From NCBI GenBank assembly GCA_017521295.1, contig JAFXDF010000020.1, forward strand, positions 1 through 64,000: DNA of 64,000 nucleotides, given 5' to 3'. The translations under genes and the position numbers were made by a program. This DNA comes from Clostridia bacterium (GTDB taxonomy: Bacteria; Bacillota; Clostridia; Oscillospirales; Butyricicoccaceae). Shown one piece after another: positions 1 through 64,000 of the stretch. Numbering within the stretch: position 1 is the first letter of the stretch; each line of letters opens with the position of its first letter. The notes under the pieces are model-generated. The model worked only from the letters and a program-made list of their open reading frames with translations. It ran no database searches and had not been told where the DNA came from.

Positions 1-27
1 ATAAAAAAATACAGGAGTGTGGAAAAA

Positions 28-1227
28 ATGAATGTTTTAGTCATCAACGCCGGTAGCTCTTCTCTGAAGTATCAGCTGCTGAACCCCGAAAACGGTGAGC
101 TGCTGGCCAAGGGCCTGTGCGAGCGCATCGGTATCGACGGCAAGTTCACCTACAAGCCCCAGATCGAGGGTAAGGCCAAGCAGGACGCCGTTGACGTCGC
201 TATGCCCACCCATTCTGAGGCCATCCAGACCGTTCTGAACGCTCTGGTTGACGAGAAGAACGGCGTTATCGCCAGCATGAAGGAGATCGACGCTGTCGGT
301 CACCGCGTCGTCCATGGCGGCGAAGAGTTCAACAAGTCCGTCCTGATCACCGACGAGGTTCTGAAGGCCATCGAGGACTGCAACCCCCTGGCTCCTCTGC
401 ACAACCCCGCCAACCTGATCGGCATCCGCGCCTGCGCCGAGATCATGCCCGGTGTTCCCATGGTCGCCGTCTTTGATACCGCTTTCCATCAGACCATGCC
501 CGCCAAGGCTTACATGTACGCTCTGCCCTATGAGTACTACGCTGAGGACAAGGTCCGCCGCTACGGTTTCCACGGCACTTCTCACAAGTATGTTGCCGCC
601 CGCGCTGCCGCTATGCTGGGCAAGAAGCCCGAAGAGTGCAAGCTGATCTCCTGCCACCTGGGCAACGGTTCTTCCGTGACCGCTGTTGACTGCGGCGTTT
701 CCGTGGATACCTCCATGGGCTTCACTCCTCTGGCCGGTGTTTGCATGGGTACCCGTTCCGGCGATCTGGATGCCGGTATCCTGCAGTACCTGATGAACAA
801 GAAGGGCATGAACATCGACGAGATGCTGAACGTTCTGAACAAGAAGTCCGGCGTCCAGGGTGTTTCCGGTGTTTCCTCCGACTTCCGTGATCTGGAGAAT
901 GCCGGTAAGGAAGGCAACGAGCGCGCTTCTCTGGCCGTTGATATGTTCAACTACGGCGTCAAGAAGCTGATCGGTGCTTACGCTGCTGCTATGGGCGGCG
1001 TTGACGCCATCATCTTCACCGCCGGCGTCGGTGAGAACTCCAAGTCTCAGCGTATGGAAATCGCTTCCGGTCTGGAGTTCATGGGTGTCAAGATGTGCGA
1101 GAAGGCCAACGACATCCGTGGCGAAGAGGCTGTCATCTCTGCTGCTGATTCCAAGGTGAAGGTCCTGCTGATCCCCACCAACGAAGAGCTGATGATCGCC
1201 ATGGACACCATGAACATCGTCAAGTAA
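28..1227 (+). CDS. ackA: Acetate kinase
   Basis: Interconverts acetyl phosphate + ADP and acetate + ATP in the cytoplasm, the last ATP-yielding step of acetate fermentation. The 399-residue product has the expected family length and the ASKHA-fold N-terminal signature NAGSSSLK at residues 7-14. GHRVVHGG lies near residue 91 with its substrate-binding Arg at 93, followed by FHGTSHKY, the glycine-rich HLGNGSS phosphate loop and GVGENS near the C terminus. The start is ATG at 28 because AGGAG at 13-17 sits 10 bases upstream; a GTG at 19 would touch that site. Codon use is strongly biased, as in highly expressed genes. The usual partner pta is not in the window and could lie upstream. A strong terminator follows. 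Confidence 0.97.
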   Translation: MNVLVINAGSSSLKYQLLNPENGELLAKGLCERIGIDGKFTYKPQIEGKAKQDAVDVAMPTHSEAIQTVLNALVDEKNGVIASMKEIDAVGHRVVHGGEEFNKSVLITDEVLKAIEDCNPLAPLHNPANLIGIRACAEIMPGVPMVAVFDTAFHQTMPAKAYMYALPYEYYAEDKVRRYGFHGTSHKYVAARAAAMLGKKPEECKLISCHLGNGSSVTAVDCGVSVDTSMGFTPLAGVCMGTRSGDLDAGILQYLMNKKGMNIDEMLNVLNKKSGVQGVSGVSSDFRDLENAGKEGNERASLAVDMFNYGVKKLIGAYAAAMGGVDAIIFTAGVGENSKSQRMEIASGLEFMGVKMCEKANDIRGEEAVISAADSKVKVLLIPTNEELMIAMDTMNIVK

Positions 1228-1245
1228 ATCAACTTTACAACAAAG

Positions 1246-1273
1246 AACAGCCGGGATTTTCCCGGCTGTTTTT
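1246..1273 (+). terminator. Intrinsic terminator of ackA
   Basis: A 9-10 bp stem (ACAGCCGGG / CCCGGCTGT) with a short T-rich loop is followed by TTTTTC. It lies 20 bases after the ackA stop codon and before the Shine-Dalgarno sequence of the next gene. Confidence 0.9.
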
Positions 1274-1294
1274 CTAACAAAAAGGAGGGGCGTT

Positions 1295-1870
1295 ATGGAA
1301 CATCTTGGCACCCAGCGGCTGGAAACCCGGCGGCTGATCCTCCGGCGGTTTGAGCCGGGAGATATGGAACCCATGTACGAAAACTGCTGGCGTCACAGGT
1401 CGGTGACGGAGTGGACCAGCTACGCCCCTATGGACTGTCTGGCCGACGTGCAGAACAACGCCAAAATGTTCACCGAAAAGTGGCTGTGCTACGACGATCC
1501 CAAACGCTACAGCTGGGCCATTGAGGAAAAAGCCACCAGCCAGGTCATCGGCAGAATGTTCGGTATGGATCCCGATGACAGCATCTGCCAGGTAGACCTT
1601 GCCTATGAGCTGGGGCCCGACTGGTGGAATCGGGGACTGATGACCGAAGCGGTACAGGCCGTGCTGACCTTCTTTTTGCAGCAGGTGGGCTTCAATCGGG
1701 TGTTTGCCTACCATGCCGCGGGAAACCCGGCCTCCGGTCGGGTCATGCAGAAATGCGGCATGGTGTACGAAGGTACCCTGCGGCAGGCAGGCAAGTGCAA
1801 CCACGGCATCATCGATGTGGTGTGCTACAGTATGCTGGCATCGGATTATAAAAATAAGGCTGCGGATTGA
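1295..1870 (+). CDS. GNAT family N-acetyltransferase (RimJ/RimL type)
   Basis: A 191-residue acetyl-CoA-dependent N-acetyltransferase of the RimJ/RimL-like branch of GNAT. It opens with LGTQRLETRRLILR, the family N-terminal strand, has the acetyl-CoA region around WWNRGLMTEA (residues 110-119), and ends with the conserved NPASGRVMQKCGM motif. Substrate is unknown; members acetylate protein N termini, antibiotics or small amines. AAGGAGGGG at 1281-1289 supports ATG 1295. It is monocistronic between two terminators. The second GNAT gene in the window (58040-58591) shares the same start (LGTxxLETxRLILR) and the NPxSGxVMxxCGM motif, so the two look like paralogues. Confidence 0.9.
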   Translation: MEHLGTQRLETRRLILRRFEPGDMEPMYENCWRHRSVTEWTSYAPMDCLADVQNNAKMFTEKWLCYDDPKRYSWAIEEKATSQVIGRMFGMDPDDSICQVDLAYELGPDWWNRGLMTEAVQAVLTFFLQQVGFNRVFAYHAAGNPASGRVMQKCGMVYEGTLRQAGKCNHGIIDVVCYSMLASDYKNKAAD

Positions 1871-1885
1871 TCCGCAGCCTTTTGT
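1856..1885. terminator. Bidirectional terminator between convergent genes
   Basis: A perfect 12-bp stem (AAGGCTGCGGAT and its complement) with a 2-base loop overlaps the stop codon of the acetyltransferase. It is followed by T-rich sequence on the plus strand and serves the convergent gene pair. Confidence 0.75.
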
Positions 1886-1886
1886 G

Positions 1887-2462
1887 TTACTCTTCGGTTT
1901 TTTCGGGCTCCTGCATGAGCAGAAGCTTTTCGGTGGCCATACGGCTGAGCCCGGCCACCACGGCAAAGGCGGTGACGATGCTGCCCACCCGCTCATCATT
2001 AGTCTTGTCCTGGGCCAGCAGGACAGGGGTCACCTGGTTGACCTGCTCCACGAAATACAGGGTGGTGCGGCGGTGCTGCTCCACGAACTGGTCGTAAACC
2101 TCCCGGACCTGGGCCTCGGTCAGCGTCAGCGGGATCATCTGCTGAACGTAGGAAATGCTGACGCTGTGCTTCAGACTGCAGATCATCAGCAGATAGGCCA
2201 GATGGATGCGGGAATACCGCTTTTTCACCGGGGGCGGCATGATCTTTTTGCGGACATAGTTGTTGACGGCGGCGGAAGTCACCACCGCGTCCATGCCCAC
2301 CTCTTTGGGCAAAAAGCCCAGATAGTTGTTCACCAGGGCGATGACCTGGTCCATGTACAGGTCCAGGGTGGGAAGCTCCGCCCAGGTGGGAAGTGCGTGC
2401 TCGTTGAGATAGGATTCCCACTTGCGCATACGGTGCACCACACGGTCACGGTCAAAATGCAT
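1887..2462 (-). CDS. DUF1836 family protein
   Basis: A 191-residue protein matching the DUF1836 family of Clostridia and Bacilli by its overall pattern. It has an N-terminal region LPTWAELPTLDLYMDQV, a central VTSAAVNNYVRKK segment that looks like a MerR-like helix-turn-helix, and then MPPPVKKRYSRIHLAYLLMI. I infer a DNA-binding role from that segment; no target is known. It lies 12 bases downstream of the DegV gene on the same strand, so the two are probably co-transcribed. ATG 2462 has only a weak GAGG ribosome site. The end of the protein is rich in Glu and Lys. Confidence 0.75.
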   Translation of the reverse strand: MHFDRDRVVHRMRKWESYLNEHALPTWAELPTLDLYMDQVIALVNNYLGFLPKEVGMDAVVTSAAVNNYVRKKIMPPPVKKRYSRIHLAYLLMICSLKHSVSISYVQQMIPLTLTEAQVREVYDQFVEQHRRTTLYFVEQVNQVTPVLLAQDKTNDERVGSIVTAFAVVAGLSRMATEKLLLMQEPEKTEE

Positions 2463-2474
2463 AGTTGCCTCGCT

Positions 2475-3314
2475 TTACTTTTCAAAACCCACCAGCAGAC
2501 CGCCCTCCTCGGCGTAGTAGCAGCACAGGCCGGACAGGGGCATGGTGGTAATGTTGGCGGTGGGGAACTCGTTCAGGATCATCTGACGCATCATCTGGGC
2601 GCCGGCCTCCTGGAAGGCGTGGCCCAAAATCACACGGCCGCCGGTAAAGCCACGCTCCCGCATTTCCTGCAGCACCAGGCTGTAGGTCTTTTCGGTGCCG
2701 CGGCACTTGTGCAGGGGCTCCACCGTGCCAACGGCGGAGGCAATGCCGATCATGCGAATGCCCAGCAGCTTGGCGGTCATGCCGGCCATCTTGGAAACAC
2801 GGCCGTTTTTGGTGAGGTTCTCCAGGCTGTTCAGCTGGAACAGCAGGGCGGTGTGGGTCATGTATTCCTTCACCTGGGCTACCACGTCGTCAAAGGCCAT
2901 GCCGGAAGAGGCAAGAACGGCGATCTTTTCGGCGATCAGCGACAGCTCGGGGCCGGCAGACAGGGAGTCGAACACATGGATCTTCTTTTCGGGCGCTTCG
3001 GCCAGAACCAGATCCCGGGCGAGAACGGCGCTGTTGTAGCTGCCCGACAGATTGCTGGAAATGGTGATGATATAGGCTTCGTCCACATCCCGGCACAGTT
3101 CGGCATATTCTTCGGGACTGGGGCAGGCAGAGCCGGTCTTGCCCTTGAAGCCGTAAACGGCGTCCATCATTTTCCGGGTGTCCAGTCCGGGAACGTCCAC
3201 GTACTCGGTGTCATCCACCAGAATCCGCAGAGGTGCACGGCCGTAAAGGACATCGGGAGAAATATGGGCCAGAGAAGTGAGGTCGCAGGAGGAGTCGGCA
3301 ATAATTCTGAACAT
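2475..3314 (-). CDS. DegV family fatty-acid-binding protein
   Basis: A 279-residue DegV family protein. Family members bind a fatty acid, and in Firmicutes (FakB) they present it to the kinase FakA for phosphorylation and phospholipid synthesis. The N terminus FRIIADSSCDL is the DegV signature, followed by the ligand-loop region TGSACPSPEEY and the conserved SSNLSGSYNSA. The start is ATG 3314, because AAAGGAGC lies at 3323-3330; the frame stays open upstream but no other start has a ribosome site. Several DegV paralogues are normal in Clostridia. The kinase partner is not in the window. Confidence 0.92.
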   Translation of the reverse strand: MFRIIADSSCDLTSLAHISPDVLYGRAPLRILVDDTEYVDVPGLDTRKMMDAVYGFKGKTGSACPSPEEYAELCRDVDEAYIITISSNLSGSYNSAVLARDLVLAEAPEKKIHVFDSLSAGPELSLIAEKIAVLASSGMAFDDVVAQVKEYMTHTALLFQLNSLENLTKNGRVSKMAGMTAKLLGIRMIGIASAVGTVEPLHKCRGTEKTYSLVLQEMRERGFTGGRVILGHAFQEAGAQMMRQMILNEFPTANITTMPLSGLCCYYAEEGGLLVGFEK

Positions 3315-3398
3315 AACGGTTTGCTCCTTTTGATGTTTTAAATCAAAACATCTAATCTTTAAAATCATTATAGCAAATGCCCAGGATGAATACAAGAC

Positions 3399-3434
3399 AA
3401 AAAAAGAAGCGTGGCAGAGAATTCTGCCACGCTT
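3399..3434 (-). terminator. Intrinsic terminator of the PBP gene
   Basis: A perfect 12-bp stem (AAGCGTGGCAGA and its complement) with a 4-base loop. Read on the minus strand it is followed by a run of six Ts, directly after the penicillin-binding protein stop codon. Confidence 0.9.
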
Positions 3435-3440
3435 TGTCGA

Positions 3441-6035
3441 TTAAGGATTAAAAATGTTGTTCCAGAAGTTATCCAGAATGCCGCCGTTATCCTCTTCATC
3501 GGTGTCCCCGTCGGTGGGCTCTTCGTCGTTGTCGGGCCAGAACTCGCTCCAGTAGGGATCATTGTAGGGGTTGTCGGGGTCATCGGGCGAGCCGGGGAAG
3601 GGCCAGTAATTGCTTCCGGGATTGTCGGGGTTATCGGGATCGTACCAGGGATCGGGCTCAGGTTCGGGCTCAGGTTCGGGCTCGGTGTGTTCGGTACAGA
3701 CCAAATAGGTTTCGGCGCCCGGCTTGAGCAGGCCTTCGGCGATCTGGGCCTCGGTCAACTCATAGGGAGCACAGTACTTCTGGTCGCCGATGGTGAGGGT
3801 CTCACCGGCCGCATTGCTGGGATAGGTGCGCTGGAAATTGATCAGGCTGACGGTTTTCTGACCTTCAAGAGGACAGAAATCGTTGGCGATGTGACCGTTT
3901 GCACACAGGGTCACCGAAACGTGGCAGTCGCAGTTGCGCTTGGGCACGTCCTCGACGGCCAGATAGGCGGTTGCCACCCGGGTGCCGCGCACATCGGCAG
4001 AGCACAGATCGGTGGCCAGACGGCCGCAGTCCAGACAGTAGCTGACCTTGTTCATCTCGGTGCTGAGGGTGAACTGGGCAGGCTCAGCCTCTGCCAGAAC
4101 GTCGGTCATGACCCGTGTCCAAAGCTCCAGCGCCGGGTTGGTGGAGAACTTCTGCAGGCTCTGGGGCTGGTCAAAGCCAAACCATACCACGCCCACATAA
4201 TAGGGGGTGATACCGGCAAACCAACGGTCGTTGTCGGCGCTGGTGGTACCGGTCTTGCCGCCCACCTCGATGCCGTCGATGGCGGCCTTTCGGCCGGTAC
4301 CGGTCTTGACGACGCCAGAGAGCAGCTGGATCATATAGTCACGGGTCTTGGTGGACATGGCCACGGTGGTAACGGGATCGTTGTCCAGCAGCAGCTTGCC
4401 GTCGGCATCATAGACCTTGGTGTACAGGATGGGGGTGGTGTACTGGCCATCGTTGACAAAGGCGCTGTAGGCCGCCGTCATCTCCAGAACGGAAACGCCG
4501 CTGGTTAGAGAGCCCATGGACAGGGGAGAGACCTCCCGGTCGCTGAACACCCGGTCGTTCTTTTCCAGATGCTCCACCAGGGAGAGACCCAGGTTCTTGG
4601 TGGCCCAGTTAAAGGAGCGGTCCACGCCCAGGCGCTGGACCATATCCACAGCTACGGTATTGTAGGACTTTGCGATACCGTTGAGGATGGTGGTGCGGCC
4701 GCTGTAGGTACGGCTTTCGTTATAGGGCCAGCCGGTGCCGTCGCCGCGGACGGTGTAATCCTTGGGAGCGTCGTCCACAACGGTGATGGGGGTCACCAGA
4801 CCGTATTCCAAAGCCGGGGAATAAACAGAAATGGGCTTGATGGCCGAACCGGGGCTTCGCTTGGTGGCGGTGGCACGGTTGAGCACCAGGTCGCCTTCCT
4901 TCGCGCCGCGGCCGCCGTAAAGGGCCTTCACATGGCCGGTATAGGGATCCATCAGCACCATGGAGGCCTGGGGATAGGTGCCGTCCTTGCCCAGACCGCC
5001 GGGGAAGTTCTCCTCATCCAGAAAAACGGCGTCCATCTTGGCCTGGATCACGGGATCCAGGGTGGTGATGATCTTCAGACCGCCCGACAGCAAAAGCTGT
5101 TCGGCCATGGTCTCGCTGTAGCCCAGCTTGGTCTGCAGGTCATCCTTTACCGCCCAATAGACGGCATCCACGAAATAGCTCTGATATTCTTCCTCGGAGG
5201 ATTCATCCTCGCCGGAAGAGCGATAGGCTTTTACATCTTCCGCCAGAGCCTTCTTCCACTGGCTTTCGCTGATATTGCCGTATCTCTTCATCTCGCCCAG
5301 GACGATGGCCCGGCGCTCGGCGTTGGCTTCGGGGAAGCGCTTCAGGTCGTAGCCGTAGGGGTTTTTGACGATGCCGGCGATGGAGGCACATTCGGCCAGC
5401 GTCAGCTGGTCAAGTTCCTTGTTGAAATAGGTCTTTGCCGCCTGCTGCACACCGTAGGCACCCTGGCCGAAGTAGATGGTGTTCAGGTACATCTCCAGGA
5501 TGTCGTCCTTTTCGTACTTCTGTTCCAGCTCCAAAGCGCGCATGATCTCACGGAGCTTACGTTTGACCGAGGTGTCCTTGTCGTCGGTGAGGTTCTTGAT
5601 CAGCTGCTGGGTGATGGTACTGCCGCCGCCGGTGAAGTCGTCCAGCATACCCGTCCAGTTGATGGTGGCGCCGATGGTGCGCTTCCAGTTGACGCCCTGG
5701 TGGGTGTAGAAGCTGTTGTCCTCCACCGAGATAAAGGCCAGCTGCAGCTGCTTGGGGATATCCTCCAGATCCACCCAGACACGGTCCTCCATGCCGTGGA
5801 GCTTGTTCAGCTCCACCTCTTCACCGGTCTCGGGATCCAGATAATAGATAAAGCTGGTGAGATTCAGCCGGTAGCTGTCCAGATAGATTTCCACGTCATT
5901 GCTGACGTACTTGTTGATGTAGACGGCGAACACCATGCCGCAGATGGCCGCTGTGGTGAGACCCACCAGAAGGATGGTCAGCAGCAGAAAGCCAAGGGCA
6001 CGGAAGGGCCGAAAACGTCTTCTTTCTTTGCTCAA
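3441..6035 (-). CDS. Class A penicillin-binding protein (transglycosylase/transpeptidase)
   Basis: A bifunctional peptidoglycan synthase of 864 residues that polymerises lipid II and cross-links stem peptides outside the membrane. It has a short basic cytoplasmic tail, one membrane helix (about 13-40), and a GT51 domain with EDNSFYTHQG (catalytic Glu about 105), GGSTITQQ (137-144) and RKLRE. The transpeptidase has S397-A-I-K400, S457-Y-N and K594-T-G. The C-terminal tail has seven Cys in CxxC-like groups followed by a Glu-Pro repeat and an Asp/Pro/Asn-rich end. I place the start at TTG 6035 because AAAGGAG sits 8 bases upstream; upstream TTG codons at 6062 and 6041 lack a fitting ribosome site. 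A TATAAT-like -10 lies at 6105-6110 on this strand with only a weak -35. Confidence 0.95.
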   Translation of the reverse strand: MSKERRRFRPFRALGFLLLTILLVGLTTAAICGMVFAVYINKYVSNDVEIYLDSYRLNLTSFIYYLDPETGEEVELNKLHGMEDRVWVDLEDIPKQLQLAFISVEDNSFYTHQGVNWKRTIGATINWTGMLDDFTGGGSTITQQLIKNLTDDKDTSVKRKLREIMRALELEQKYEKDDILEMYLNTIYFGQGAYGVQQAAKTYFNKELDQLTLAECASIAGIVKNPYGYDLKRFPEANAERRAIVLGEMKRYGNISESQWKKALAEDVKAYRSSGEDESSEEEYQSYFVDAVYWAVKDDLQTKLGYSETMAEQLLLSGGLKIITTLDPVIQAKMDAVFLDEENFPGGLGKDGTYPQASMVLMDPYTGHVKALYGGRGAKEGDLVLNRATATKRSPGSAIKPISVYSPALEYGLVTPITVVDDAPKDYTVRGDGTGWPYNESRTYSGRTTILNGIAKSYNTVAVDMVQRLGVDRSFNWATKNLGLSLVEHLEKNDRVFSDREVSPLSMGSLTSGVSVLEMTAAYSAFVNDGQYTTPILYTKVYDADGKLLLDNDPVTTVAMSTKTRDYMIQLLSGVVKTGTGRKAAIDGIEVGGKTGTTSADNDRWFAGITPYYVGVVWFGFDQPQSLQKFSTNPALELWTRVMTDVLAEAEPAQFTLSTEMNKVSYCLDCGRLATDLCSADVRGTRVATAYLAVEDVPKRNCDCHVSVTLCANGHIANDFCPLEGQKTVSLINFQRTYPSNAAGETLTIGDQKYCAPYELTEAQIAEGLLKPGAETYLVCTEHTEPEPEPEPEPDPWYDPDNPDNPGSNYWPFPGSPDDPDNPYNDPYWSEFWPDNDEEPTDGDTDEEDNGGILDNFWNNIFNP
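3650..3684 (+). repeat. 12-bp tandem repeat encoding Glu-Pro in the PBP tail
   Basis: About three near-identical copies of a 12-base unit (GGTTCGGGCTCA on the plus strand) encode alternating Glu and Pro in the C-terminal tail of the penicillin-binding protein. In-frame repeats like this can change length by replication slippage. Confidence 0.75.
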
Positions 6036-6203
6036 AATCAAAACTCCTTTCGTCGGCTGCAAAAGCGCGGCCGGGAAGCAGGTTTACATAACAATACATC
6101 ATGCATTATATCACATCTCTTTTGAAAATTCACCTTTAAAAAAGATAAATTTGTATGAACAGGGGAAAAACGGGCAAACTTTTAGCAGCAAAGGAGGGGT
6201 GAT

Positions 6204-6569
6204 ATGGGTTCGGTCTGGCTGAAACGGGTGCTGCTTGCCCTGGCGGTGGTGCTTGCGGTGGTGAGCATCATACAGGTGGTGCGCCTGGCGCCCGTGCCCG
6301 CGCCTCCTCCCCAGGAGGAAAACGCCCTGCTGCCCGCTTTGGAGCCGCAGCCGGTACAGCTCGAGCCGCCCACCCCGACTGCCCGCTGGACTTTAGGCGT
6401 CTGGCAGGGAAGAGTGGCGGTGTTCGAAGGGGAAAGCGCCGATCCCGTCCGGGTGATGGAGACTCCGGTTTCCGCCCTGCCCGAGGCCGACCGCAGTGCG
6501 CTGGAGGCCGGCATCCCGGTGGATGACCCGGTGGTTCTGGCCGGGCTTTTGGAGGATTACGGCTCTTAG
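6204..6569 (+). CDS. Small membrane-anchored protein, BofC C-terminal-like domain
   Basis: A 121-residue protein with an N-terminal membrane helix (about 5-28), a Pro-rich linker (29-57), and a C-terminal 60-residue domain. That domain reads LGVWQGRVAVFEG, then ETPVSALPEADRSALEAGI and LLEDYGS, the pattern seen in clostridial proteins annotated with a BofC C-terminal domain. BofC in Bacillus restrains the SpoIVB protease during sporulation; the same role here is only a guess. AAGGAGGGG at 6191-6199 gives ATG 6204 clear support. It is divergent from the PBP gene and 61 bases ahead of the DUF4830 gene, probably one transcript. Confidence 0.7.
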   Translation: MGSVWLKRVLLALAVVLAVVSIIQVVRLAPVPAPPPQEENALLPALEPQPVQLEPPTPTARWTLGVWQGRVAVFEGESADPVRVMETPVSALPEADRSALEAGIPVDDPVVLAGLLEDYGS

Positions 6570-6630
6570 ACGGCAAACAGTTCTGTTTTGTTCCATCTTC
6601 GCATAAAGTGGACCATGCGGAGGTGGCATG

Positions 6631-7104
6631 ATGAATATCTACACAATTAAACTGACCAAAAAGCATTTGGTGGCGGCGGTGCTGGCGGTGGCAGCGCTTG
6701 TGGCTGTACTGATCTTACTGCTCCCCGGCGGAGAGGCCGCCGAGACCGGCGCCCCGGTGACCATCAAGACTCCCGAGGACTGCGTGCAGTACCTCACCGG
6801 GCTGGGCTATCAGCTGGATGCGGCCTCCTGCCGCAGCAAAAAGGTCCAGATCCCCAAGGAATTCGACGCCGTCTATCAGACCTACAACGATATGCAGAAG
6901 GAATGTGGCTTTGACCTGTCCAAATACGCCGGGAAAAAGGTGGAGTTGACCACCTGGGCGGTCACCAACTGGCCCGACGGGGAAGCGGTGCTGGTGGATG
7001 TTCTGGTGTACAAGAACAAGGTCATCGGCGGCGCAGTGTACACCGCCTCGGTAGAGGGCTTTATGTACGGTCTGCAGCCCATGGAAAACCAGCCCAAATC
7101 TTAA
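6631..7104 (+). CDS. DUF4830 family membrane-anchored protein
   Basis: A 157-residue protein with one N-terminal membrane segment (about 10-30) and an outside domain. The domain has the DUF4830 pattern: EDCVQYLTGLGYQLD, then IPKEFDAVYQTYNDMQKECGFDLSKY, and finally VIGGAVYTASVEGFMYGL. No biochemical function is established for the family. GGAGG at 6619-6623 fits ATG 6631 (7-base spacing) better than the adjacent ATG 6628. It follows the BofC-like gene and ends at a terminator, so the pair forms a two-gene unit of small surface proteins next to the PBP gene. Confidence 0.72.
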   Translation: MNIYTIKLTKKHLVAAVLAVAALVAVLILLLPGGEAAETGAPVTIKTPEDCVQYLTGLGYQLDAASCRSKKVQIPKEFDAVYQTYNDMQKECGFDLSKYAGKKVELTTWAVTNWPDGEAVLVDVLVYKNKVIGGAVYTASVEGFMYGLQPMENQPKS

Positions 7105-7111
7105 AAATCAG

Positions 7112-7147
7112 AAAAACGCCTCCGGGGGCTTTCCGGCAGGCGTTTTT
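7112..7147 (+). terminator. Intrinsic terminator after the DUF4830 gene
   Basis: An imperfect long hairpin with AAAACGCCT / AGGCGTTTT outer arms and an inner CCGG/CCGG pairing is followed by TTTTTT. Confidence 0.85.
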
Positions 7148-7190
7148 TGCGTTATAATAAGGAAAAACATCCCTTTGGAGGTAGACATAG

Positions 7191-8090
7191 ATGAACAAAC
7201 CGACACTTTTGGTTCTTGCAGCCGGTATGGGCAGCCGTTACGGCGGTCTGAAGCAGATCGACCCTCTTGGCCCTAACGGCGAGATCATCATTGATTATTC
7301 GGTCCACGACGCCATCCTGGCCGGTTTCGGCAAGGTAGTGTTTGTCATCAAAAAGGAGCTGGAGGAGACCTTCCGTGAGGTCATCGGCAGTCGGTTCGAG
7401 GGCAAGATCGACGTGGAATACGCCTATCAGCAGATGGATGACCTGCCCGGCGGCTTTACTGCACCCGAAGGCCGTGCCAAGCCCTGGGGCACCGGCCATG
7501 CCGTTTATGCCGCACGCAACCATATCACCGGCCCCTTCGGCATCATCGGCTCGGACGACTTTTTCGGACGGGATACCCTCATGCAGCTGGGCAAGTTCTG
7601 CGCCGAAAGCTGCGACGGCACCCATCTGGGCATGGTGGGCTTCCGCCTGGCCAACACCCTCAGCGAAAGCGGCAGCGTCTCCCGTGGTGTCTGTGAGGGC
7701 GAAAAGGGCTTTTTGACTTCGGTCACCGAGCGGCTGGATATCCGCCGGGACATCAGCGGCGTCATTTCCTGTGTGGGCGGCGACCGCCGTCTGGTGCTGA
7801 AGGACAATGCACCCGTTTCCCTCAACGTGTGGGCCCTGCACAGCGATGTGTTCTCCATCATGGAGGAGGACTTCGCCGCCTGGCTGAAGGAAGGCTCCGG
7901 CGACCCCCTGAAGCGGGAGTATTATCTGCCCGCTTTTGTGGATATGCTGGTCAAAACCGGCAAGGCTTCGGTGGCCATGCTGGATACCACTTCCAAGTGG
8001 TTTGGCGTCACTCACCAGGCCGACAAGCCTCAGATGCAGGCCGCCCTCCAGAAGCTCCATGAGGACGGCACCTATCCAAACCTGCGGTAA
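7191..8090 (+). CDS. Sugar-phosphate nucleotidyltransferase family protein
   Basis: A 299-residue protein with the nucleotidyltransferase Rossmann-like fold. LVLAAGMGSRYGGLKQ at residues 7-22 is the nucleotide-binding GXGXRXXXXXK-type signature, and GSDDFFG near 122 provides the metal-binding acidic pair. Related enzymes make NDP-sugars from sugar 1-phosphates. The C-terminal half lacks an obvious left-handed beta-helix, so acetyltransferase activity is unlikely. GGAGG upstream supports ATG 7191. It is a single-gene unit between two terminators, so context does not reveal the sugar. Frameshift or truncation is not apparent. Confidence 0.82.
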   Translation: MNKPTLLVLAAGMGSRYGGLKQIDPLGPNGEIIIDYSVHDAILAGFGKVVFVIKKELEETFREVIGSRFEGKIDVEYAYQQMDDLPGGFTAPEGRAKPWGTGHAVYAARNHITGPFGIIGSDDFFGRDTLMQLGKFCAESCDGTHLGMVGFRLANTLSESGSVSRGVCEGEKGFLTSVTERLDIRRDISGVISCVGGDRRLVLKDNAPVSLNVWALHSDVFSIMEEDFAAWLKEGSGDPLKREYYLPAFVDMLVKTGKASVAMLDTTSKWFGVTHQADKPQMQAALQKLHEDGTYPNLR

Positions 8091-8098
8091 ACAACAAG

Positions 8099-8127
8099 AA
8101 AAAGCACTCCGAAAGGAGTGCTTTTTT
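8099..8127. terminator. Terminator between convergent genes
   Basis: A perfect 10-bp stem (AAAGCACTCC and its complement) with a GAAA loop, an A-run before and a T-run after. It can act for both the nucleotidyltransferase and the convergent histidine kinase gene. Confidence 0.9.
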
Positions 8128-8128
8128 G

Positions 8129-9928
8129 TTAGATCACAAAGCTGAAGGCCACGCCCTTGAGGGTATTGTAGGCCGTCACGCGGCCGCCGTGAAGCTCGAT
8201 GATGCTTTTGGAAATGGCCAGGCCCAGGCCGGTGCCCTCGCCGCTGCGGGCGGTGTCTGCCCGGTAGAAGGTGTCCCACAAACAGGCCAGCACTTCCTGG
8301 GGCAGGGGATCACAGTCGTTCTCCATGGTAAACCGGGTCTTTCCGTCGATGGTCTGGAGTTTCACCATGATGTCTCCGCCAAACCGGGCGTATTTGACGG
8401 CGTTGGTGGCCAGATTGGTGATGACCTGCTCCATGCGGCCCTCGTCGGCTGTTACCCGGCCGTCACAGCGGAAGTCAAAGGTCACCTTCAGTTCCTTGGC
8501 CTCCACCGCCAGCTTCAGCCGGTCAAAGGTGTTCCGGGTCAGATCACACAGGCTGAACTGATCCTGAGCAAGTTTGACCTTGCCTGCCTCCAGACGGGAG
8601 AGATCCAGCATTTCCAGCACCATGCCGTCCATCCGCTGCACCTCTGAAAGGATGACCTGGAGGTACTGCTCCCGCTTTTCCTCATTGATGTGTTCCTGCA
8701 GGCCCTCGGTGTAGCTGTGGATCACCGCCAGGGGCGTTTTCAGCTCATGGGCGATGGCCGAGGTCATCTGCCGCCGATTTTCCTCGGCCTCCTTAGCATA
8801 GTCCAGGGCCTTGTTCAGCCGATCCAGTTCTTTTTCGCTGCGGTAACGATACTTCTGATTGTTCTCATAGTGCTCCGCAAGCTTGTTGATCTCCTCAAAA
8901 TAGCGCCTGTTTTTGGTGACAAGCGGGGGAGTAGTCCAGTTTTGTGACATTTTATAATTCAGCTCTCGCAGTGGCATAATCAAACGCCGTTTCATCGTCC
9001 TGCGCAGCAAAAGGGTCAGCAGCACGGCAAAACCGAAGGTGCCCAGATAGATCCACCGCAGCCGCTCCATGGCAGACAAGACCGGCTGTGTGCGGATGGC
9101 AAAGGCGAAAATCAGATCTTCCCCTTTATCGGTTGTGACGGAGGTACGATACCACAAAATGGTGTCAAACAGGGAGTTCGTATAGTAGATCTCATCCATA
9201 TACCCGGTTTCTCGGTGATCTTCACTCTGATAATGAAGTAAAAGATCCAAAAGCGATTGGGAGGAAAGGCCCCGGCGCATGACCTTGCCGCCTGCCGCAT
9301 AGGGCAGAAAATCGCTGCTCCCCATATAGACCTTCTGCGCCTTGGAAAGGTCGGCACCGGGAACCTCGTAAAGGCGGATCAGGTTCCCCAGATAATGATG
9401 ACAATCCACAGCCACGGGAATGAAGATGCCATTTTCCCAATCGCCGTACAGGGTAAGTTCACTCCAGAAGGGATACACCTCGCCGGGGTGTTTGACATAG
9501 TATTCCGGATCCAGATCGGCGATGAGGTAGGGGGAAGGACCGCTCGAAGGCCGCCCCACGATGGCATCCCCGCTGTGTGTGATCAGGTTTCCGTCTTTGT
9601 CCAGAACGGCGGCCGCGATTTGGAACGGGGTGCCATAATGTTGATAGCGCTCCGACTCGCTGTTGTAATAATGATCAAGCAGAAGTTTGGAATAAAGCCG
9701 GGTGTCTGTTTTTAGCGCTACTTCATACCGGGAGCCGTCCGGGTAGCTTTTTGAAAAAGTGACGCCACGGATGACGTCCGTGTGGATCACGTGGGTCATG
9801 GTCTCAATTTGAACGGCTGTGTTTTCGGTCACAAGCACCATGCAGACAAGCCACAAAAGCGCCATAAACAGCGCCAGCCTGCCCGTCAGCGTGGACAGCG
9901 CCTTTTTCTGTTTGCGTTCCTTGCTCAT
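8129..9928 (-). CDS. Membrane sensor histidine kinase
   Basis: A 599-residue sensor kinase. Two membrane helices (about 18-36 and 292-309) enclose a large outside sensor domain of roughly 250 residues, likely dCache/PAS-like. A linker follows, then the dimerisation domain with phosphoacceptor His394 in SAIAHELKTPLAV. The ATPase domain has the N box NLATNAVKYA and the glycine-rich GEGTGLGLAISKSI. Its ATG overlaps the stop codon of the response regulator by four bases (ATGA), so the pair is translationally coupled. The ligand is unknown. The layout resembles PhoR/VanS-type kinases, but nothing nearby identifies a target. Confidence 0.93.
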   Translation of the reverse strand: MSKERKQKKALSTLTGRLALFMALLWLVCMVLVTENTAVQIETMTHVIHTDVIRGVTFSKSYPDGSRYEVALKTDTRLYSKLLLDHYYNSESERYQHYGTPFQIAAAVLDKDGNLITHSGDAIVGRPSSGPSPYLIADLDPEYYVKHPGEVYPFWSELTLYGDWENGIFIPVAVDCHHYLGNLIRLYEVPGADLSKAQKVYMGSSDFLPYAAGGKVMRRGLSSQSLLDLLLHYQSEDHRETGYMDEIYYTNSLFDTILWYRTSVTTDKGEDLIFAFAIRTQPVLSAMERLRWIYLGTFGFAVLLTLLLRRTMKRRLIMPLRELNYKMSQNWTTPPLVTKNRRYFEEINKLAEHYENNQKYRYRSEKELDRLNKALDYAKEAEENRRQMTSAIAHELKTPLAVIHSYTEGLQEHINEEKREQYLQVILSEVQRMDGMVLEMLDLSRLEAGKVKLAQDQFSLCDLTRNTFDRLKLAVEAKELKVTFDFRCDGRVTADEGRMEQVITNLATNAVKYARFGGDIMVKLQTIDGKTRFTMENDCDPLPQEVLACLWDTFYRADTARSGEGTGLGLAISKSIIELHGGRVTAYNTLKGVAFSFVI

Positions 9929-10602
9929 CCCTCCACCTCCAGCTTATAGCCGGCCTTGATGACCGTCTTGATGCAGGAGGCCTGCTGGCCCAGCTTTTCC
10001 CGCAGGCGCTTGATGTGGGTGTCCACCGCACGGCTTTCGCCTTCGTAATCATACCCCCAGCACTTTACCAGAAGCTGCTCACGGCTCATGACGATGTTTC
10101 GGTTGCGCATGAGACAGACCAGCAGGGAATACTCCTTTGGGGTCAGGGCGATTTCTTTTCCACCGGCAAAAACCTTTCGGGTGGACAGCATCACCGAGAT
10201 CCCGGCGGCCTCCAGCCGATCGGTGGTTTTGAGGTTGCCACGGCTGCGGCGGATGAGGGCCGTCAGCTTGGCGTACAGCACCGACATGGAAAAGGGCTTG
10301 GTCACGTAATCGTCAGCCCCAAGTTCATAGCCCAGCAGCTTGTCCTCTTCATCGGACAGGGCGGTGAGGAAGATGATGGGCACGTTGGAGCGTTTTCGCA
10401 GGGCTCGGCATACGCTGAGGCCGTCCAGACCGGGCATCATGATGTCCAGCAGAACGCCGTCGAACTCCTTTTCGCAGGCAAGCTCCAACGCGGTAAGCCC
10501 GTCGGGGGCGGCAGTGGGGAAGTCCCCCTTGCTGAGGAAATAATCGCACAAAACCTCCCGCAGGCGGGGCTCATCTTCGGCGATGAGGATCTTCAGTTCC
10601 AT
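9925..10602 (-). CDS. OmpR/PhoB family response regulator
   Basis: A 225-residue two-domain regulator. The receiver has the acidic pair E9-D10, phosphoacceptor Asp53 in LLDIMMPG, Thr80 and Lys102 in TKPF. The C-terminal winged helix shows LTPKEYSLLVCL and the recognition region RAVDTHIKRLREKLG. The start is ATG 10602, with AAAGGAG 8 bases upstream; a GTG at 10611 would overlap that site. It heads a two-gene operon with the kinase. A palindrome near the promoter is a candidate autoregulatory site. Confidence 0.94.
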   Translation of the reverse strand: MELKILIAEDEPRLREVLCDYFLSKGDFPTAAPDGLTALELACEKEFDGVLLDIMMPGLDGLSVCRALRKRSNVPIIFLTALSDEEDKLLGYELGADDYVTKPFSMSVLYAKLTALIRRSRGNLKTTDRLEAAGISVMLSTRKVFAGGKEIALTPKEYSLLVCLMRNRNIVMSREQLLVKCWGYDYEGESRAVDTHIKRLREKLGQQASCIKTVIKAGYKLEVEG

Positions 10603-10624
10603 ACCATCCACTCCTTTCAGCTTG

Positions 10625-10661
10625 AGTATAGCACATCGGTGTGTATTTTGTGTGACAAAAT
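10625..10661 (-). promoter_or_regulatory. Candidate promoter and palindromic operator of the two-component operon
   Basis: On the minus strand a TATACT -10 lies at 10625-10630. A perfect palindrome ATTTTGT-GTG-ACAAAAT lies at 10645-10661 and covers the place where the -35 should be. No good -35 hexamer is visible, which fits an activator-dependent promoter, possibly bound by the response regulator itself. Confidence 0.4.
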
Positions 10662-10690
10662 AAAAAACCGGACGGAAAATCCGTCCGGTT
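10662..10690 (-). terminator. Intrinsic terminator of guaB
   Basis: A 9-10 bp stem (ACCGGACGG / CCGTCCGGT) followed on the minus strand by a T-run, 15 bases beyond the guaB stop codon. Confidence 0.9.
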
Positions 10691-10704
10691 TGTACGTTAA
10701 GATA

Positions 10705-12192
<1,488 letters not shown>

Positions 12193-12231
12193 TCACAAAA
12201 TCGTAAACGTATTTATCAGATTATTAGATAA

Positions 12232-12260
12232 AATATACTCCTTTTTTGTACATGTGTCAA
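12232..12260 (-). promoter_or_regulatory. Sigma-A promoter of guaB
   Basis: On the minus strand TTGACA (12255-12260), a 17-base spacer, and TATATT (12232-12237). The -35 is a perfect match and the -10 has five of six bases. Confidence 0.85.
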
Positions 12261-12306
12261 CGAAAAATCACCATATTTTTTGCACAGAAATCCTGTGAAA
12301 AATCCT

Positions 12307-12335
12307 TTGACAGTTGTGGACGGTGCGCATACAAT
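12307..12335 (+). promoter_or_regulatory. Sigma-A promoter of the radical SAM-pxpBC operon
   Basis: TTGACA (12307-12312), a 17-base spacer, and TACAAT (12330-12335), about 28 bases before the ATG. Near-consensus, so the operon is probably expressed unless repressed. Confidence 0.85.
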
Positions 12336-12363
12336 AGAAGTGATCACAGGAGGGAGGTGCGCC

Positions 12364-13233
12364 ATGGAGTACGAGGGTCAAATCTGCCGTGCGCCAATGG
12401 AACGGGCGTCCTTTATGCTGCCAGTGGCTGTGGGCTGCTCCTACGGCGGATGCCGGTTCTGTATGCTGTTCCGCCATTTGAACTGGCGTGCCCTGCCGCT
12501 GGGACAGATCCAGGGAGAGCTGCAGCGGGTAAAGCTGGCCGGCGGATCCCCAAAACAGGTGTTTCTGGGTGACGGAAACGCTTTTGGCCTGCCAACAGAT
12601 CATTTGCTGGAGATTTTGCGAATGATTCGCCAATATTTCCCCTCGGTTGAGGCGGTCAACATGGATGCCACCGTCACCAACATTGCCGAAAAGTCCGATG
12701 GGGAGCTGAACGCTCTTTTTGAAGCCGGTGTGCGATGCCTGTATCTTGGGATCGAAAGCGGTCTGGAGGATGTACTCCGGTTCATGAACAAGGATCACAC
12801 CATTCCCCAGGCCTATGAGCAGATCGGGCGGATTCAGCGCCTGGGCTACACCTATGCCGCCCACATCATGACCGGCATCGCCGGAAAAGGAAGAGGAGAA
12901 GAAAACGCCCGGGCGTTGGCGGCCTTCCTCAATGAGACCAGGCCCTGCAGCGTCACCAATTTTTCGGTGTTTCTCCATCGTCGGGCGCCCTTGTGGAGCG
13001 ACATCGAAGCCGGGCGGTTTTTGCCGGCCGACGAGGCGGAAAACCTCCGGGAAGAGCGGGTGCTGCTGGAACATCTGACGGTGGACGGGCTGGTCTATGA
13101 CGGCTTTCACGACATGATCGAGGTGCGGATACGGGGAAGTATCCCCCGGGATCGGGAAAAGATGCTTGCAAAACTGGACAAGGCCATCGGGGACAGAGCC
13201 CATCTGCCGCCGGTGTACGCCTTTGTTGAATAA
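12364..13233 (+). CDS. Radical SAM protein of unknown function
   Basis: A 289-residue radical SAM protein. Cys25, Cys30 and Cys33 in GCSYGGCRFC give a C-x4-C-x2-C cluster-binding pattern, as in a subgroup whose members read GCSxxxCxFC. FLGDGNAFGLP and MDATVTNIAEKS follow the expected barrel strands, and YLGIESG is the conserved mid-barrel motif. There is no clear second cluster domain. The substrate is unknown. The start is ATG 12364, preceded by AGGAGGGAGG and by the promoter at 12307; the frame is open further upstream, but that would place the start before the promoter. It leads the pxpB-pxpC genes, 17 bases ahead of pxpB. Confidence 0.85.
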   Translation: MEYEGQICRAPMERASFMLPVAVGCSYGGCRFCMLFRHLNWRALPLGQIQGELQRVKLAGGSPKQVFLGDGNAFGLPTDHLLEILRMIRQYFPSVEAVNMDATVTNIAEKSDGELNALFEAGVRCLYLGIESGLEDVLRFMNKDHTIPQAYEQIGRIQRLGYTYAAHIMTGIAGKGRGEENARALAAFLNETRPCSVTNFSVFLHRRAPLWSDIEAGRFLPADEAENLREERVLLEHLTVDGLVYDGFHDMIEVRIRGSIPRDREKMLAKLDKAIGDRAHLPPVYAFVE

Positions 13234-13250
13234 GAAAAAAGAGGGATATT

Positions 13251-13937
13251 ATGAACTATCCGATACTGCCCTGCGGTGACTGTGCCGTCACCGTCCAGGT
13301 GGGATATGAGATTTCGGAAGAGACCAACCGAAAGGTGGTCTCGCTGATGCGTGCCCTGGCCGAAGCGGCCATTCCCGGCCTGCGGGAGCTGGTGCCCTCC
13401 TACAGCGCCGTGTGTGTGCACTATGATCCGGAGCAGATTTCCTATGAGCAGTTGCTGGAGCGCTTGAATGATCTGGAAATCAAGGAACTGTCAAGCGAAA
13501 GTGCTTCACAGAAAATTGTGGAGATCCCGGTGTGCTACGGCGGCGAATATGGGCCCGATCTGGCCTTTGTGGCAGAGCACAACGGCCTGTCTCCCGAGGA
13601 AGTCGTGGCCATTCATAGCGGCGGAACCTACCTGGTGTATATGCTGGGCTTTCTGCCCGGATTTGCCTATATGGGCGGCATGGATGAGCGCATCGCCACC
13701 CCTCGCCTTGCCTCTCCCCGGGCCAGGATCCCTGCCGGTTCGGTGGGCATCGCCGGCGGCCAGACCGGCATTTATCCGCTGGCATCCCCCGGCGGCTGGC
13801 AGCTCATCGGCAGAACGCCGGTGAAGATGTTCGCCATGGAAGGGGAGACCGGCCGATTCGCCCTGTCGGCAGGTGACCGGGTGAAGTTTGTGCCCATTTC
13901 GGAAGAACAGTACCGGGAAATGGAGGGGGAAGTATGA
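13251..13937 (+). CDS. pxpB: 5-oxoprolinase subunit PxpB (KipI family)
   Basis: A 228-residue subunit of the prokaryotic ATP-dependent 5-oxoprolinase, which opens 5-oxoproline to glutamate together with PxpA and PxpC. The cyclophilin-like C-terminal half carries the family signature: VYMLGFLPGFAYMGG, then TPRLASPRARIPAGSVGIAGGQ and YPLASPGGWQLIGRTP. In Bacillus the homologue KipI also inhibits the sporulation kinase KinA. Its last four bases overlap the pxpC start (ATGA), indicating coupling. No pxpA homologue is in the window. Confidence 0.92.
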   Translation: MNYPILPCGDCAVTVQVGYEISEETNRKVVSLMRALAEAAIPGLRELVPSYSAVCVHYDPEQISYEQLLERLNDLEIKELSSESASQKIVEIPVCYGGEYGPDLAFVAEHNGLSPEEVVAIHSGGTYLVYMLGFLPGFAYMGGMDERIATPRLASPRARIPAGSVGIAGGQTGIYPLASPGGWQLIGRTPVKMFAMEGETGRFALSAGDRVKFVPISEEQYREMEGEV

Positions 13938-14884
13938 TGGAGATCCTTCGACCCGGCCTTCTGACCACCGTTCAGGACGGCGGAAGAATGGATTACCAGG
14001 CCTTTGGCGTCCCGGTGTGCGGCGCTATGGACTGGATCAGTCTGGCTGCCGCCAACATTCTGGCAGGCAACGAATGGGACACGGGTGCCCTGGAAATCAC
14101 CGGCATGGGCCCTGCCATCCGGTTTGAGCAGGACTGCGTGTTCGCCCTGGCGGGCGCCGACTTTTCCGCGACTCTCGCCGGACAGCCGCTTGCGCCCAAC
14201 GGTGCATGGCTGGCCCACAAGGACGATGTTCTGGAAATGGGCGCAGCAAAGGGCGGATTCCGTACTTACCTGGCGGTTGCTGGTGGGCTGGATATCCCGA
14301 AAGTGATGGAAAGCCAAAGTACTTGTCTGGCCGCAGGATTCGGTGGTTTTGAGGGCCGTGCGCTGAAAAAAGGCGACCGGATCGGTCTCCGTGAGCCACA
14401 GCTTTGGCTGAAGGGCCTGCCGCAGCGGATGATCGACCCGCTTTATGATCCCGACGCCCCTGTCCGTGTGGTGCTGGGCCCTCAGAATGAGGCTTTTTCC
14501 CAACAGGGCATCGAGACCTTCTTTGAATCGGAGTATAAACTGGGCGTTCAGTGCGACCGCATGGGATGCCGCCTGGAGGGCCCCTCCATTGCGCTGAAGG
14601 AGGGCCGTTCCCCCAACATTTTGTCTGACGGCATTGTCATGGGAAGTATCCAGATCCCCAACGGCCAGCCCATCGTGATGATGGCCGACCGGCAGACCAC
14701 TGGCGGCTATGTGAAACTGGGCACGGTGATCACCGCCGATCTGCCGCTGATGGCCCAAAAGCGCCCCGGCGACACCGTTCGGTTTGAACAGGTCACTGTG
14801 CGGCAGGCGCAAGCCGCAAGACTTTACAGGCAACGGAAACTCAAGAATCTTCAGGGCGAGCTGGATCGTTTTGACAGGTGGTGA
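13934..14884 (+). CDS. pxpC: 5-oxoprolinase subunit PxpC (KipA family)
   Basis: A 316-residue PxpC/KipA subunit, which is also the carboxyltransferase-like half seen in urea amidolyase and allophanate hydrolase relatives. The N terminus ILRPGLLTTVQDGGR is diagnostic, followed by GVPVCGAMDWISLAAAN, YLAVAGGLDIP and the late motif SDGIVMGSIQIPNGQPI. It is translationally coupled to pxpB and separated from the following methyltransferase gene by three bases. ATG 13937 is an alternative start one codon later. Function in 5-oxoproline turnover would require PxpA elsewhere in the genome. Confidence 0.92.
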   Translation: MMEILRPGLLTTVQDGGRMDYQAFGVPVCGAMDWISLAAANILAGNEWDTGALEITGMGPAIRFEQDCVFALAGADFSATLAGQPLAPNGAWLAHKDDVLEMGAAKGGFRTYLAVAGGLDIPKVMESQSTCLAAGFGGFEGRALKKGDRIGLREPQLWLKGLPQRMIDPLYDPDAPVRVVLGPQNEAFSQQGIETFFESEYKLGVQCDRMGCRLEGPSIALKEGRSPNILSDGIVMGSIQIPNGQPIVMMADRQTTGGYVKLGTVITADLPLMAQKRPGDTVRFEQVTVRQAQAARLYRQRKLKNLQGELDRFDRW

Positions 14885-14887
14885 CCT

Positions 14888-15559
14888 ATGGATAAACAGC
14901 TTTTGAAACAAGCCCTTACAAAGTTCTTTGCAGGGGTTATTCTCATGGGCCTGCTGCTGTTTCTGCCGGCAGGCACCTGGCAGTATCCCGGGGCCTGGCT
15001 GCTGTGCGGCCTGTTGTTTGTGCCCATGTTCGCCGCCGGCCTGGTCATGCTGAAGAAGGCTCCCGATCTGCTGCGCAAGCGCCTGGATGCAAAGGAAAAG
15101 CTTGGTACCCAAAAGGCCGTCATCGGCCTGTCAGCGCTGATGTTCGTGGGCGGCTTTGTGCTGGCCGGTCTGGATTTCCGGTTTGGCTGGACCCGGGTGC
15201 CTCTATGGCTGACCCTGGTGGCTGCGGTACTGTTCCTTGCAGGCTACGGCCTGTTTGCCGAAGTGTTGCGGGAAAACGCCTGGCTGTCCCGGACGGTGGA
15301 GGTCCAGCAGGGGCAGCAGGTGGTGGACACAGGCCTGTACGGCCTGGTGCGGCACCCCATGTATTCGGCGACCCTGCTGCTGTTTCTTGCCATGCCGCTG
15401 ATCTTGGGCTCCTGGCTGTCCTTTTTGGTGTTTCTGATCTATCCGCCCACCATCGTCAAACGGCTGAAGAGCGAGGAAGAACTGCTGAAACGAGAACTTT
15501 TAGGCTACGAAACCTACTGTGAAAAGGTTAAATACTGCTTGATTCCGTATATTTACTAA
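14888..15559 (+). CDS. Isoprenylcysteine carboxyl methyltransferase-family membrane protein
   Basis: A 223-residue polytopic membrane protein with about five hydrophobic segments. The C-terminal SAM-binding module of the ICMT/PEMT family is clear: GLYGLVRHPMY near 150-160, then EEELLKRELLGYETYCEKVKY before the end. Family members methylate small lipids or prenyl-cysteine; the bacterial substrate is unknown. It is the last gene of the radical SAM-pxpB-pxpC operon, starting three bases after pxpC, and is followed by a terminator. Co-transcription suggests, but does not show, a shared pathway. Confidence 0.83.
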   Translation: MDKQLLKQALTKFFAGVILMGLLLFLPAGTWQYPGAWLLCGLLFVPMFAAGLVMLKKAPDLLRKRLDAKEKLGTQKAVIGLSALMFVGGFVLAGLDFRFGWTRVPLWLTLVAAVLFLAGYGLFAEVLRENAWLSRTVEVQQGQQVVDTGLYGLVRHPMYSATLLLFLAMPLILGSWLSFLVFLIYPPTIVKRLKSEEELLKRELLGYETYCEKVKYCLIPYIY

Positions 15560-15561
15560 TC

Positions 15562-15591
15562 AAAAAGGAGCTGCCATAGCAGCTCCTTTTT
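15562..15591. terminator. Bidirectional terminator
   Basis: A perfect 12-bp stem (AAAAGGAGCTGC and its complement) with a CATA loop and flanking A- and T-runs lies between the convergent methyltransferase and ABC permease genes. Confidence 0.9.
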
Positions 15592-15592
15592 C

Positions 15593-16186
15593 TTATGCTT
15601 TTTGTTTTTCGTAAAACCGGATGGACAGGCGGATGGAAAGAAGATTCACCACCGCAGTTATGGCCAACAGAATAGGGAAGACCGCCATGGGATGCATCTG
15701 CAGCGTGGGCAGATCACCCGGCTCCAGTCCGGCGGAAATGCCCGCCAACAGGCCAACCGTCAGAATATAGGCCAGACGGCCCTTTTCGGTGCCGAGGCGG
15801 ATCATCACCGGCAGAAGGACGGAAAGAATGATCGCGCCCACACAGGGCAGCATCAAAACGGTGACCACCAGATCTTCGGCCGTGCCGCGGGTAAAAATTA
15901 CCTGGGAAATGCAGGACAGCAGCGCCACAGCGCCTGCACCGATATAACCCAACAAATATTTGCTGACCACGATCTGCCGGGTGGTATAGGGCATCATGGC
16001 GGAAAGCTGATTCCACTTGCTGCGCTCGTCGTAACTGAGGGTGGTGATGGGCAGCATGATCACATAGATCATGGAAAAGGCCGAGGCTGACAGGCCGGGC
16101 ATGACACAGAAAATGATCAGCGCCAGAAGCAGGAACTTCAGTTGCTTGCACAGCACATAACCGTCTTTCAAAAGCAGGGCTTTCAT
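15593..16186 (-). CDS. ABC-2 type transporter permease
   Basis: A 197-residue membrane protein with six likely helices. It begins with KDGYVLCKQLKFLLLAL and contains LSYDERSKWNQLSAMMPYTTRQIVVSKYLLGY, the conserved cytoplasmic segment of the ABC-2 permease family found behind YtrA-type GntR regulators. It overlaps the ATPase gene by four bases. The substrate is unknown; systems with this layout often respond to cell-envelope antibiotics or peptides. Confidence 0.86.
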   Translation of the reverse strand: MKALLLKDGYVLCKQLKFLLLALIIFCVMPGLSASAFSMIYVIMLPITTLSYDERSKWNQLSAMMPYTTRQIVVSKYLLGYIGAGAVALLSCISQVIFTRGTAEDLVVTVLMLPCVGAIILSVLLPVMIRLGTEKGRLAYILTVGLLAGISAGLEPGDLPTLQMHPMAVFPILLAITAVVNLLSIRLSIRFYEKQKA

Positions 16187-17034
16187 CTGGCGTCCTCTCC
16201 TTTCGCAAGAAACAGAATGACTTCTTCCAGCGACGTTCGCTCGGGGGTGACAAAGTCGGGCAGCAGCGACCGACGAGCCAGAATTTCGGTGCCGTAGGGA
16301 CCGTAGCGGCGGCCCACCACAGCGGCAGGATCCATGGCCTCGGCCTGCTGGGCTGTTACGCGCACGATGGCGTATTCCTCCAAAAGACGGTCCTTTTCCT
16401 CAAAAAGTACCAGCTTACCCCGGTGGAGAAAGGCGATATAGTCGCAGATCTTCTCCAGATCGCTGACAATGTGGGAGGACAGCAGGATGGAATGATCCTC
16501 TTCCCGGGTGAACTCGTTGAAAATATCCAGGATCTCGTCCCGAACCATGGGGTCCAGGCCGGAGGTAGCCTCGTCCAGCACCAGCAGCTTGGGCTTGTGG
16601 GACAGGGCAACGGCGATGGCGAGCTTCATGCGCATACCACGGGAATAGTCCTTGAAGAGTTTGTCATGGGGCAGGGCAAACCGCTTGAGATATCCCTCAA
16701 ACAGGGGCTGTTCCCAGTTGCGGTAGGTGAGCGCCATGATCTTGCCCACCTGTTTGGCATTGAGCACCTCGGGGAAATAGGCCTCGTCCAGAACGATGCC
16801 GATGTCCTCTTTGACGGCGGCGAAGTCGGGGCTTTGATTGTCGATACCCAGTACGGTCATGCTGCCGCCGTCGGCCTTGGTGGCACCCATCAAAAGGCGG
16901 ATCAGGGTGCTCTTGCCGGCGCCATTTTCGCCTACCAGACCCAGAATGGCGCCCCGGGGGAGGGAAAAGCTCACTTCCTGCAGGGAGAAACCGGGATAAT
17001 GTTTGGTGACTTGCTTTAATTCGATTGCGTTCAC
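16183..17034 (-). CDS. ABC transporter ATP-binding protein
   Basis: The energy-coupling subunit, 283 residues. Walker A is GENGAGKST, the signature is YSRGMRMKLAIAVAL (a variant of LSGGQ), and Walker B is LLVLDEATSGLD, followed by the SSHIVSDLE switch His. I choose GTG 17034 because AAGGAG lies 8 bases upstream; a GTG at 17043 would overlap the ribosome site, although it would give a neat four-base overlap with the regulator stop codon. It is the middle gene of the gntR-ATPase-permease operon. Confidence 0.92.
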   Translation of the reverse strand: MNAIELKQVTKHYPGFSLQEVSFSLPRGAILGLVGENGAGKSTLIRLLMGATKADGGSMTVLGIDNQSPDFAAVKEDIGIVLDEAYFPEVLNAKQVGKIMALTYRNWEQPLFEGYLKRFALPHDKLFKDYSRGMRMKLAIAVALSHKPKLLVLDEATSGLDPMVRDEILDIFNEFTREEDHSILLSSHIVSDLEKICDYIAFLHRGKLVLFEEKDRLLEEYAIVRVTAQQAEAMDPAAVVGRRYGPYGTEILARRSLLPDFVTPERTSLEEVILFLAKGEDAR

Positions 17035-17039
17035 GATGC

Positions 17040-17411
17040 TCACTCCTTTTCCAGCATACGGATCAGATCGATGACTTCTTCGGTGGAAAGGCCGCAGACC
17101 GGCGCCAGGCGCAACGCCTCCTGCAGGTGTTCTTCCAGCTGCAGCAGGTGCTGCTCCCGGAGCACCTGGGTGTTGCCCTGGGCTACATAGCAGCCCTTCC
17201 CGGCCACGGTATAGAGATAGCCGTCCTTTTCCAGCTCGTCATAGGCGCGCTTGGTGGTGATGACGCTGATGCGGAGATCCTTGGCCAGCGCCCGGATGGA
17301 GGGCAAAAGCTGTCCCGGCTGCAGGGCGCCAGAAAGGATCTGGGCTTTCAGCTGGGTATAGATCTGTTCGTAAATGGGACGGTCGGTTGCGTTGCTGATG
17401 ATAATATGCAA
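17040..17411 (-). CDS. GntR family regulator, YtrA subfamily
   Basis: A 123-residue repressor-type protein. The winged helix-turn-helix covers about residues 10-75, with RPIYEQIYTQLKAQILSG, then LPSIRALAKDLRISVITTKRAYDELE and a wing YTVAGKGCYVA. A short helical C-terminal dimerisation tail replaces the large effector domain, as in YtrA proteins that sit ahead of ABC transporter genes. GGAGGTGATCC precedes ATG 17411. A palindrome overlaps its -10, suggesting it represses its own operon. Confidence 0.92.
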   Translation of the reverse strand: MHIIISNATDRPIYEQIYTQLKAQILSGALQPGQLLPSIRALAKDLRISVITTKRAYDELEKDGYLYTVAGKGCYVAQGNTQVLREQHLLQLEEHLQEALRLAPVCGLSTEEVIDLIRMLEKE

Positions 17412-17423
17412 GGGATCACCTCC

Positions 17424-17450
17424 AACTGTTCATATACAGTATATACAGTT
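17424..17450. promoter_or_regulatory. Candidate GntR operator
   Basis: AACTGT at 17424-17429 and ACAGTT at 17445-17450 form a perfect inverted repeat around an inner ATATAC-A-GTATAT palindrome (17432-17444). It covers the -10 of the gntR promoter, as expected for a self-repressing YtrA-type regulator. Confidence 0.6.
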
Positions 17451-17466
17451 TGCGCACAGTTGTCAA
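17438..17466 (-). promoter_or_regulatory. Sigma-A promoter of the gntR-ABC operon
   Basis: On the minus strand TTGACA (17461-17466), a 17-base spacer and TATACT (17438-17443). Confidence 0.82.
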
Positions 17467-17467
17467 T

Positions 17468-17502
17468 GAAAAACTGCCCGGACGCTGTATGCGCCGGGCA
17501 GT
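17468..17502 (-). terminator. Intrinsic terminator of the DUF2804 gene
   Basis: A 9-bp stem (ACTGCCCGG / CCGGGCAGT) followed on the minus strand by TTTTTC. It stops the DUF2804 transcript directly upstream of the gntR promoter. Confidence 0.85.
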
Positions 17503-17507
17503 CCTGC

Positions 17508-18551
17508 TTACCATTTATTATGTACTTTTTCGGCAAAACCCACGAAATCCCGGAGTTTGATCTCGGTGCCGTCGTCCAGCACCATTTTGCCGGTGAATTT
17601 TCCAAAGACCTGATGCTGGTCGCTGCAGATCAGCTTCACATCGGTGCAGGAGGCACGGTCCAGGATGGGCACGAAATCCATCTCAAACCGCCCGTCGGTG
17701 GAGGTAAAGGTCCAGGGGCTCAGAAAATCATCGGTGCCGTCGGCCTTTTGGGGGATGTTGAAGGTGATGTCTTCCAGCTTGTGCGCCACACCATCCACGA
17801 AAATCATGTTTTCCGAGGCCTTGGAGGTGTCGCCGAAGCCGTAGCCGATGTTGAAGCCCACCACATGGCCGTCCACCTGGCCATGGCCGGCGCCCCAGTA
17901 CCAGGTGTTCTCATAGGTCCAGACGCCCCGGCCCCAGTCTAGCATGCCAAAGGTCTCCTTGGGGTCCAGGGTGTACAGCTTACCGTCCACCGAAACGCTG
18001 CCCGAGGCCCGCATACCTACGATCTTCTGATTGTAATAGAAGGCCTTGGGTGCGCCGGGAAAGGGGGTGGCGATCACCATGCTGTCCCGGGGCTCGTCAG
18101 TTAAAACAATGTCGCAGACAAAGGGCTTTCCACCTCGGAAGTTCTCCATCCTGCACTGGAGCTTGCGGACACCATTTTCCACCGCAAAGGTAAAGTCGGC
18201 GGGGTGTTTTTTGTCGGGGATGGTCCACTTGCTGACCCCCGAAACGCTGGAGGCGGGGAGGTTCACTTTGCCCATGGGCATGACGCCGATGGGGCTGACG
18301 GTGGTTTCACCGGGAACGGTGAAGTCGATAAAGGAGGCGCTGAGCATACTCATATAAGCGTTGTCGTCCATGGTCAGCGCGATGGCAAAGCGATCGTTGT
18401 AAATCAGATAATAGTCCCATTCCTTGATACGCAGGGCAGGGGCCTTGATATCGGCCCGGCAGTAGGCCTTCACCAGGGAAGTGGCGTAACCGGCCTCGTT
18501 CAGATGGCCTTTTTCATTGAGGAGCTTTCCGGGAGACAGTTTGTGCTGCAT
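17508..18551 (-). CDS. DUF2804 family protein
   Basis: A 347-residue protein that matches DUF2804 throughout: it has LKEKGHLNEAGYATS-type N terminus (here LLNEKGHLNEAGY), a mid-region KIVGMRASGSVSVDG, and the family core DWGRGVWTYENTWYWGAGHG near residue 220. The fold is predicted to be beta-rich and lipocalin-like, but function is not established. The start is ATG 18551, with AAGGAGGGA at 18557-18565; the frame is open upstream without another ribosome site. It is a single gene between the tRNA element and a terminator. Confidence 0.82.
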   Translation of the reverse strand: MQHKLSPGKLLNEKGHLNEAGYATSLVKAYCRADIKAPALRIKEWDYYLIYNDRFAIALTMDDNAYMSMLSASFIDFTVPGETTVSPIGVMPMGKVNLPASSVSGVSKWTIPDKKHPADFTFAVENGVRKLQCRMENFRGGKPFVCDIVLTDEPRDSMVIATPFPGAPKAFYYNQKIVGMRASGSVSVDGKLYTLDPKETFGMLDWGRGVWTYENTWYWGAGHGQVDGHVVGFNIGYGFGDTSKASENMIFVDGVAHKLEDITFNIPQKADGTDDFLSPWTFTSTDGRFEMDFVPILDRASCTDVKLICSDQHQVFGKFTGKMVLDDGTEIKLRDFVGFAEKVHNKW

Positions 18552-18610
18552 AGCGATCCCTCCTTGTAAATTAAGTTCAGTATAACAGGGGAGGGGCAGA
18601 AAAACAAGAA

Positions 18611-18642
18611 AAAAGCCTTGCTTCCGAAGAAGCAAGGCTTTT
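18611..18642. terminator. Strong terminator-like hairpin downstream of tRNA-Leu element
   Basis: A perfect 14-bp stem (AAAAGCCTTGCTTC and its complement), which on the minus strand is closed by a TTCG loop and followed by TTTTTTC. Its outer end directly abuts the copied tRNA 3' end. Confidence 0.85.
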
Positions 18643-18662
18643 GGTGCGGATGAAGGGACTTG
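18642..18662 (-). repeat. Copy of the 3' end of tRNA-Leu
   Basis: These 21 bases are identical to 18786-18806, the CCA end, acceptor 3' strand and part of the T arm of the tRNA-Leu gene; including flanking Ts the match is 24 bases. The rest of a tRNA is absent. The two copies are 144 bases apart in the same orientation. Confidence 0.85.
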
Positions 18663-18736
18663 CCCGTCTGCGGACGGAGCGGTGGCGCGGGAAAACAGTC
18701 CACCGGACTGTTTTCTAACACGCGCCCTTCAAGTCC
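18656..18736 (-). other. Structured palindromic element next to tRNA-Leu
   Basis: An outer 7-bp pairing (18656-18662 with 18730-18736, GGACTTG/CAAGTCC) closes two arms. One arm is CCGTC-TGCG-GACGG at 18664-18677. The other is GGCGCG/CGCGCC (18684-18689 with 18721-18726) around a perfect 11-bp hairpin at 18691-18715. The fold is a three-way junction. No protein gene is supported here. It fills most of the 464 bases between the DUF2804 gene and the Rrf2 gene, together with the tRNA and two terminators. Confidence 0.6.
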
Positions 18737-18750
18737 TACATCGAAAACAA

Positions 18751-18786
18751 AAAAAGAACAGCACCCAAATGGGTACTGTTCTTTTT
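18751..18786 (-). terminator. Intrinsic terminator of tRNA-Leu
   Basis: AAAAAGAACAG and its complement enclose a second short stem (ACCC/GGGT) with one mismatch; on the minus strand a T-run follows. It begins directly at the encoded CCA end of the tRNA. Confidence 0.85.
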
Positions 18787-18872
18787 GGTGCGGATGAAGG
18801 GACTTGAACCCCCATGAAATTGCTTTCACATGGACCTGAACCATGCGCGTCTGCCAATTCCGCCACATCCGC
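18786..18872 (-). tRNA. tRNA-Leu (anticodon CAG)
   Basis: An 87-base tRNA with a 7-bp acceptor stem (GCGGATG/CATCCGC), GGCGGAATTGGCAGACGC D-arm typical of leucine tRNAs, and an anticodon loop TTCAGGT giving anticodon CAG for codon CUG. It has a long class II variable arm, the T arm GGGGGTTCAAGTCCC, and an encoded CCA. CUG is the favoured leucine codon in this genome's highly expressed genes. Confidence 0.95.
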
Positions 18873-18885
18873 GACTGCGAGAGAT

Positions 18886-18914
18886 ATAATAACGCGATTG
18901 TACGAAAATGTCAA
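18886..18914 (-). promoter_or_regulatory. Promoter of tRNA-Leu
   Basis: On the minus strand TTGACA (18909-18914), a 17-base spacer and TATTAT (18886-18891), 14 bases before the tRNA. Confidence 0.85.
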
Positions 18915-18958
18915 GCCTTTTTTGAAAGATTTTTCAAAAAAATTAATCGGTTTTCTTG

Positions 18959-18987
18959 TTGACAAATGTCGTGAAAGAAACTATACT
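18959..18987 (+). promoter_or_regulatory. Promoter of the Rrf2-rubrerythrin operon
   Basis: TTGACA (18959-18964), a 17-base spacer and TATACT (18982-18987). Rrf2 proteins often bind at such promoters, but no clear palindrome was found here. Confidence 0.8.
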
Positions 18988-19015
18988 AAAATCGTAAACA
19001 AAAGAGGTGAGAAAC

Positions 19016-19426
19016 TTGAGAATCACACACGAAGCCGACTATGCCGTGCGCATCGTTTATGTACTGATGCAGTCGGAAGAACCCTGCGTCGCTGCCAGCA
19101 AGCTGGCTGAGGCTTCGGGCGTCACCCTGCGCTTTACACTGAAGATCCTGCGCAAGCTGGCCGGCACCGGTATCGTTACCGCCCAGAAGGGCGCCAACGG
19201 CGGTTATGCCCTGGCCATGGATCCGGCCGACATCTCCCTGGGCCTCATCATTGAAAGCATCGACGGCCCCTTTGAGCTCAATCATTGCCTGAGTGACGAT
19301 TTCGATTGCACCCGGGTCAAAGATAAAAAATTCTGTCAGTTCCACCACATTTTTGATTCCCTCAACGCGAAACTCAAGGCGGAACTGTACGGCATCAAAA
19401 TGAACACCTTTAAAACACATCTTTAA
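19016..19426 (+). CDS. Rrf2 family iron-sulfur transcriptional regulator
   Basis: A 136-residue Rrf2 regulator (relatives IscR, NsrR, CymR). The N terminus [17 protein letters not shown] and helix-turn-helix [18 protein letters not shown] are typical. Cys91, Cys98 and Cys107 lie where Rrf2 proteins bind a [2Fe-2S] or [4Fe-4S] cluster, so it likely senses oxygen, NO or iron-sulfur status. I place the start at TTG 19016, with AGAGGTGA upstream; GTG 19007 lies within that site. It is 16 bases upstream of the reverse rubrerythrin gene, its probable target. Confidence 0.92.
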
Positions 19427-19442
19427 ACAGGAGGAAAACCAC

Positions 19443-20036
19443 ATGAAGAAGTTTGTCTGTACCGTTTGCGGCTATGTCCACACCGCTGAAGAACTGGCTG
19501 CCGATTTTACCTGCCCCGTCTGCAAGGTCCCCGCTTCCAAGTTTGAGGAGCAGAAGGGCGAAATGAAGCTGGCCGCCGAGCACGAGTTCGGTATCTATGA
19601 AAAGACCGTTGCCAACAACGCTGACATCAGCGCTGAAGATAAGGCTTACATCCTGGAGCAGCTGAAGGCCAACTTCGAAGGCGAGTGCTCTGAGGTCGGT
19701 ATGTATCTGTGCATGGCCCGTATCGCTCATCGCGAGGGTTATCCCGAGATCGGCCTGTACTGGGAGAAGGCCGCTTACGAAGAGGCCGAGCATGCCGCCA
19801 AGTTCGCCGAGCTGCTGGGCACCACTCTGGAGCCCAACATGACCGCCTCCACCAAGCAGAACCTGGCCTGGCGTGTGGACTGCGAGTTCGGCGCCACCAA
19901 GGGCAAGACCGATCTGGCCATCTGCGCCAAGAAGAACGGCCTGGATGCCATCCACGACACCGTCCATGAGATGGCCCGCGACGAAGCCCGTCACGGCAAG
20001 GCTCTGAAGGGCCTGCTGGAGCGCTACTTCAAGTAA
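19443..20036 (+). CDS. Reverse rubrerythrin (rubredoxin-ferritin-like peroxidase)
   Basis: A 197-residue non-haem iron peroxidase for oxidative stress defence in anaerobes. The rubredoxin Fe(SCys)4 domain comes first (Cys6-x2-Cys9 and Cys24-x2-Cys27), the order that defines reverse rubrerythrins. A ferritin-like four-helix diiron domain follows with [26 protein letters not shown] and [13 protein letters not shown] as Glu/His ligands. Codon use is strongly biased, suggesting high expression. AGGAGG at 19430 supports the ATG. It ends in a strong terminator. Confidence 0.95.
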
Positions 20037-20047
20037 GATTTTACGAC

Positions 20048-20078
20048 AGGGAACCGAGAGATCGGTTCCCTGTTTTTT
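20048..20078 (+). terminator. Terminator of the rubrerythrin operon
   Basis: A stem of CAGGGAACC / GGTTCCCTG with a short loop is followed by TTTTTTAT. Confidence 0.9.
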
Positions 20079-20129
20079 ATCAGAGCAAGCATGCTATAAT
20101 CACAAAAAACGGTCGTTGAGGTGTGCACT

Positions 20130-21449
20130 ATGAAAACGATTCCCCGGTATCATATCGAAGAAGACCGTCCTTTTCTGCCCAAAGATATCTTCTCGGAAGA
20201 TCTGTATTGTCCCGGCTTTGTACCGGTGGAAGCAGAGGAAACCATTTCCGTAAAGCGTGTTTCCGGCACGGGCGGCGCGTTTGTACTGAAGGGTGAGTTC
20301 GGCAAGTGCTATGAGGTGAAGTTTGCCCCGGAAGCCGGCGTTGTGACCGCCATGTTCGTACAAGGTGATCCACGGGCATTGGACGAGAATGAAACCCTAA
20401 CAGGCACCAAAGTGAACTGTGATTTTGACAGTCAGGACCGCTTTATGTATGTGTGCCGCAGCACGCCGGAGTATCTGGTGATCTGTGTCAGCGGGAAGGG
20501 TGCTCCTGTTTATATCGGTGAGCGGACCATCCTGCAGGAAACAGACACCGCCGGTGATTGGTATATTCCCGGGCCCATGGGCAGTCTGACCGACCCCGAC
20601 GGCACCTTTGCCAACTATCGCTGGACGGCGCAGCAGGTGATCGACAATCTCTACGAGCCATACCGCGCCAAGTACCCCGGCTATATCAGCCGTACCCATC
20701 TGGGCAAAGATCAGACGGGACAATTCGATATGTACGGCTATGTGTATACCCCGGAAACCTATAAAACCACCTTTTTTCTTACCGGCGGTGTGCACTCCAA
20801 TGAAGAAGCGGGCTATTATGCTCTGGCAAAGCTCATGCAGATGATCTGCGATGCTACCGAGGAGGACGATCCGTTCCGCATCCTTCGTCAGAACGTGCGC
20901 TTTGTGGTGATCCCTGTGGTCAATGTGTGGGGCGTGTCCCAGGAGCATAACCCGGCCGATGAGGAAGCGCGCAAGCGTATCCGCCGCAACAGCGAAGACG
21001 TGGACCTGAACCGGGACTTTGGCGACGTGACCCAGCAGGAAACCAAAAATGTACTGGCGTTTTTCCGGCAGTATGCCGACAGTACGGAGTTTGCCATGGA
21101 CTTCCATAATTCCGGTAAAGAAAACTGTTCACTGTGGTACAATTTTATCAACAATACGGTGAACAGCCAGGTCAACTACAAGGTCACCAACCACATGTAC
21201 CATCGGCTGATGGAACTGGGCCTTTGCGATAAGACGCCCAATATGGAGAAAATCCCCGGCAGCTACTATAAGGCAAGCAAGTATTTGGAGGGGCGGATCT
21301 GGAATGAGTTTGGCGTACCCACCATTACGGTGGAACATGTGATTAACTCCACGTTCCCCCATCGGTTTTCCGAGGAAGGGTTTACTCTGGCCGTGGAGAC
21401 CTACGGCAACTTCCTGATCCAAAACGCCCTGTTTTTTATCCAACGATAA
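20130..21449 (+). CDS. M14 family zinc carboxypeptidase-like protein
   Basis: A 439-residue protein with an N-terminal beta-rich region (about 1-145) and a C-terminal M14 metallopeptidase domain. Zinc ligands fit GGVHSNEEA (His222, Glu225) and FAMDFHNS (His326); the catalytic Glu fits TITVEH (Glu402). NRDFGDV carries the substrate-binding Asn-Arg pair. No signal peptide is visible, so it may act in the cytoplasm on a peptide or amide. GAGGTG precedes ATG 20130, and TATAAT at 20095-20100 is a likely -10 with a weak -35. It is monocistronic. Confidence 0.88.
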   Translation: MKTIPRYHIEEDRPFLPKDIFSEDLYCPGFVPVEAEETISVKRVSGTGGAFVLKGEFGKCYEVKFAPEAGVVTAMFVQGDPRALDENETLTGTKVNCDFDSQDRFMYVCRSTPEYLVICVSGKGAPVYIGERTILQETDTAGDWYIPGPMGSLTDPDGTFANYRWTAQQVIDNLYEPYRAKYPGYISRTHLGKDQTGQFDMYGYVYTPETYKTTFFLTGGVHSNEEAGYYALAKLMQMICDATEEDDPFRILRQNVRFVVIPVVNVWGVSQEHNPADEEARKRIRRNSEDVDLNRDFGDVTQQETKNVLAFFRQYADSTEFAMDFHNSGKENCSLWYNFINNTVNSQVNYKVTNHMYHRLMELGLCDKTPNMEKIPGSYYKASKYLEGRIWNEFGVPTITVEHVINSTFPHRFSEEGFTLAVETYGNFLIQNALFFIQR

Positions 21450-21460
21450 TTTTCAATGAA

Positions 21461-21492
21461 AAAGGGAACGGAGCAATCCGCTCCCTTTTTTA
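21461..21492 (+). terminator. Terminator of the M14 peptidase gene
   Basis: A hairpin AAGGGAaCGGA / TCCGcTCCCTT with one mismatch, followed by TTTTTT. Confidence 0.85.
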
Positions 21493-21567
21493 TCGCTTGG
21501 AGGAAGATACAAATTCGAAAAAAACTTCATTTTTTGAAAAAATATGAAATTATTTTTCGATAACTGG

Positions 21568-21596
21568 TTGTAATTAGCAAATGAAAGGAGTATAAT
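21568..21596 (+). promoter_or_regulatory. Promoter of the EAL protein gene
   Basis: TTGTAA (21568-21573), a 17-base spacer and TATAAT (21591-21596). A very AT-rich leader of about 50 bases follows. The 200-base gap before the gene holds only this promoter and the preceding terminator. Confidence 0.75.
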
Positions 21597-21650
21597 AAAT
21601 AAAAAATTTGAATTATTATATTCATGTAAATCCAAATAGGAAGTGCCGAA

Positions 21651-23579
21651 ATGAATTTTATCGGAGATTATTTTGCATTAGGTTTGGTCACCATCCTGTG
21701 CATGTTCTTTTTTGACAGCAGAATCAGCGTCCGTCACATGCCAAAAGCCAGCAAACTGTTTGTTGCATGTCTGCTGACCACTGCACTGACGGCGTTTACC
21801 GACTTGATCACCGGACAGATGCTGGCGATGGAGCGTGTGCCGCTGTGGCAGAATATGCTGGCCAACACCTTGTACTTTACCATCAACCTCGTTACAACGA
21901 CCTGTGTTGCATTGTACCTGTTTACACGGATCCTGGAACATACCCACGAGCAGCATTGCATGAAACAGGCTTGTATCGGGCTGGCAGTCCTGTTTGGTTT
22001 CTATATGGTCTTTGTCGTCACCAATCTTTGGAACGGCTGGCTGTTTTATTTTGATGAAAACGGTACCTATTACCGCGGTCCGCTGAATGCCCTTGGTTAT
22101 GTTATTACGATGTTTCAAATGGTGCTGGTCATTATTTGTTACATCCGCAACCGGCAGAATGCCAACCGCCCCATGCGCCGGGTGCTGCTGCAGACCTTTC
22201 CGGTGATTCCTCTGTGCATCATCATCCAGCGTACCTACCCCGAAATCATGCTCAACGGTTTCCTGATGGCTATGATGGATACCGTTCTGTTTCTGAACTT
22301 CCAGGGTCAGCGACAGGGCGTGCACTCCCTTACAGAGCTGAATGACCGGCATCGCTTTTTTACCGAAGTGGATTACCGAATCGGTAAAAAGGAGCCCTTT
22401 CAAGTCTTTTTGATCAACATCAAAAACTTTGGCGCCGTTAACCAGAAGCACGGCCACCTGTTCGGTGATGAGTTCCTCTATCAGTTTGCCTTTGCATTGG
22501 AAAAACTGCTGAAGGGAAGCCTTTCTTTCCACATGAACGGCACGGTGTTTGCCACCGTTCTGCGGTATACCTATCAAAATACGGCAGAAGAGCAGAGTGG
22601 TATTATCCTGGACTTTTTGGAAAAAGGCATTCAATGTGCAAACCAGCATGTGCCCATTGAGTATGTGGCAGTGCATTACATCTCTGACGGTACAGAGGCT
22701 ACCGCAGCAGAAATCTATGAAAACCTGGAATATGCTTCGGCCAAGGCCTATGATACCAAGCAGCGTTATATCCGCTGTACCAATGATAGCCGAGAAGAAA
22801 TGATCCGCCGCCGTTATCTCCGGGAGCGTATTCAAAATGTAGACCATGCTCACGGGTTTGAAGTCTGGTTTCAGCCGATTCAATGCCAGGCCAGCGGAAA
22901 GTTCTGCTCGATGGAAGCCCTTATTCGCCTGCGGGAACCTGATGGCAAATTGATCAGTCCTGCGGAGTTTATTCCCCTGGCTGAACAGACCGGCCAGATT
23001 TCACTCATCACCTGGTTTGTGCTGGAGGAAGTTTGTCGATTCCTCAAAGCGACCCCGCAGTTGGAGGCCGTCAGCGTATCCATCAATCTGCCTATGCCTC
23101 AGCTGCTGGAAAAGGGCTTTGTACCGCGCTTTATGAGCATCGTGGATCAGGCCGGCATTGATCACCGCCGAATTTGCCTTGAGTTTACCGAGCGTGGTAT
23201 TCTGGATAATTTCCAGCAAACCATGACCGTTATGGATCAACTGACCCAGGAGGGCTTCCGGTTCTATCTGGATGACTTCGGATCCGGTTATTCCAACTTT
23301 AACTGCCTGCTGCAGCTGCCTTTCCAAATCATCAAGCTGGACAGATGCCTGATGAAGGCCGGCATTGATGGAAAGCGTGACGGAAGTATGGTATATATGC
23401 TGAGTAAACTGTTCCACGATATGAATCTGGTGGTCGTTGCCGAAGGCGCCGAGACCAATGAAGAGGTAAAAACCCTGTGTGAACATGGCGTGGACCGCAT
23501 CCAGGGCTATGCGCTGGCCCGGCCCATGCCCGAGGATAAGCTGCTGGACTTCTACCAGGAGCATCCTCTGGAAGATTGA
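21651..23579 (+). CDS. Membrane EAL-domain cyclic di-GMP phosphodiesterase with degenerate GGDEF
   Basis: A 642-residue protein. Six or so membrane helices (about 8-215) precede a GGDEF-fold domain (about 235-375) and an EAL domain (about 395-640). The GGDEF signature is replaced by NGTVF (296-300) and the metal Asp of the first motif by Asn, so cyclase activity is unlikely. The EAL domain retains Glu422 (EAL), Asn479, Glu511, Asp541-Asp542, Lys562, Glu598 and Gln618, the full catalytic set, so it should hydrolyse c-di-GMP. AGGAAG precedes the ATG. It is monocistronic. Confidence 0.93.
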   Translation: MNFIGDYFALGLVTILCMFFFDSRISVRHMPKASKLFVACLLTTALTAFTDLITGQMLAMERVPLWQNMLANTLYFTINLVTTTCVALYLFTRILEHTHEQHCMKQACIGLAVLFGFYMVFVVTNLWNGWLFYFDENGTYYRGPLNALGYVITMFQMVLVIICYIRNRQNANRPMRRVLLQTFPVIPLCIIIQRTYPEIMLNGFLMAMMDTVLFLNFQGQRQGVHSLTELNDRHRFFTEVDYRIGKKEPFQVFLINIKNFGAVNQKHGHLFGDEFLYQFAFALEKLLKGSLSFHMNGTVFATVLRYTYQNTAEEQSGIILDFLEKGIQCANQHVPIEYVAVHYISDGTEATAAEIYENLEYASAKAYDTKQRYIRCTNDSREEMIRRRYLRERIQNVDHAHGFEVWFQPIQCQASGKFCSMEALIRLREPDGKLISPAEFIPLAEQTGQISLITWFVLEEVCRFLKATPQLEAVSVSINLPMPQLLEKGFVPRFMSIVDQAGIDHRRICLEFTERGILDNFQQTMTVMDQLTQEGFRFYLDDFGSGYSNFNCLLQLPFQIIKLDRCLMKAGIDGKRDGSMVYMLSKLFHDMNLVVVAEGAETNEEVKTLCEHGVDRIQGYALARPMPEDKLLDFYQEHPLED

Positions 23580-23592
23580 TCGTACACAAGAA

Positions 23593-23626
23593 AAGAGAGT
23601 GCCGTTTGGCACTCTCTTGCTTTTTA
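23593..23626. terminator. Bidirectional terminator
   Basis: A perfect 11-bp stem (AAGAGAGTGCC and its complement) with a GTTT loop and T-rich flanks between the convergent EAL and gtrA genes. Confidence 0.88.
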
Positions 23627-24049
23627 TTGTTCGGTTTTTTCCCGGAACACAAAGAACCGCTGGCCCAGATAGTTGAACCCCACGAAGAGGCACATACCCA
23701 CCAGCATGGCCACATTCTCCTGTACCGTTACCGTCATGCCCGACAGCAGCCGCATGGCTAAAGGCTTTGCAAGGCCATAGGCCAGCAGATAGCACAGGCT
23801 GATGTTGATGACAAAGCGGGGGAGGGTCTCCTTTGCGTTGGCCTTGTTTTTGAAGGTGAACAGCTTGTTGAGAAAATAGCTGAGGATACTCCCAAAAACG
23901 TAATTGGAGGCCGATGAGATCCAGTAACTCAGATGAAAAACATTATAGAACAGGAACATAATGCCCGTTCCAACGATGGTGTTGGCAACGCCCACCAGAA
24001 TGAACTTCCAGAAGGTCCGGTCAAACAGTTTTGCCATCAGCTGCTTCAT
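23624..24049 (-). CDS. GtrA family membrane protein
   Basis: A 141-residue protein with four membrane helices and the GtrA family pattern: FILVGVANTIVGTGIMFLFYN, then a basic segment KLFTFKNKA and the last-helix NYLGQRFFVF. GtrA proteins are thought to flip undecaprenyl-phosphate-linked sugars across the membrane. The start is ATG 24049, with GAGAGGTGA upstream; a GTG at 24058 is less likely. It overlaps the upstream glycosyltransferase gene by 29 bases, so the two are co-translated partners, as in gtrA-gtrB pairs. Confidence 0.88.
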   Translation of the reverse strand: MKQLMAKLFDRTFWKFILVGVANTIVGTGIMFLFYNVFHLSYWISSASNYVFGSILSYFLNKLFTFKNKANAKETLPRFVINISLCYLLAYGLAKPLAMRLLSGMTVTVQENVAMLVGMCLFVGFNYLGQRFFVFREKTEQ

Positions 24050-24968
24050 CTGCGTCACCTCTCACCCGGCTTGCAACGATATATCGGGGACGGCCCTTGA
24101 TCTCTTCATAGATCCGGGCGATGTAATAACCAATAATGCCAAGACTGATCATAATGATACTGCTGGAGAACAGTTGGATCAGGATCACGGTGGTAAAGCC
24201 TTCCAGCGCCTGCCCCATGAACTTCTGTGCCAGTGAAATACCGCCCAGCACCACCGAACTGAGGAACATGATCACGCCCAGGATGGTGACGATTTGCATG
24301 GGTGCCGCCGAGAAGGAAGAGATGTTGCTGACGGCATATTTCACCAGGGACAGGGGAGACCACTTGGTGACGCCGGCTTCTCGTTCACGCACATCAAACT
24401 CCACATAGGTGGTCTTAAAACCGATCCAGGAGGACAGTGCCCGGAAGAATGCATTGCGTTCCCGCATATTCAGCAGCACGTTAACCGCCTGCCGGTCCAG
24501 CAGCTTAAAGTCGGAGGCGTTGGCCATATCGATGCCGGTGGCAGAGCTGATAAGGGCATAGAATCCCTTGGCACCCAGGGAATGGAGGGCATCTTCCTTG
24601 CCGCGGCTGGATTTGCGGCCTTCTACGATCTCATAGCCCTGCTGCCACAAAGCGTACATTTCAACGATCTTCTCGGGAGGATGCTGCAGATCGCAGTCGA
24701 TGACCACACAGCAGTCCCCCTCGGCATCGGCCAGGCCGGCCATAATGGCGGCCTCTTTGCCGAAGTTGCGGGAAAAATGGACACCCCGGACCTGGGGCTG
24801 TATGGCAGCTTGGGCCTGAATCAGCTCCCAGGTGCGGTCCTTGGAACCGTCATCCACGAAAATCAGCTCGTGTGAGATTTGATTGTTGGAGAGTAAGCTG
24901 CCAATGACGGAGGCGGCCTTTTGCAGCATCGCTTCTTCATTATAGGCGGGAATGATCACGGATAGCAT
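24021..24968 (-). CDS. Family 2 glycosyltransferase (GtrB/dolichol-phosphate mannosyltransferase type)
   Basis: A 315-residue bactoprenol-phosphate glycosyltransferase. VIIPAYNEE begins the GT-A fold, FVDDGSKD binds the nucleotide, and Asp89-Cys-Asp91 in VIDCDLQHPP is the DxD metal site. Two C-terminal membrane helices (about 225-290) anchor it. It probably loads a sugar onto undecaprenyl phosphate for GtrA to flip and a polytopic transferase to use; the YfhO protein encoded divergently is a candidate last step. AGGAGGATC supports ATG 24968, and a TATAAT -10 lies at 25003-25008 on this strand. Confidence 0.92.
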   Translation of the reverse strand: MLSVIIPAYNEEAMLQKAASVIGSLLSNNQISHELIFVDDGSKDRTWELIQAQAAIQPQVRGVHFSRNFGKEAAIMAGLADAEGDCCVVIDCDLQHPPEKIVEMYALWQQGYEIVEGRKSSRGKEDALHSLGAKGFYALISSATGIDMANASDFKLLDRQAVNVLLNMRERNAFFRALSSWIGFKTTYVEFDVREREAGVTKWSPLSLVKYAVSNISSFSAAPMQIVTILGVIMFLSSVVLGGISLAQKFMGQALEGFTTVILIQLFSSSIIMISLGIIGYYIARIYEEIKGRPRYIVASRVRGDADEAADGKTV

Positions 24969-25075
24969 CGAATGATCCTCCTGTATTTGCTTGATTTTTA
25001 TAATTATACCATAGTGTCGTTGATTTTTCCATATCTGCGACAGGAATTGGGAAAGCAGGGTAGAGGTCCGTCCTC

Positions 25076-25104
25076 TTTACATTTTTTCTGCTGCGGTATA
25101 CAAT
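25076..25104 (+). promoter_or_regulatory. Promoter of the yfhO-like gene
   Basis: TTTACA (25076-25081), a 17-base spacer and TACAAT (25099-25104), 33 bases before the ATG. Confidence 0.75.
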
Positions 25105-25137
25105 AAAACTGTTGATTTTCTGTTTGGAGGGCCCTTT

Positions 25138-27720
25138 ATGTGCCGGTTTTACCATAGATTAAAAGACGGAGAGAAGCCCTTGTTTTGGGCGGCTGTTGCT
25201 TTTGCGGTTCCGTTTCTGCTGATGTGGATCGGTTTTGCCTGTTTTGGCGTCTTTCCTTTTGGCAGTAAACAGATTCTTGTGCAGGACGCCTGGCATCAGT
25301 ATTATCCCTTTCTGGTGGAGCTTCGCAACAAGCTGATCCACGGTGAGTCGTTGCTGTATACCTGGAATAACGGTCTGGGCACCAATTTTCTGGCACTGGC
25401 GGCCTACTATCTGGCAAGCCCTCTGAACCTTCTGCTGCCGCTGTTTCCAGAGGAAAATCTTCAGGTTTTCTTCACCTTGATGGTGACGGTAAAGATGGGT
25501 CTGGCATCTGCCTTTACGGCCTTTGCGTTGCAGAAAGCCTTTCACCGATGTGATCCGGCTGCAGTTGTCTTTGGTTGCTGCTACGGTCTGTGTGCCTTTT
25601 TCATGGGGTATTACTGGAATATCATGTGGCTGGACTCGGTGGCACTGCTGCCGCTGGTTGCGCTGGGTGTGGTTTCACTGGTGCGGGATGGGAAGTCCAA
25701 GCTCTATGTGGTGGCCCTTGCCCTCAGTCTGATCTGCAACTTCCTCATGGGCCTTTACGTTTGTATTTTCACCTTCTTTTTCTTCTTTGTTGCCTGTTTC
25801 TGCAGTCGGATCAGCTGGAAAACCGCCTTCAAGCGGTTTGTGCAGATCGGTTGTTACACGCTGATTGCCATTGCCATGACGGCCTTTTTGCTTCTGCCGG
25901 TACTCATGTCGCTGCAGAATACCTATGGCATCTCCACCGCTGCTCCCGAATGGAAACTCAAGGAATCCTTTGTGGAAGTGCTGGGTAATTTTGCTGCCTT
26001 TGGAGGCCCTACCGACCGGGAAGGTCTGCCTAATCTATATACCGGTCTGCCCTGTATCCTTTTGGGAGCCTTGTATGTCACCTCTTCCAAGGTTCCACGT
26101 CGGCAGAAGGCTTGTGCATTGGTGCTGTTGATGTTTCTGATCCTCAGCCTGAACATAAGCGTTATTGAATATATTTGGAACGGCTTCCATACCACCAACA
26201 TGCTGCCGTACCGGTTTTCCTTCCTGATATCCTTTGTGCTGGCCGCCATGGCTTTCCGGGTATTGCCCGAGCTGCTTGAAGAGCTGCCGCTATGGAAGTA
26301 TGTGCTGATGGCCGGCACCGCGGCAGTGCTTTTGACACTCTGTTGGTTTACCCACGGTACGGCTGTTACGTTAGCCAATGCAGGCGTAATGCTGGCTTAT
26401 GTTGGGGTAGCATTTCTGCTGCGTGAGCGCAGGCAGTATATGGTACTGCTGCTTTGTATGATCTTTTTGGGTGAAATGGTTGCCAATGTGATCATTGGTA
26501 TTTACACCGTTCGTGTCACTACCGCGGTATCCTTCCCGGCAAACAGGGAAGAGGTAACCACTCTGCTGGACACCATCGAAGAAGCCGATGATTCCTTTTA
26601 CCGTCTGGAAAGCATCCCGCGCCAGACGCTGAACGATCCCTCCATGCTGGGCTACCGGGGCGTGTCCACCTTTTCTTCGCTGGCCAACGTCAACGTGACC
26701 TATGTAACCGAAAAGCTGGGTATTGCGTCTTACCCCGCAGGCAACCGGTATGCGAATAACTATATCGCCACACCGGTGGCCAACGCCTTTCTTGGACTGA
26801 AGTATTTTGTCGTCAAAAACCGGGCTGCGGAGGACAACCTGTATCTGACCGAGATTGCTGCAGAGGGGAATACGACAGCTTACCGTAACGAAGCCGCCTT
26901 GCCTTTGGGGTTCATGGCAGAACAATCCATGGGTGAGAAGCTTAAGGGCGGAAACACCTATGAAATTCAGAACGGTCTGTTTTCCAATGCCACCGGTCAG
27001 AAGGATAAAGTGTTCCAGGTGCTGGACAGCATCCGCCCTGACGCTGATAATCTGAAAGTCACCGGAAGCAAGCTGGGCAGTTACACCTATACACTGCTGG
27101 ATAAAGAGCAGAGCGGAACGATGAAATACGACTGCATAATTCCTCGTGACGGCCAACTTTATCTTTACGTTAATTGTGACGAGGCATCCAGCATAGAAGT
27201 GCTCTGCGGCGAACAGACTATAAAGTTTACCATGAGCGCCCGACCCGATGCTTTTTGTGTAGGTAATTACCAGCAGGGAGATGTGGTGTCCTTCCGTTGG
27301 GATGTGGGCAAGGACGTAAAAGATAAGTCCCAGATGAAGATTTATGCTGCCATGTTGAATGAGCAAGTCTTTGCGCAGGGAATGAAAGTGCTTGCTGACG
27401 AAACGCTGCAGGTGACTGAGTTTTCTTCCGACTATATTTCCGGCACGATTGACGTCAAGAAAGACGGCTATTTCTACACATCGGTACCTTATGAACAGGG
27501 GTGGACGCTGTATGTAGACGGGGAAGAGGTGGAGATCACACCCTGGCAGGATGCCTTTATTGCGGTGGACAATCTGGAGGCGGGAACGCATACCATCGAG
27601 ATGAAGTTTGTTCCCGGCGGATTCAAACTGGGCGCGGCCATTTCCCTCGGCGGACTGCTGCTGTTTATCCTGGCGATTTTTCTTGAAAAATATTTTAAAA
27701 ATAAGAATTATTCCTATTGA
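25138..27720 (+). CDS. YfhO family membrane glycosyltransferase-like protein
   Basis: An 860-residue polytopic membrane protein with about 12 helices in the first 440 residues, a large outside domain (about 450-830) and a final helix. DAWHQYYPFLVELRNKLIHGESLLYTWNNGLGTNF is recognisable by its parts DxxxQYYPF and YTWNNGLG, the YfhO signature. In Bacillus and Listeria, YfhO-type proteins glycosylate teichoic acids using lipid-linked sugars made by a GT2 enzyme. The divergent GT2-GtrA pair next door is consistent with that. GGAGG at 25123 supports the ATG. Confidence 0.88.
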   Translation: MCRFYHRLKDGEKPLFWAAVAFAVPFLLMWIGFACFGVFPFGSKQILVQDAWHQYYPFLVELRNKLIHGESLLYTWNNGLGTNFLALAAYYLASPLNLLLPLFPEENLQVFFTLMVTVKMGLASAFTAFALQKAFHRCDPAAVVFGCCYGLCAFFMGYYWNIMWLDSVALLPLVALGVVSLVRDGKSKLYVVALALSLICNFLMGLYVCIFTFFFFFVACFCSRISWKTAFKRFVQIGCYTLIAIAMTAFLLLPVLMSLQNTYGISTAAPEWKLKESFVEVLGNFAAFGGPTDREGLPNLYTGLPCILLGALYVTSSKVPRRQKACALVLLMFLILSLNISVIEYIWNGFHTTNMLPYRFSFLISFVLAAMAFRVLPELLEELPLWKYVLMAGTAAVLLTLCWFTHGTAVTLANAGVMLAYVGVAFLLRERRQYMVLLLCMIFLGEMVANVIIGIYTVRVTTAVSFPANREEVTTLLDTIEEADDSFYRLESIPRQTLNDPSMLGYRGVSTFSSLANVNVTYVTEKLGIASYPAGNRYANNYIATPVANAFLGLKYFVVKNRAAEDNLYLTEIAAEGNTTAYRNEAALPLGFMAEQSMGEKLKGGNTYEIQNGLFSNATGQKDKVFQVLDSIRPDADNLKVTGSKLGSYTYTLLDKEQSGTMKYDCIIPRDGQLYLYVNCDEASSIEVLCGEQTIKFTMSARPDAFCVGNYQQGDVVSFRWDVGKDVKDKSQMKIYAAMLNEQVFAQGMKVLADETLQVTEFSSDYISGTIDVKKDGYFYTSVPYEQGWTLYVDGEEVEITPWQDAFIAVDNLEAGTHTIEMKFVPGGFKLGAAISLGGLLLFILAIFLEKYFKNKNYSY

Positions 27721-27745
27721 CAAGCAGAGGCAAGTGTGGTAAAGT
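27717..27745 (+). promoter_or_regulatory. Promoter of the ferritin gene
   Basis: TTGACA (27717-27722) overlaps the stop codon of the upstream gene; TAAAGT at 27740-27745 is a -10 at 17-base spacing, and TATAGT at 27745-27750 is an alternative with too long a spacer. Confidence 0.6.
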
Positions 27746-27792
27746 ATAGTCATAAACAAAACACACACTACACAACAGAAAGGAATACAACT

Positions 27793-28302
27793 ATGAACGA
27801 GAAGATCGCTTTCCTGCTGAATCAGCAGATCAACAAGGAGTTCTACAGCGCTTATCTGTATCTGGATATGTCCAACTATTACGATGATCTGGATCTGGAC
27901 GGCTTTGCAAACTATTACTTGATCCAGGCTCAGGAAGAGCGTGATCACGCCATGCTGTTCCTGAAATATATGCAGGAGGTCGGCCTGAAGGTCACTCTGG
28001 AAGCCATCGACAAGCCTGACAAGGTCTTTAACAATCCCATGAATCCTCTGGAGATCGCCGCCGAGCACGAGCGCTATGTTACCGCTCTGATCAACGACAT
28101 CTATCACGAGTGCCACGAGGCCCGCGACTACCGCACCATGAAGTTCCTGGACTGGTTCGTGGACGAGCAGCGTGAGGAAGAGAAGAACGCCGATAGCATG
28201 GTCAACCGCTTCAAGCTCTTTGGCCACGATGCCAAGGGCCTGTACTCCCTGGACCAGGAGTTCGCCGGCCGCGTCTATACCGCACCTTCTCTGGTTCTGT
28301 AA
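27793..28302 (+). CDS. Ferritin
   Basis: A 169-residue bacterial non-haem ferritin that oxidises Fe2+ and stores it as a mineral in a 24-mer shell. The ferroxidase ligands fit NQQINKEFYSAYLYL (first Glu), QEERDHAMLF (Glu and His) and a later helix with DEQREEEKN. Start ATG 27793 has AAAGGAAT upstream; extending 19 codons upstream would start inside the promoter. Strongly biased codons suggest high expression. It ends at a terminator. Together with the rubrerythrin genes it forms the iron/oxygen defence of the region. Confidence 0.95.
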   Translation: MNEKIAFLLNQQINKEFYSAYLYLDMSNYYDDLDLDGFANYYLIQAQEERDHAMLFLKYMQEVGLKVTLEAIDKPDKVFNNPMNPLEIAAEHERYVTALINDIYHECHEARDYRTMKFLDWFVDEQREEEKNADSMVNRFKLFGHDAKGLYSLDQEFAGRVYTAPSLVL

Positions 28303-28312
28303 ATCAAACAGG

Positions 28313-28342
28313 AAAGAGGCAGCGAAAGCTGCCTCTTTTTTG
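28313..28342. terminator. Bidirectional terminator
   Basis: GAGGCAGC-GAAA-GCTGCCTC stem-loop with A- and T-rich flanks, between the convergent ferritin and XRE regulator genes. Confidence 0.88.
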
Positions 28343-28345
28343 CGT

Positions 28346-29122
28346 TTATGGGGCCTCATGAATACCGGTGACCTGCCATCTGCCGTTCTGTATTTCCAGC
28401 ACCCAATAGGCGGGGATGTTCCAGTGTCCCGTGACGGTTTCACCCTCGGCATTTTTGCCTTCCTGCGTAATACAGACCCACATGGTGCCGCGGGTACCAC
28501 TGAAATGGGCTGACCAAAAGGTAAACTCTGATTCCACCGAAACCACATCCGGATAGTGATCTGCTGTATAGACATATCGGCTCAGGACACCAAACTGCCG
28601 TTGGGCTTCTTCCTTAGTCAGCCCTGTTTGCGCTGCGGCGTTTTGCGCGCGGAGGAGGATCTTTTTGCCCTCCAGCACATCTGTGAAATCGCCCCGGTAA
28701 AACAAATCGGAGATCTCATTGGTACGGAAGGTTTTCGTGCCCCAGACCTGTGCCACACGGTGAAAAGGGAAGATGCGGAACAGGCTGAGGACCAGGAGCA
28801 ATGCAAGTAAAAGCACAAGGATTCTCAGAAACCGCCGCTTTTGCTGACTTTGGGTGGTTTCCAGTGTCTGCTGATACACCGCAGTCAGCGCCTCACGGGG
28901 GAGCTCATCCTGCCAAACTTCGCAGTTGAACAGCTCCAATACACTAAGATCCAGCGCGGCGGCAAGATCTTCCAGCTTTGCAATGTCGGGCAGACACTGA
29001 CCCCGCTCCCACTTGCTGACAGCTGCGGTGGACACGCCCAACTGTTCTGCCAGAGCTGACTGGGTCAGTCCCTGTTGGGTCCGCCGCTCTTTCAAAAAGG
29101 GAGCAAACACTTTGGGATCCAT
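28346..29122 (-). CDS. XRE family DNA-binding protein with membrane anchor
   Basis: A 258-residue membrane-anchored regulator. The N-terminal Cro/C1-type helix-turn-helix (about 8-62) includes RRTQQGLTQSALAEQLGVS and VSKWERGQCLPD. A single membrane helix (about 100-118) follows, and the C-terminal 140 residues would lie outside the cell. That part has no domain I recognise. The layout suggests a one-component sensor of an envelope signal. CGGAGGTGATCC supports ATG 29122. It is divergent from the MFS exporter gene, a plausible target. Confidence 0.85.
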   Translation of the reverse strand: MDPKVFAPFLKERRTQQGLTQSALAEQLGVSTAAVSKWERGQCLPDIAKLEDLAAALDLSVLELFNCEVWQDELPREALTAVYQQTLETTQSQQKRRFLRILVLLLALLLVLSLFRIFPFHRVAQVWGTKTFRTNEISDLFYRGDFTDVLEGKKILLRAQNAAAQTGLTKEEAQRQFGVLSRYVYTADHYPDVVSVESEFTFWSAHFSGTRGTMWVCITQEGKNAEGETVTGHWNIPAYWVLEIQNGRWQVTGIHEAP

Positions 29123-29250
29123 GGGATCACCTCCGTATCAAGCATAGCATAAAGGGCGCATATCGTAAAGAAACCTCTGGTTGAAACGGCCATAACTTCG
29201 GGTTTTTCAGGAAATACTACCGGTATCCTGCAAACCTGGGAGGTTGTTTT

Positions 29251-30687
29251 ATGGATGTTGAAAACAAAAACTATCAAAAAAGGTTTATTCCTTATGCCAT
29301 AGCCGCGGCGGTGCTCAGCCTGTGCGGCGGACTGACGGCAGCGGTGCCGTCCAACATCGTAGCCGATTGGGGGCTGGCGGAAAGCAGTATCACCTGGCTG
29401 GCCCTGGCCTATTCTCTTGGTGCGGCCTCCATGGCGCCGGTTATGGGCAAGCTGGTGGATATTCTGGGCCGCCGTCGGACATTGTTGCTGGGACTTGGAC
29501 TGTTTACCGCGGGACCGGTACTGGCGTCTCTGGCACCCCACGGAAGGATGCTCTGGGTCATGGCATTCCGCTTTCTGGCCGGTGTGGGAGCGGCAGGCAT
29601 CTCACCGGTGGTCATGGCCTATATCATGACTGAGTTTCCCCAGGACAAGTTAGGGAAGGGCTTCACAATTTATATGCTTTTGTCCTGCGGCATGGTGATT
29701 TTCGGGCCTGCTCTGGGCAGCATTCTGTTGGTGCGGGCAGGGTGGCGTGCGGTACTTTACACCTGCGGCGGAATCAGCGTTCTGGCCCTTTTGGCCTGTA
29801 TTTTTTTGGTGAAAACCGGGGTAGGGAAGAGTGACGGTCCGGTGAACTTTGACTATGCCGGCGCGGTGTTGGTTCCGGTGTTCTTTTCCATGCTGTTGTT
29901 CATCCCTACCTTTGGTCAGAACAACGGCTGGCTGTCGTTTTCCACCCTTGTTTGCGCGGCAGTAGGCGCCGTGGCGCTGGTACTGCTGTATGTTGTGGAG
30001 CGCAGAGCACAGAGCCCGATCCTCAACGGGAAATTCATGGCCCGGAAACAGTTCATCCTGCCGGTCACTGCGCTGTTTTTGTCCCAAGGCCTGCTGCAGT
30101 CCTGTATGACCAACATCATCACCTTCGCCATCGTCACCACCGGTGACCGGACCCTGTCCGGTATCGCCACCTCTATCCTGTATGTGGGCATGGCCATCGG
30201 CACAGTTGTCATCGGCCCGCTGGCCGACAAAAAAGAGCCCCGGACGGTGGCGGCGGTAGCTTTGGTCTTTGTGGCGCTGGGTGCGGCTTTGCAGCTGCGA
30301 TTCACCGCCGATACCGGCCTGCTGATCATGGGCACGGCCATGTTTTTGATCGGTCTTGGCTTGGGCGGCAACGGTACGATCTTTCTCAAGATCGTCCTGT
30401 CCGGGCTGTCGCCCCAGGCGGCCGGCTCGGGTTCGGGTACCTACAACGTGTTTCGGGATATGTCGGCACCCTTTGGTGTGGCGGTGTTCGTACCGCTGTT
30501 TTCCGGTCGGCTGGCAGCCGGAACCGCTTTGCTTGTTCAGCAGGGGATGGGGGAGAATGCCGCCAGGGCGATCGCAGCCGTGGAGGCGCTCCACGCCACG
30601 GCTCTGGTGCAGGTGGTCAGCGTCGTGATGGGCATCGCCGTCTGCATTTTGCTGCCCAAAATCTACACGCCGCCCAAAGCGGCTTAA
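29251..30687 (+). CDS. MFS drug-efflux-type transporter (DHA2/EmrB-QacA-like)
   Basis: A 478-residue polytopic protein with about 14 membrane helices, which points to the DHA2 (EmrB/QacA) group rather than 12-helix MFS. The motif A loop reads GKLVDILGRRRTLLLG (about 66-81), and a motif C-like region with GPALGSILL lies in helix 5. Its substrate is unknown; homologues expel hydrophobic drugs or dyes by proton antiport. GGGAGG upstream supports ATG 29251. It faces the XRE regulator across a 128-base gap and ends in a terminator. Confidence 0.88.
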   Translation: MDVENKNYQKRFIPYAIAAAVLSLCGGLTAAVPSNIVADWGLAESSITWLALAYSLGAASMAPVMGKLVDILGRRRTLLLGLGLFTAGPVLASLAPHGRMLWVMAFRFLAGVGAAGISPVVMAYIMTEFPQDKLGKGFTIYMLLSCGMVIFGPALGSILLVRAGWRAVLYTCGGISVLALLACIFLVKTGVGKSDGPVNFDYAGAVLVPVFFSMLLFIPTFGQNNGWLSFSTLVCAAVGAVALVLLYVVERRAQSPILNGKFMARKQFILPVTALFLSQGLLQSCMTNIITFAIVTTGDRTLSGIATSILYVGMAIGTVVIGPLADKKEPRTVAAVALVFVALGAALQLRFTADTGLLIMGTAMFLIGLGLGGNGTIFLKIVLSGLSPQAAGSGSGTYNVFRDMSAPFGVAVFVPLFSGRLAAGTALLVQQGMGENAARAIAAVEALHATALVQVVSVVMGIAVCILLPKIYTPPKAA

Positions 30688-30691
30688 TACT

Positions 30692-30726
30692 GCGGGAGCT
30701 GTCTTACGGACGGCTCCCGTTTTTGC
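30692..30726 (+). terminator. Terminator of the MFS gene
   Basis: CGGGAGC / GCTCCCG outer stem with an inner GTC/GAC pairing, followed by TTTTTG. Confidence 0.82.
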
Positions 30727-30759
30727 CTGTTTTCGCCGCCTTTTTTCCCGATAAAACAG

Positions 30760-30788
30760 TTGAAAAGTCACCCTCTCTATGCTAAAAT
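30760..30788 (+). promoter_or_regulatory. Promoter of lon
   Basis: TTGAAA (30760-30765), a 17-base spacer and TAAAAT (30783-30788). A second TATAAT lies at 30791-30796. An inverted repeat TAGAG-N8-CTCTA at 30797-30814 lies just downstream and could be a regulator site; it is neither CIRCE nor a CtsR site. Confidence 0.65.
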
Positions 30789-30840
30789 ACTATAATTAGA
30801 GTAAGAATGCTCTATCGTATCTTTCCACAGGAGGAACCCA

Positions 30841-33270
30841 ATGAAAGCAACACCCACTGTCAACAAAGTTATCAACCAGGTTCCCACCCTTGCGCTGCGG
30901 GGAATCACCGTTTTTCCCGGCGCATTGTTCCACTTCGATGTGGGCCGGCAGAAGTCCATCCGCGCCATGGAGTACGCCATGGCCAACGGCCAGCGGATCT
31001 TTCTGGTGACCCAGCGGGATGTGTCGGTGGACAATCCCGGTCAGGATGATCTGTACAGCCTGGGCACCTATTGTAAGGTGCGGCAGATCCTCAAGATCCC
31101 CGGCGACAGCATCCGTGTTCTGGTGGAGGGCAAACAGCGCGCCCTCATGCACGGTCTGGTGGACGAAGAACCTTATCTGACTTCCGATATCGAACTGCTC
31201 CCCAATATGGAGATCACTCGGGTCACCAAGCGTGATCTGGCCATGGTCCGCAACGCCCAGGAGTTGTTCATGGAATACACCACCCTGGCCCCTCAGATGG
31301 CCAGCGACGTGATCATGCACGTGATGGCCGCCAAGGAGCCCGGACAGCTGTCCGACTATGTGGCCCAGAACGTGCAGATGGGCTATGAAAACAAACAGCG
31401 CATCCTGGAAGTCCAGGAGCCCCGCCGCCGTATGGCGCTGCTGCTGCGGCTGCTGGCACAGGAGCTGGAGATCCTCCATCTGGAGCAGGATATTCAGGAA
31501 AAGGTCAAGGCCCAGATGGACAAGGGCCAGCGGGACTATTACCTGCGGGAACAGATCAAAGCCATCAATGAGGAACTGGGCGAAGGGGAGGACGCCTCTC
31601 AGGAAGCCCAGGACTATATGAACAAGATCGCCGCCAAGAATCTGCCCAAAGAGGTGGAGGAAAAGCTGGTGAAGGAGGTCAAGCGCCTGTCCAAGATGCA
31701 GACCACCTCCCCCGAAAGCGGCGTTTCCCGTACCTATCTGGACACCTGTCTGGATCTCCCCTGGACCGAAGAGCGCAAGGAAAACGACGACATCAAAAAG
31801 GCACGGGTCATCCTGGACGAGGACCATTACGGCCTGGAAAAGGTCAAGGAGCGTATCCTGGAGTTCTTTGCCGTCAAGAACCTCACCGGCGGCGTCAAGG
31901 GCCAGATCCTCTGCCTGGCCGGCCCTCCCGGTGTTGGTAAGACCTCGGTGGCACGCTCCATCGCCCGCTGCATGGGCCGTGACTATGCCCGGCTGAGCCT
32001 GGGCGGCGTTCGGGACGAGGCTGAGATCCGCGGTCACCGCAAGACCTATATCGGTGCCATGCCCGGCCGTATCATCACCGCTCTGCGCCAGGCCGGCAGC
32101 CGCAACTGCCTCATTCTGGTGGACGAGATCGACAAGCTGGGCTCCGACTACAAGGGCGATCCCGCCTCGGCTCTGCTGGAGGTCTTTGACACCGAGCAGA
32201 ACGTGGCCTTCCGCGATCACTTCGTGGAGCTGCCCTTTGACCTCAGCGACGTTCTGTTCATCACCACCGCCAACGACAAGCACGCCATCCCCGGCCCGCT
32301 GCTGGACCGTATGGAGGTCATCGACCTGCCCGGCTATACCGATCTGGAAAAGGTCCAGATCGCCCGCCGCCATCTGATCCCCAAGCAGCTGAAGAAGCAC
32401 GGTCTGCGCGCCCAGAACTTCCGTCTGGATGACGAAGCGCTGCAGATGGTCATTTCCTGCTACACCCGTGAGGCCGGCGTCCGCTCTCTGGAGCGCGAAC
32501 TGGCCAAGCTGTGCCGCAAGACGGCAAAATATATGAGCGAAAGCGGCAAGCGGTCGCTGCATTTCACCACCGAGAACCTGCCCAAGTATCTGGGCACGCC
32601 CGTGTTTAAACCCGAACAGCCTCTGGAATCTCCCGAGTGCGGCGTGGTCAACGGTCTGGCCTGGACCTCTGCCGGCGGCGAAATGCTGGAAGTGGAAGTC
32701 AGCGCCGTGGATGGCACCGGTAAGGTGGTCACCACCGGCAATCTGGGCGATGTGATGAAGGAATCGGCTCAGGCTGCCATCACCTATCTGCGCAGCCGCA
32801 CCGAGGCTCTTGGCCTGCCCCAGGATTTCCACACCAAGAAAGATATCCACATTCACTTCCCCGAGGGCGCGGTTCCCAAGGATGGCCCCTCTGCCGGTAT
32901 TACCACCGCCACGGCGGTCTATTCCGCTCTCACCGGACGGCCGGTGCCCAAGACCTTTGCCATGACCGGCGAGATCACCCTCCGCGGCCGGGTGCTGGCC
33001 ATCGGCGGCCTGCGGGAAAAGACCATGGCGGCCTACCGCAACCGGGCCACCACCGTTATCATCCCCGAGGACAACCGAAAGGATCTGGATGACATCGATC
33101 CCCTGGTGCGGGAAAACCTGTCCTTTGTTCTGGTCAACCACATGGACCAGGTTCTGGACACCGTGTTCGAACTGAACCATGCCGCCGCGGCTCCCATTAA
33201 AGAAGAGCCTGTCCCCGCCATGCCGCCCCAGACGGTCAACCCCACCGGAAGAACCTCCATCCGTCAGTAA
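30841..33270 (+). CDS. lon: ATP-dependent protease La (Lon)
   Basis: An 809-residue cytosolic protease that unfolds and degrades damaged and regulatory proteins. It has the LAN substrate-binding domain (about 12-205, beginning [13 protein letters not shown]), a coiled helical region, the AAA module with GPPGVGKT and Walker [13 protein letters not shown], and the C-terminal peptidase. The catalytic Ser is in PKDGPSAG and the Lys follows in REKTMAAYR. Full-length. CAGGAGG precedes ATG 30841. It leads the lon-engB-lysA operon; lon-engB pairing is common in Firmicutes. Confidence 0.97.
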
Positions 33271-33285
33271 GAGGAGAGGGAACTT

Positions 33286-33879
33286 ATGGATTTTCGTAAA
33301 ACAGAGTTTGTCCGCTCTGCCGCAAAGGCAAAGGACTTTCCCAATGATCCGTCTCCCCGCGTGGTGTTCGTGGGCCGGTCCAACGTGGGCAAGTCCTCCA
33401 CCATCAACGCGGTGGTAGGGAAGAAGGGCTTCGCTCGTGTCAGCTCGGTGCCGGGAAAGACGGTGTTCGTCAACCTGTTCCGGGTGGATGAAAAGGGATG
33501 GCTCATCGACCTGCCCGGCTACGGCTACTCCAAGACCTCCAAGGAAGAGCGTGACCGCTATTCCCGGCTGATCGACGAGTACCTCACCGCCGACCGGGAC
33601 AACATCGTCCGCATTTATATGATCGTCGACGCCCGGCACAAGCCCACCGCCGACGATGTGACCATGGTTCAGTGGGTGCGCCATTACGGCTGTCCCCTGA
33701 CTGTGGTGGCCAACAAGCTGGACAAGCTGAAAAAGAGCGAGATCGAGCCCAATTTGGCCCGCATCCAGGAAGTTTTGATGCTGGGCGAGGAGGATGTGCT
33801 CATCCCGTTCTCGGCCGAAAAAGGAACCAATTGTGATCTATTAAAAGCAGATATTCAAAACGCAATAGAGGAGAATTGA
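33286..33879 (+). CDS. engB: Ribosome biogenesis GTPase EngB/YsxC
   Basis: A 197-residue GTPase needed for late assembly of the 50S subunit. G1 is GRSNVGKSS (30-38), G3 is DLPGYGYSK, and G4 is ANKLDKL. The short N-terminal segment and length match the YihA/YsxC family. GAGGAGAGGG precedes ATG 33286, 15 bases after lon. Two bases separate it from lysA. Confidence 0.95.
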   Translation: MDFRKTEFVRSAAKAKDFPNDPSPRVVFVGRSNVGKSSTINAVVGKKGFARVSSVPGKTVFVNLFRVDEKGWLIDLPGYGYSKTSKEERDRYSRLIDEYLTADRDNIVRIYMIVDARHKPTADDVTMVQWVRHYGCPLTVVANKLDKLKKSEIEPNLARIQEVLMLGEEDVLIPFSAEKGTNCDLLKADIQNAIEEN

Positions 33880-33880
33880 T

Positions 33881-35191
33881 ATGAAAACCTACTACAGCAA
33901 GCATTTCACCATCGCTGACAACGGTCATCTGCATCTGGACGGCGTCGATCTGATCGACGTGGCCAAGCAGTACGGCACTCCCGCTTATGTCATGAGCGAG
34001 AGCCAGCTGCGCGAGAACTGCCGTGAGTTCACCACCGCCATGAAGCGCAACTTCGGCGAGAACTACAAGGTTGCTTACGCCAGCAAGGCTCTGTGCGCCC
34101 GCTTCCTGTATCCCATTCTGGCTTCCGAAGGCATCCACGCCGACGTGGTTTCCGGCGGCGAGCTGTATACCGCTCTGAAGGCCGGCTTCAACCCCAAGCA
34201 CCTGCATTTCCACGGCAACAACAAGACCGTTGCCGAACTGGAGATGGCCGTTGACTGCGGCATTGGCTCCATCATCATCGACGCTTTTGAAGAGGTTGAC
34301 CGTATCGAAGCCATCTGCGCCAAGAAGGGCGTGAAGCAGCGCGTTCTGTTCCGCGTCAAGCCCGGCGTCCACGCTGACACCCACGAGTTCATCTCTACCG
34401 GCCAGAACGACTGCAAGTTCGGTTTCGGTATCGAGGACGGCGACGCTATGCGTATGTCCAAGTACATCCTGGAGCATGAGCATCTGGAGTTCGCCGGTCT
34501 GCACTGCCATATCGGTTCTCAGGTTTTCTCCATTGACGGTTTTGCCCGCGCTGCCAAGATCATGTTCGACTTCTTCTGCGAGGTGGAGAAGGAACTGAAC
34601 ATCAAGATGGAAGAGCTGATCGTGGGCGGCGGCTTCGGCGTCAAGTATATGCCCGAAGATGAGCCCGGCACCTTCAGCGAGAAAATCGACGCCATGGGCG
34701 AAGTCCTGCGCGCTGAGGCTGCCAAGGCCGGCCGCGAGGTCCCCGAGATCGTTATCGAGCCCGGCCGTTCCATGGTCTGCGCCGCCGGCTGCACCCTGTA
34801 CACCGTTGGCTCCGTCCGCGACATCAAGGACGCCCGTACCTATGTCTCTGTTGACGGCGGTCTGCCCGATAACCCCCGTTTCGCTCTGTATCAGGCTCAG
34901 TATGACGCCGTGGTCGCCAACCGCGCCGACGCTCCCAAGGATAAGCTGCAGACCATCGCCGGTCGCTGCTGTGAGTCCGGTGACCTGGTTGCCCGCGATC
35001 TGATGTTCCAGACCGCCAAGGCCGAGGACATCCTGTGCGTCTTCGCCACCGGTGCTTACAACTTCTCCATGGCTTCCAACTACAACCGTGTTCCCCGCGC
35101 TCCCATCGTGCTGGTGAAGGAAGACGGCACCACCCAGGAAGTCGTCCGCCGCGAGACCTACGAAGATCTGATCCGCAACGATATCGTCTAA
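33881..35191 (+). CDS. lysA: Diaminopimelate decarboxylase
   Basis: Decarboxylates meso-diaminopimelate to lysine, the last step of lysine synthesis. The 436-residue PLP enzyme has a fold-type III barrel with the Schiff-base Lys69 in KVAYASKALC, the GGGFGVKY glycine loop, IEPGRSMVC, and the catalytic CCESGD near the end. Its codon bias is stronger than that of engB just upstream. GAGGAG precedes the ATG. It is the last gene of the lon-engB-lysA run; a stable hairpin follows, but no U-tract. Confidence 0.96.
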   Translation: MKTYYSKHFTIADNGHLHLDGVDLIDVAKQYGTPAYVMSESQLRENCREFTTAMKRNFGENYKVAYASKALCARFLYPILASEGIHADVVSGGELYTALKAGFNPKHLHFHGNNKTVAELEMAVDCGIGSIIIDAFEEVDRIEAICAKKGVKQRVLFRVKPGVHADTHEFISTGQNDCKFGFGIEDGDAMRMSKYILEHEHLEFAGLHCHIGSQVFSIDGFARAAKIMFDFFCEVEKELNIKMEELIVGGGFGVKYMPEDEPGTFSEKIDAMGEVLRAEAAKAGREVPEIVIEPGRSMVCAAGCTLYTVGSVRDIKDARTYVSVDGGLPDNPRFALYQAQYDAVVANRADAPKDKLQTIAGRCCESGDLVARDLMFQTAKAEDILCVFATGAYNFSMASNYNRVPRAPIVLVKEDGTTQEVVRRETYEDLIRNDIV

Positions 35192-35205
35192 TCATTCATT
35201 CCGTT

Positions 35206-35233
35206 CGGAGGATGCGTGAAAACGCATCCTCCG
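35206..35233. other. Stable hairpin between lysA and scpA
   Basis: A perfect 12-bp stem (CGGAGGATGCGT and its complement) with a GAAA tetraloop, without a T-run on either side. It is not a standard terminator. Its 3' arm contains CCTCC, complementary to the scpA Shine-Dalgarno sequence 13 bases downstream. Confidence 0.7.
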
Positions 35234-35257
35234 GATAATTCTTAAAGGAGGTAGCAG

Positions 35258-36037
35258 ATGAAAGAAGTCACGTTCCATCTGGAGGTTTTTGACGGCCCTC
35301 TGGATCTGCTTTTGCATCTGCTCTCCAAAAACAAGGTGGAGATCAAGGATATCCCCATCGCGGCCATTCTGGACCAGTATCTGGAATACATCCGGCAGAT
35401 GGAGGAGTTTGATCTGGAGGTGGCCTCGGAGTTTATCACCATGGCCGCCCAGCTGATGTATATCAAGTCCAAGATGCTGCTGCCGGTCTATGAGGACGAG
35501 GCAGAGGAAGATCCCCGGGCAAGCCTGGTGGAAGCCCTGTTGGAATATCAGCGCATCAAGGAAGCCGGCAGCGCATTAAGCCTGCGGGCACAGATCGGCC
35601 GGGATATTTTCGTCAAAGGGCAGGAGCAGCTGGAAAAGGAGAAGTCCCCCTTTACCGGCAGCTATTCCTACGAGGCGCTCACCCGGGCGCTGGAGGATAT
35701 CCTGAACCGTGCCCAGCGCAAGCTGCCCCCGCCGGTAACGGCGTTTCAGGGCATTGTGGGCCGTGAGACCGTGCCGGTGGACGACAAGATTGGCCAAATC
35801 GTGCAGATGTTTGTCCACAAGGACAAACTGAGCTTTGAACAGCTGGTGCTGACTGCAAAAAGCCGCTCGGAGATGGTTGCCATCTTCCTGGCGGTTCTGG
35901 AACTTTCCAAGACCAGAAAAATCATGATCGAGGACACCGAAGAGGGCGACTGCACCCTTCGGCTGGCCACAAAGGAGGAACAGGCGCTGACGGCGCCCCA
36001 GGTGGAACATGATCGAGAAGACGACGGAATTGCGTGA
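35258..36037 (+). CDS. scpA: Segregation and condensation protein A
   Basis: A 259-residue kleisin that links the SMC ATPase dimer and recruits ScpB, compacting the chromosome. The N terminus FDGPLDLLLHLLSKNKVEIKDI is recognisable by FxGPLDLLL and the KxxIxDIPI motif, followed by LVMAAQL-type helix (FITMAAQLMYIKSKMLL) and a C-terminal winged helix with MVAIFLAVLELSK. AAAGGAGG precedes the ATG. It overlaps scpB by 29 bases and opens the long co-directional block to ispH-rpsA. Confidence 0.95.
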   Translation: MKEVTFHLEVFDGPLDLLLHLLSKNKVEIKDIPIAAILDQYLEYIRQMEEFDLEVASEFITMAAQLMYIKSKMLLPVYEDEAEEDPRASLVEALLEYQRIKEAGSALSLRAQIGRDIFVKGQEQLEKEKSPFTGSYSYEALTRALEDILNRAQRKLPPPVTAFQGIVGRETVPVDDKIGQIVQMFVHKDKLSFEQLVLTAKSRSEMVAIFLAVLELSKTRKIMIEDTEEGDCTLRLATKEEQALTAPQVEHDREDDGIA

Positions 36038-36623
36038 GCTGGAATGTGCGCTGGAGGCAGTATTGTTTGCCGCCGGCGATTCGGTGAGCGAAGGAAAGCT
36101 GTGTGCCGTGCTTGACTGCGACAAGCAGACTCTCCGCACCGCCGCCCAGAATCTGGCCGATTATTACGATTTCAACCTGCGGGGCATCAAGCTGCTCAAG
36201 CTGGATGATCGGTATCAGCTGGCCTCCCGAGCCGATTATGCCCAGGCGGTGCGCAACACTCTGGAGACCCGCAAGCCCCAGAATCTGACTCCGGCGGCCC
36301 TGGAAGTTCTGGCCATTGTTGCCTATAAGCAGCCGGTGACTAAGATCTATATTGAACAGGTACGCGGCGTGGACAGCGCTTATACTCTGAGCAGTCTGGT
36401 GGACAAGGGCCTTGTGGAGGACTGCGGACGTCTGGATGTTCCCGGCAGACCGATCCTTTATCAGACCACCGAAACCTTTTTGCGTGCCTTTGGTCTGAGC
36501 TCGGTGAGCCAGCTGCCCGCACTGGAATCCTTTGGTGAGCCCGATCCCCAGCAGATGACCTTCCGGGAGCTGGAGGAACAGAATACCACAGAACAAGGCA
36601 ACGAACCTGAGGAGGAATCCTGA
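36009..36623 (+). CDS. scpB: Segregation and condensation protein B
   Basis: A 204-residue partner of ScpA in the SMC complex. It contains two winged helices; ALEAVLFAAGDSVS is the family start, and LTPAALEVLAIVAYKQPVTK with IRGV-type VRGVDS and LVDKGLVEDCGR are the hallmark segments. The start lies inside scpA, so the two are translationally coupled. A TTG-started DUF2953 gene follows after one base. Confidence 0.94.
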   Translation: MIEKTTELRELECALEAVLFAAGDSVSEGKLCAVLDCDKQTLRTAAQNLADYYDFNLRGIKLLKLDDRYQLASRADYAQAVRNTLETRKPQNLTPAALEVLAIVAYKQPVTKIYIEQVRGVDSAYTLSSLVDKGLVEDCGRLDVPGRPILYQTTETFLRAFGLSSVSQLPALESFGEPDPQQMTFRELEEQNTTEQGNEPEEES

Positions 36624-36624
36624 T

Positions 36625-37263
36625 TTGCTGAAGATCCTGGGTTGGGTGCTTTTGGGCATCCTGCTGTTTTTGCTTTTTCTTTTGCTTCTTCCCATTCACA
36701 CCCGTGTGCGTTTTGACGGCGCGCTGCAGGCGTGGGCCGGGTTGGGGCCGGTGACGCTGCGGATTTTTCCGCTGAAGCAGAAAAAAGCCAAACCGAAAAA
36801 AGAAAAAACACAAGCGGCAGTCAAAACAGAAAAACCGAAAAAGCCCAAAAAGAAACTCACCCTTGAGATCATCTGCGATTTCATCAAATTGGGTGTGGAG
36901 GCGCTGGGCAGGCTGAAACGCCAGCTGGTGCTTTCCAATCTGACGGTCCATCTCAAGGTGGCAAGCCCTGACGCGGCAAACACCGCCCTCCTTTACGGCC
37001 GTGTGGCCGCTGCGGTTTCCGCGCTGTATCCGGTGCTGGAGCGCAATCTCCGCATCAAAAAGACCGATATTGCCGTGGATGCCGATTTTGAAGGGCAAAA
37101 GATCGATGTTGTGGCCGATATCAGCCTTGCAGTTTGCCCGCTGCGGCTGTTGATCGCCGGCATCATTCTGGCATTCCACTTCCTGAAAATTTACCGAAAG
37201 ATCAAACGACACAATCAAACCGTAGAAGAGAAAGGTGGCACAAACCATGAGCAGCATCAATGA
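36625..37263 (+). CDS. DUF2953 family membrane protein (YtfI-like)
   Basis: A 212-residue protein with an N-terminal membrane helix (about 3-25), a highly basic Lys-rich linker (48-78), a DUF2953-type domain, and a second hydrophobic stretch near the C terminus. The pattern DADFEGQKIDVVADI and CPLRLL fit the family. In Bacillus the homologue ytfI precedes gerW/ytfJ, as here. Function is unknown. The start is TTG 36625 with GAGGAGGAA upstream. The gene overlaps gerW by 17 bases. Confidence 0.78.
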   Translation: MLKILGWVLLGILLFLLFLLLLPIHTRVRFDGALQAWAGLGPVTLRIFPLKQKKAKPKKEKTQAAVKTEKPKKPKKKLTLEIICDFIKLGVEALGRLKRQLVLSNLTVHLKVASPDAANTALLYGRVAAAVSALYPVLERNLRIKKTDIAVDADFEGQKIDVVADISLAVCPLRLLIAGIILAFHFLKIYRKIKRHNQTVEEKGGTNHEQHQ

Positions 37264-37615
37264 CGCAATGAACCTGACCATGCAGAAGCTCCGTGAAATG
37301 ATCGACGTCAATACGGTGGTGGGCCAGCCCATTACCACTCCCGACGGCACGACCCTGATCCCGGTGTCCAAGGTCACCTTTGGCTTTGCCTCCGGCGGCA
37401 CCGACGGTACCAATATCCGCTTTGGCGCTGGCAGCGGCGCAGGCGTTACCATCAGCCCACAGGCCTTTGTGGTGATCTCCGGCGGCAATGTACGCATGCT
37501 CTATGTGGATCCCCCTGCAAATACCACTTTGGACAAGGCTGTGGACATGATCCCCGGCATCGTGGACAAGTTTAATTTCAAGAAGGAAAAGCCCGAAGAA
37601 AAGCCGGTTTATTAA
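37247..37615 (+). CDS. gerW: Sporulation protein GerW/YtfJ
   Basis: A 122-residue member of the GerW (YtfJ) family, required in Bacillus for spores to germinate properly. The sequence VVGQPITTPDGTTLIPVSKV and FGFASGG are the family core, followed by a Gly-rich stretch GAGSGAGVTISP and AFVVISGG. The start ATG 37247 has AAAGGTGG upstream. It overlaps the DUF2953 gene. Together with dacB downstream this is a sporulation-flavoured segment. Confidence 0.9.
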   Translation: MSSINDAMNLTMQKLREMIDVNTVVGQPITTPDGTTLIPVSKVTFGFASGGTDGTNIRFGAGSGAGVTISPQAFVVISGGNVRMLYVDPPANTTLDKAVDMIPGIVDKFNFKKEKPEEKPVY

Positions 37616-37631
37616 GGCTGCATAATTCTGT

Positions 37632-37662
37632 TCACCTGCCCGTATGGTTTACGGGCAGGTGA
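37632..37662 (+). promoter_or_regulatory. Hairpin covering the dacB Shine-Dalgarno sequence
   Basis: A perfect 13-bp stem: 37632-37644 pairs with 37650-37662 around a 5-base loop TGGTT. The 3' arm ends in GGCAGGTGA, the only ribosome site for the TTG start at 37668. No T-run follows, so it is more likely translational control than a terminator. Confidence 0.65.
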
Positions 37663-37667
37663 TTGTC

Positions 37668-38777
37668 TTGATAAAAAGGACCTTTTTGACGCTATTATTC
37701 GTGGTTGGTTTCTTTGTTATGCCGGTTTGGGCAGGGGAGAAGCCGCCCATCAGCGCAGCCAGCGCGGTGCTTTACGATCCGCTGAGCGGTGCGGTGCTGT
37801 ATGAAAAAAACGCTGATTCCCGCCGTGGAATGGCCAGCACCACCAAAATCATGACCGCTATTATCGCTTTGGAGCAGTATGACCCGACACAGATCGTTGA
37901 GATCCAACGGGAATGGTGCGGCATCGAGGGCTCCAGTATGTATCTGAAGGCAGGGGAGCGGCTTGCCGTTTCCGATCTGCTGTACGGCCTTTTATTGGCA
38001 AGCGGTAACGATGCGGCCACCGCATTGGCCGGGCTGGATCCCGATGGACCAGAGGCCTTTGTGGAGAAAATGAACCGCAAAGCTACCGAGTTGGGGCTGA
38101 ATGATACCCATTTTGAAAATCCCAGCGGCCTGGACGGCGAAAGCCACTACACCACGGCGCTGGAGCTTGCAAAGCTGACGGCCTATGCCATGGAACTGCC
38201 CGATTTTGCTGCTATCGTTGCCGCAAAAAGCGTCACAGTGGCCGGGCGGACGCTGAATAACCACAACCGTCTGCTGCGTGAGATCGACGCCTGCGGTGTG
38301 AAAACCGGCTTCACCAAGGCCTGCGGCCGGTGTCTGGTTTCGGCAAAGGAGCAGAACGGGCGCATGCTGATCTGCGTTACGCTGAACGATCCCGACGATT
38401 GGAAAGATCACAAGGCGTTGTATGAGTACGGTTTTTCCTGTTATCAGTCTTATGATCTGGTCGGGGCAGGAGACTGCGGCAGTCTGCCGCTGATCAACAG
38501 CACCAAGACCCGCTCCCGGCTGTATTGCAACGAAAGCGTTTCTTTCTGGCTGACCGAAGAGGAGTATGGCAACATTCGTGTGGCGCTGTGTGGGCCACGT
38601 TTCTGGTACGGCGCCACCCGGGCCGGAGATCCTTACGGAACCCTGCAGATCCGCTTGGACAGGGAAGTGCTGTGGGAAACACCTGTGTATTTTGCCGATC
38701 ATTCGGAAGAACTGCCCTATGAGCCCGGACTTTTGGAGCGATTTTTAACGATATTGTTTAGGAGAAGAGAACATTGA
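37668..38777 (+). CDS. D-alanyl-D-alanine carboxypeptidase (DacB/DacF type)
   Basis: A 369-residue exported peptidase that trims the terminal D-Ala of peptidoglycan stem peptides. A signal peptide ends at MPVWA-GE (about 22). The three penicilloyl-serine motifs are present: S57-T-T-K60, S112-G-N and K212-T-G. There is a C-terminal extension of about 110 residues typical of DacB/DacF, without a clear amphipathic anchor. I choose TTG 37668, which has CAGGTGA 5 bases upstream; an in-frame ATG at 37644 has no ribosome site and lies in the hairpin. It overlaps rluB by four bases. Confidence 0.92.
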   Translation: MIKRTFLTLLFVVGFFVMPVWAGEKPPISAASAVLYDPLSGAVLYEKNADSRRGMASTTKIMTAIIALEQYDPTQIVEIQREWCGIEGSSMYLKAGERLAVSDLLYGLLLASGNDAATALAGLDPDGPEAFVEKMNRKATELGLNDTHFENPSGLDGESHYTTALELAKLTAYAMELPDFAAIVAAKSVTVAGRTLNNHNRLLREIDACGVKTGFTKACGRCLVSAKEQNGRMLICVTLNDPDDWKDHKALYEYGFSCYQSYDLVGAGDCGSLPLINSTKTRSRLYCNESVSFWLTEEEYGNIRVALCGPRFWYGATRAGDPYGTLQIRLDREVLWETPVYFADHSEELPYEPGLLERFLTILFRRREH

Positions 38778-39493
38778 AGGAACGACTTCAAAAAATCCTG
38801 TCCGCCGCGGGAATTTGCTCTCGCAGAGCGGCTGAAAGTTATATTACCGCAGGGCGTGTAAAGGTAAACGGCATTACAGCAAATCTGGGCGAGAGTGCCG
38901 ATCCCGAGGTCGATGAGATCCTGGTTGACGGCCGTCCTCTGGGGAAAAAGAGCCCACGGATGACCTATATCATGCTCAACAAGCCCCGGGGCTATGTGAC
39001 TACGCTGTCCGACGAAGCCGGACGCAAGACTGTGGCCGATCTCATCGCCGATGTGCCCGAGCGGGTTTATCCCGTGGGCCGGCTGGATATGCATTCCGAA
39101 GGCCTGCTGCTGCTGACCAACGACGGTCAGCTGGCCCACAGCCTGATGCATCCCTCTCACGAGGTGTACAAGGAATATCTGGTGAAGCTTTCTCCCGACG
39201 AGGAGGGCCTTCCCACGCCCGAAAAGCCCCTGTCCGGTGTGATCGAACTGGACGGTGAACGGCTGCTGCCGGCCAAGTGCCGTCTGCTTGCCCAGACTGA
39301 AAACGGCTATATTATGACCATCGCCATCCGGCAGGGAAAGAACCGCCAGATCCGCCGGATGTGTGCCAAATGCGGATATACCGTCAACTCTCTTAAACGT
39401 GTTTCCGAGGGCGACGTGAAGCTGGGCGATCTCCCCAGCGGCCGCTGGCGGTATCTCACCGAGGCCGAAGTCCGCTATCTGAAATCGCTGTAA
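38774..39493 (+). CDS. rluB: Pseudouridine synthase RluB/RsuA family
   Basis: A 239-residue rRNA pseudouridine synthase. The S4 RNA-binding domain comes first (RLQKILSAAGICSRRAAE), followed by the catalytic domain with VGRLDMHSEGLLLLTNDG, in which the Asp of RLD is the nucleophile, and KNRQIRRM. RluB modifies 23S rRNA near position 2605. The TTG start has AGGAG upstream and overlaps the dacB stop codon (TTGA). The scpAB-gerW-dacB-rluB order is typical for Clostridia. Confidence 0.94.
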   Translation: MKERLQKILSAAGICSRRAAESYITAGRVKVNGITANLGESADPEVDEILVDGRPLGKKSPRMTYIMLNKPRGYVTTLSDEAGRKTVADLIADVPERVYPVGRLDMHSEGLLLLTNDGQLAHSLMHPSHEVYKEYLVKLSPDEEGLPTPEKPLSGVIELDGERLLPAKCRLLAQTENGYIMTIAIRQGKNRQIRRMCAKCGYTVNSLKRVSEGDVKLGDLPSGRWRYLTEAEVRYLKSL

Positions 39494-39520
39494 GAAGTAT
39501 AAAAATGTGGGGGTGGATCC

Positions 39521-40363
39521 ATGAAACGGATCAATGAAGCAATCGCTGAAAAGGCCAACGGCTTTACAAAGGGACAGCACCTTTTGGCGCGGTTTATCAC
39601 CGAGCATTGCGACAAGGCTGCCTTCATGAGTTCCTTTGACCTGGCCGCCGTTACCGGCGTCAGCCAGTCGACCGTTATTCGGTTTGCCTCGGCGTTGGGA
39701 TACCAGGGCTACGGCGATTTCCAGGATGCTTTGCAGCTGGAGCTCAAGTACCGGCTTACCACTCTGGAGCGGTTTGAACTGGCCGAGGAGAACAGCTCCA
39801 GCGACGCCGAGATGCTGAACAACATCGCCATGCACGATGCGCTCAATGTGAAGAAGAATCTGAGCCTCAACCCCATGGACGCGCTGCACAACCTCTGTAC
39901 ACGGTTGATGCTGGCCGGCAAGGTGTATGTCTACGGTCAGGGATTTGCCGCGCCTGCGGCCATGTATCTGGCATCTTATCTGCGTATCCTGCTGCCCAAT
40001 GTCTGCTGCATCAATCAGCTGGGGCAGGAGCCCATCAGCAGCGCTGCCGGTATGGATACCGGCGATCTGCTGTTCTGCATCGGTTTCCCGGCCCATCAGC
40101 GCACCACCCTGGAGCTGCTGTCTTTTGCCCGGGAGCAGGAGGTCTGCACCGCCATTATCAGCGAAAGCCACGACTCGCCTCTGGCAAAAGAGGCCGATAT
40201 CAGCCTGATCGCCGAGTGCGGCGACTTTGGTCTGGGCGGCAGCATCGCGCCTTTGATCTCTCTGTGCAGCATGATCGTCTGTTTGCTGTCCAAGACCGAT
40301 GACAAGGCACAACGAAAGCTGAATGCCTTTACAGCGGCAACCCAGTATCAAAGCAAGGAGTAA
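39521..40363 (+). CDS. MurR/RpiR family transcriptional regulator
   Basis: A 280-residue regulator with an N-terminal RpiR helix-turn-helix (about 1-77, VSQSTVIRFASALGYQGYGDFQ) and a C-terminal SIS phosphosugar-binding domain (about 120-265). Members sense sugar phosphates such as MurNAc-6-P. GGGGGTGG precedes ATG 39521. Its neighbours are not sugar genes, so its target is unclear. It sits between rluB and the flavoprotein gene with short gaps. Confidence 0.9.
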   Translation: MKRINEAIAEKANGFTKGQHLLARFITEHCDKAAFMSSFDLAAVTGVSQSTVIRFASALGYQGYGDFQDALQLELKYRLTTLERFELAEENSSSDAEMLNNIAMHDALNVKKNLSLNPMDALHNLCTRLMLAGKVYVYGQGFAAPAAMYLASYLRILLPNVCCINQLGQEPISSAAGMDTGDLLFCIGFPAHQRTTLELLSFAREQEVCTAIISESHDSPLAKEADISLIAECGDFGLGGSIAPLISLCSMIVCLLSKTDDKAQRKLNAFTAATQYQSKE

Positions 40364-40365
40364 CC

Positions 40366-41604
40366 ATGAAAATTGTGATCATCGGCGGCGGTGCCGCCGG
40401 CATGATGGCGGCTTGTACCGCAGCTGAGCGGGGTGCTGACGTTACCCTTATCGAGCGCAACTCCCAATTGGGCATTAAAGTGAATATCACCGGCAAGGGC
40501 CGATGCAATGTCACCAATGACAGCGAGCCCGAAGCCTTGATCAAGAACACCCTCACCAACGGCCGCTTTCTGTACAGCGCCTTTGCCGCCATGTCCGCCC
40601 AGGACACTATGGCCTTTTTTGAGCGCATCGGCGTGCCGCTGAAGGTGGAACGGGGCAAGCGGGTCTTTCCCGTCACCGACAACGCCCGTGACGTGACCGG
40701 GGCTTTGAAGACCCATCTGCACCGACTGGGCGTCACCGTGCAGCAGCACCGGGTAAAGGGCATCGTCACCAAAGACGGCGCTGCCTGCGGCGTTTCCCTC
40801 CAGGACGGCTCTGTGATCCCTGCAGACCGGGTGATTCTGGCCACCGGCGGCCGGTCCTATCCCCGGACAGGCTCGGAAGGCGACGGCTACCGCATGGCCC
40901 AGGCTCTGGGACATACCGTCACGGCGCTGCGGCCCTCTCTGGTGCCCCTGATTGCCGAGGAAGCCTATCCGGCTATGATGGAGGGTCTTGCCCTGAAAAA
41001 CGTCACTCTCACCGTGAAAAAGGACGGAAAGAAGATCTTTTCCGACTTTGGCGAGATGGTATTCACCGCAAAGGGCATTTCCGGCCCGCTGGTGCTCAGT
41101 GCCTCGGCCCATCTGGGTGTGAAAAAGCACACTTATCCCTATCAGGCCTTTATTGACCTGAAACCCGCTCTGGATGCGGATACTTTGGACAAGCGTCTGC
41201 TGCGGGACTTTGAAGAGAACATCAACCGGGACTTTTCCAACGCGCTGTCCCATTTGCTGCCGGCCAAAATGATCCCGGTGATGGTGGAGCTTTCGGGGAT
41301 CCCCGGCAGTCAGAAGGTCAATACCGTCACCCGTGCCCAGCGGGAGCACCTTTGCGCTCTGCTGAAGGCATTTCCCCTTACCCTGGTTGCCGCCGGCAGC
41401 TGGGATGAGGCGGTGGTCACCGCCGGCGGTGTTGCCGTCAAGGAAATCGACCCCAAAACCATGGAATCCAAGCTGATCCCCGGCCTGTATTTCGCCGGTG
41501 AGATCATGGATGTGGATGCATATACCGGCGGCTTTAACCTGCAGATCGCCTGGTCTACCGGCTACTGCGCAGGACAAGCTGCCGCGGAAGGAGAAGAAGA
41601 ATGA
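40366..41604 (+). CDS. HI0933/BaiN-family flavoprotein
   Basis: A 412-residue FAD-binding oxidoreductase. IIGGGAAGMMAA is the dinucleotide-binding loop, GKGRCNVTND is the HI0933 family signature, and GGRSYPRTGSEGDGY and YTGGFNLQIAWSTG are further family blocks. BaiN, a family member, reduces bile acid intermediates in Clostridium; the general role of the family is unknown. It overlaps the cmk gene by four bases. The common clostridial order is this gene followed by cmk, plsC and ispH. Confidence 0.9.
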   Translation: MKIVIIGGGAAGMMAACTAAERGADVTLIERNSQLGIKVNITGKGRCNVTNDSEPEALIKNTLTNGRFLYSAFAAMSAQDTMAFFERIGVPLKVERGKRVFPVTDNARDVTGALKTHLHRLGVTVQQHRVKGIVTKDGAACGVSLQDGSVIPADRVILATGGRSYPRTGSEGDGYRMAQALGHTVTALRPSLVPLIAEEAYPAMMEGLALKNVTLTVKKDGKKIFSDFGEMVFTAKGISGPLVLSASAHLGVKKHTYPYQAFIDLKPALDADTLDKRLLRDFEENINRDFSNALSHLLPAKMIPVMVELSGIPGSQKVNTVTRAQREHLCALLKAFPLTLVAAGSWDEAVVTAGGVAVKEIDPKTMESKLIPGLYFAGEIMDVDAYTGGFNLQIAWSTGYCAGQAAAEGEEE

Positions 41605-42277
41605 TGAATTATCACGCCATTGCCATCGACGGCCCCTCCGGCGCAGGTAAGAGCACGGTGGCTAAGGAGCTGTCCAGCCTGCTGGAGTTTATTTATATTG
41701 ATACCGGCGCCATGTACCGGGCCATCGGCCTGTACACCGCCAAAGTGGGCGTTGCCGCCAACGACCGGGAGCGTGTGCCCGAGCTGCTGTCTCATATTCA
41801 CCTGGAGTTGGGTTTTATTGAGGGAGTTCAGCACATTTTCCTCAATGGAGAAGATGTCTCCTCCCAGATCCGCACCGAAGATGCCTCCAAGCGGGCCAGC
41901 GATGTGTCGGCCATTCCCGAAGTTCGGGCATTTTGCTGGATTTCCAGCGCAGCTTTGCCAAGGCCAACAACGTGATCATGGACGGCCGGGATATCGGCAC
42001 GGTGGTGCTGCCCCAGGCCGATCTGAAGATCTTCCTTACTGCCAGCGCTGAGGCCCGCGCCCAGCGCCGCTATGCCGAGCAGATCGCCAAGGGCATGGAC
42101 GTGACCTATGAGCAGGTGCTGGAAGGCATGCGCGTCCGTGACCTGCAGGATTCTACCCGGGCCGCAGCCCCTCTGAAGCCTGCCGACGATGCAATTTTCG
42201 TGGACAGCACCGAAATGAATCTTCAGGAGACCATTGACCACATTCGCGCCATTGCAAAGGAGAAACTGGGTGTATAA
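41601..42277 (+). pseudogene. cmk: Cytidylate kinase, frameshifted
   Basis: Encodes CMP/dCMP kinase in two frames. The first part (41601 to about 41930) has the P-loop DGPSGAGKST and DTGAMYRA. The second (about 41933-42277, in the -1 frame) has MDGRDIGTVV, LPQADLKIFLTAS and the C-terminal DDA-FVDST segment. The junction is a TTTT run at 41931-41934; one extra T would join the frames as a 225-residue protein of the normal length. As read, the product stops at 41975 after 124 residues. The gene is usually essential, so a sequencing or assembly error is as likely as a true mutation. AAGGAG precedes ATG 41601. Confidence 0.88.
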
Positions 42278-42860
42278 AGTCGTTTATTATTTCCTTTATA
42301 TCGTGCTGTTTCCCATCTACGGCTTTCGCTTTGTAGGACGGGAGAACCTTCCTGAGGGCGCTGCCGTGGTGTGCGGCAACCATACGGCCAACATCGACGC
42401 CGTGTTCATCGCCCTGGCCAACGGCCCCAAGTGGGACTTTGGCATTATCGGCAAGGAGGAGCTGTTCCGCTTTAAGCCTTTGGCGGCCCTGTTCAAGTGG
42501 CTGGGCGGCGTTCCTGTCAAGCGCAACAGCGGCGATATGCAGGTGATCCGGGTTGGATTTTCCATTTTGAAGGCAGGGAAGAAGCTGCTGCTGTTTCCCG
42601 AGGGCACCCGGGTCAAACCCGGCATGGAGCCGGTGGAGCCCAAGCCCGGAGCGCCCATGTTTGCCGTCAAGTGCAACGCACCCCTGGTTCCCGTGTACAT
42701 CCCAGCCGGCCGCAAGGCCTTCCGACGAAATACGGTAATTATCGGAAAACCCTATATGCCGCAATTTGAGGGCAAGCCCAGTCACGAGGACTATCAGCGA
42801 ATGGCCGAAGAGCTGATGCAGCGTATTCACGCCCTGGCACCCAAGGAGCTGAACAAATGA
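42270..42860 (+). CDS. plsC: 1-acyl-sn-glycerol-3-phosphate acyltransferase
   Basis: A 196-residue membrane-associated enzyme that acylates lysophosphatidate to phosphatidate. The HX4D motif is NHTANID (His38, Asp43), and FPEGTRVKPG is the glycerol-phosphate-binding block III. One N-terminal hydrophobic segment is present. The start is GTG 42270, with AAAGGAG 7 bases upstream, overlapping the cmk end by 8 bases; upstream in-frame starts lack a ribosome site. It overlaps ispH by four bases. Confidence 0.93.
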   Translation: MYKVVYYFLYIVLFPIYGFRFVGRENLPEGAAVVCGNHTANIDAVFIALANGPKWDFGIIGKEELFRFKPLAALFKWLGGVPVKRNSGDMQVIRVGFSILKAGKKLLLFPEGTRVKPGMEPVEPKPGAPMFAVKCNAPLVPVYIPAGRKAFRRNTVIIGKPYMPQFEGKPSHEDYQRMAEELMQRIHALAPKELNK

Positions 42861-44791
42861 TCACACTTGCAAAACACGCAGGCTACTGCTTTGGCGTCCG
42901 CCGGGCGGTGCAGATGGCCGAAGACAACGCATCTCCGAATAATTTGCTCTATGCCGCCGGACCGCTGATCCACAACCGACACGTGATCGAGGACCTTCGT
43001 AAGAAAGGTGTCATCACGGTGAACGATCTGGAAGAGATCCCCGACGGGGCACGGGTCATCGTCCGGGCCCACGGGGTTCCGCCGGAGGATTACGCCGTTC
43101 TGGAGAAAAAAGGCTGCCGGGTGCTGGACGCCACCTGTCCCTTTGTGGCCCGGATCCATAAAATCGCTGAGGAGGAAAGCCAAAAGGGAAGGGCCATTTT
43201 AATCTTTGGCAAGCACGGACACCCGGAGGTGGTGGGCATTGCCGCCCGCTGCAAGACCCCTCTGATCGCCGAAACCGAAGAAGATCTGAAGGAAATTCTT
43301 AAGAATTGGGCCGATCAGCCCATTTCAGTGGTTTGCCAGACCACTTTTCAAAAAGAAATTTGTTTAAAGTTTGTAAATATCGTAAAAAACACTTGTAATT
43401 CACCCCAGATATTTGATACAATATGTAATGCTACGGATTTACGCCAGACTGAGGCGCAAACCCTGGCTTTGCGGTCCGATTTTGCGGTTGTCATCGGTGA
43501 CCCTTCCAGCAGCAACTCCCAAAGCCTCTATCGGCTGTGCTCGGAATATTGTCCGAAGGTGCAGTTCATTCAGGACGCACAGGAGTTGGATCTGACTGGA
43601 TTGAAGCGGTCAACCCACGCGTTCGTCACTGCGGGCGCTTCAACACCGGATCGAATTATTGAGGAGGTATATAGGAACATGACTGAAGAAATCAAGACCA
43701 CCGGCGCAGAGAGCTTTGAGGAATTACTGGAGCAGTCTCTGAAAACTTTACATACAGGAGAAAAGGTGACTGGCATCGTTACCGCTATCAACGCTACCGA
43801 AGTGTCCGTTGATCTGGGTGTCAAGCAGGCTGGCTACATCCCCACCACCGAGCTGTCCGACGATCCCACCTACGTTGTTGCTGATAACATCCACGTGGGC
43901 GACGAAGTCGAAGCCTTTGTCGTGCGTGTGAACGATGTGGAAGGCTGGATCATGCTGTCCAAGAAGCGTCTGGATGCCGTCAAGAACTGGGAGGTTCTGG
44001 AGGCTGCCGTCGAGAGCAAGGAGACCATGGAAGGCGTTATCGTGGATCAGAACAAGGGCGGCGTTGTCGCTCTGGTCAAGGGCATCCGCGTGTTCATCCC
44101 CGCCAGCCAGACCGGCCTGCCCCGCGAGGCTTCTTTTGACGCCATGATGAAGACCACCCAGAAGCTGCGCATCACTGAAGTCAACACCCAGCGTCATCGC
44201 GTTGTTGGCTCCATCAAGGCTCTGCAGAACGAGGCCCGCAAGGAAGCTCAGGCCAAGATCTGGGAGACCATCGAAGTTGGCACCGTCTATCAGGGCGTTG
44301 TCAAGTCCTTCACTTCTTATGGCGCTTTCGTGGATATCGGCGGCGTGGACGGTATGGTCCACATCTCCGAGCTGTCCTGGGGCCGCGTGAAGCATCCCTC
44401 TGACGTTCTGACCATCGGTCAGGAAGTCGAGGTCTATGTCATCGCTCTGGATGCCGAGAAGAAGAAGATCTCTCTGGGCTATCGCAAGGCCGAGGACAAT
44501 CCCTGGACCAAGTTCACCACCACCTATGCCGAGGGCGATGTCGCCAACGTCAAGGTTGTGAAGTTCATGCCCTTCGGCGCTTTCGCCGAGGTTCTGCCCG
44601 GCGTTGACGGTCTGATCCACATTTCTCAGATCGCTGACCGCCGCATCGGCAAGCCCGAGGAAGTCCTGCAGGTTGGCCAGATGGTCGACGCCAAGATCAT
44701 TGGCATCGACGAGGACAAGAAGAAGATTTCTCTGTCCATCCGTGCTCTGCTGACCGGTGAAGAGGCTCCCGCTGAGGAGACTGCTGAGTAA
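42857..44791 (+). CDS. ispH-rpsA: IspH (HMBPP reductase) fused to S1 RNA-binding protein
   Basis: A 644-residue fusion, a known arrangement in Clostridia. The IspH part (1-274) makes isopentenyl and dimethylallyl diphosphate in the MEP pathway; the [4Fe-4S] ligands are Cys11, Cys94 and Cys190. The second part (275-644) has four S1 repeats, for example YGAFVDIGGVDGMVHISELSW and FGAFAEVLPGVDGLIHISQI, as in ribosomal protein S1 of Firmicutes. Codon use switches at the junction: ordinary in IspH, strongly biased in S1. An ATG at 43679 with GAGGAGG upstream falls exactly at the junction. The gene ends the scpA-ispH block at a terminator. Confidence 0.95.
   Translation: MITLAKHAGYCFGVRRAVQMAEDNASPNNLLYAAGPLIHNRHVIEDLRKKGVITVNDLEEIPDGARVIVRAHGVPPEDYAVLEKKGCRVLDATCPFVARIHKIAEEESQKGRAILIFGKHGHPEVVGIAARCKTPLIAETEEDLKEILKNWADQPISVVCQTTFQKEICLKFVNIVKNTCNSPQIFDTICNATDLRQTEAQTLALRSDFAVVIGDPSSSNSQSLYRLCSEYCPKVQFIQDAQELDLTGLKRSTHAFVTAGASTPDRIIEEVYRNMTEEIKTTGAESFEELLEQSLKTLHTGEKVTGIVTAINATEVSVDLGVKQAGYIPTTELSDDPTYVVADNIHVGDEVEAFVVRVNDVEGWIMLSKKRLDAVKNWEVLEAAVESKETMEGVIVDQNKGGVVALVKGIRVFIPASQTGLPREASFDAMMKTTQKLRITEVNTQRHRVVGSIKALQNEARKEAQAKIWETIEVGTVYQGVVKSFTSYGAFVDIGGVDGMVHISELSWGRVKHPSDVLTIGQEVEVYVIALDAEKKKISLGYRKAEDNPWTKFTTTYAEGDVANVKVVKFMPFGAFAEVLPGVDGLIHISQIADRRIGKPEEVLQVGQMVDAKIIGIDEDKKKISLSIRALLTGEEAPAEETAE
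43393..43422 (+). promoter_or_regulatory. Candidate internal promoter for the S1 half
   Basis: TTGTAA (43393-43398), an 18-base spacer and TACAAT (43417-43422) lie within an unusually AT-rich stretch of the IspH coding part (about 43330-43440), some 250 bases before the internal start. Confidence 0.45.
43661..43681 (+). promoter_or_regulatory. Internal ribosome site and start at the IspH/S1 junction
   Basis: GAGGAGG (43661-43667) and AGGA (43673-43676) precede an in-frame ATG at 43679. Translation from here would give a free 370-residue four-repeat S1 protein, the size of stand-alone Firmicute S1 proteins. Confidence 0.6.
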
Positions 44792-44808
44792 GCAATCAAA
44801 AGAAAACA

Positions 44809-44842
44809 GCCTCCGGTCGGTATGACCGGAGGCTTTCTTTTA
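44809..44842. terminator. Terminator after ispH-rpsA
   Basis: A perfect 10-bp stem (GCCTCCGGTC and its complement) with a GGTAT loop, followed by TTTCTTTTATT. It lies between convergent genes. Confidence 0.88.
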
Positions 44843-45871
44843 TTCTTCATCCTCATCCGTTGGGCGTTTTTTGCTTTTGGTAGGGGAGATATGGCTCAGG
44901 GGATTGGCCTCGGAGGCATCCTTGAGGTTTTGGTCCACCACATGGGTGTAAATCATGGTAGTGTCCAGGTTTTCATGGCCCAGCACTTCCTTGAGGGTAC
45001 GCACATCCACGCCGTTTTGATACATCAGTGTGGCGGCTGTGTGACGAAGTTTATGTACCGAACAGTGTTTTTGGGACAGGCCAGCTGCGCCAAGATACTT
45101 CTTCACCAGGGCTTTGACCGTCTGCACATTGATCCGCTGGCCGAACTGGCTGACAAACAGCGCGTTTTTATGGCCGGCTTTTGGCGTGATCCGGTGGGGG
45201 AGATAGGCCTCAATAGCGTTGAGACAAGCCTGGTTTAAATAAACCATCCGCTCCTTATTGCCTTTTCCAAGCAGCCGCAGGCGGTCATCGGAGATATCCT
45301 GGAGGTTGATGCCTACAAGCTCGGAAACACGCATGCCGCAGTTGAGAAACAGGGTGATGATACAGTAATCCCGCTCTTTGTATTTTCCTTCGATGGATTC
45401 CAGTAATTGCAGGCTTTCACGAAGGGTCAGATACTTGGGCAGTGCGTTCTGGGCTTTAGGCATATCCAGGCTCTTGGTGGGGTTTTCGTCGATCAGCTGC
45501 AGTTTGTCGCAATAATATTTGTAAAATCCACGCAGGGAAGAGACCTTGCGAGCTCGTGTACGGACTTCGTTACCATATTCCGTTTCGGCACTTTTATGGT
45601 GTTTTGGCCGCTCTCTGGCAGTAAAAACAAGGAAATCCAGAACTTCTGCACGGGTAACACTACGGACAAGCTCCAGGTCAACAGGGTCCAGCGAAATGGC
45701 CGAAAAGTCCTGAGAAGGGGAGGTAAGGCCCCTTTTTTGCAGGATAAAGCGGAAAAAAGTTCGCAAATCCAGATAATATTCGTTGACAGTTCTGGGAGAC
45801 CGGCCCATAATAGTTTCCAGATAGACCAGATAATCCCGAATAACCGGTGGGGATTCCTTTAAATAATCCAT
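44840..45871 (-). CDS. Tyrosine recombinase (XerC/XerD-like)
   Basis: A 343-residue site-specific recombinase. The N-terminal SAM-like core-binding domain spans about 8-130. The catalytic set is complete: Arg181 (CGMRVSEL), Lys203 (LGKGNKER), His273-Arg276 (HKLRHT), His299 (LGHENLD) and Tyr308 (MIYTH). The last 30 residues are a charged tail. It is slightly longer than classical XerC/D (about 300). No phage or transposon genes flank it, so it may be a chromosomal XerC-like enzyme or a domesticated integrase. Its 5' region overlaps that of the divergent alkyltransferase gene; TATGAGGG provides the ribosome site. Confidence 0.9.
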   Translation of the reverse strand: MDYLKESPPVIRDYLVYLETIMGRSPRTVNEYYLDLRTFFRFILQKRGLTSPSQDFSAISLDPVDLELVRSVTRAEVLDFLVFTARERPKHHKSAETEYGNEVRTRARKVSSLRGFYKYYCDKLQLIDENPTKSLDMPKAQNALPKYLTLRESLQLLESIEGKYKERDYCIITLFLNCGMRVSELVGINLQDISDDRLRLLGKGNKERMVYLNQACLNAIEAYLPHRITPKAGHKNALFVSQFGQRINVQTVKALVKKYLGAAGLSQKHCSVHKLRHTAATLMYQNGVDVRTLKEVLGHENLDTTMIYTHVVDQNLKDASEANPLSHISPTKSKKRPTDEDEE

Positions 45872-45899
45872 AAAACCCTCATAAATAATGGTGAAATCA

Positions 45900-46379
45900 A
45901 TGTTGTACGAAAATATTTTGTATCATTTTCAAGGCGGATACTTGACAATTGTTTCTGATAATCATTATATCAGAAAGATCCTGTTTGGCAAGCATGAGCT
46001 TGGAGAAGATATTCTGTTTGCGCCCGAACATCCGCTGCTGAAAGAGGCCGCCAGACAGCTGAACGAGTATTTTGACGGTCGACGAAATACCTTTGATTTA
46101 CCAATTTGTCCGGACGGCACTGATTTTCAAAAATCTGTCTGGAACGGTCTGCTGCAGATCCCATACGGCGAAACCTGGACCTACGGTCAGATGGCAGCGT
46201 TTATAGATCGACCCAAAGCGTCCAGAGCGGTCGGCGGCGCGTGCCACAACAATCCGATTGCAATTGTGATCCCGTGTCATCGTGTGGTAGGCACAAATGG
46301 AAATCTTACAGGATTCGGCGGCGGATTGGAAATGAAACGATGGCTGTTGGAGCTGGAATCGCAGAATTGTACGAAATAA
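45900..46379 (+). CDS. ogt: Methylated-DNA-protein cysteine methyltransferase
   Basis: A 159-residue suicide enzyme that removes alkyl groups from O6-guanine in DNA. The active-site motif IVIPCHRVVG has Cys126, preceded by the helix-turn-helix IPYGETWTYGQMA and the Asn/Arg hinge region ASRAVGGA. No Ada regulatory domain is present, so it is Ogt-like. I choose ATG 45900, with GGTGA upstream; ATG 45888 has none. It is transcribed away from the recombinase gene, only 28 bases apart, and ends in a terminator. Confidence 0.92.
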   Translation: MLYENILYHFQGGYLTIVSDNHYIRKILFGKHELGEDILFAPEHPLLKEAARQLNEYFDGRRNTFDLPICPDGTDFQKSVWNGLLQIPYGETWTYGQMAAFIDRPKASRAVGGACHNNPIAIVIPCHRVVGTNGNLTGFGGGLEMKRWLLELESQNCTK

Positions 46380-46392
46380 GATAATATGTAGC

Positions 46393-46432
46393 AAAACCGG
46401 CGTCCGTATGATTCGGGTGCCGGTTTTCTGTT
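46393..46432 (+). terminator. Terminator of ogt
   Basis: AAAACCGGC / GCCGGTTTT outer stem with a partly paired interior, followed by a short T-rich tract. Confidence 0.75.
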
Positions 46433-46455
46433 ATTCTGGTTCAAACGCTCCCCTA

Positions 46456-46485
46456 AATTATACAAAATATTCATTTTGTATAATT
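46456..46485. repeat. Perfect AT-rich inverted repeat
   Basis: A 13-bp perfect inverted repeat (46456-46468 with 46473-46485, arm AATTATACAAAAT) around a 4-base centre ATTC. It lies between the ogt terminator and the end of the ABC permease gene. No T-run follows. Related sequences occur at 45903-45927 and 48710-48731. Confidence 0.75.
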
Positions 46486-46510
46486 AACTGTGCCGGAGAA
46501 AACACATCCC

Positions 46511-47677
46511 TCATTCTGTGTGAATTGCTTTGATGGGATCCAGTTTTGCTGCGCGCAGTGCCGGCAACATTCCAAACAACACGCCGCATACGGCAGAAAT
46601 CCCAAGACTAATCAGAATACTTTCCCGCTGATAATGCAGCGCTGCATCAAACAGTTTCTGGAACAGACATACAATTCCATAACTACAGACAATTCCAAGT
46701 AATCCGCCAATCAAACACAGCAACATTGCCTCGCATAAGAATGTTTGCATGATTTCTCGTTTCTTCGCACCCAGTGCACGGTAAATTCCAATTTCCCTCG
46801 TGCGTGTATCGATGGATGAAACCATGGCATTCATGACGCCGATTCCCCCTACCACAACAGAAATCCCGGCAATTCCGCTAATCAGAAACGCTATCGTATC
46901 AGTAATGGCCGAAAAACTGTCCAGATACTGGTTCAGGTTTTCGTAAAGATAGTTCGTCCCCTCAGCTCGGTTCAGCTTTTCCAGCATGTTATCCGCCGCA
47001 TCGGGATCATCCAGATTGGTGATCAATTTATCGGTCTGTGCGGCGGGATCCATAGTCTGCAGCGTAGTATAAGGCATATATACCAGATACGGCATTTTAC
47101 CGCCGACCATCATGGAAATTCCGGCAGATTGCGATCGGATCACAGCGCAGATTTCCATCGCCTCTTTTCGGCCATTTACGGTTACATAGAGCGTCTTCCC
47201 AATAACATTGGTTCGTTTATATACTTTTTGTGCGAAATCTGCGTCGATCACAGCGATTTTTGCAGCTTCACGCACTTGTGCCGCAGTCGGCAGACTGCCA
47301 TGATAGACTTCTATCTGAAAAACGTCACTTAAAGCCTGGTCAATGCCCAAAATTCCGGCGCTGGAAGAAAGATTGCGCAACTGGATCGTGCCCGATGCGA
47401 TGGCCAATGGCATGACCGCATGCACACCGTTTGCAGACGCGATCGTTTCCACGGCTTGTTCGGAAAGCGACTCCCCTGCTTTGTGGTAAAATGCAACGCC
47501 GCCGACCCCTATGCGATCCAGCTCCTGCTGCACCGAATCCCCTGCCAACAATCCAAAACTCAAAACCGAGCTGACAGAAGTGATGCCAACGCAGATGGCT
47601 AAAACACAAAGTTTTGTTCGGATTCCGGCCCTGAAAATGTTTTTTCCCGCTAAAACCAGCAAATCAATGGGATACAA
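46511..47677 (-). CDS. MacB/FtsX-type ABC transporter permease
   Basis: A 388-residue permease of the MacB/LolE type. Helix 1 lies at about 20-45, followed by a large outside domain (about 50-260) and three C-terminal helices. The conserved cytoplasmic loop DTRTREIGIYRALGAKKREI is recognisable by TRTREIGIYRALGA. I place the start at TTG 47677, with GGTGG 6 bases upstream, overlapping the adaptor gene by 14 bases. No ATP-binding subunit is encoded beside it. The two genes look lower in GC than their surroundings. Confidence 0.87.
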   Translation of the reverse strand: MYPIDLLVLAGKNIFRAGIRTKLCVLAICVGITSVSSVLSFGLLAGDSVQQELDRIGVGGVAFYHKAGESLSEQAVETIASANGVHAVMPLAIASGTIQLRNLSSSAGILGIDQALSDVFQIEVYHGSLPTAAQVREAAKIAVIDADFAQKVYKRTNVIGKTLYVTVNGRKEAMEICAVIRSQSAGISMMVGGKMPYLVYMPYTTLQTMDPAAQTDKLITNLDDPDAADNMLEKLNRAEGTNYLYENLNQYLDSFSAITDTIAFLISGIAGISVVVGGIGVMNAMVSSIDTRTREIGIYRALGAKKREIMQTFLCEAMLLCLIGGLLGIVCSYGIVCLFQKLFDAALHYQRESILISLGISAVCGVLFGMLPALRAAKLDPIKAIHTE

Positions 47678-48674
47678 GACGAACCACCGCTCCTTCCCAT
47701 TGCAAATCGGGCTGAAGCAGCACAACATCCTGCCTGCTCAGACCTTGTTTGATTTCCACTTGGTTTTCCAACTCGGAGCCGGTCTCAACCGCCTGTTTTA
47801 TGATGCGTAGGCCCTGCAGCTTCAGGACATATTCCTGGCCGGTATCATCCTGACCAACGGCTTCATAGGGTAACAGAAGGATATTCTCACGGAGCGAAAC
47901 TACGACTTTTGCCGCCGCACGATACCCGGGTTTTAAGGACGCGGGTTCCTGCAATGTGATTTGCACAGCAGTGTCATAGGTGGTCTGTCCGGTCAGCCGG
48001 GTCGTCTGTTTTGCATAGGGTGCGATCGCCGTCAGATTGCCAGGCAAATCATTGACCCCAAAGGCCGGTACCGACACATAGCAGTCCATGTCCTGATTCA
48101 GAAGTCCGATCACGTCCTCCCCTGCTATCGCTTCGATCTGAAGGCTTTCCGGAGAATACAGTTCCATGCAAGGCAGCAAGGAAGCGGCGATTTCTCCTAT
48201 GTTTGCAGATATATTCATCACGATCGCCTCATCATTGCTGTAAAGGTAGTATACTTCACAATTATTGATTTGTAAAGGAATATTTGTGTTTACGGTATTC
48301 AAGAGCTGTTCTGCTGCCGTCAAATCGCCTGAAAGGATGGCATCTTTTAGTTCTGCCATTGCCAAGGCTGAAGCTACCTGCTCCCCGGTGGCTGGTTCGG
48401 TCTGTTCCAGCTTCATGAGGCACTGCCCTGCGGTCACCTGCTGCCCTTCGGAAACATAGATTTCCAGCACGCGGCTGCTGCCCCGTGGGTAAAGCCGCTG
48501 CAGTTCGGCGGCAAATACGCTCCCCTGCAGCGTTACGGTATCCTGGATGGAATTGACCTCCGGATATTGAAATTGCAGGGTCTCCCCTTTTTGTGTCTTG
48601 CTGTATGGACTGCATGTATACACAAACCCAAGCAGCAGGCCGGTTGCTGCTATGACAACCATGATTTTTTTCAC
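47664..48674 (-). CDS. HlyD/MacA-type membrane fusion adaptor protein
   Basis: A 336-residue periplasmic-adaptor-type protein found with MacB permeases in Gram-positives. It has an N-terminal membrane anchor (about 4-22), a lipoyl-like half-motif EIYVSEGQQVTAGQCLMKLEQ, a short helical hairpin (about 95-145), the second half-motif region, and a beta-barrel with LKPGYRAAAKVVV. GTG 48674 has GAGGTGG upstream. It is the first gene of the pair. Substrates for such systems include peptides and antibiotics; none can be assigned here. Confidence 0.87.
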   Translation of the reverse strand: MKKIMVVIAATGLLLGFVYTCSPYSKTQKGETLQFQYPEVNSIQDTVTLQGSVFAAELQRLYPRGSSRVLEIYVSEGQQVTAGQCLMKLEQTEPATGEQVASALAMAELKDAILSGDLTAAEQLLNTVNTNIPLQINNCEVYYLYSNDEAIVMNISANIGEIAASLLPCMELYSPESLQIEAIAGEDVIGLLNQDMDCYVSVPAFGVNDLPGNLTAIAPYAKQTTRLTGQTTYDTAVQITLQEPASLKPGYRAAAKVVVSLRENILLLPYEAVGQDDTGQEYVLKLQGLRIIKQAVETGSELENQVEIKQGLSRQDVVLLQPDLQWEGAVVRLVSH

Positions 48675-48709
48675 GAAGCCACCTCATTTCTGCTGATATT
48701 CTTGCCTGC

Positions 48710-48731
48710 AAAGTACAAAATATGAGTACAA
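48710..48731. repeat. AT-rich repeat motif upstream of the adaptor gene
   Basis: Read on the minus strand: TTGTAC-TC-ATATTTTGTAC. It resembles the plus-strand sequence at 45903-45927 (TTGTAC-GAAA-ATATTTTGTA) and an arm of the palindrome at 46456-46485. It lies between the divergent adaptor and Cys-rich genes. Confidence 0.5.
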
Positions 48732-48750
48732 CAGAACGGAGGTGGAACAA

Positions 48751-48885
48751 ATGCAAATTCCCTGTTCCGAGGAGCGCTGTGCCTATCAGACCTATGGGGA
48801 GTGTACCTTAAAAACCGTCACCGATGACTGTACCATGAATCAAAAATGCGCCTATTATCGGCCAAAGAGCAAAAAACAGCTGTAA
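48751..48885 (+). CDS. Small Cys-rich protein, 44 residues
   Basis: A very short gene with a strong GGAGGTGG ribosome site 7 bases ahead of ATG 48751. The product has Cys at 5, 10, 18, 27 and 33 in the pattern CSEERCAYQ, YGECTL and KCAYYRP. Many Clostridia carry such tiny proteins with a CxxxxCxYQ start; some databases give them misleading acyl-carrier names. The Cys spacing suggests metal binding, but function is unknown. Its stop overlaps a terminator shared with radA. Confidence 0.7.
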   Translation: MQIPCSEERCAYQTYGECTLKTVTDDCTMNQKCAYYRPKSKKQL

Positions 48886-48904
48886 GGGCATTTTCCCTTA
48901 CAGC
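48877..48904. terminator. Bidirectional terminator
   Basis: A perfect 12-bp stem (CAGCTGTAAGGG and its complement) with a CATTTT loop, between the small Cys-rich gene and the convergent radA gene. Confidence 0.78.
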
Positions 48905-48917
48905 TGCTGATTTTACA

Positions 48918-50285
48918 TTATTCAAAGCACTTTCGGATAGCGCTTTGCACATCTTTCACAGGAATCAGCCGGATGCCCTCCATACCCCGAAGGCCGGACA
49001 GGTTGTCCTCTGGCAGAATGCAGGTTTTAAAGCCCAGGCGCTGAAGTTCCGCGATCCGCTGAGCCGCGCCGGTAACGGCACGCACCTCACCGGACAGGCC
49101 AACTTCGCCAAAAGCGGCCAGATCCTGGGGGATGCTTCGCTCCAGATAGCTGGAGGCAATGGCAAGAAGGACTGCCAGATCCACCGCAGGCTCGTCCAGA
49201 TCCATTCCGCCCACCACGTTGATATAGGTGTCATAGGCGCCCAGAAGCATGCCTGCACGCTTTTCCAGAATGGCCAGCAGCAACACCGCACGGTTGTAGT
49301 CGATGCCGGCGGCCGTTCTACGGGCTGAGCCGTAGGCTGACTTGGTCACCAGGCCCTGGATCTCAGCCAGGATGGGCCGTGTTCCCTCCAGTGTGGCCAC
49401 CACGCAGCTGCCGTTGGCGTTTTCCGGCCGGCCGCTGAGCAGCGCCGCCGAGGGATTCTGCACCTCGTCAAGGCCCAGATGGGTCATTTCGAACATACCG
49501 ATCTCATTGGTGGAGCCAAAGCGGTTTTTGGTGGCCCGCAGCAGCCGATAGGAGGCATGGCGGTCGCCCTCAAAGTTGAGCACAGCGTCCACCATGTGCT
49601 CCAGCACCTTGGGACCGGCAATGCCGCCGTCTTTGTTCACGTGACCCACCAGGATCACCGAAACCGAATTGGTCTTTGCGAACTGCATAAGCTGCATGGT
49701 GCACTCCCGCACCTGGGTAATGCTGCCGGGAGCCGATTGCAGTTCGGGATTGAGCATGGTCTGAATGGAGTCCACGATCATGACCGAAGGTTTCAGCTGA
49801 AGTGCCGACAGCAGGATCTGGTCCATCTGTGTCTCGGCGCAAATGAGCAGATTATCTCCGTCAATGCCCAGGCGATCCGCCCGCATTTTGATCTGCGCCA
49901 GCGATTCCTCGCCGGTAACGTACAACACGGAAGAGCCCTCACAAAGGCTCCTGCAGGCCTGCAAGAGCAGGGTGGATTTACCGATGCCGGGGGCGCCCGA
50001 TACCAGAACCAGACTTCCCTTTACCATACCGCCGCCCAATACCCGGTCAAGTTCTCCGATTCCGGTGGAAAACCGGACATCCTCGGTGCCGGCGATCTCT
50101 TTCAGTCGGACCGGACGGCTTCCGCCGCCGGGGGCCAGAATATTCACGCTTTTGGCATGCTTCTCTTCCCGAACGATCTCTTCGGCCATGGTGTTCCAGC
50201 TGCCACAGGACGGACATTTGCCGTACCACTTGGGCGAATCATAGCCGCATTCGGTGCATACATAGGCTGTTTTTGTTTTTGCCAT
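48918..50285 (-). CDS. radA: DNA repair protein RadA
   Basis: A 455-residue RecA-like helicase that helps branch migration in recombinational repair. The N-terminal zinc finger has Cys10, Cys13, Cys24 and Cys27; Walker A is GAPGIGKST; KNRFGSTNE is the RadA-specific KNRFG motif; and the C-terminal Lon-like domain has the expected GLSGEVRAVTGA. It is the last gene of the minus-strand operon, five bases after cwlD. Confidence 0.97.
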   Translation of the reverse strand: MAKTKTAYVCTECGYDSPKWYGKCPSCGSWNTMAEEIVREEKHAKSVNILAPGGGSRPVRLKEIAGTEDVRFSTGIGELDRVLGGGMVKGSLVLVSGAPGIGKSTLLLQACRSLCEGSSVLYVTGEESLAQIKMRADRLGIDGDNLLICAETQMDQILLSALQLKPSVMIVDSIQTMLNPELQSAPGSITQVRECTMQLMQFAKTNSVSVILVGHVNKDGGIAGPKVLEHMVDAVLNFEGDRHASYRLLRATKNRFGSTNEIGMFEMTHLGLDEVQNPSAALLSGRPENANGSCVVATLEGTRPILAEIQGLVTKSAYGSARRTAAGIDYNRAVLLLAILEKRAGMLLGAYDTYINVVGGMDLDEPAVDLAVLLAIASSYLERSIPQDLAAFGEVGLSGEVRAVTGAAQRIAELQRLGFKTCILPEDNLSGLRGMEGIRLIPVKDVQSAIRKCFE

Positions 50286-50290
50286 CTTCC

Positions 50291-50995
50291 CTATCCCCTG
50301 TTGTATACTTCATAACCGCTGACAATGGCCAGCGCGATTTTGGTTTGGTAGTCGTCCTGCTGCAGTTTGGCGCATTCCTCCGGATTGGACAGAAAGCCGC
50401 ACTCGATGGTGACAGCCGGACTCTGAATATTCTTCATTAAAAACACCCCTTCGGGTGCAGGCTTGCATACCCGGTCATTTTCCGGGTCCAGAACGGCCCG
50501 CAGACGGTCTTGCAGGGCCAGTGCCAGTTCCTGCCCCGCCCCGCCGTAAAAAACCTGTGCGCCGGCGTATTTGGCCTGGGAAAACTGGTTGAGATGAATG
50601 CTGAAAAACGGACATTGCGGATACTGCCGGGCGATCTCCAGCCGGGCGTGCAGATCGGCGTTTTTGTTTTGCCGGGTGGAGGCCTCCGGCTGATACTGCA
50701 GCGAATGATCATCGCTGCGGGTCATCAGCGCCGTTTTGCCGCAAAAACCGAACAAATCCCGGGTCTTTTGGGCGATGGCCAGCGTGATGGGAGCTTCGCA
50801 CACTCCATCGGCTGAAACGGCTCCCCCGTCAATGCCGCCATGACCGGCGTCCAAGATCACATCCACCTGCATTTCGATCAGTTCAGAAGCAAAACGGGTT
50901 TTGCTGTTCACCACGATCATCAGTATTATAGCAATCAACGTCAGGAAAGTCAAAATTCCGTAAAACAGCAGGGTTTTCCATCGAAATCCGCCCAT
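50291..50995 (-). CDS. N-acetylmuramoyl-L-alanine amidase (CwlD-like)
   Basis: A 234-residue amidase_3 enzyme with one N-terminal membrane helix (about 9-30). Zinc ligands fit DAGHGGIDGG (His52), Glu67 and FSIHLNQF (His134); the catalytic Glu is Glu198 in TIECGFLSNPEE. Size, anchor and sequence resemble CwlD, which makes muramic lactam in spore cortex, although vegetative amidases cannot be excluded. The start is ATG 50995 with GAGAGGTGG upstream. Ten bases separate it from the TIGR04086 gene. Confidence 0.88.
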   Translation of the reverse strand: MGGFRWKTLLFYGILTFLTLIAIILMIVVNSKTRFASELIEMQVDVILDAGHGGIDGGAVSADGVCEAPITLAIAQKTRDLFGFCGKTALMTRSDDHSLQYQPEASTRQNKNADLHARLEIARQYPQCPFFSIHLNQFSQAKYAGAQVFYGGAGQELALALQDRLRAVLDPENDRVCKPAPEGVFLMKNIQSPAVTIECGFLSNPEECAKLQQDDYQTKIALAIVSGYEVYNRG

Positions 50996-51005
50996 TATCC
51001 ACCTC

Positions 51006-51395
51006 TCAATCGGCAAAACCGGCGGAAAACACACCGCCAAAGCCGCCCAGAAGCAGTGCACCCATGGACAATAGCAGCCGTCCGGTTTGCATGGGGGTGG
51101 AAAACAGCAGCAGCCCGGCAATCATCATGCCGCAGCCGTAAAGCACAGCGGCCAGCAGGCCGCACATCAGCTTTTTGCCGTTTTTTCGTGCGGCTGTCCA
51201 GGCGGAAAAGAAGGCCGCAAGCCCGATGATCAGCGGCCCCAACCAGCTGCACGCACGCAACGGCAACAGCTCCCGGCTCAGGGCCAGCGCCGCGCCAAAG
51301 GTCAGCACCAGCGTGAGCACGATTCCCACAACACCGCCTAAAAGGATCCTTCCGGAAGAGATACTGCGGTCATCCGCATTCCGTGTTTTTGCCAT
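51006..51395 (-). CDS. TIGR04086 family membrane protein
   Basis: A 129-residue protein with four membrane helices after a short polar N terminus; GGVVGIVLTLVLTFGAALAL and GLLAAVLYGCGMMIAG are typical segments of the TIGR04086 family, commonly found next to yajC in Clostridia. Function is unknown. The start is ATG 51395; its GGGAGG ribosome site lies in the stem of a terminator hairpin, and seven Ts fill the space to the ATG. So its expression may be limited by that hairpin. Confidence 0.82.
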   Translation of the reverse strand: MAKTRNADDRSISSGRILLGGVVGIVLTLVLTFGAALALSRELLPLRACSWLGPLIIGLAAFFSAWTAARKNGKKLMCGLLAAVLYGCGMMIAGLLLFSTPMQTGRLLLSMGALLLGGFGGVFSAGFAD

Positions 51396-51437
51396 AAAAA
51401 AACCTCCCGCACAGTTTCTCATGAAAAACTATGCGGG
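51396..51437 (-). terminator. Terminator of yajC overlapping the next gene's ribosome site
   Basis: On the minus strand the arms CCCGCA-AGTTT (51437 to 51426) and the matching AAACT-TGCGGG (51417 to 51406) pair with one mismatch. GGGAGG follows partly within the stem (51408-51403), then seven Ts (51402-51396), and the ATG of the TIGR04086 gene starts at 51395. Confidence 0.85.
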
Positions 51438-51451
51438 AAGTTGTGCAATCA

Positions 51452-51820
51452 TTACTTGCTTTCTTCGGTCTCCTGAGCCTCGGCCTCGGCAGCCTCAACA
51501 GCCTCGGGACCTTCGCGGGTCTGGATGGCCCACTTCTTAACGGTCAGACGGGTCTTGGCAGCGCCGGTCTCGAAGGTGACTTCGTCATCCTTGACAGACA
51601 GGATGCGGCCGGTAAAGCCGCCGATGGTGACGATCTTGTCGCCGGCCTGCAGGCTGGCACGCAGCTGACGGTCGGCCTTTTCTTTCTTCTTCTGGGGACG
51701 GATCAGCATGAAGTAGAACAGAGCCACCATGATGATCAGCCAAACGATGGTAAAGGTGCCGCTGCCACCGCCGATAGCATCGCCTGCGCCGGTAGCATAC
51801 AGATTGAAGATGTTGGTCAT
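51452..51820 (-). CDS. yajC: Preprotein translocase subunit YajC
   Basis: A 122-residue accessory subunit of the Sec translocon (SecDF-YajC). One membrane helix (about 24-42) is followed by the basic FYFMLIRPQKKKEK junction and a small beta domain with GDKIVTIGGFTGRI, the family signature. A Glu/Ala-rich tail ends the protein. The start is ATG 51820, with GGAGG at the expected distance; a GTG four codons upstream overlaps that site. tgt and queA upstream match the common queA-tgt-yajC order. Confidence 0.94.
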   Translation of the reverse strand: MTNIFNLYATGAGDAIGGGSGTFTIVWLIIMVALFYFMLIRPQKKKEKADRQLRASLQAGDKIVTIGGFTGRILSVKDDEVTFETGAAKTRLTVKKWAIQTREGPEAVEAAEAEAQETEESK

Positions 51821-51850
51821 AATTGCCTCCACTGAAATAAGAATACAATC

Positions 51851-51878
51851 ATTATACCAAAAATGACTGGAAAAACAA
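51851..51878 (-). promoter_or_regulatory. Candidate promoter of yajC
   Basis: On the minus strand TTGTTT (51873-51878), a 16-base spacer and TATAAT (51851-51856), between tgt and yajC. It could add transcripts to those reading through from queA. Confidence 0.5.
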
Positions 51879-51884
51879 GGGCAA

Positions 51885-53015
51885 TCAGATTCTTTTTACG
51901 AGCTTTTCACTGTTTTCCCGGCGGAATTCTTCAAATCTGCCCTCTTCAATGGCCAGGCGGATGTCGGCCATCAGATTGTTGTAGAAATACAGATTGTGCA
52001 GGACAGCCAGACGCATACCCAGCATCTCCCCTGCTTTCAGCAGGTGGCGCACATAGCCCCGGGAGTACTTCTGACAAACCGGGCACTTGCAGTTGGGATC
52101 AATGGGACGGGGATCGGTCATATACTTGGCGTTGTTCAGATTGATGGCGCCTTCCGAAGTGAACAGATGACCGTGACGGGCATTTCGGGAGGGCATGACG
52201 CAGTCAAAGAAGTCCACGCCCCGGGCAACGGCCTCGATGATGTTGGAGGGCGTACCTACGCCCATGAGGTAGCGGGGCCGGTCGGCGGGCATGTGAGGCT
52301 CCACGGCCTCGATGATATCGTACATCACTTCGGCAGGCTCACCCACCGCCAGGCCGCCGATGGCGTAACCGGGCAGATCCATCTGTGCGATCTCCTTCAT
52401 GTGCTTGACGCGGAGATCCTTGTAGGTGCCGCCCTGGTTGATGCCCCACAGCATCTGGCCGGGGTTGACGGTGTCGGGGCGCTCTTTCAGTCGATCCAGT
52501 TCATCCTTGCAGCGCTTGAGCCAGCGGGTAGTACGGTCACAGGACTTGGCCACGTATTCATGCGGGGCGGGGTTTTCGATACACTCGTCAAAAGCCATGG
52601 CGATATCCGAGCCCAGTGCCCACTGGATGAGCATACTCTCCTCGGGGCCCATGAAGATGTGCCGACCGTCGGTGTGGGCGTTGAAATAGACGCCCTCTTC
52701 CTTGATCTTGCGCAGCACGGACAGGGAGAACACCTGGAATCCGCCGCTGTCGGTGAGGATGGGGCCATCCCAGTCCATGAACTTGTGCAGGCCGCCCAGG
52801 GACTTGACAACATCCTGGCCGGGACGCACATGCAGATGATAGGTGTTGGAAAGCTCCACCTGACAGCCCACACGGCGAAGGTCCTCGGCGGACACGCCGC
52901 CCTTGATGGCGGCCTGGGTGCCCACGTTCATAAAGACGGGGGTCTGCACGGTGCCGTGGGCGGTCTGAAACTCGCCGCGGCGTGCCTTTCCATCGGTTGT
53001 GATCAGTTTAAACAT
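51885..53015 (-). CDS. tgt: Queuine/preQ1 tRNA-ribosyltransferase
   Basis: A 376-residue enzyme that exchanges guanine 34 for preQ1 in tRNAs with GUN anticodons. DSGGFQVFSL carries the nucleophile region, VGTPSNIIEAVARGVDFFDCVMP is recognisable by GVDFFDCVMP, and the zinc site is CKCPVCQ with a later His. GGAGGAT precedes ATG 53015, which overlaps the end of rmuC by eight bases. It acts directly before QueA in queuosine synthesis. Confidence 0.97.
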   Translation of the reverse strand: MFKLITTDGKARRGEFQTAHGTVQTPVFMNVGTQAAIKGGVSAEDLRRVGCQVELSNTYHLHVRPGQDVVKSLGGLHKFMDWDGPILTDSGGFQVFSLSVLRKIKEEGVYFNAHTDGRHIFMGPEESMLIQWALGSDIAMAFDECIENPAPHEYVAKSCDRTTRWLKRCKDELDRLKERPDTVNPGQMLWGINQGGTYKDLRVKHMKEIAQMDLPGYAIGGLAVGEPAEVMYDIIEAVEPHMPADRPRYLMGVGTPSNIIEAVARGVDFFDCVMPSRNARHGHLFTSEGAINLNNAKYMTDPRPIDPNCKCPVCQKYSRGYVRHLLKAGEMLGMRLAVLHNLYFYNNLMADIRLAIEEGRFEEFRRENSEKLVKRI

Positions 53016-54225
53016 GATTATCCTCCGGTAAGCCTGCCAGAACGCTTTCATCAGGCAGGGATTCAACATTTTTCAGAGTGCGCTGGATCTGGCGGGTACG
53101 GGTGCCCACCAGCTTGTCCAGTTCGGCATTGGCCTGGTTCAGGCGGTTTTGGGTAGCCTCCAGAACGGTGGCAAACTTATCAAACTCGCCCTTGACGGCG
53201 CCCAATACCTTCCAAACCTCGCTGGAACGCTTCTGAATGGCCAGGGTGCGGAAGCCCATCTGCAGACTGTTCAGCAGGGCGCTCATGGTGGTGGGACCGG
53301 CCAGGGTCACCTTGTGCTCCCGCTGAAGCACCTCCACCATACCGGCGCGAACCAGTTCAGCGTAAAGGCCCTCCACGGGAATAAAGAGAATGGCGAAATC
53401 GGTGGTGTTGGGCGGGTCGATGTACTTGGTCTGTACATCCTTGGCAAAGCCCTTGACCCGGGTCTTGAGGGCCTTGACAGCCGTTTCCACCTGGACGGCG
53501 TCGGCGGTATCATAGGCCGCAAGCACCTGCTCATAAGCATCCAGCGGGAACTTGGCGTCGATGGGCAGCCACACCGGGCTGCCGTCATTTCCGGGCAGGC
53601 GGATGGCATACTCCACATTGGCCTGACTTCCCTGCTTGGTTGCCACATTGACGGCATATTGGTCAGGGGTCAGCAGCTGCTCCAGAATGGCGCCCAACTG
53701 CACCTCGCCCAAAACGCCGCGGGTCTTGACATTGGAAAGTACCTTTTTCAGGTCCCCTACGCCCTGGGCCAGATTCTGCATTTCGCCCAGGCCTTTGTAG
53801 ACCTGTTCCAGACGCTGGGATACCAGCTGGAAGGAATCGTTCAGCTTGCGGTCCAGGGTCTCCTGGAGCTTTTCATCCACCGTCTTGCGGATGCTGTCCA
53901 GCTGGGCCTGGTTTCCGGTCTGCATGCGTTCCAGACTTTCGCTCATGGAGCGGCGCAGATGCTCCAGCTTCTGCTCGGTCTGCATGGCAGAGCTGGACTG
54001 CTGGGCCTGGAGCTTTTCCAGCCAACCGTCCACCGACTGCAGCAAAAGATCCTGCCGGGCCAACAGCGCGGCGTCGTCCTTCTGGGTCTCCTGCAGATCG
54101 TTCTGCAGCTGGGCAAGCTGCTTTTCCAGTGCATCCATGCGCTGCAGTCTGCGGTTCTGCAAAATCAGCAGAACCAAACAAACAAGGGCAACCGCCAAAG
54201 CGGCAATCATCAGAAACCGTTCCAT
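53008..54225 (-). CDS. rmuC: DNA recombination protein RmuC
   Basis: A 405-residue protein. It has an N-terminal membrane helix (about 4-23), a long coiled coil (about 25-145, rich in Gln and Leu), and the RmuC nuclease-like domain with RGVLGEVQLGAILEQLL, LPIDAKFPLDAYEQVL and a conserved FIPVEGLYAEL. RmuC limits inversions at short repeats in E. coli. The start ATG 54225 follows the queA stop codon by one base, without a clear ribosome site, suggesting coupled translation. Its insertion between queA and tgt is unusual for the standard queA-tgt-yajC order. Confidence 0.94.
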   Translation of the reverse strand: MERFLMIAALAVALVCLVLLILQNRRLQRMDALEKQLAQLQNDLQETQKDDAALLARQDLLLQSVDGWLEKLQAQQSSSAMQTEQKLEHLRRSMSESLERMQTGNQAQLDSIRKTVDEKLQETLDRKLNDSFQLVSQRLEQVYKGLGEMQNLAQGVGDLKKVLSNVKTRGVLGEVQLGAILEQLLTPDQYAVNVATKQGSQANVEYAIRLPGNDGSPVWLPIDAKFPLDAYEQVLAAYDTADAVQVETAVKALKTRVKGFAKDVQTKYIDPPNTTDFAILFIPVEGLYAELVRAGMVEVLQREHKVTLAGPTTMSALLNSLQMGFRTLAIQKRSSEVWKVLGAVKGEFDKFATVLEATQNRLNQANAELDKLVGTRTRQIQRTLKNVESLPDESVLAGLPEDNHV

Positions 54226-54226
54226 A

Positions 54227-55255
54227 TCAGTAAATAAACATGGCGTCGCCGAAGCTGAAGAAGCGATAACGCTCCCGCACGGCCTCTTCATAAGCCTTCA
54301 GCACCTTTTCCCGGCTGCTGAAAGCCGAGATCAGCATGATCAGCGTACTTTCGGGCAGGTGGAAGTTGGTGATGATGGCGTCCAGACCCTTAAAGGTATA
54401 GCTGGGATAGATAAAAATACTGGTGCTGCCGCTGCCGGCGTGGGTCACGTGGTTTTCGTCGGTGGTGGACTCGATGGTGCGGCAGGAGGTTGTACCCACA
54501 CAGATGACCCGGCTGCCCCGGGCACGGGCGGCATTGATGCGGTCCGCGGCCTCTTCGGTGACGGTGTACCGTTCGGAGTGCATCACGTGGTCGGTGATTT
54601 CCTCCTCCTTCACCGGACGGAAGGTTCCCAGACCCACATGAAGGGTCACACGGACGATCTCCACGCCCTTTTCCTCGATCTTTTTGAGCAGTTCGGGGGT
54701 AAAGTGCAGGCCCGCGGTGGGAGCTGCGGCAGAGCCGTTATTCTTGGAATAGACCGTCTGGTATCGCTCCTGGTCGTTGAGCTTTTCCTTGATGTAGGGC
54801 GGCAGGGGCATGGTGCCCAGGCGCTCCAGGTGCTCCAGGAAGATTCCTTCGTAGCAGAACCGCACCAGGCGGTTGCCGTCGGGCTTGACGTCCTCCACCA
54901 CGGCGGTCAGCTGACCGTCACCAAAGGAAATGGTGGCGCCCTCTTTCAGACGGCGGCCGGGATAAACGATGCAGTCCCAAAGGTCCCCTTCCACGTTTTC
55001 CAGCAGAAGCACCTCCACAGCGGCACTACCGCCGCCGGTCTTCTGGCCGTAAAGACGGGCGGGCAGAACGCGGGTGTCGTTGATCACCAGGCAGTCACCG
55101 GGAACCAGATGGTCCAGAATATCATAGAAATGTTCATGCCCTACCCTGCCGGTTTTCCGGTCCAGTGTCATTAGCCGGGAGTGGTCCCGCTGAAGCAGGG
55201 GCGTTTGGGCGATCAGCTCTTCGGGCAGATCGTAGTAAAAATCAGACTTTTTCAA
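54227..55255 (-). CDS. queA: S-adenosylmethionine:tRNA ribosyltransferase-isomerase
   Basis: A 342-residue enzyme that transfers and isomerises the ribosyl part of SAM onto preQ1-tRNA, forming epoxyqueuosine. The N terminus [15 protein letters not shown] is diagnostic, followed by [28 protein letters not shown] and [10 protein letters not shown]. The start codon is TTG with GAGGCTGA upstream, 10 bases from the SpoIID-like gene. No preQ1 riboswitch was seen ahead of it. Confidence 0.96.
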
Positions 55256-55265
55256 TGGTTCAGCC

Positions 55266-56939
55266 TCAATTCGGATCGTAATAGTCCACTTCTACGTCGG
55301 TGAAGTAGAACTTGATAATTTCTTCAAAGTCAAAGCCTTCCTTGGCCATAGACTTGGCACCCTCCTGGCTAAGGCCGATGTTGTGGCCCGAGCCGGTGCC
55401 GGTGATGGTGTATTCACCCTTCTTATGGGTCTGCTGCTGGGGCTGGGTGATGGTGATCTCCTCAATGCCGTTGGCGGTCAGGGCTACAACCCCGTCCTCC
55501 AGGTCGATCTTCTCGGCCTTTTTACCATCGCCCTGAACGTACAGGCCGTCCAGCTCCACCTGCTTGCCGTTGATATTCACCGTCTTTTCGCCGGTATTGC
55601 CGTTGATGGTATAGCGGTGGCTTCCCACGGTGAAGCCCAGGGTGGGGCTGTTCAGCGCCGTTCTGGCCCGGTCACCGGTAAAGGTCTTGGTGGAGCCGTC
55701 CTCCAGTTCCACCGTCAACGCCAGAACATTGCCCACGTCGCTGTATTTGCTCACGTACACATCAGTAACGTCCTGAGTCACATAGCCCTTGGTCTGCAGG
55801 ATCCAGCTGATCTGGCTCAGATTGGCGGTAAAGCTGAAGGGGCGCATGCTCTCCAGATAGGTGTCCTCCACCGCCTTCAGATAGGGAATATCCTTGCCCC
55901 AAATATTGCCGCAATCCTCGGTGTAGCCGCCGCTGGAGGCGTGATAATAGGTCTGGCAGATTTCTCCGTCGTAAAGCACGAACAGGCCGTCCACGGCCTC
56001 TACGGCCGAGTCGCTGACCTCGGTGGCATTGCCGGTGCCGTAATACACCTGGCAGTCGGTGGTGTTGCAGAGGTCAAACCCCTTTGCACGGTGCTTGCTC
56101 AGGTTGTTGACGGTATAGCATTTTGCGCACAGGGCCTGGGCCTTCTGGGCCTCGATGGGCCAGCTGGGGCTGATCTCATAGGGGATGACGCCCTTGATAT
56201 AATCGGTGAGACCCACCACATTGATCACGTTGATATTATTCCCGCTGACGCGGTTATACTCAAAACCGCCGTAATAGCGGTAGCCCTTGAACCAGGTCTG
56301 CTGGCTGAAAGGCATGATGCCCAGGGGGTATTCGCCCAGCATGTCAAACTGATAGAGGATATGAGAGGTTCCGGTGACGACCACCGTATAGCAGGTGCCG
56401 TTGGGCACCCGGCGCTCCAGCTCCCAGCCGATATTGTTGGACACCCGCTCCAGAGCCGCATTGGCGTCCTCACCGCTCATGTACTGGCCAATGCGCACAC
56501 GGAAGCCCTTTGCGGTGTAGCAGAGATAGGCGTCGTAGCCTTCATCTTCCACCTCATCGATCACATCCAAGGCATCGTCCAGGTCGAAATACTCATCGAT
56601 CTGCAGGCAATAGGCGCCCACCGTGTCGCTGTAGTTGGCCAGAGGGGTATCGGAATAGTCGGTGCCGGACAGCCACAGATTGGTGTTTTTCAGAACGGTG
56701 ATCTTGTTTTCATCGTCGATCTCATAGGTGGAAACAAACTCCCGGTCTTCATCAAAATAGCCGAAGGCGTATCCGGTGTCCATGCCGGAATAGTTCTGTA
56801 GATTGGCAGCGGGCAGCGCCTTGCTGTCATAATTGAGGCCTACCTTGATGATAGGATCGTAAGTGCGGGCGGCTGCTGTATGGGGTAAAAATGCCAAAAA
56901 CAGGCATAAAACACATACCAGGGAAAGGATTTTTTTCAT
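55266..56939 (-). CDS. SpoIID/LytB-domain protein, exported
   Basis: A 557-residue exported protein. A signal peptide ([19 protein letters not shown], cleaved after about AAA) is followed by an SPOR-like repeat region (about 140-200) and a SpoIID domain (about 235-420) with [27 protein letters not shown], recognisable by [15 protein letters not shown], and [17 protein letters not shown], which holds the catalytic region. The late [17 protein letters not shown] is also typical. SpoIID cleaves glycan strands lacking stem peptides during engulfment; many paralogues serve other roles. It is the first gene of the minus-strand operon. Confidence 0.9.
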
Positions 56940-56991
56940 GGGGCACCTCGTCAGTTCTTGCGTCTGTGGTAAAGAATCCAATATTTAAAAT

Positions 56992-57020
56992 ATTATACCG
57001 CAAAACCCGACATAATTCAA
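56992..57020 (-). promoter_or_regulatory. Promoter of the spoIID-queA-radA run
   Basis: On the minus strand TTGAAT (57015-57020), a 17-base spacer and TATAAT (56992-56997). Confidence 0.75.
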
Positions 57021-57059
57021 TGAAAAACGGCAGGTTCCACGAAAAAAGAAAGGCCTTTC

Positions 57060-57086
57060 ACCGATCTCTCCCCTTCTGCATAGATT
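57060..57086 (+). promoter_or_regulatory. Sigma-K-like promoter candidate
   Basis: AC at 57060-57061, a 17-base spacer and CATAGATT at 57079-57086, resembling the mother-cell sigma-K pattern AC-N16/17-CATANNNT. No sigma-A promoter is evident ahead of the gene at 57130. Confidence 0.3.
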
Positions 57087-57129
57087 GAGAATGAAGGTAT
57101 CCTTCAAATCCAATCGGGAGGTTAATGCT

Positions 57130-57996
57130 ATGCCTGAAAAGGTTTCCCCTGGCCCGCTGCGGGGCAATCCCCCGCCCCGCGAGGCTGTTTGCATCCATAC
57201 GCGAAAAGTTTATGACTCCTGCTGTGAGAAAGAGTGCCTCCGTGATCTGCGGGTCTATCTGACCGGTACATCCCAGAGCATTCTGGAAAGCGCCATCAAC
57301 GTCAAGGCAAAGAGCGCCGAACTGCTGTGGACCTCCATCGACGTGGAGCCCATCACCTATAACCGGGGCTTCTTTACGGTGGATGTGCGGTATTTCTACA
57401 AGGTGGTCTGCGAGGCCTTCTGCGGCGTTGGCCGGCCCAAGACCCTGTACGGTCTGGCCATCTTTGACAAGCGCACCGTCCTCTTCGGCAGCGAAGGCAA
57501 CGCACGGATCTTCAGCTCCAGCTATTCCTGCAACGCTTTGGATCTGCAGAATCCGGAACGCTCCAATCTGCCGGTTGCCGTTGTGGAAGTGGTGGATCCC
57601 GTTGTGCTGGGCTGCCGTATGGAGGACAGCTGCTGCTGCAACTCTGCCGTAGATGTCCCCGCCGATATCTGCGGCTGCTTTGATGACGATCTTTCCATCG
57701 GCAACGACGGCCGTCAGCTGTTCGTGACCCTGGGACAGTTCAGCATCATCAAACTGGAACGGGATGTGCAGCTGCTGATGCCTGCCTATGACTTCTGCAT
57801 GCCCCGGAAGGAATGCGCCGGTTCCTCGGAAGATCCCTGTGCCCTGTTCCAGAACTTCCAGTTCCCTGTGGATGAGTTTTTCCCGCCCAAGGAATGCGAT
57901 TTTGTTCAGAATCAGACGGGTGCCAATGCCTCCAACTGCGGTAGCACCCAGAACGGCTGCGGAAATTGCGGCTGCGGCCGCCTTTCCCGCAAGTGA
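57130..57996 (+). CDS. Cys-rich protein of unknown function, possible spore coat role
   Basis: A 288-residue protein without signal peptide or membrane helix. It begins with a basic Pro-rich segment, then KVYDSCCEKECLRDLRVYL, a core with VEPITYNRGFFTVDVRYFYKVV and FDKRTVLFGSEG, a Cys cluster DSCCCN, FSIIKLERDVQLLMPAYDFC, and ends in CGNCGCGRLSRK. The many Cys pairs, lack of export signal and possible sigma-K box suggest a spore coat or assembly protein; that is an inference. I recognise the pattern as conserved in Clostridia but know no function. GGGAGG at 57117 supports the ATG. Confidence 0.6.
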   Translation: MPEKVSPGPLRGNPPPREAVCIHTRKVYDSCCEKECLRDLRVYLTGTSQSILESAINVKAKSAELLWTSIDVEPITYNRGFFTVDVRYFYKVVCEAFCGVGRPKTLYGLAIFDKRTVLFGSEGNARIFSSSYSCNALDLQNPERSNLPVAVVEVVDPVVLGCRMEDSCCCNSAVDVPADICGCFDDDLSIGNDGRQLFVTLGQFSIIKLERDVQLLMPAYDFCMPRKECAGSSEDPCALFQNFQFPVDEFFPPKECDFVQNQTGANASNCGSTQNGCGNCGCGRLSRK

Positions 57997-58006
57997 TGGA
58001 CAACAG

Positions 58007-58038
58007 AAAAACGGCGTGACTGCGGTCACGCCGTTTTG
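58007..58038. terminator. Bidirectional terminator
   Basis: A perfect 10-bp stem (ACGGCGTGAC and its complement) with a TGCG loop, A-run before and TTTTG after, between convergent genes. Confidence 0.88.
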
Positions 58039-58039
58039 T

Positions 58040-58591
58040 TTAGTCAGTTTCCTTGAGGATCGCGTACCAGCACGCATCACAGATGCCCTGATTGTTCCGG
58101 TCTGAGGCCCGAAGGGTTGCTTCGTATTGCATGCCGCAATTCTTCATGACCGCTCCGGAATGGGGATTCCGGGGATCGTGGTAGGCGTCCACACGGCGCA
58201 GGCCAACTTCTGTAAGCAGAAAACCAATCACAGCTTTCAGCGCTTCCGTGGTGATGCCACGGTGCCACCAGGTCCTGCCGAGGCAATAGCCAACCGTGGC
58301 TTTTTCCACCCGGTTATCCAGCGCCACCACAGCGATATTGCCAACAGGCTTGTTCCCGTTATCTTTTGGCACGATAGCCCAATTGTAGTAGGCCTCTTCC
58401 CCGTAGTGCCCAGTCCAATCCTCCAAAATGGATCTGGTGACGGTTTCGCTTTCATGGGTGGGCCATGTCAGATATTTGGTCACCTCCGGGTCGGAAGCCC
58501 AGTTCTGATACATGGCATGGGCGTCGTCAGCGGCAAACGGACGAAGGATCAGCCGCGGGGTCTCCAGCACTTTGGTTCCAAGATGCTTCAT
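58040..58591 (-). CDS. GNAT family N-acetyltransferase (RimJ/RimL type)
   Basis: A 183-residue acetyltransferase. LGTKVLETPRLILRPF opens the fold, GRTWWHRGITTEALKAVIGFL is the acetyl-CoA-binding region (short form RTWWHRGITTEAL), and RNPHSGAVMKNCGM is the conserved late motif. The acetylated substrate is unknown. It ends the Nudix-AAA-GNAT run, starting two bases after the AAA gene. It closely resembles the acetyltransferase at 1295-1870 and is probably a paralogue. Confidence 0.88.
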   Translation of the reverse strand: MKHLGTKVLETPRLILRPFAADDAHAMYQNWASDPEVTKYLTWPTHESETVTRSILEDWTGHYGEEAYYNWAIVPKDNGNKPVGNIAVVALDNRVEKATVGYCLGRTWWHRGITTEALKAVIGFLLTEVGLRRVDAYHDPRNPHSGAVMKNCGMQYEATLRASDRNNQGICDACWYAILKETD

Positions 58592-58593
58592 GA

Positions 58594-60633
58594 TTATTCA
58601 AACAGGTCGAAATCGCATTTTTCCAGCAGATCAAGCTGGGCTTCGGGCTGATCCAGCACCCGGCGGGACTGGGCCAGAATGGCGCTTTCAATGACGTTTC
58701 TCGCCAGACGGCCGTTGCCGCTGGATCTGTCGTCCATGGCCTGAATTACGCAGAAGTAGTCCAACAAAGCGCCTTTGGCCTCTTCCGACAGACGGTATCC
58801 CCGGGAAGTGGCGTTGATCTCGGCGATTTTGGCCAGTTCGTCACCGGTATAATCGGGGAATTCAATAATGTTGGGGAATCGGCTCTGCAGGCCGGAGTTT
58901 GCGGTGAGGAAGGTCTCCATTTCCCTGGTGTAGCCGGCCAGAATGACGATGAGGTCATCCCGGTTGTCCTCCATGCCCTTTACCAGGGTGTCGATGGCCT
59001 CCAGACCGAAGCTGTCGTCCTTGCCGCGATAGAGCGAATAGGCCTCGTCAATGAATAAAACGCCGCCCAGGGCGCTCTTGATCACCTGCGTGGTCAGGGG
59101 CGCGGTGTGGCCAACGTATTTGCCCACCAGGTCGGCACGGCTGACTTCCACCAGCTGACCACCCGACAGCACGCCAATGGCCTTCAGGTATTTGGATACC
59201 AGACGGGCGATGGTGGTTTTGCCGGTACCGGGATTACCGGTAAAGATCATGTGCATGGACACGCCACTGACCGGCAGGCCCTGGGCTTTGCGCATCTCCT
59301 GCACCTTGTAGTTCTTCTCCAGAGACAGGATATATTCTTTGATCTCGCGCAGGCCCACGATGTTGTCCATTTCGGCCTTGACGGCTTCCAGCTCGCCACG
59401 GTAGCCGCCGGGCAGCAGGGACAGTAGGTCGGTCTTGACGCCGTCCAGCACGGCGAACAGATGAGAATCCTCGCAAATCAGGGAAACCGTCTGTTCGGGG
59501 ACGTCTTTTTCCAGTTTGTACTGGGCCAGGGCTTCAAAGCAATCATCAACATAGTCCAGAATGCCGCCGATGCCGGTATCAGGCTTGATCTTGTCGGCCA
59601 AAAAGGCATTGATGCTTGCATCTGCAGCAAGTGTAAAGCCAAGACGCTTTGCAGCCTTTTCGGCCAGTTTTTCATACTGCAAGGCGGCAATCTTCTCGAC
59701 AGATTCCCGAGCCAGGGGCTGGGTGGCACAAACATCGCCCAGCGCATCCACCACTTTGGCGCCAAAAGCGCCCACCAGCTTGTCCAGGCCTTTTTCGGAA
59801 ACCAGAACCAGATAGCTGCCGTTGGCGTGGATACAGCCCACCGTTTCGGAGGCCAGCGCCGTTCCGGCATCCACCAGATGGCCCTTCTGCATCACATAAC
59901 GGGAGGCAAGCTGCAGGCTGCCGGTGCAGATCAACTCACCCAACTGCTGCAAAAAAGCCGGATGGCACTGTTCATAGTGATCCAGCACCAGGATACCGCC
60001 CTTCAGCAGAGCGGCGTACAGATCCTGGAGGAACAGTTTTTCCTCGCTCTGCCCGGGATACAGGGCCAGATCCATTGTCTGCACCTTACCGGATGCCAGC
60101 AAGCCGGCCTCAGCCATGCCTTCCGCCACCAGATCCAGGGCAGTATGCCGGCCGGTGTTGGGCTTGCCGTGGACCAGAATGGCGTTGCGCAGGCCTTCAG
60201 GTTGCTCCCACCCCATGATATAAGGCCGCTTAAAGGCGATGACCAGCTTTTTCAAAAAGGCCTCCTGGCCGATGAGCGTGCCGGTGAGTTTGGGCAGCAA
60301 ATCGCCGAACCGCTGTGCTTCGGGACGGCTGTCGGTCTCCTTAACGGTCGTTTCGGGTTTCGCGGGGGCTTTCTGCTGATAAGTGACGCCAAAATCCTTC
60401 TCTACTTCCTTCTGGATGGCGTCAAAATCCAGTTCACCGCTCATCTTTTTCAGTTCGGCTAACTGATCCTGCAGCTTTTGGTTAAGATTTTCCTGTTTTT
60501 TCTGAATCGCATCCAGGCCGTCATTCATCTTGCGGCTTTGCTCCAAATAGGTTTCGGCTCGCTGGGTGGAAAAAGTGCGGCTTTTGCCGCTTCCAAACAC
60601 GTCGCGCAGCAGATCGTCAAGTTCTTTGGCCAT
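58594..60633 (-). CDS. Tandem AAA ATPase: Clp-like inactive module plus CbbX/SpoVK module
   Basis: A 679-residue protein. An N-terminal coiled coil (about 25-70) is followed by a Clp-type AAA module (about 115-375) with a damaged P-loop, GKPNTGRHT (156-164), and degenerate Walker B ILVLDHYE. The C-terminal module (about 425-675) is CbbX/SpoVK-like and intact: GNPGTGKTT (466-474), Walker B GGVLFIDEAYSL, and a sensor region ILAGYTREMETFL with the Arg-finger candidate QSRFPN. It is probably a remodelling ATPase whose first module is structural. ATG 60633 has GGAGG upstream. It overlaps the Nudix gene by 17 bases. Confidence 0.88.
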   Translation of the reverse strand: MAKELDDLLRDVFGSGKSRTFSTQRAETYLEQSRKMNDGLDAIQKKQENLNQKLQDQLAELKKMSGELDFDAIQKEVEKDFGVTYQQKAPAKPETTVKETDSRPEAQRFGDLLPKLTGTLIGQEAFLKKLVIAFKRPYIMGWEQPEGLRNAILVHGKPNTGRHTALDLVAEGMAEAGLLASGKVQTMDLALYPGQSEEKLFLQDLYAALLKGGILVLDHYEQCHPAFLQQLGELICTGSLQLASRYVMQKGHLVDAGTALASETVGCIHANGSYLVLVSEKGLDKLVGAFGAKVVDALGDVCATQPLARESVEKIAALQYEKLAEKAAKRLGFTLAADASINAFLADKIKPDTGIGGILDYVDDCFEALAQYKLEKDVPEQTVSLICEDSHLFAVLDGVKTDLLSLLPGGYRGELEAVKAEMDNIVGLREIKEYILSLEKNYKVQEMRKAQGLPVSGVSMHMIFTGNPGTGKTTIARLVSKYLKAIGVLSGGQLVEVSRADLVGKYVGHTAPLTTQVIKSALGGVLFIDEAYSLYRGKDDSFGLEAIDTLVKGMEDNRDDLIVILAGYTREMETFLTANSGLQSRFPNIIEFPDYTGDELAKIAEINATSRGYRLSEEAKGALLDYFCVIQAMDDRSSGNGRLARNVIESAILAQSRRVLDQPEAQLDLLEKCDFDLFE

Positions 60634-61555
60634 CACACAAGCCTCCGTTCAAAAAATCTTTCAAATAGCGGAAGGGCACCATTTCTTCCCGGTCATTCAT
60701 TTGCAGAATTTCCTGAGCGGTGGCCCATTTATAGTCACAGGTTTCACCGGGCTGCAGCACTACCGCATCCAGCGGAAAGTCCTGTCGGAACAGCCACACA
60801 TCGGTGAACCAATCCCAGCCCTGATAGGACAGGATGATCCGACCGTTTTCCGGAGAAACCGACAGGCCGGTCTCCTCCTTCACCTCTCTGAGGGCTGCAG
60901 CAAGGCTGTCGTCACCCGCCAGAGCCGAACCGCCGGTACATTCCCAAAGACCGGCATAGCCCTTGTTTGGGGCACGCTTTGTAATGAGAAACCGCCCGTC
61001 GGTATGCTGCAGCCAGACGTGCACCGTCAGGTGATAATCGCCGGTTGCAAGGGGCTCTCCCCTTTTCTGCACACGGCCTGTAAAGTTTCTATCCTTGTCA
61101 TAGATACCCCACAGTTCGTCCGAGCTGGTCTGCACATTTCGCCAGCCCTGCACCCAGTCATAAAACTTGATGTGGGCTGCGGGATAGGTAAGCTTCCGGG
61201 GCGGCACATCCATCAGACAAATTTCTGCGATTTCCGACTGAGGCATCGGCCCCAGTTCTTCAATCTCCGCAAAAAAGATCATACCGTACCGGGTAATCTG
61301 ATAAGCACAGATGGGGGTCAGTTCGAACTTCCTGGCGCCGGTTTCTTCCATCAGTTCCCGCTCCGCCGCCTGAAGAGGGGTTTCACCGGGCTCGATATGT
61401 CCGCCGGGAAGCTCCCAGGTATCCCGTTCCCGATGCCGGCAAAAGACCCAGTGATCCTGATATCTGGCTGCGATCACCGAAAAGGTCATCTGTTCTTCCG
61501 GGATCTCACCCAGGTTGTAACGAACAGGCTCCCGTTTGGGATGCTTGACTTCCAT
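60617..61555 (-). CDS. Tandem Nudix hydrolase
   Basis: A 312-residue protein with two Nudix domains. The first box (about 51-74) is GHIEPGE followed by RELMEETGA, a complete GX5EX7REUXEEXGU. The second (about 208-231) is GSALAGD followed by REVKEETGL, with Asp in place of the first Glu. Nudix enzymes hydrolyse nucleoside diphosphates linked to another group; the fused pair could act on two substrates, or one domain may be regulatory. The start is ATG 61555 with GGGGAGGGG. It opens the operon with the AAA ATPase and GNAT genes. Confidence 0.88.
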   Translation of the reverse strand: MEVKHPKREPVRYNLGEIPEEQMTFSVIAARYQDHWVFCRHRERDTWELPGGHIEPGETPLQAAERELMEETGARKFELTPICAYQITRYGMIFFAEIEELGPMPQSEIAEICLMDVPPRKLTYPAAHIKFYDWVQGWRNVQTSSDELWGIYDKDRNFTGRVQKRGEPLATGDYHLTVHVWLQHTDGRFLITKRAPNKGYAGLWECTGGSALAGDDSLAAALREVKEETGLSVSPENGRIILSYQGWDWFTDVWLFRQDFPLDAVVLQPGETCDYKWATAQEILQMNDREEMVPFRYLKDFLNGGLCDGQRT

Positions 61556-61606
61556 ATTCTCCCCTCCCCTTTCTTTTACCAAATTATTTTACCACATCGC
61601 AAAATG

Positions 61607-61636
61607 AAAAACAACGCTCCGAAGAGCGTTGTTTTT
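61607..61636 (-). terminator. Terminator of the hydrogenase operon
   Basis: ACAACGCTC-CGAA-GAGCGTTGT-type stem with T-run on the minus strand, 17 bases past the hydrogenase stop codon. Confidence 0.88.
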
Positions 61637-61652
61637 CTATGATTTAAATGAA

Positions 61653-63182
61653 TTAGTCCTTCAGCAGGGGCAGCGTGATATCGTACTTGCTGTCCAGGGC
61701 GCTCTCGAAGGGAGCTTCCTTGGAGTACAGGCCGACAGCAGCGGCACTCTTCTTGATGGGCTGGATGGTACCGGCACCGGCAACGCAGCCGCCGGGGCAG
61801 CACATACCTTCCAGCAGATATCCGTTGTATTTACCAGCCTTGGCCAGCATCAGCATCTTCTTACACTCGGACAGACCCTGAGCGGCAACGACCTTGACCT
61901 CGCGGTCGGGAGCCAGGTGCTTGGCAGCCTCAACAACGGCAGCGGCAACACCGCCGCCAACGGCAAAGTTACGGGCAACACCGGAAGCCTCAGACAGGGG
62001 CACTTCATCCTCGGCGGGAATGGCCTTAAAGTCCACTTCCTTAGCCTCGAACATACCCTGCAGCTCTTCAAAGGTCAGAACGAAGTCAACATCGGAACGG
62101 ACGCTGCGGCGGCTGGCCTCCAGCTTCTTGGCGGAGCAGGGACCGACGAAGGTGATCTTGGCCTCGGGATGCTGCATCTTCAGCATACGGGCAGTCAGAA
62201 CCATGGGAGACATGGCCATGGAGATGTTCATAGCCAGCTCGGGGAACTCCTTCTTGGTCATGACAGACCAGGCGGGGCAGCAGGAAGTAGCCATAAAGGG
62301 CTGATACTCGGGAACTTCACGCAGGAAGTCCTTAGCTTCCTCAATGGTACACAGGTCGGCACCGATAGCAACTTCAACAACATCGGAGAAGCCCAGCATC
62401 TTCATAGCGGCAGTCAGACGCTCGGGAGTGGCGTCGGGACCAAACTGGCCGTAGAAAGCGGGAGCCACGCAGGCGATGTTGCGGTCGCCCTTCTTGATGG
62501 AGTGGATCAGCTGGAAGATCTGGCCCTTATCGGAGATGGCGCCGAAGGGGCAGGAAACCATACACATACCGCAGGAAACGCACTTGTCATAGTTGATCTT
62601 GGCGCGGCCGTGCTCATCGGACTCGATGGCGTTCATGCCACAGGCAGCAGCACAGGGACGCTCCTGCTTGATGATGGCGTTGTAGGGGCAGGCGTTGGCG
62701 CACTTGCCGCACTTGATGCACTTGGTCTCGTCAATGACAGACTTGCCCTTGACGAAGCTGATAGCGCCCTTGGGGCAGACTTCGTAGCAGTAGTGAGACA
62801 GGCAGCCCTGGCAGCCTTCGGTGACGTAGTAACGGTTGGTGGGGCAAGCGTTACAGGCGTAGCTGATGATGTTCACCAGGGGGGGATCATAGTACTTTTC
62901 GGCAATGGCGCTCTCGTTGACGCCGTCGGACAGACGGGTGTGCTCGGTAACAGAGCGGAGAGGCAGGCCCATGGCCAGACGCAGGCGCTCGCCGATGATG
63001 GCGCGCTCCAGGAAGATGGACTCGCGATCCTCGGGCAGCTCGCCGGGAGCGATCTTGTAGGGCAGGTCTTCGATACGGCTGTAGTCGCCGCCCTCATAGG
63101 CCAGACGGGCAACTTCGGTGAAGATCTGCTTGCGGTGTGCGGTCATAGAAGTAGCAATGCCGCGGGTTTGAGTGAGATTCAT
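61653..63182 (-). CDS. Monomeric [FeFe] hydrogenase (group B-like)
   Basis: A 509-residue hydrogenase. A family-specific N-terminal part (1-105) precedes four Cys in CNACP and CQGCLSHYCYEVCP, then two [4Fe-4S] sites (CIKCGKCANACP near 155-165 and CVSCGMCMVSCP near 201-211). The H-cluster motifs are intact: TSCCPAW (Cys301, Cys302), GPCSAKK (Cys349) and EGMCCPGGC (Cys462, Cys466). I place it in group B by its N terminus. It may make H2 from reduced ferredoxin or act in signalling. Codon use is strongly biased. It starts 34 bases after the SpoIIE-type phosphatase gene; hydEFG maturases are not in the window. Confidence 0.9.
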   Translation of the reverse strand: MNLTQTRGIATSMTAHRKQIFTEVARLAYEGGDYSRIEDLPYKIAPGELPEDRESIFLERAIIGERLRLAMGLPLRSVTEHTRLSDGVNESAIAEKYYDPPLVNIISYACNACPTNRYYVTEGCQGCLSHYCYEVCPKGAISFVKGKSVIDETKCIKCGKCANACPYNAIIKQERPCAAACGMNAIESDEHGRAKINYDKCVSCGMCMVSCPFGAISDKGQIFQLIHSIKKGDRNIACVAPAFYGQFGPDATPERLTAAMKMLGFSDVVEVAIGADLCTIEEAKDFLREVPEYQPFMATSCCPAWSVMTKKEFPELAMNISMAMSPMVLTARMLKMQHPEAKITFVGPCSAKKLEASRRSVRSDVDFVLTFEELQGMFEAKEVDFKAIPAEDEVPLSEASGVARNFAVGGGVAAAVVEAAKHLAPDREVKVVAAQGLSECKKMLMLAKAGKYNGYLLEGMCCPGGCVAGAGTIQPIKKSAAAVGLYSKEAPFESALDSKYDITLPLLKD

Positions 63183-63216
63183 AGCAATTCCCCTTTTATG
63201 TAATCTATTTTCAAGT

Positions 63217-64000
63217 TTAACACATGCTGATTTTAACGTTTTTGCCGAGCTCGGTCAACTCTTTTTCCAGATCCTTGGCCAGTCCCAGTTTGCTCTGGAA
63301 AGATATATCCTGGGTCATGTTGGATGTATTTACCGAAGTGCCGAAGAAAATGTTCACATCGGTGGCCTGTTCCAGCAGAAGTTCTGCCAGACAGGCAGCG
63401 CCATTTTTGGGATTTTCCAATTCCAGGGTCATCATGCAGTCCCGGCGGTACTGACGCACCAGATCCAGGGTCGCCCGCAGGGTCAGAAGGCCTTCGGTTA
63501 CCAGATCCACGCCGTCGATCCGGGACATAGCGGGGACCGATTCGGTTGCGGTATCCTCTCGGCTGAACACTTCCTTACCCAGATAGGCCGCAACGGTTTT
63601 TGACGTTGTGCCGCCGCATACCACATGGGCACCGGCTTTGGAGAAGAACAGACGCATGGTCGCTTCGTCATCGGCGCGGTTTTTAGGCGGTCCGATCATC
63701 ATATTGACGGCATACCGGGGCCGAGCCTTAATGGCGATGATGGTAGCATCGTCGTCAGCCTCATCCAGGTTCAGCGCCAGCGCCGCACGAAGGATCCGGG
63801 CCGCTATTCGCTGGGCAGAGACATCTTCCCCGTCGTACTGGGCAGCCAGGGTGGCAACCTCTTCCGATGGCCAACCGTCACCGGTCTTTCCCCGGCCGGC
63901 CTGGGTGATACCGTCGCTCATCAGAAGCAGCAGATCCCCTTCTTCCAAATGAAGGGTGCTTTCGTGGATTTCCTTTTCACCCACAAACTGCACACCGTAA
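63217..64000 (-). CDS. SpoIIE-type PP2C serine phosphatase, 5' end outside window
   Basis: The C-terminal part of a PP2C-like phosphatase (at least 260 residues visible); the frame stays open to the window edge, so the true start is beyond 64000. LHLEEGDLLLLMSDGITQAG is the SpoIIE/RsbU metal-binding block (short form LLLMSDGITQAG), and DEADDDATIIAIKA carries the final Asp pair. A further 170 residues follow the phosphatase core (about 90-260), including a region VCGGTTSKTVAAYLG and TEGLLTL that I do not recognise. Phosphatases of this kind are often found next to [FeFe] hydrogenases in Clostridia. Confidence 0.85.
   Translation of the reverse strand, partial: YGVQFVGEKEIHESTLHLEEGDLLLLMSDGITQAGRGKTGDGWPSEEVATLAAQYDGEDVSAQRIAARILRAALALNLDEADDDATIIAIKARPRYAVNMMIGPPKNRADDEATMRLFFSKAGAHVVCGGTTSKTVAAYLGKEVFSREDTATESVPAMSRIDGVDLVTEGLLTLRATLDLVRQYRRDCMMTLELENPKNGAACLAELLLEQATDVNIFFGTSVNTSNMTQDISFQSKLGLAKDLEKELTELGKNVKISMC

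Follow-up and report, generated by a model that had tools for sequence, protein, structure and literature searches.

Why should the 3' end of a tRNA gene be written twice, with a folded sequence lying between the two copies? The locus that raises this question lies in the window, by which we mean the whole stretch of 64,000 nucleotides of a Clostridia bacterium that was analyzed. The 21-mer CAAGTCCCTTCATCCGCACCA, which is the tail of tRNA-Leu(CAG), is present exactly twice in the window, both times on the minus strand and 144 bp apart. The preliminary description had seen this exact duplication, CCA included (18786-18806 and 18642-18662), and had proposed two terminators, for which we find terminator-like hairpins at 18748-18785 and 18608-18638. 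It left the choice between a small mobile or integrated element that uses the tRNA 3' end as its site and a tRNA-derived small RNA. The parts of the locus are as follows.

18786..18872, minus strand: tRNA-Leu(CAG) gene, the anchor of the unit, called by ARAGORN and Rfam RF00005 (start 18786/18789)
18663..18806, minus strand: 144-bp unit, its length being the distance that separates the two tail copies; it consists of tRNA tail, terminator 1, spacer, inverted T-arm copy and core K
18786..18806, minus strand: proximal tRNA tail, from C56 of the T-loop to CCA, within the working tRNA
18748..18785, minus strand: terminator 1, carried by the unit; assigned from sequence, with a similar terminator in the C80 unit and none at the empty site (see below)
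18728..18736, minus strand: GGACTTGAA, which repeats the T-loop/T-stem of this tRNA in inverted orientation and forms the 5' strand of stem P1, which covaries
18663..18727, minus strand: core K, 65 nt, with an identical K beside tmRNA in a sister species
18684..18726, minus strand: arm P2, with a GGCGCG/CGCGCC lower stem, a TGTTA bulge and an 11-bp hairpin, from fold and covariation
18691-18715, minus strand: the perfect 11-bp hairpin of P2, with a 3-nt loop
18664..18677, minus strand: arm P3, CCGTCCGCAGACGG, from fold and covariation
18642..18662, minus strand: distal copy of the tRNA tail (21/21), the displaced original tail according to the empty-site comparison
18656-18662, minus strand: 3' strand of P1, which is the first 7 nt of the distal tail
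18608..18638, minus strand: terminator 2, taken by analogy with C80 to be the one with which the tRNA gene originally ended

The boundaries of the unit can be placed equivalently anywhere along the 21-bp repeat. The 81 nt from 18656 to 18736 fold into a three-way junction with an outer stem GGACTTG/CAAGTCC, and our fold recovers both arms and the perfect hairpin just as they had been described. What is new is the origin of the outer stem: its first arm is an inverted copy of the T-loop and T-stem of the tRNA, so that P1 closes the junction by pairing an inverted T-arm with a tail copy. As RNA, the region 18640-18745 folds at -46.1 kcal/mol (z -4.4), better than 200/200 shuffles, and as DNA the element reaches z -5.6 and -5.5 on its two strands, again better than 200/200 shuffles.

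The window locus is one member of a large and apparently undescribed family of hairpin units anchored on tRNA ends. Two more units are found in the window's own genome, one 95% identical at another tRNA-Leu(CAG) gene (C80) and one at tRNA-Ser(TGA) (C41). A covariance model built on 19 units, whose E-values are rough, matches 122 of 394 genomes of the window's order (92/314 among those of good quality) and 16 of 291 genomes in the class. Across the phylum, the window's own genome is the only one of 299 to match at E up to 1e-4, so the model rarely fires by chance. The family is thus present in roughly one in three of the genomes sampled from this large order of Clostridia. Most of these genomes are draft MAGs, in which repeats can be misassembled, but isolates such as Negativibacillus massiliensis (L056) show the same pattern, and so does a single-contig genome (L319). 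A unit begins with the tRNA tail and continues with a terminator, the inverted T-arm copy and the three-way-junction core K, after which comes the displaced tail, and the anchors are tRNA genes of 22 anticodon types, plus tmRNA, one unit of the latter kind (L006) having been identified from the tmRNA 3' sequence. Tandem arrays of 2-4 units are common, with a spacing of 109-161 bp. A text search of the literature, with preprints outside its reach, returned no relevant earlier description, and it is on this search that the apparent novelty of the family rests. The preliminary description had allowed that the element might prove unique to its locus, that relatives might lack compensatory changes and that the duplicated 21 bases might be absent from related tRNA loci. 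None of this is the case: the fold recurs beside other tRNA 3' ends, both in the same genome and in relatives, every helix shows compensatory changes, and a tail copy is found at most of the related loci.

The ends of the units follow the tRNA next to which they sit. Of 111 units, 84 have a tRNA within 3 kb upstream, and 58 of these 84 begin within 70 nt of its CCA. In 67% the distal tail reaches a match of at least 16/18 to the local tRNA, compared with 0.1% when tails of tRNAs for other amino acids are used as controls, and the inverted T-arm matches it at 10/10 positions in 61%, compared with 6% in the controls. Direct repeats of at least 16 nt flank 30 of 39 near-tRNA hairpins, the longest in 143 controls being 11 nt. 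The inverted copy varies in length, from about 7 to 21 nt, and the outer stem of relatives is altered to fit the local tRNA. The core behaves differently: the window K agrees at 65/65 positions with the one behind tmRNA in a sister species (G006), and its identity to the one at tRNA-Leu(TAG) of another genome (G014) is 95%, whereas the tails in this comparison of tRNA-Leu with tmRNA and tRNA-Leu(TAG) loci are only 71% alike. A second type of K is shared by Tyr, Ser, Val and Phe tRNAs at 82-90% identity. As judged from these alignments, K travels between different RNA genes while its ends change. We know of no mobile element whose ends match its current target in both orientations.

All helices of the structure covary. 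In 19 units collected by hand, 93.3% of cells pair, as against 31-48% when the strands are slid, and there are 80 double changes; in 85 distinct units fitted to the model, 92.4% are paired. Over P1, P2 and P3, both sides have changed in 514 cells of these 85 units, where shuffling gives a mean of 151, and in P1 and P2 together about 13 cells with a one-sided change stand against 417 double changes. In one array (L008), neighboring tandem units have fully compensated stems, GACGTGCC/GGCACGTC in one and GACAGTCC/GGACTGTC in the other. A stable, covarying fold directly behind a tRNA gene is what a structured regulatory RNA or a tRNA-derived small RNA would look like, but the manner of the covariation is unusual: RNA helices usually show many G-U intermediates, while here the helices swap one Watson-Crick pair for another, with very few G-U pairs outside P3. 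Since G-U intermediates are nearly absent, the helices would work as DNA structure, or else the stems would be rewritten by copying, and our data suggest one or the other. Also, the element sits downstream of a terminator, its presence is patchy among close relatives, and the tRNA alone matches in an Rfam scan above the gathering score. The small-RNA half of the preliminary proposal is therefore not supported and we consider it quite improbable, whereas the other half, a small mobile or integrated element at the tRNA 3' end, gains support from the units at other tRNA 3' ends, the compensatory changes and an empty site.

This empty site is the orthologous tRNA-Leu locus of C80 in another genome (G007), which has no unit; the downstream flanks align throughout with a single gap of 143 bp, the counterpart of the window's 144-bp unit. 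The terminator found directly after the tRNA in G007 is the distal terminator of C80, and the terminator carried in the C80 unit differs from this original one. The alignment therefore identifies the unit, including its terminator, as the insertion and the distal tail as the displaced original, although the empty site may alternatively reflect loss of a unit by recombination between the tails. A tRNA-Val(GAC) locus was followed through nine genomes from a single family: a unit fills it in one, decayed remnants (the inverted T-arm and the start of K) are left in two and the rest are without a unit, a pattern which indicates that units come and go.

How they come is where the readings divide. 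With the family, its architecture, its match to the local tRNA, its structure, its tandem arrays, the empty site and the near-identical K at different RNA genes observed directly, the reading we favor, at a little under an even chance, is that these are non-autonomous, protein-less units, mobilized in trans as folded DNA, whose insertion site is the T-loop end of a tRNA or tmRNA gene. On arrival, a unit would supply a terminator and a tail copy of its own, leaving the tRNA intact and properly ended, and the old tail would be left displaced behind the folded site P1-P2-P3, which is closed by the inverted and direct T-arm copies. Excision and insertion would proceed on folded, probably single-stranded, DNA through a recombinase given in trans, much as integron gene cassettes move via their folded attC sites, with a minority of units carrying genes. 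When K arrives at a new tRNA, copies of the T-arm of that target would have to be made. It is here that this reading is weakest, as a simple cassette insertion fails to explain why both T-arm copies match each new tRNA.

The matching of both ends is accounted for by replicative template switching, an unlikely but substantial alternative that needs no dedicated recombinase. K bears the T-loop consensus TTCGAA at both ends, and each 3' end would anneal to the near-palindromic T-loop of a new tRNA gene and be extended, so that the tail is copied to one side and a short inverted T-arm to the other. The variable length of the inverted copy and its end at T54/G53 are explained as well, and one single unit (L007) with nearly equal terminators 1 and 2 fits. 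But template switching does not explain foreign terminators: terminators 1 and 2 are alike in only 9 of 32 loci, several of which are tandem or partial distal units, and are not detectably similar in the other 23, despite tail copies mostly at 17-18/18, and the carried terminator of C80 is likewise unlike the original one. Also, priming over about 6 nt at 22 anticodon types needs some targeting. Should template switching be true, it would amount to a mechanism that writes inverted copies of tRNA sequence into the chromosome.

Ordinary homologous recombination has been considered too, in the form of a rare founding event followed by gene conversion and unequal crossing-over over shared tRNA sequence, between tRNA genes and between strains. 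The C29 and C80 units, whose tRNA-Leu(CAG) genes are identical and which have K in common and resemble each other in terminator 1, would fit, as would the identical tandem units of two loci (L314, L323), and that unequal crossing-over could produce tandem identical units also counts against our favored reading. Still, this route cannot carry K to a tRNA gene whose tail is unlike that of its present one, nor take it from tRNA-Leu to tmRNA, and as a complete account we regard it as improbable. It may be that two mechanisms act, copying when K reaches a new tRNA and cassette-like or homologous transfer among like tRNAs.

Returning to trans-mobilized folded DNA, the likeness to integron cassettes and attC sites is considerable. 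Units are arranged in arrays parted by imperfect folded sites, conserved in structure and diverse in sequence, the combination that characterizes such sites; their ends regenerate the insertion site; and in the cleanest gene-bearing unit the gene lies upstream of the folded site and points to it. An integron-like model thus explains tail restoration, the carried terminator, the arrays and the structure, but not the end matching at new tRNAs. The differences are equally clear, as these units are anchored on tRNA genes and not on attI, mostly carry a terminator only, have a core that starts with the T-loop CRANNCC instead of GTTRRRY, and have ends that match each tRNA. Read by eye, the unit junctions begin at the T-loop CRANNCC and finish in YTYGAA, with no GTTRRRY/RYYYAAC attC core. 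The fuller version, a tRNA-anchored counterpart of the integron whose recombinase would act on folded DNA sites and tRNA T-loops, collect terminators, defense genes and restriction-modification systems behind tRNA and tmRNA genes, and rewrite the site ends for each new tRNA, is one we put forward tentatively and hold to be rather unlikely as a whole. If the integron-like reading is true, it would provide a separate route by which small genes are gained at essential loci.

The gene-bearing units are a small minority, which itself speaks against the favored reading. The one clean case is the second unit of L053, in which a 306-aa gene with its own promoter-like sequence has perfect 21-nt tails (21/21) on both sides and matches the PADLOC phage-defense candidate PDC-S02 (E=1.8e-30); PDC-S02 homologues elsewhere are not adjacent to units. 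Two further cases are partial, a pair of methyltransferase and TdeIII restriction endonuclease with a truncated unit to one side and another unit to the other (L312), and a gene for an SLH protein in opposite orientation between tRNA-Ser and a unit (L222). Three other candidates proved not to be clean cassettes: in L313 there is a second complete tRNA-Leu, in L234 a longer duplication and in L345 an island-like segment ahead of a unit. Beside the window unit, a 375-aa gene (17508-18635) lies between the unit and a GntR gene; in a related locus (L019) a GntR-like gene is directly 3' of the tRNA, so the 375-aa gene has been gained or lost beside the unit.

That no mobilizing recombinase was identified also weighs against mobilization in trans. 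The IntI profile TIGR02249 gave no match above its cut-off in 30 unit-bearing genomes, which are incomplete MAGs, and with the same profile a single tyrosine recombinase each was found in two of them (G345, G059). The window itself encodes an Xer-like protein (44840-45871), one candidate recombinase among others. An all-against-all comparison of the ORFs of hairpin loci revealed no transposase family beside tRNA-linked units; phage records held no match to the core, and viral contigs none to three K patterns. No integrase lies inside the units examined, the window unit measuring only 144 bp. Genomic islands of tRNA and tmRNA genes of the Islander type are similar in that the inserted element interrupts the tRNA gene, brings a replacement for its tail and has the displaced tail at its far end (PMC4383910). 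They differ in size (many kb against 144 bp) and in having an integrase, while the units have tandem arrays, an inverted T-arm copy and a structured core. The displaced tail being the usual mark of such islands, each unit could be the leftover attachment site of a lost, integrase-bearing one. In one genome (G043:C38 25889-32604; L238, L243), a 6.7-kb element in tRNA-Leu(TAG), which encodes a BetR-like regulator and a tyrosine integrase, lies directly upstream of a family unit, as the lost-island reading would have it. We nevertheless find that reading very improbable: the units are uniform in length, each has a terminator and a folded core of its own, and they form tandem arrays and reside at 22 anticodon types, with no integrase in those examined. 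Tycheposons, kilobase-sized mobile elements that are associated with tRNA genes and bring a tyrosine recombinase and cargo genes, share this association, but the units have no tyrosine recombinase gene and are not kilobase-sized.

Short, palindromic and dispersed sequences also call to mind REPs or MITEs moved by an IS200/IS605-type (RAYT) transposase, and the same hairpin, AAACAGTCC-NNN-GGACTGTTT, turns up in many other genomes at places with no tRNA nearby. The stems of CGTC REPs measure 8-9 bp and their loops 4-5 nt, and these REPs bear a tag (PMC3733652); like the units, REP and CGTC/GTAG repeats are short dispersed hairpins, some without a linked transposase, but here an 11-bp hairpin with a 3-nt loop forms part of a three-way junction with tRNA sequence at its borders. 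Set against the features in PMC3733652, the stem has no adjoining GTAG or CGTC terminal tag, and ends derived from the target are not a REP feature. The terminal inverted repeats and short target duplication of a MITE are not present either, the repeat being an 18-21 nt tRNA tail and the ends varying with the target. Of 30 genomes or records with the hairpin, 12 gave no match to Y1_Tnp, three of the richest among them, and we see scarcely any chance that the units are REPs or MITEs moved by such a transposase.

The hairpin itself has a wider distribution. AAACAGTCC alone was tried as a mark of the family and rejected, as most of its genome-wide matches are away from tRNAs and without flanking repeats. 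A reversed-pattern control hairpin had 0 matches in 30 genomes chosen mostly for carrying the hairpin. The exact hairpin (L035-L154), which belongs to several distinct repeat families and mostly does not lie near tRNAs, is found in Bacillota, Pseudomonadota, Bacteroidota, Planctomycetota and others. A sub-threshold Rfam match leads through the shared hairpin to Brucella CI153 (RF02604), which holds the same palindrome with T-arm-like flanks and may, besides being an RNA gene, represent a related repeat element. Behind a tRNA-Ser(TGA), four hairpin copies at 69-bp spacing (L145, 4057-4500), without a recognizable tail copy, form an array of another type. The same hairpin, in the form GAGGAGG(A/G)TCAGAAAACAGTCC-NNN-GGACTGTTTTCCCGACG, is located inside or beside transposase genes of several IS families in alphaproteobacteria and others (L217-L221, L055, L101, L111), with IS110 annotated in L220, IS256 adjoining in L221 and IS66- and IS3-like elements recognized by eye; at these genes, the hairpin is apparently a separate short insertion.
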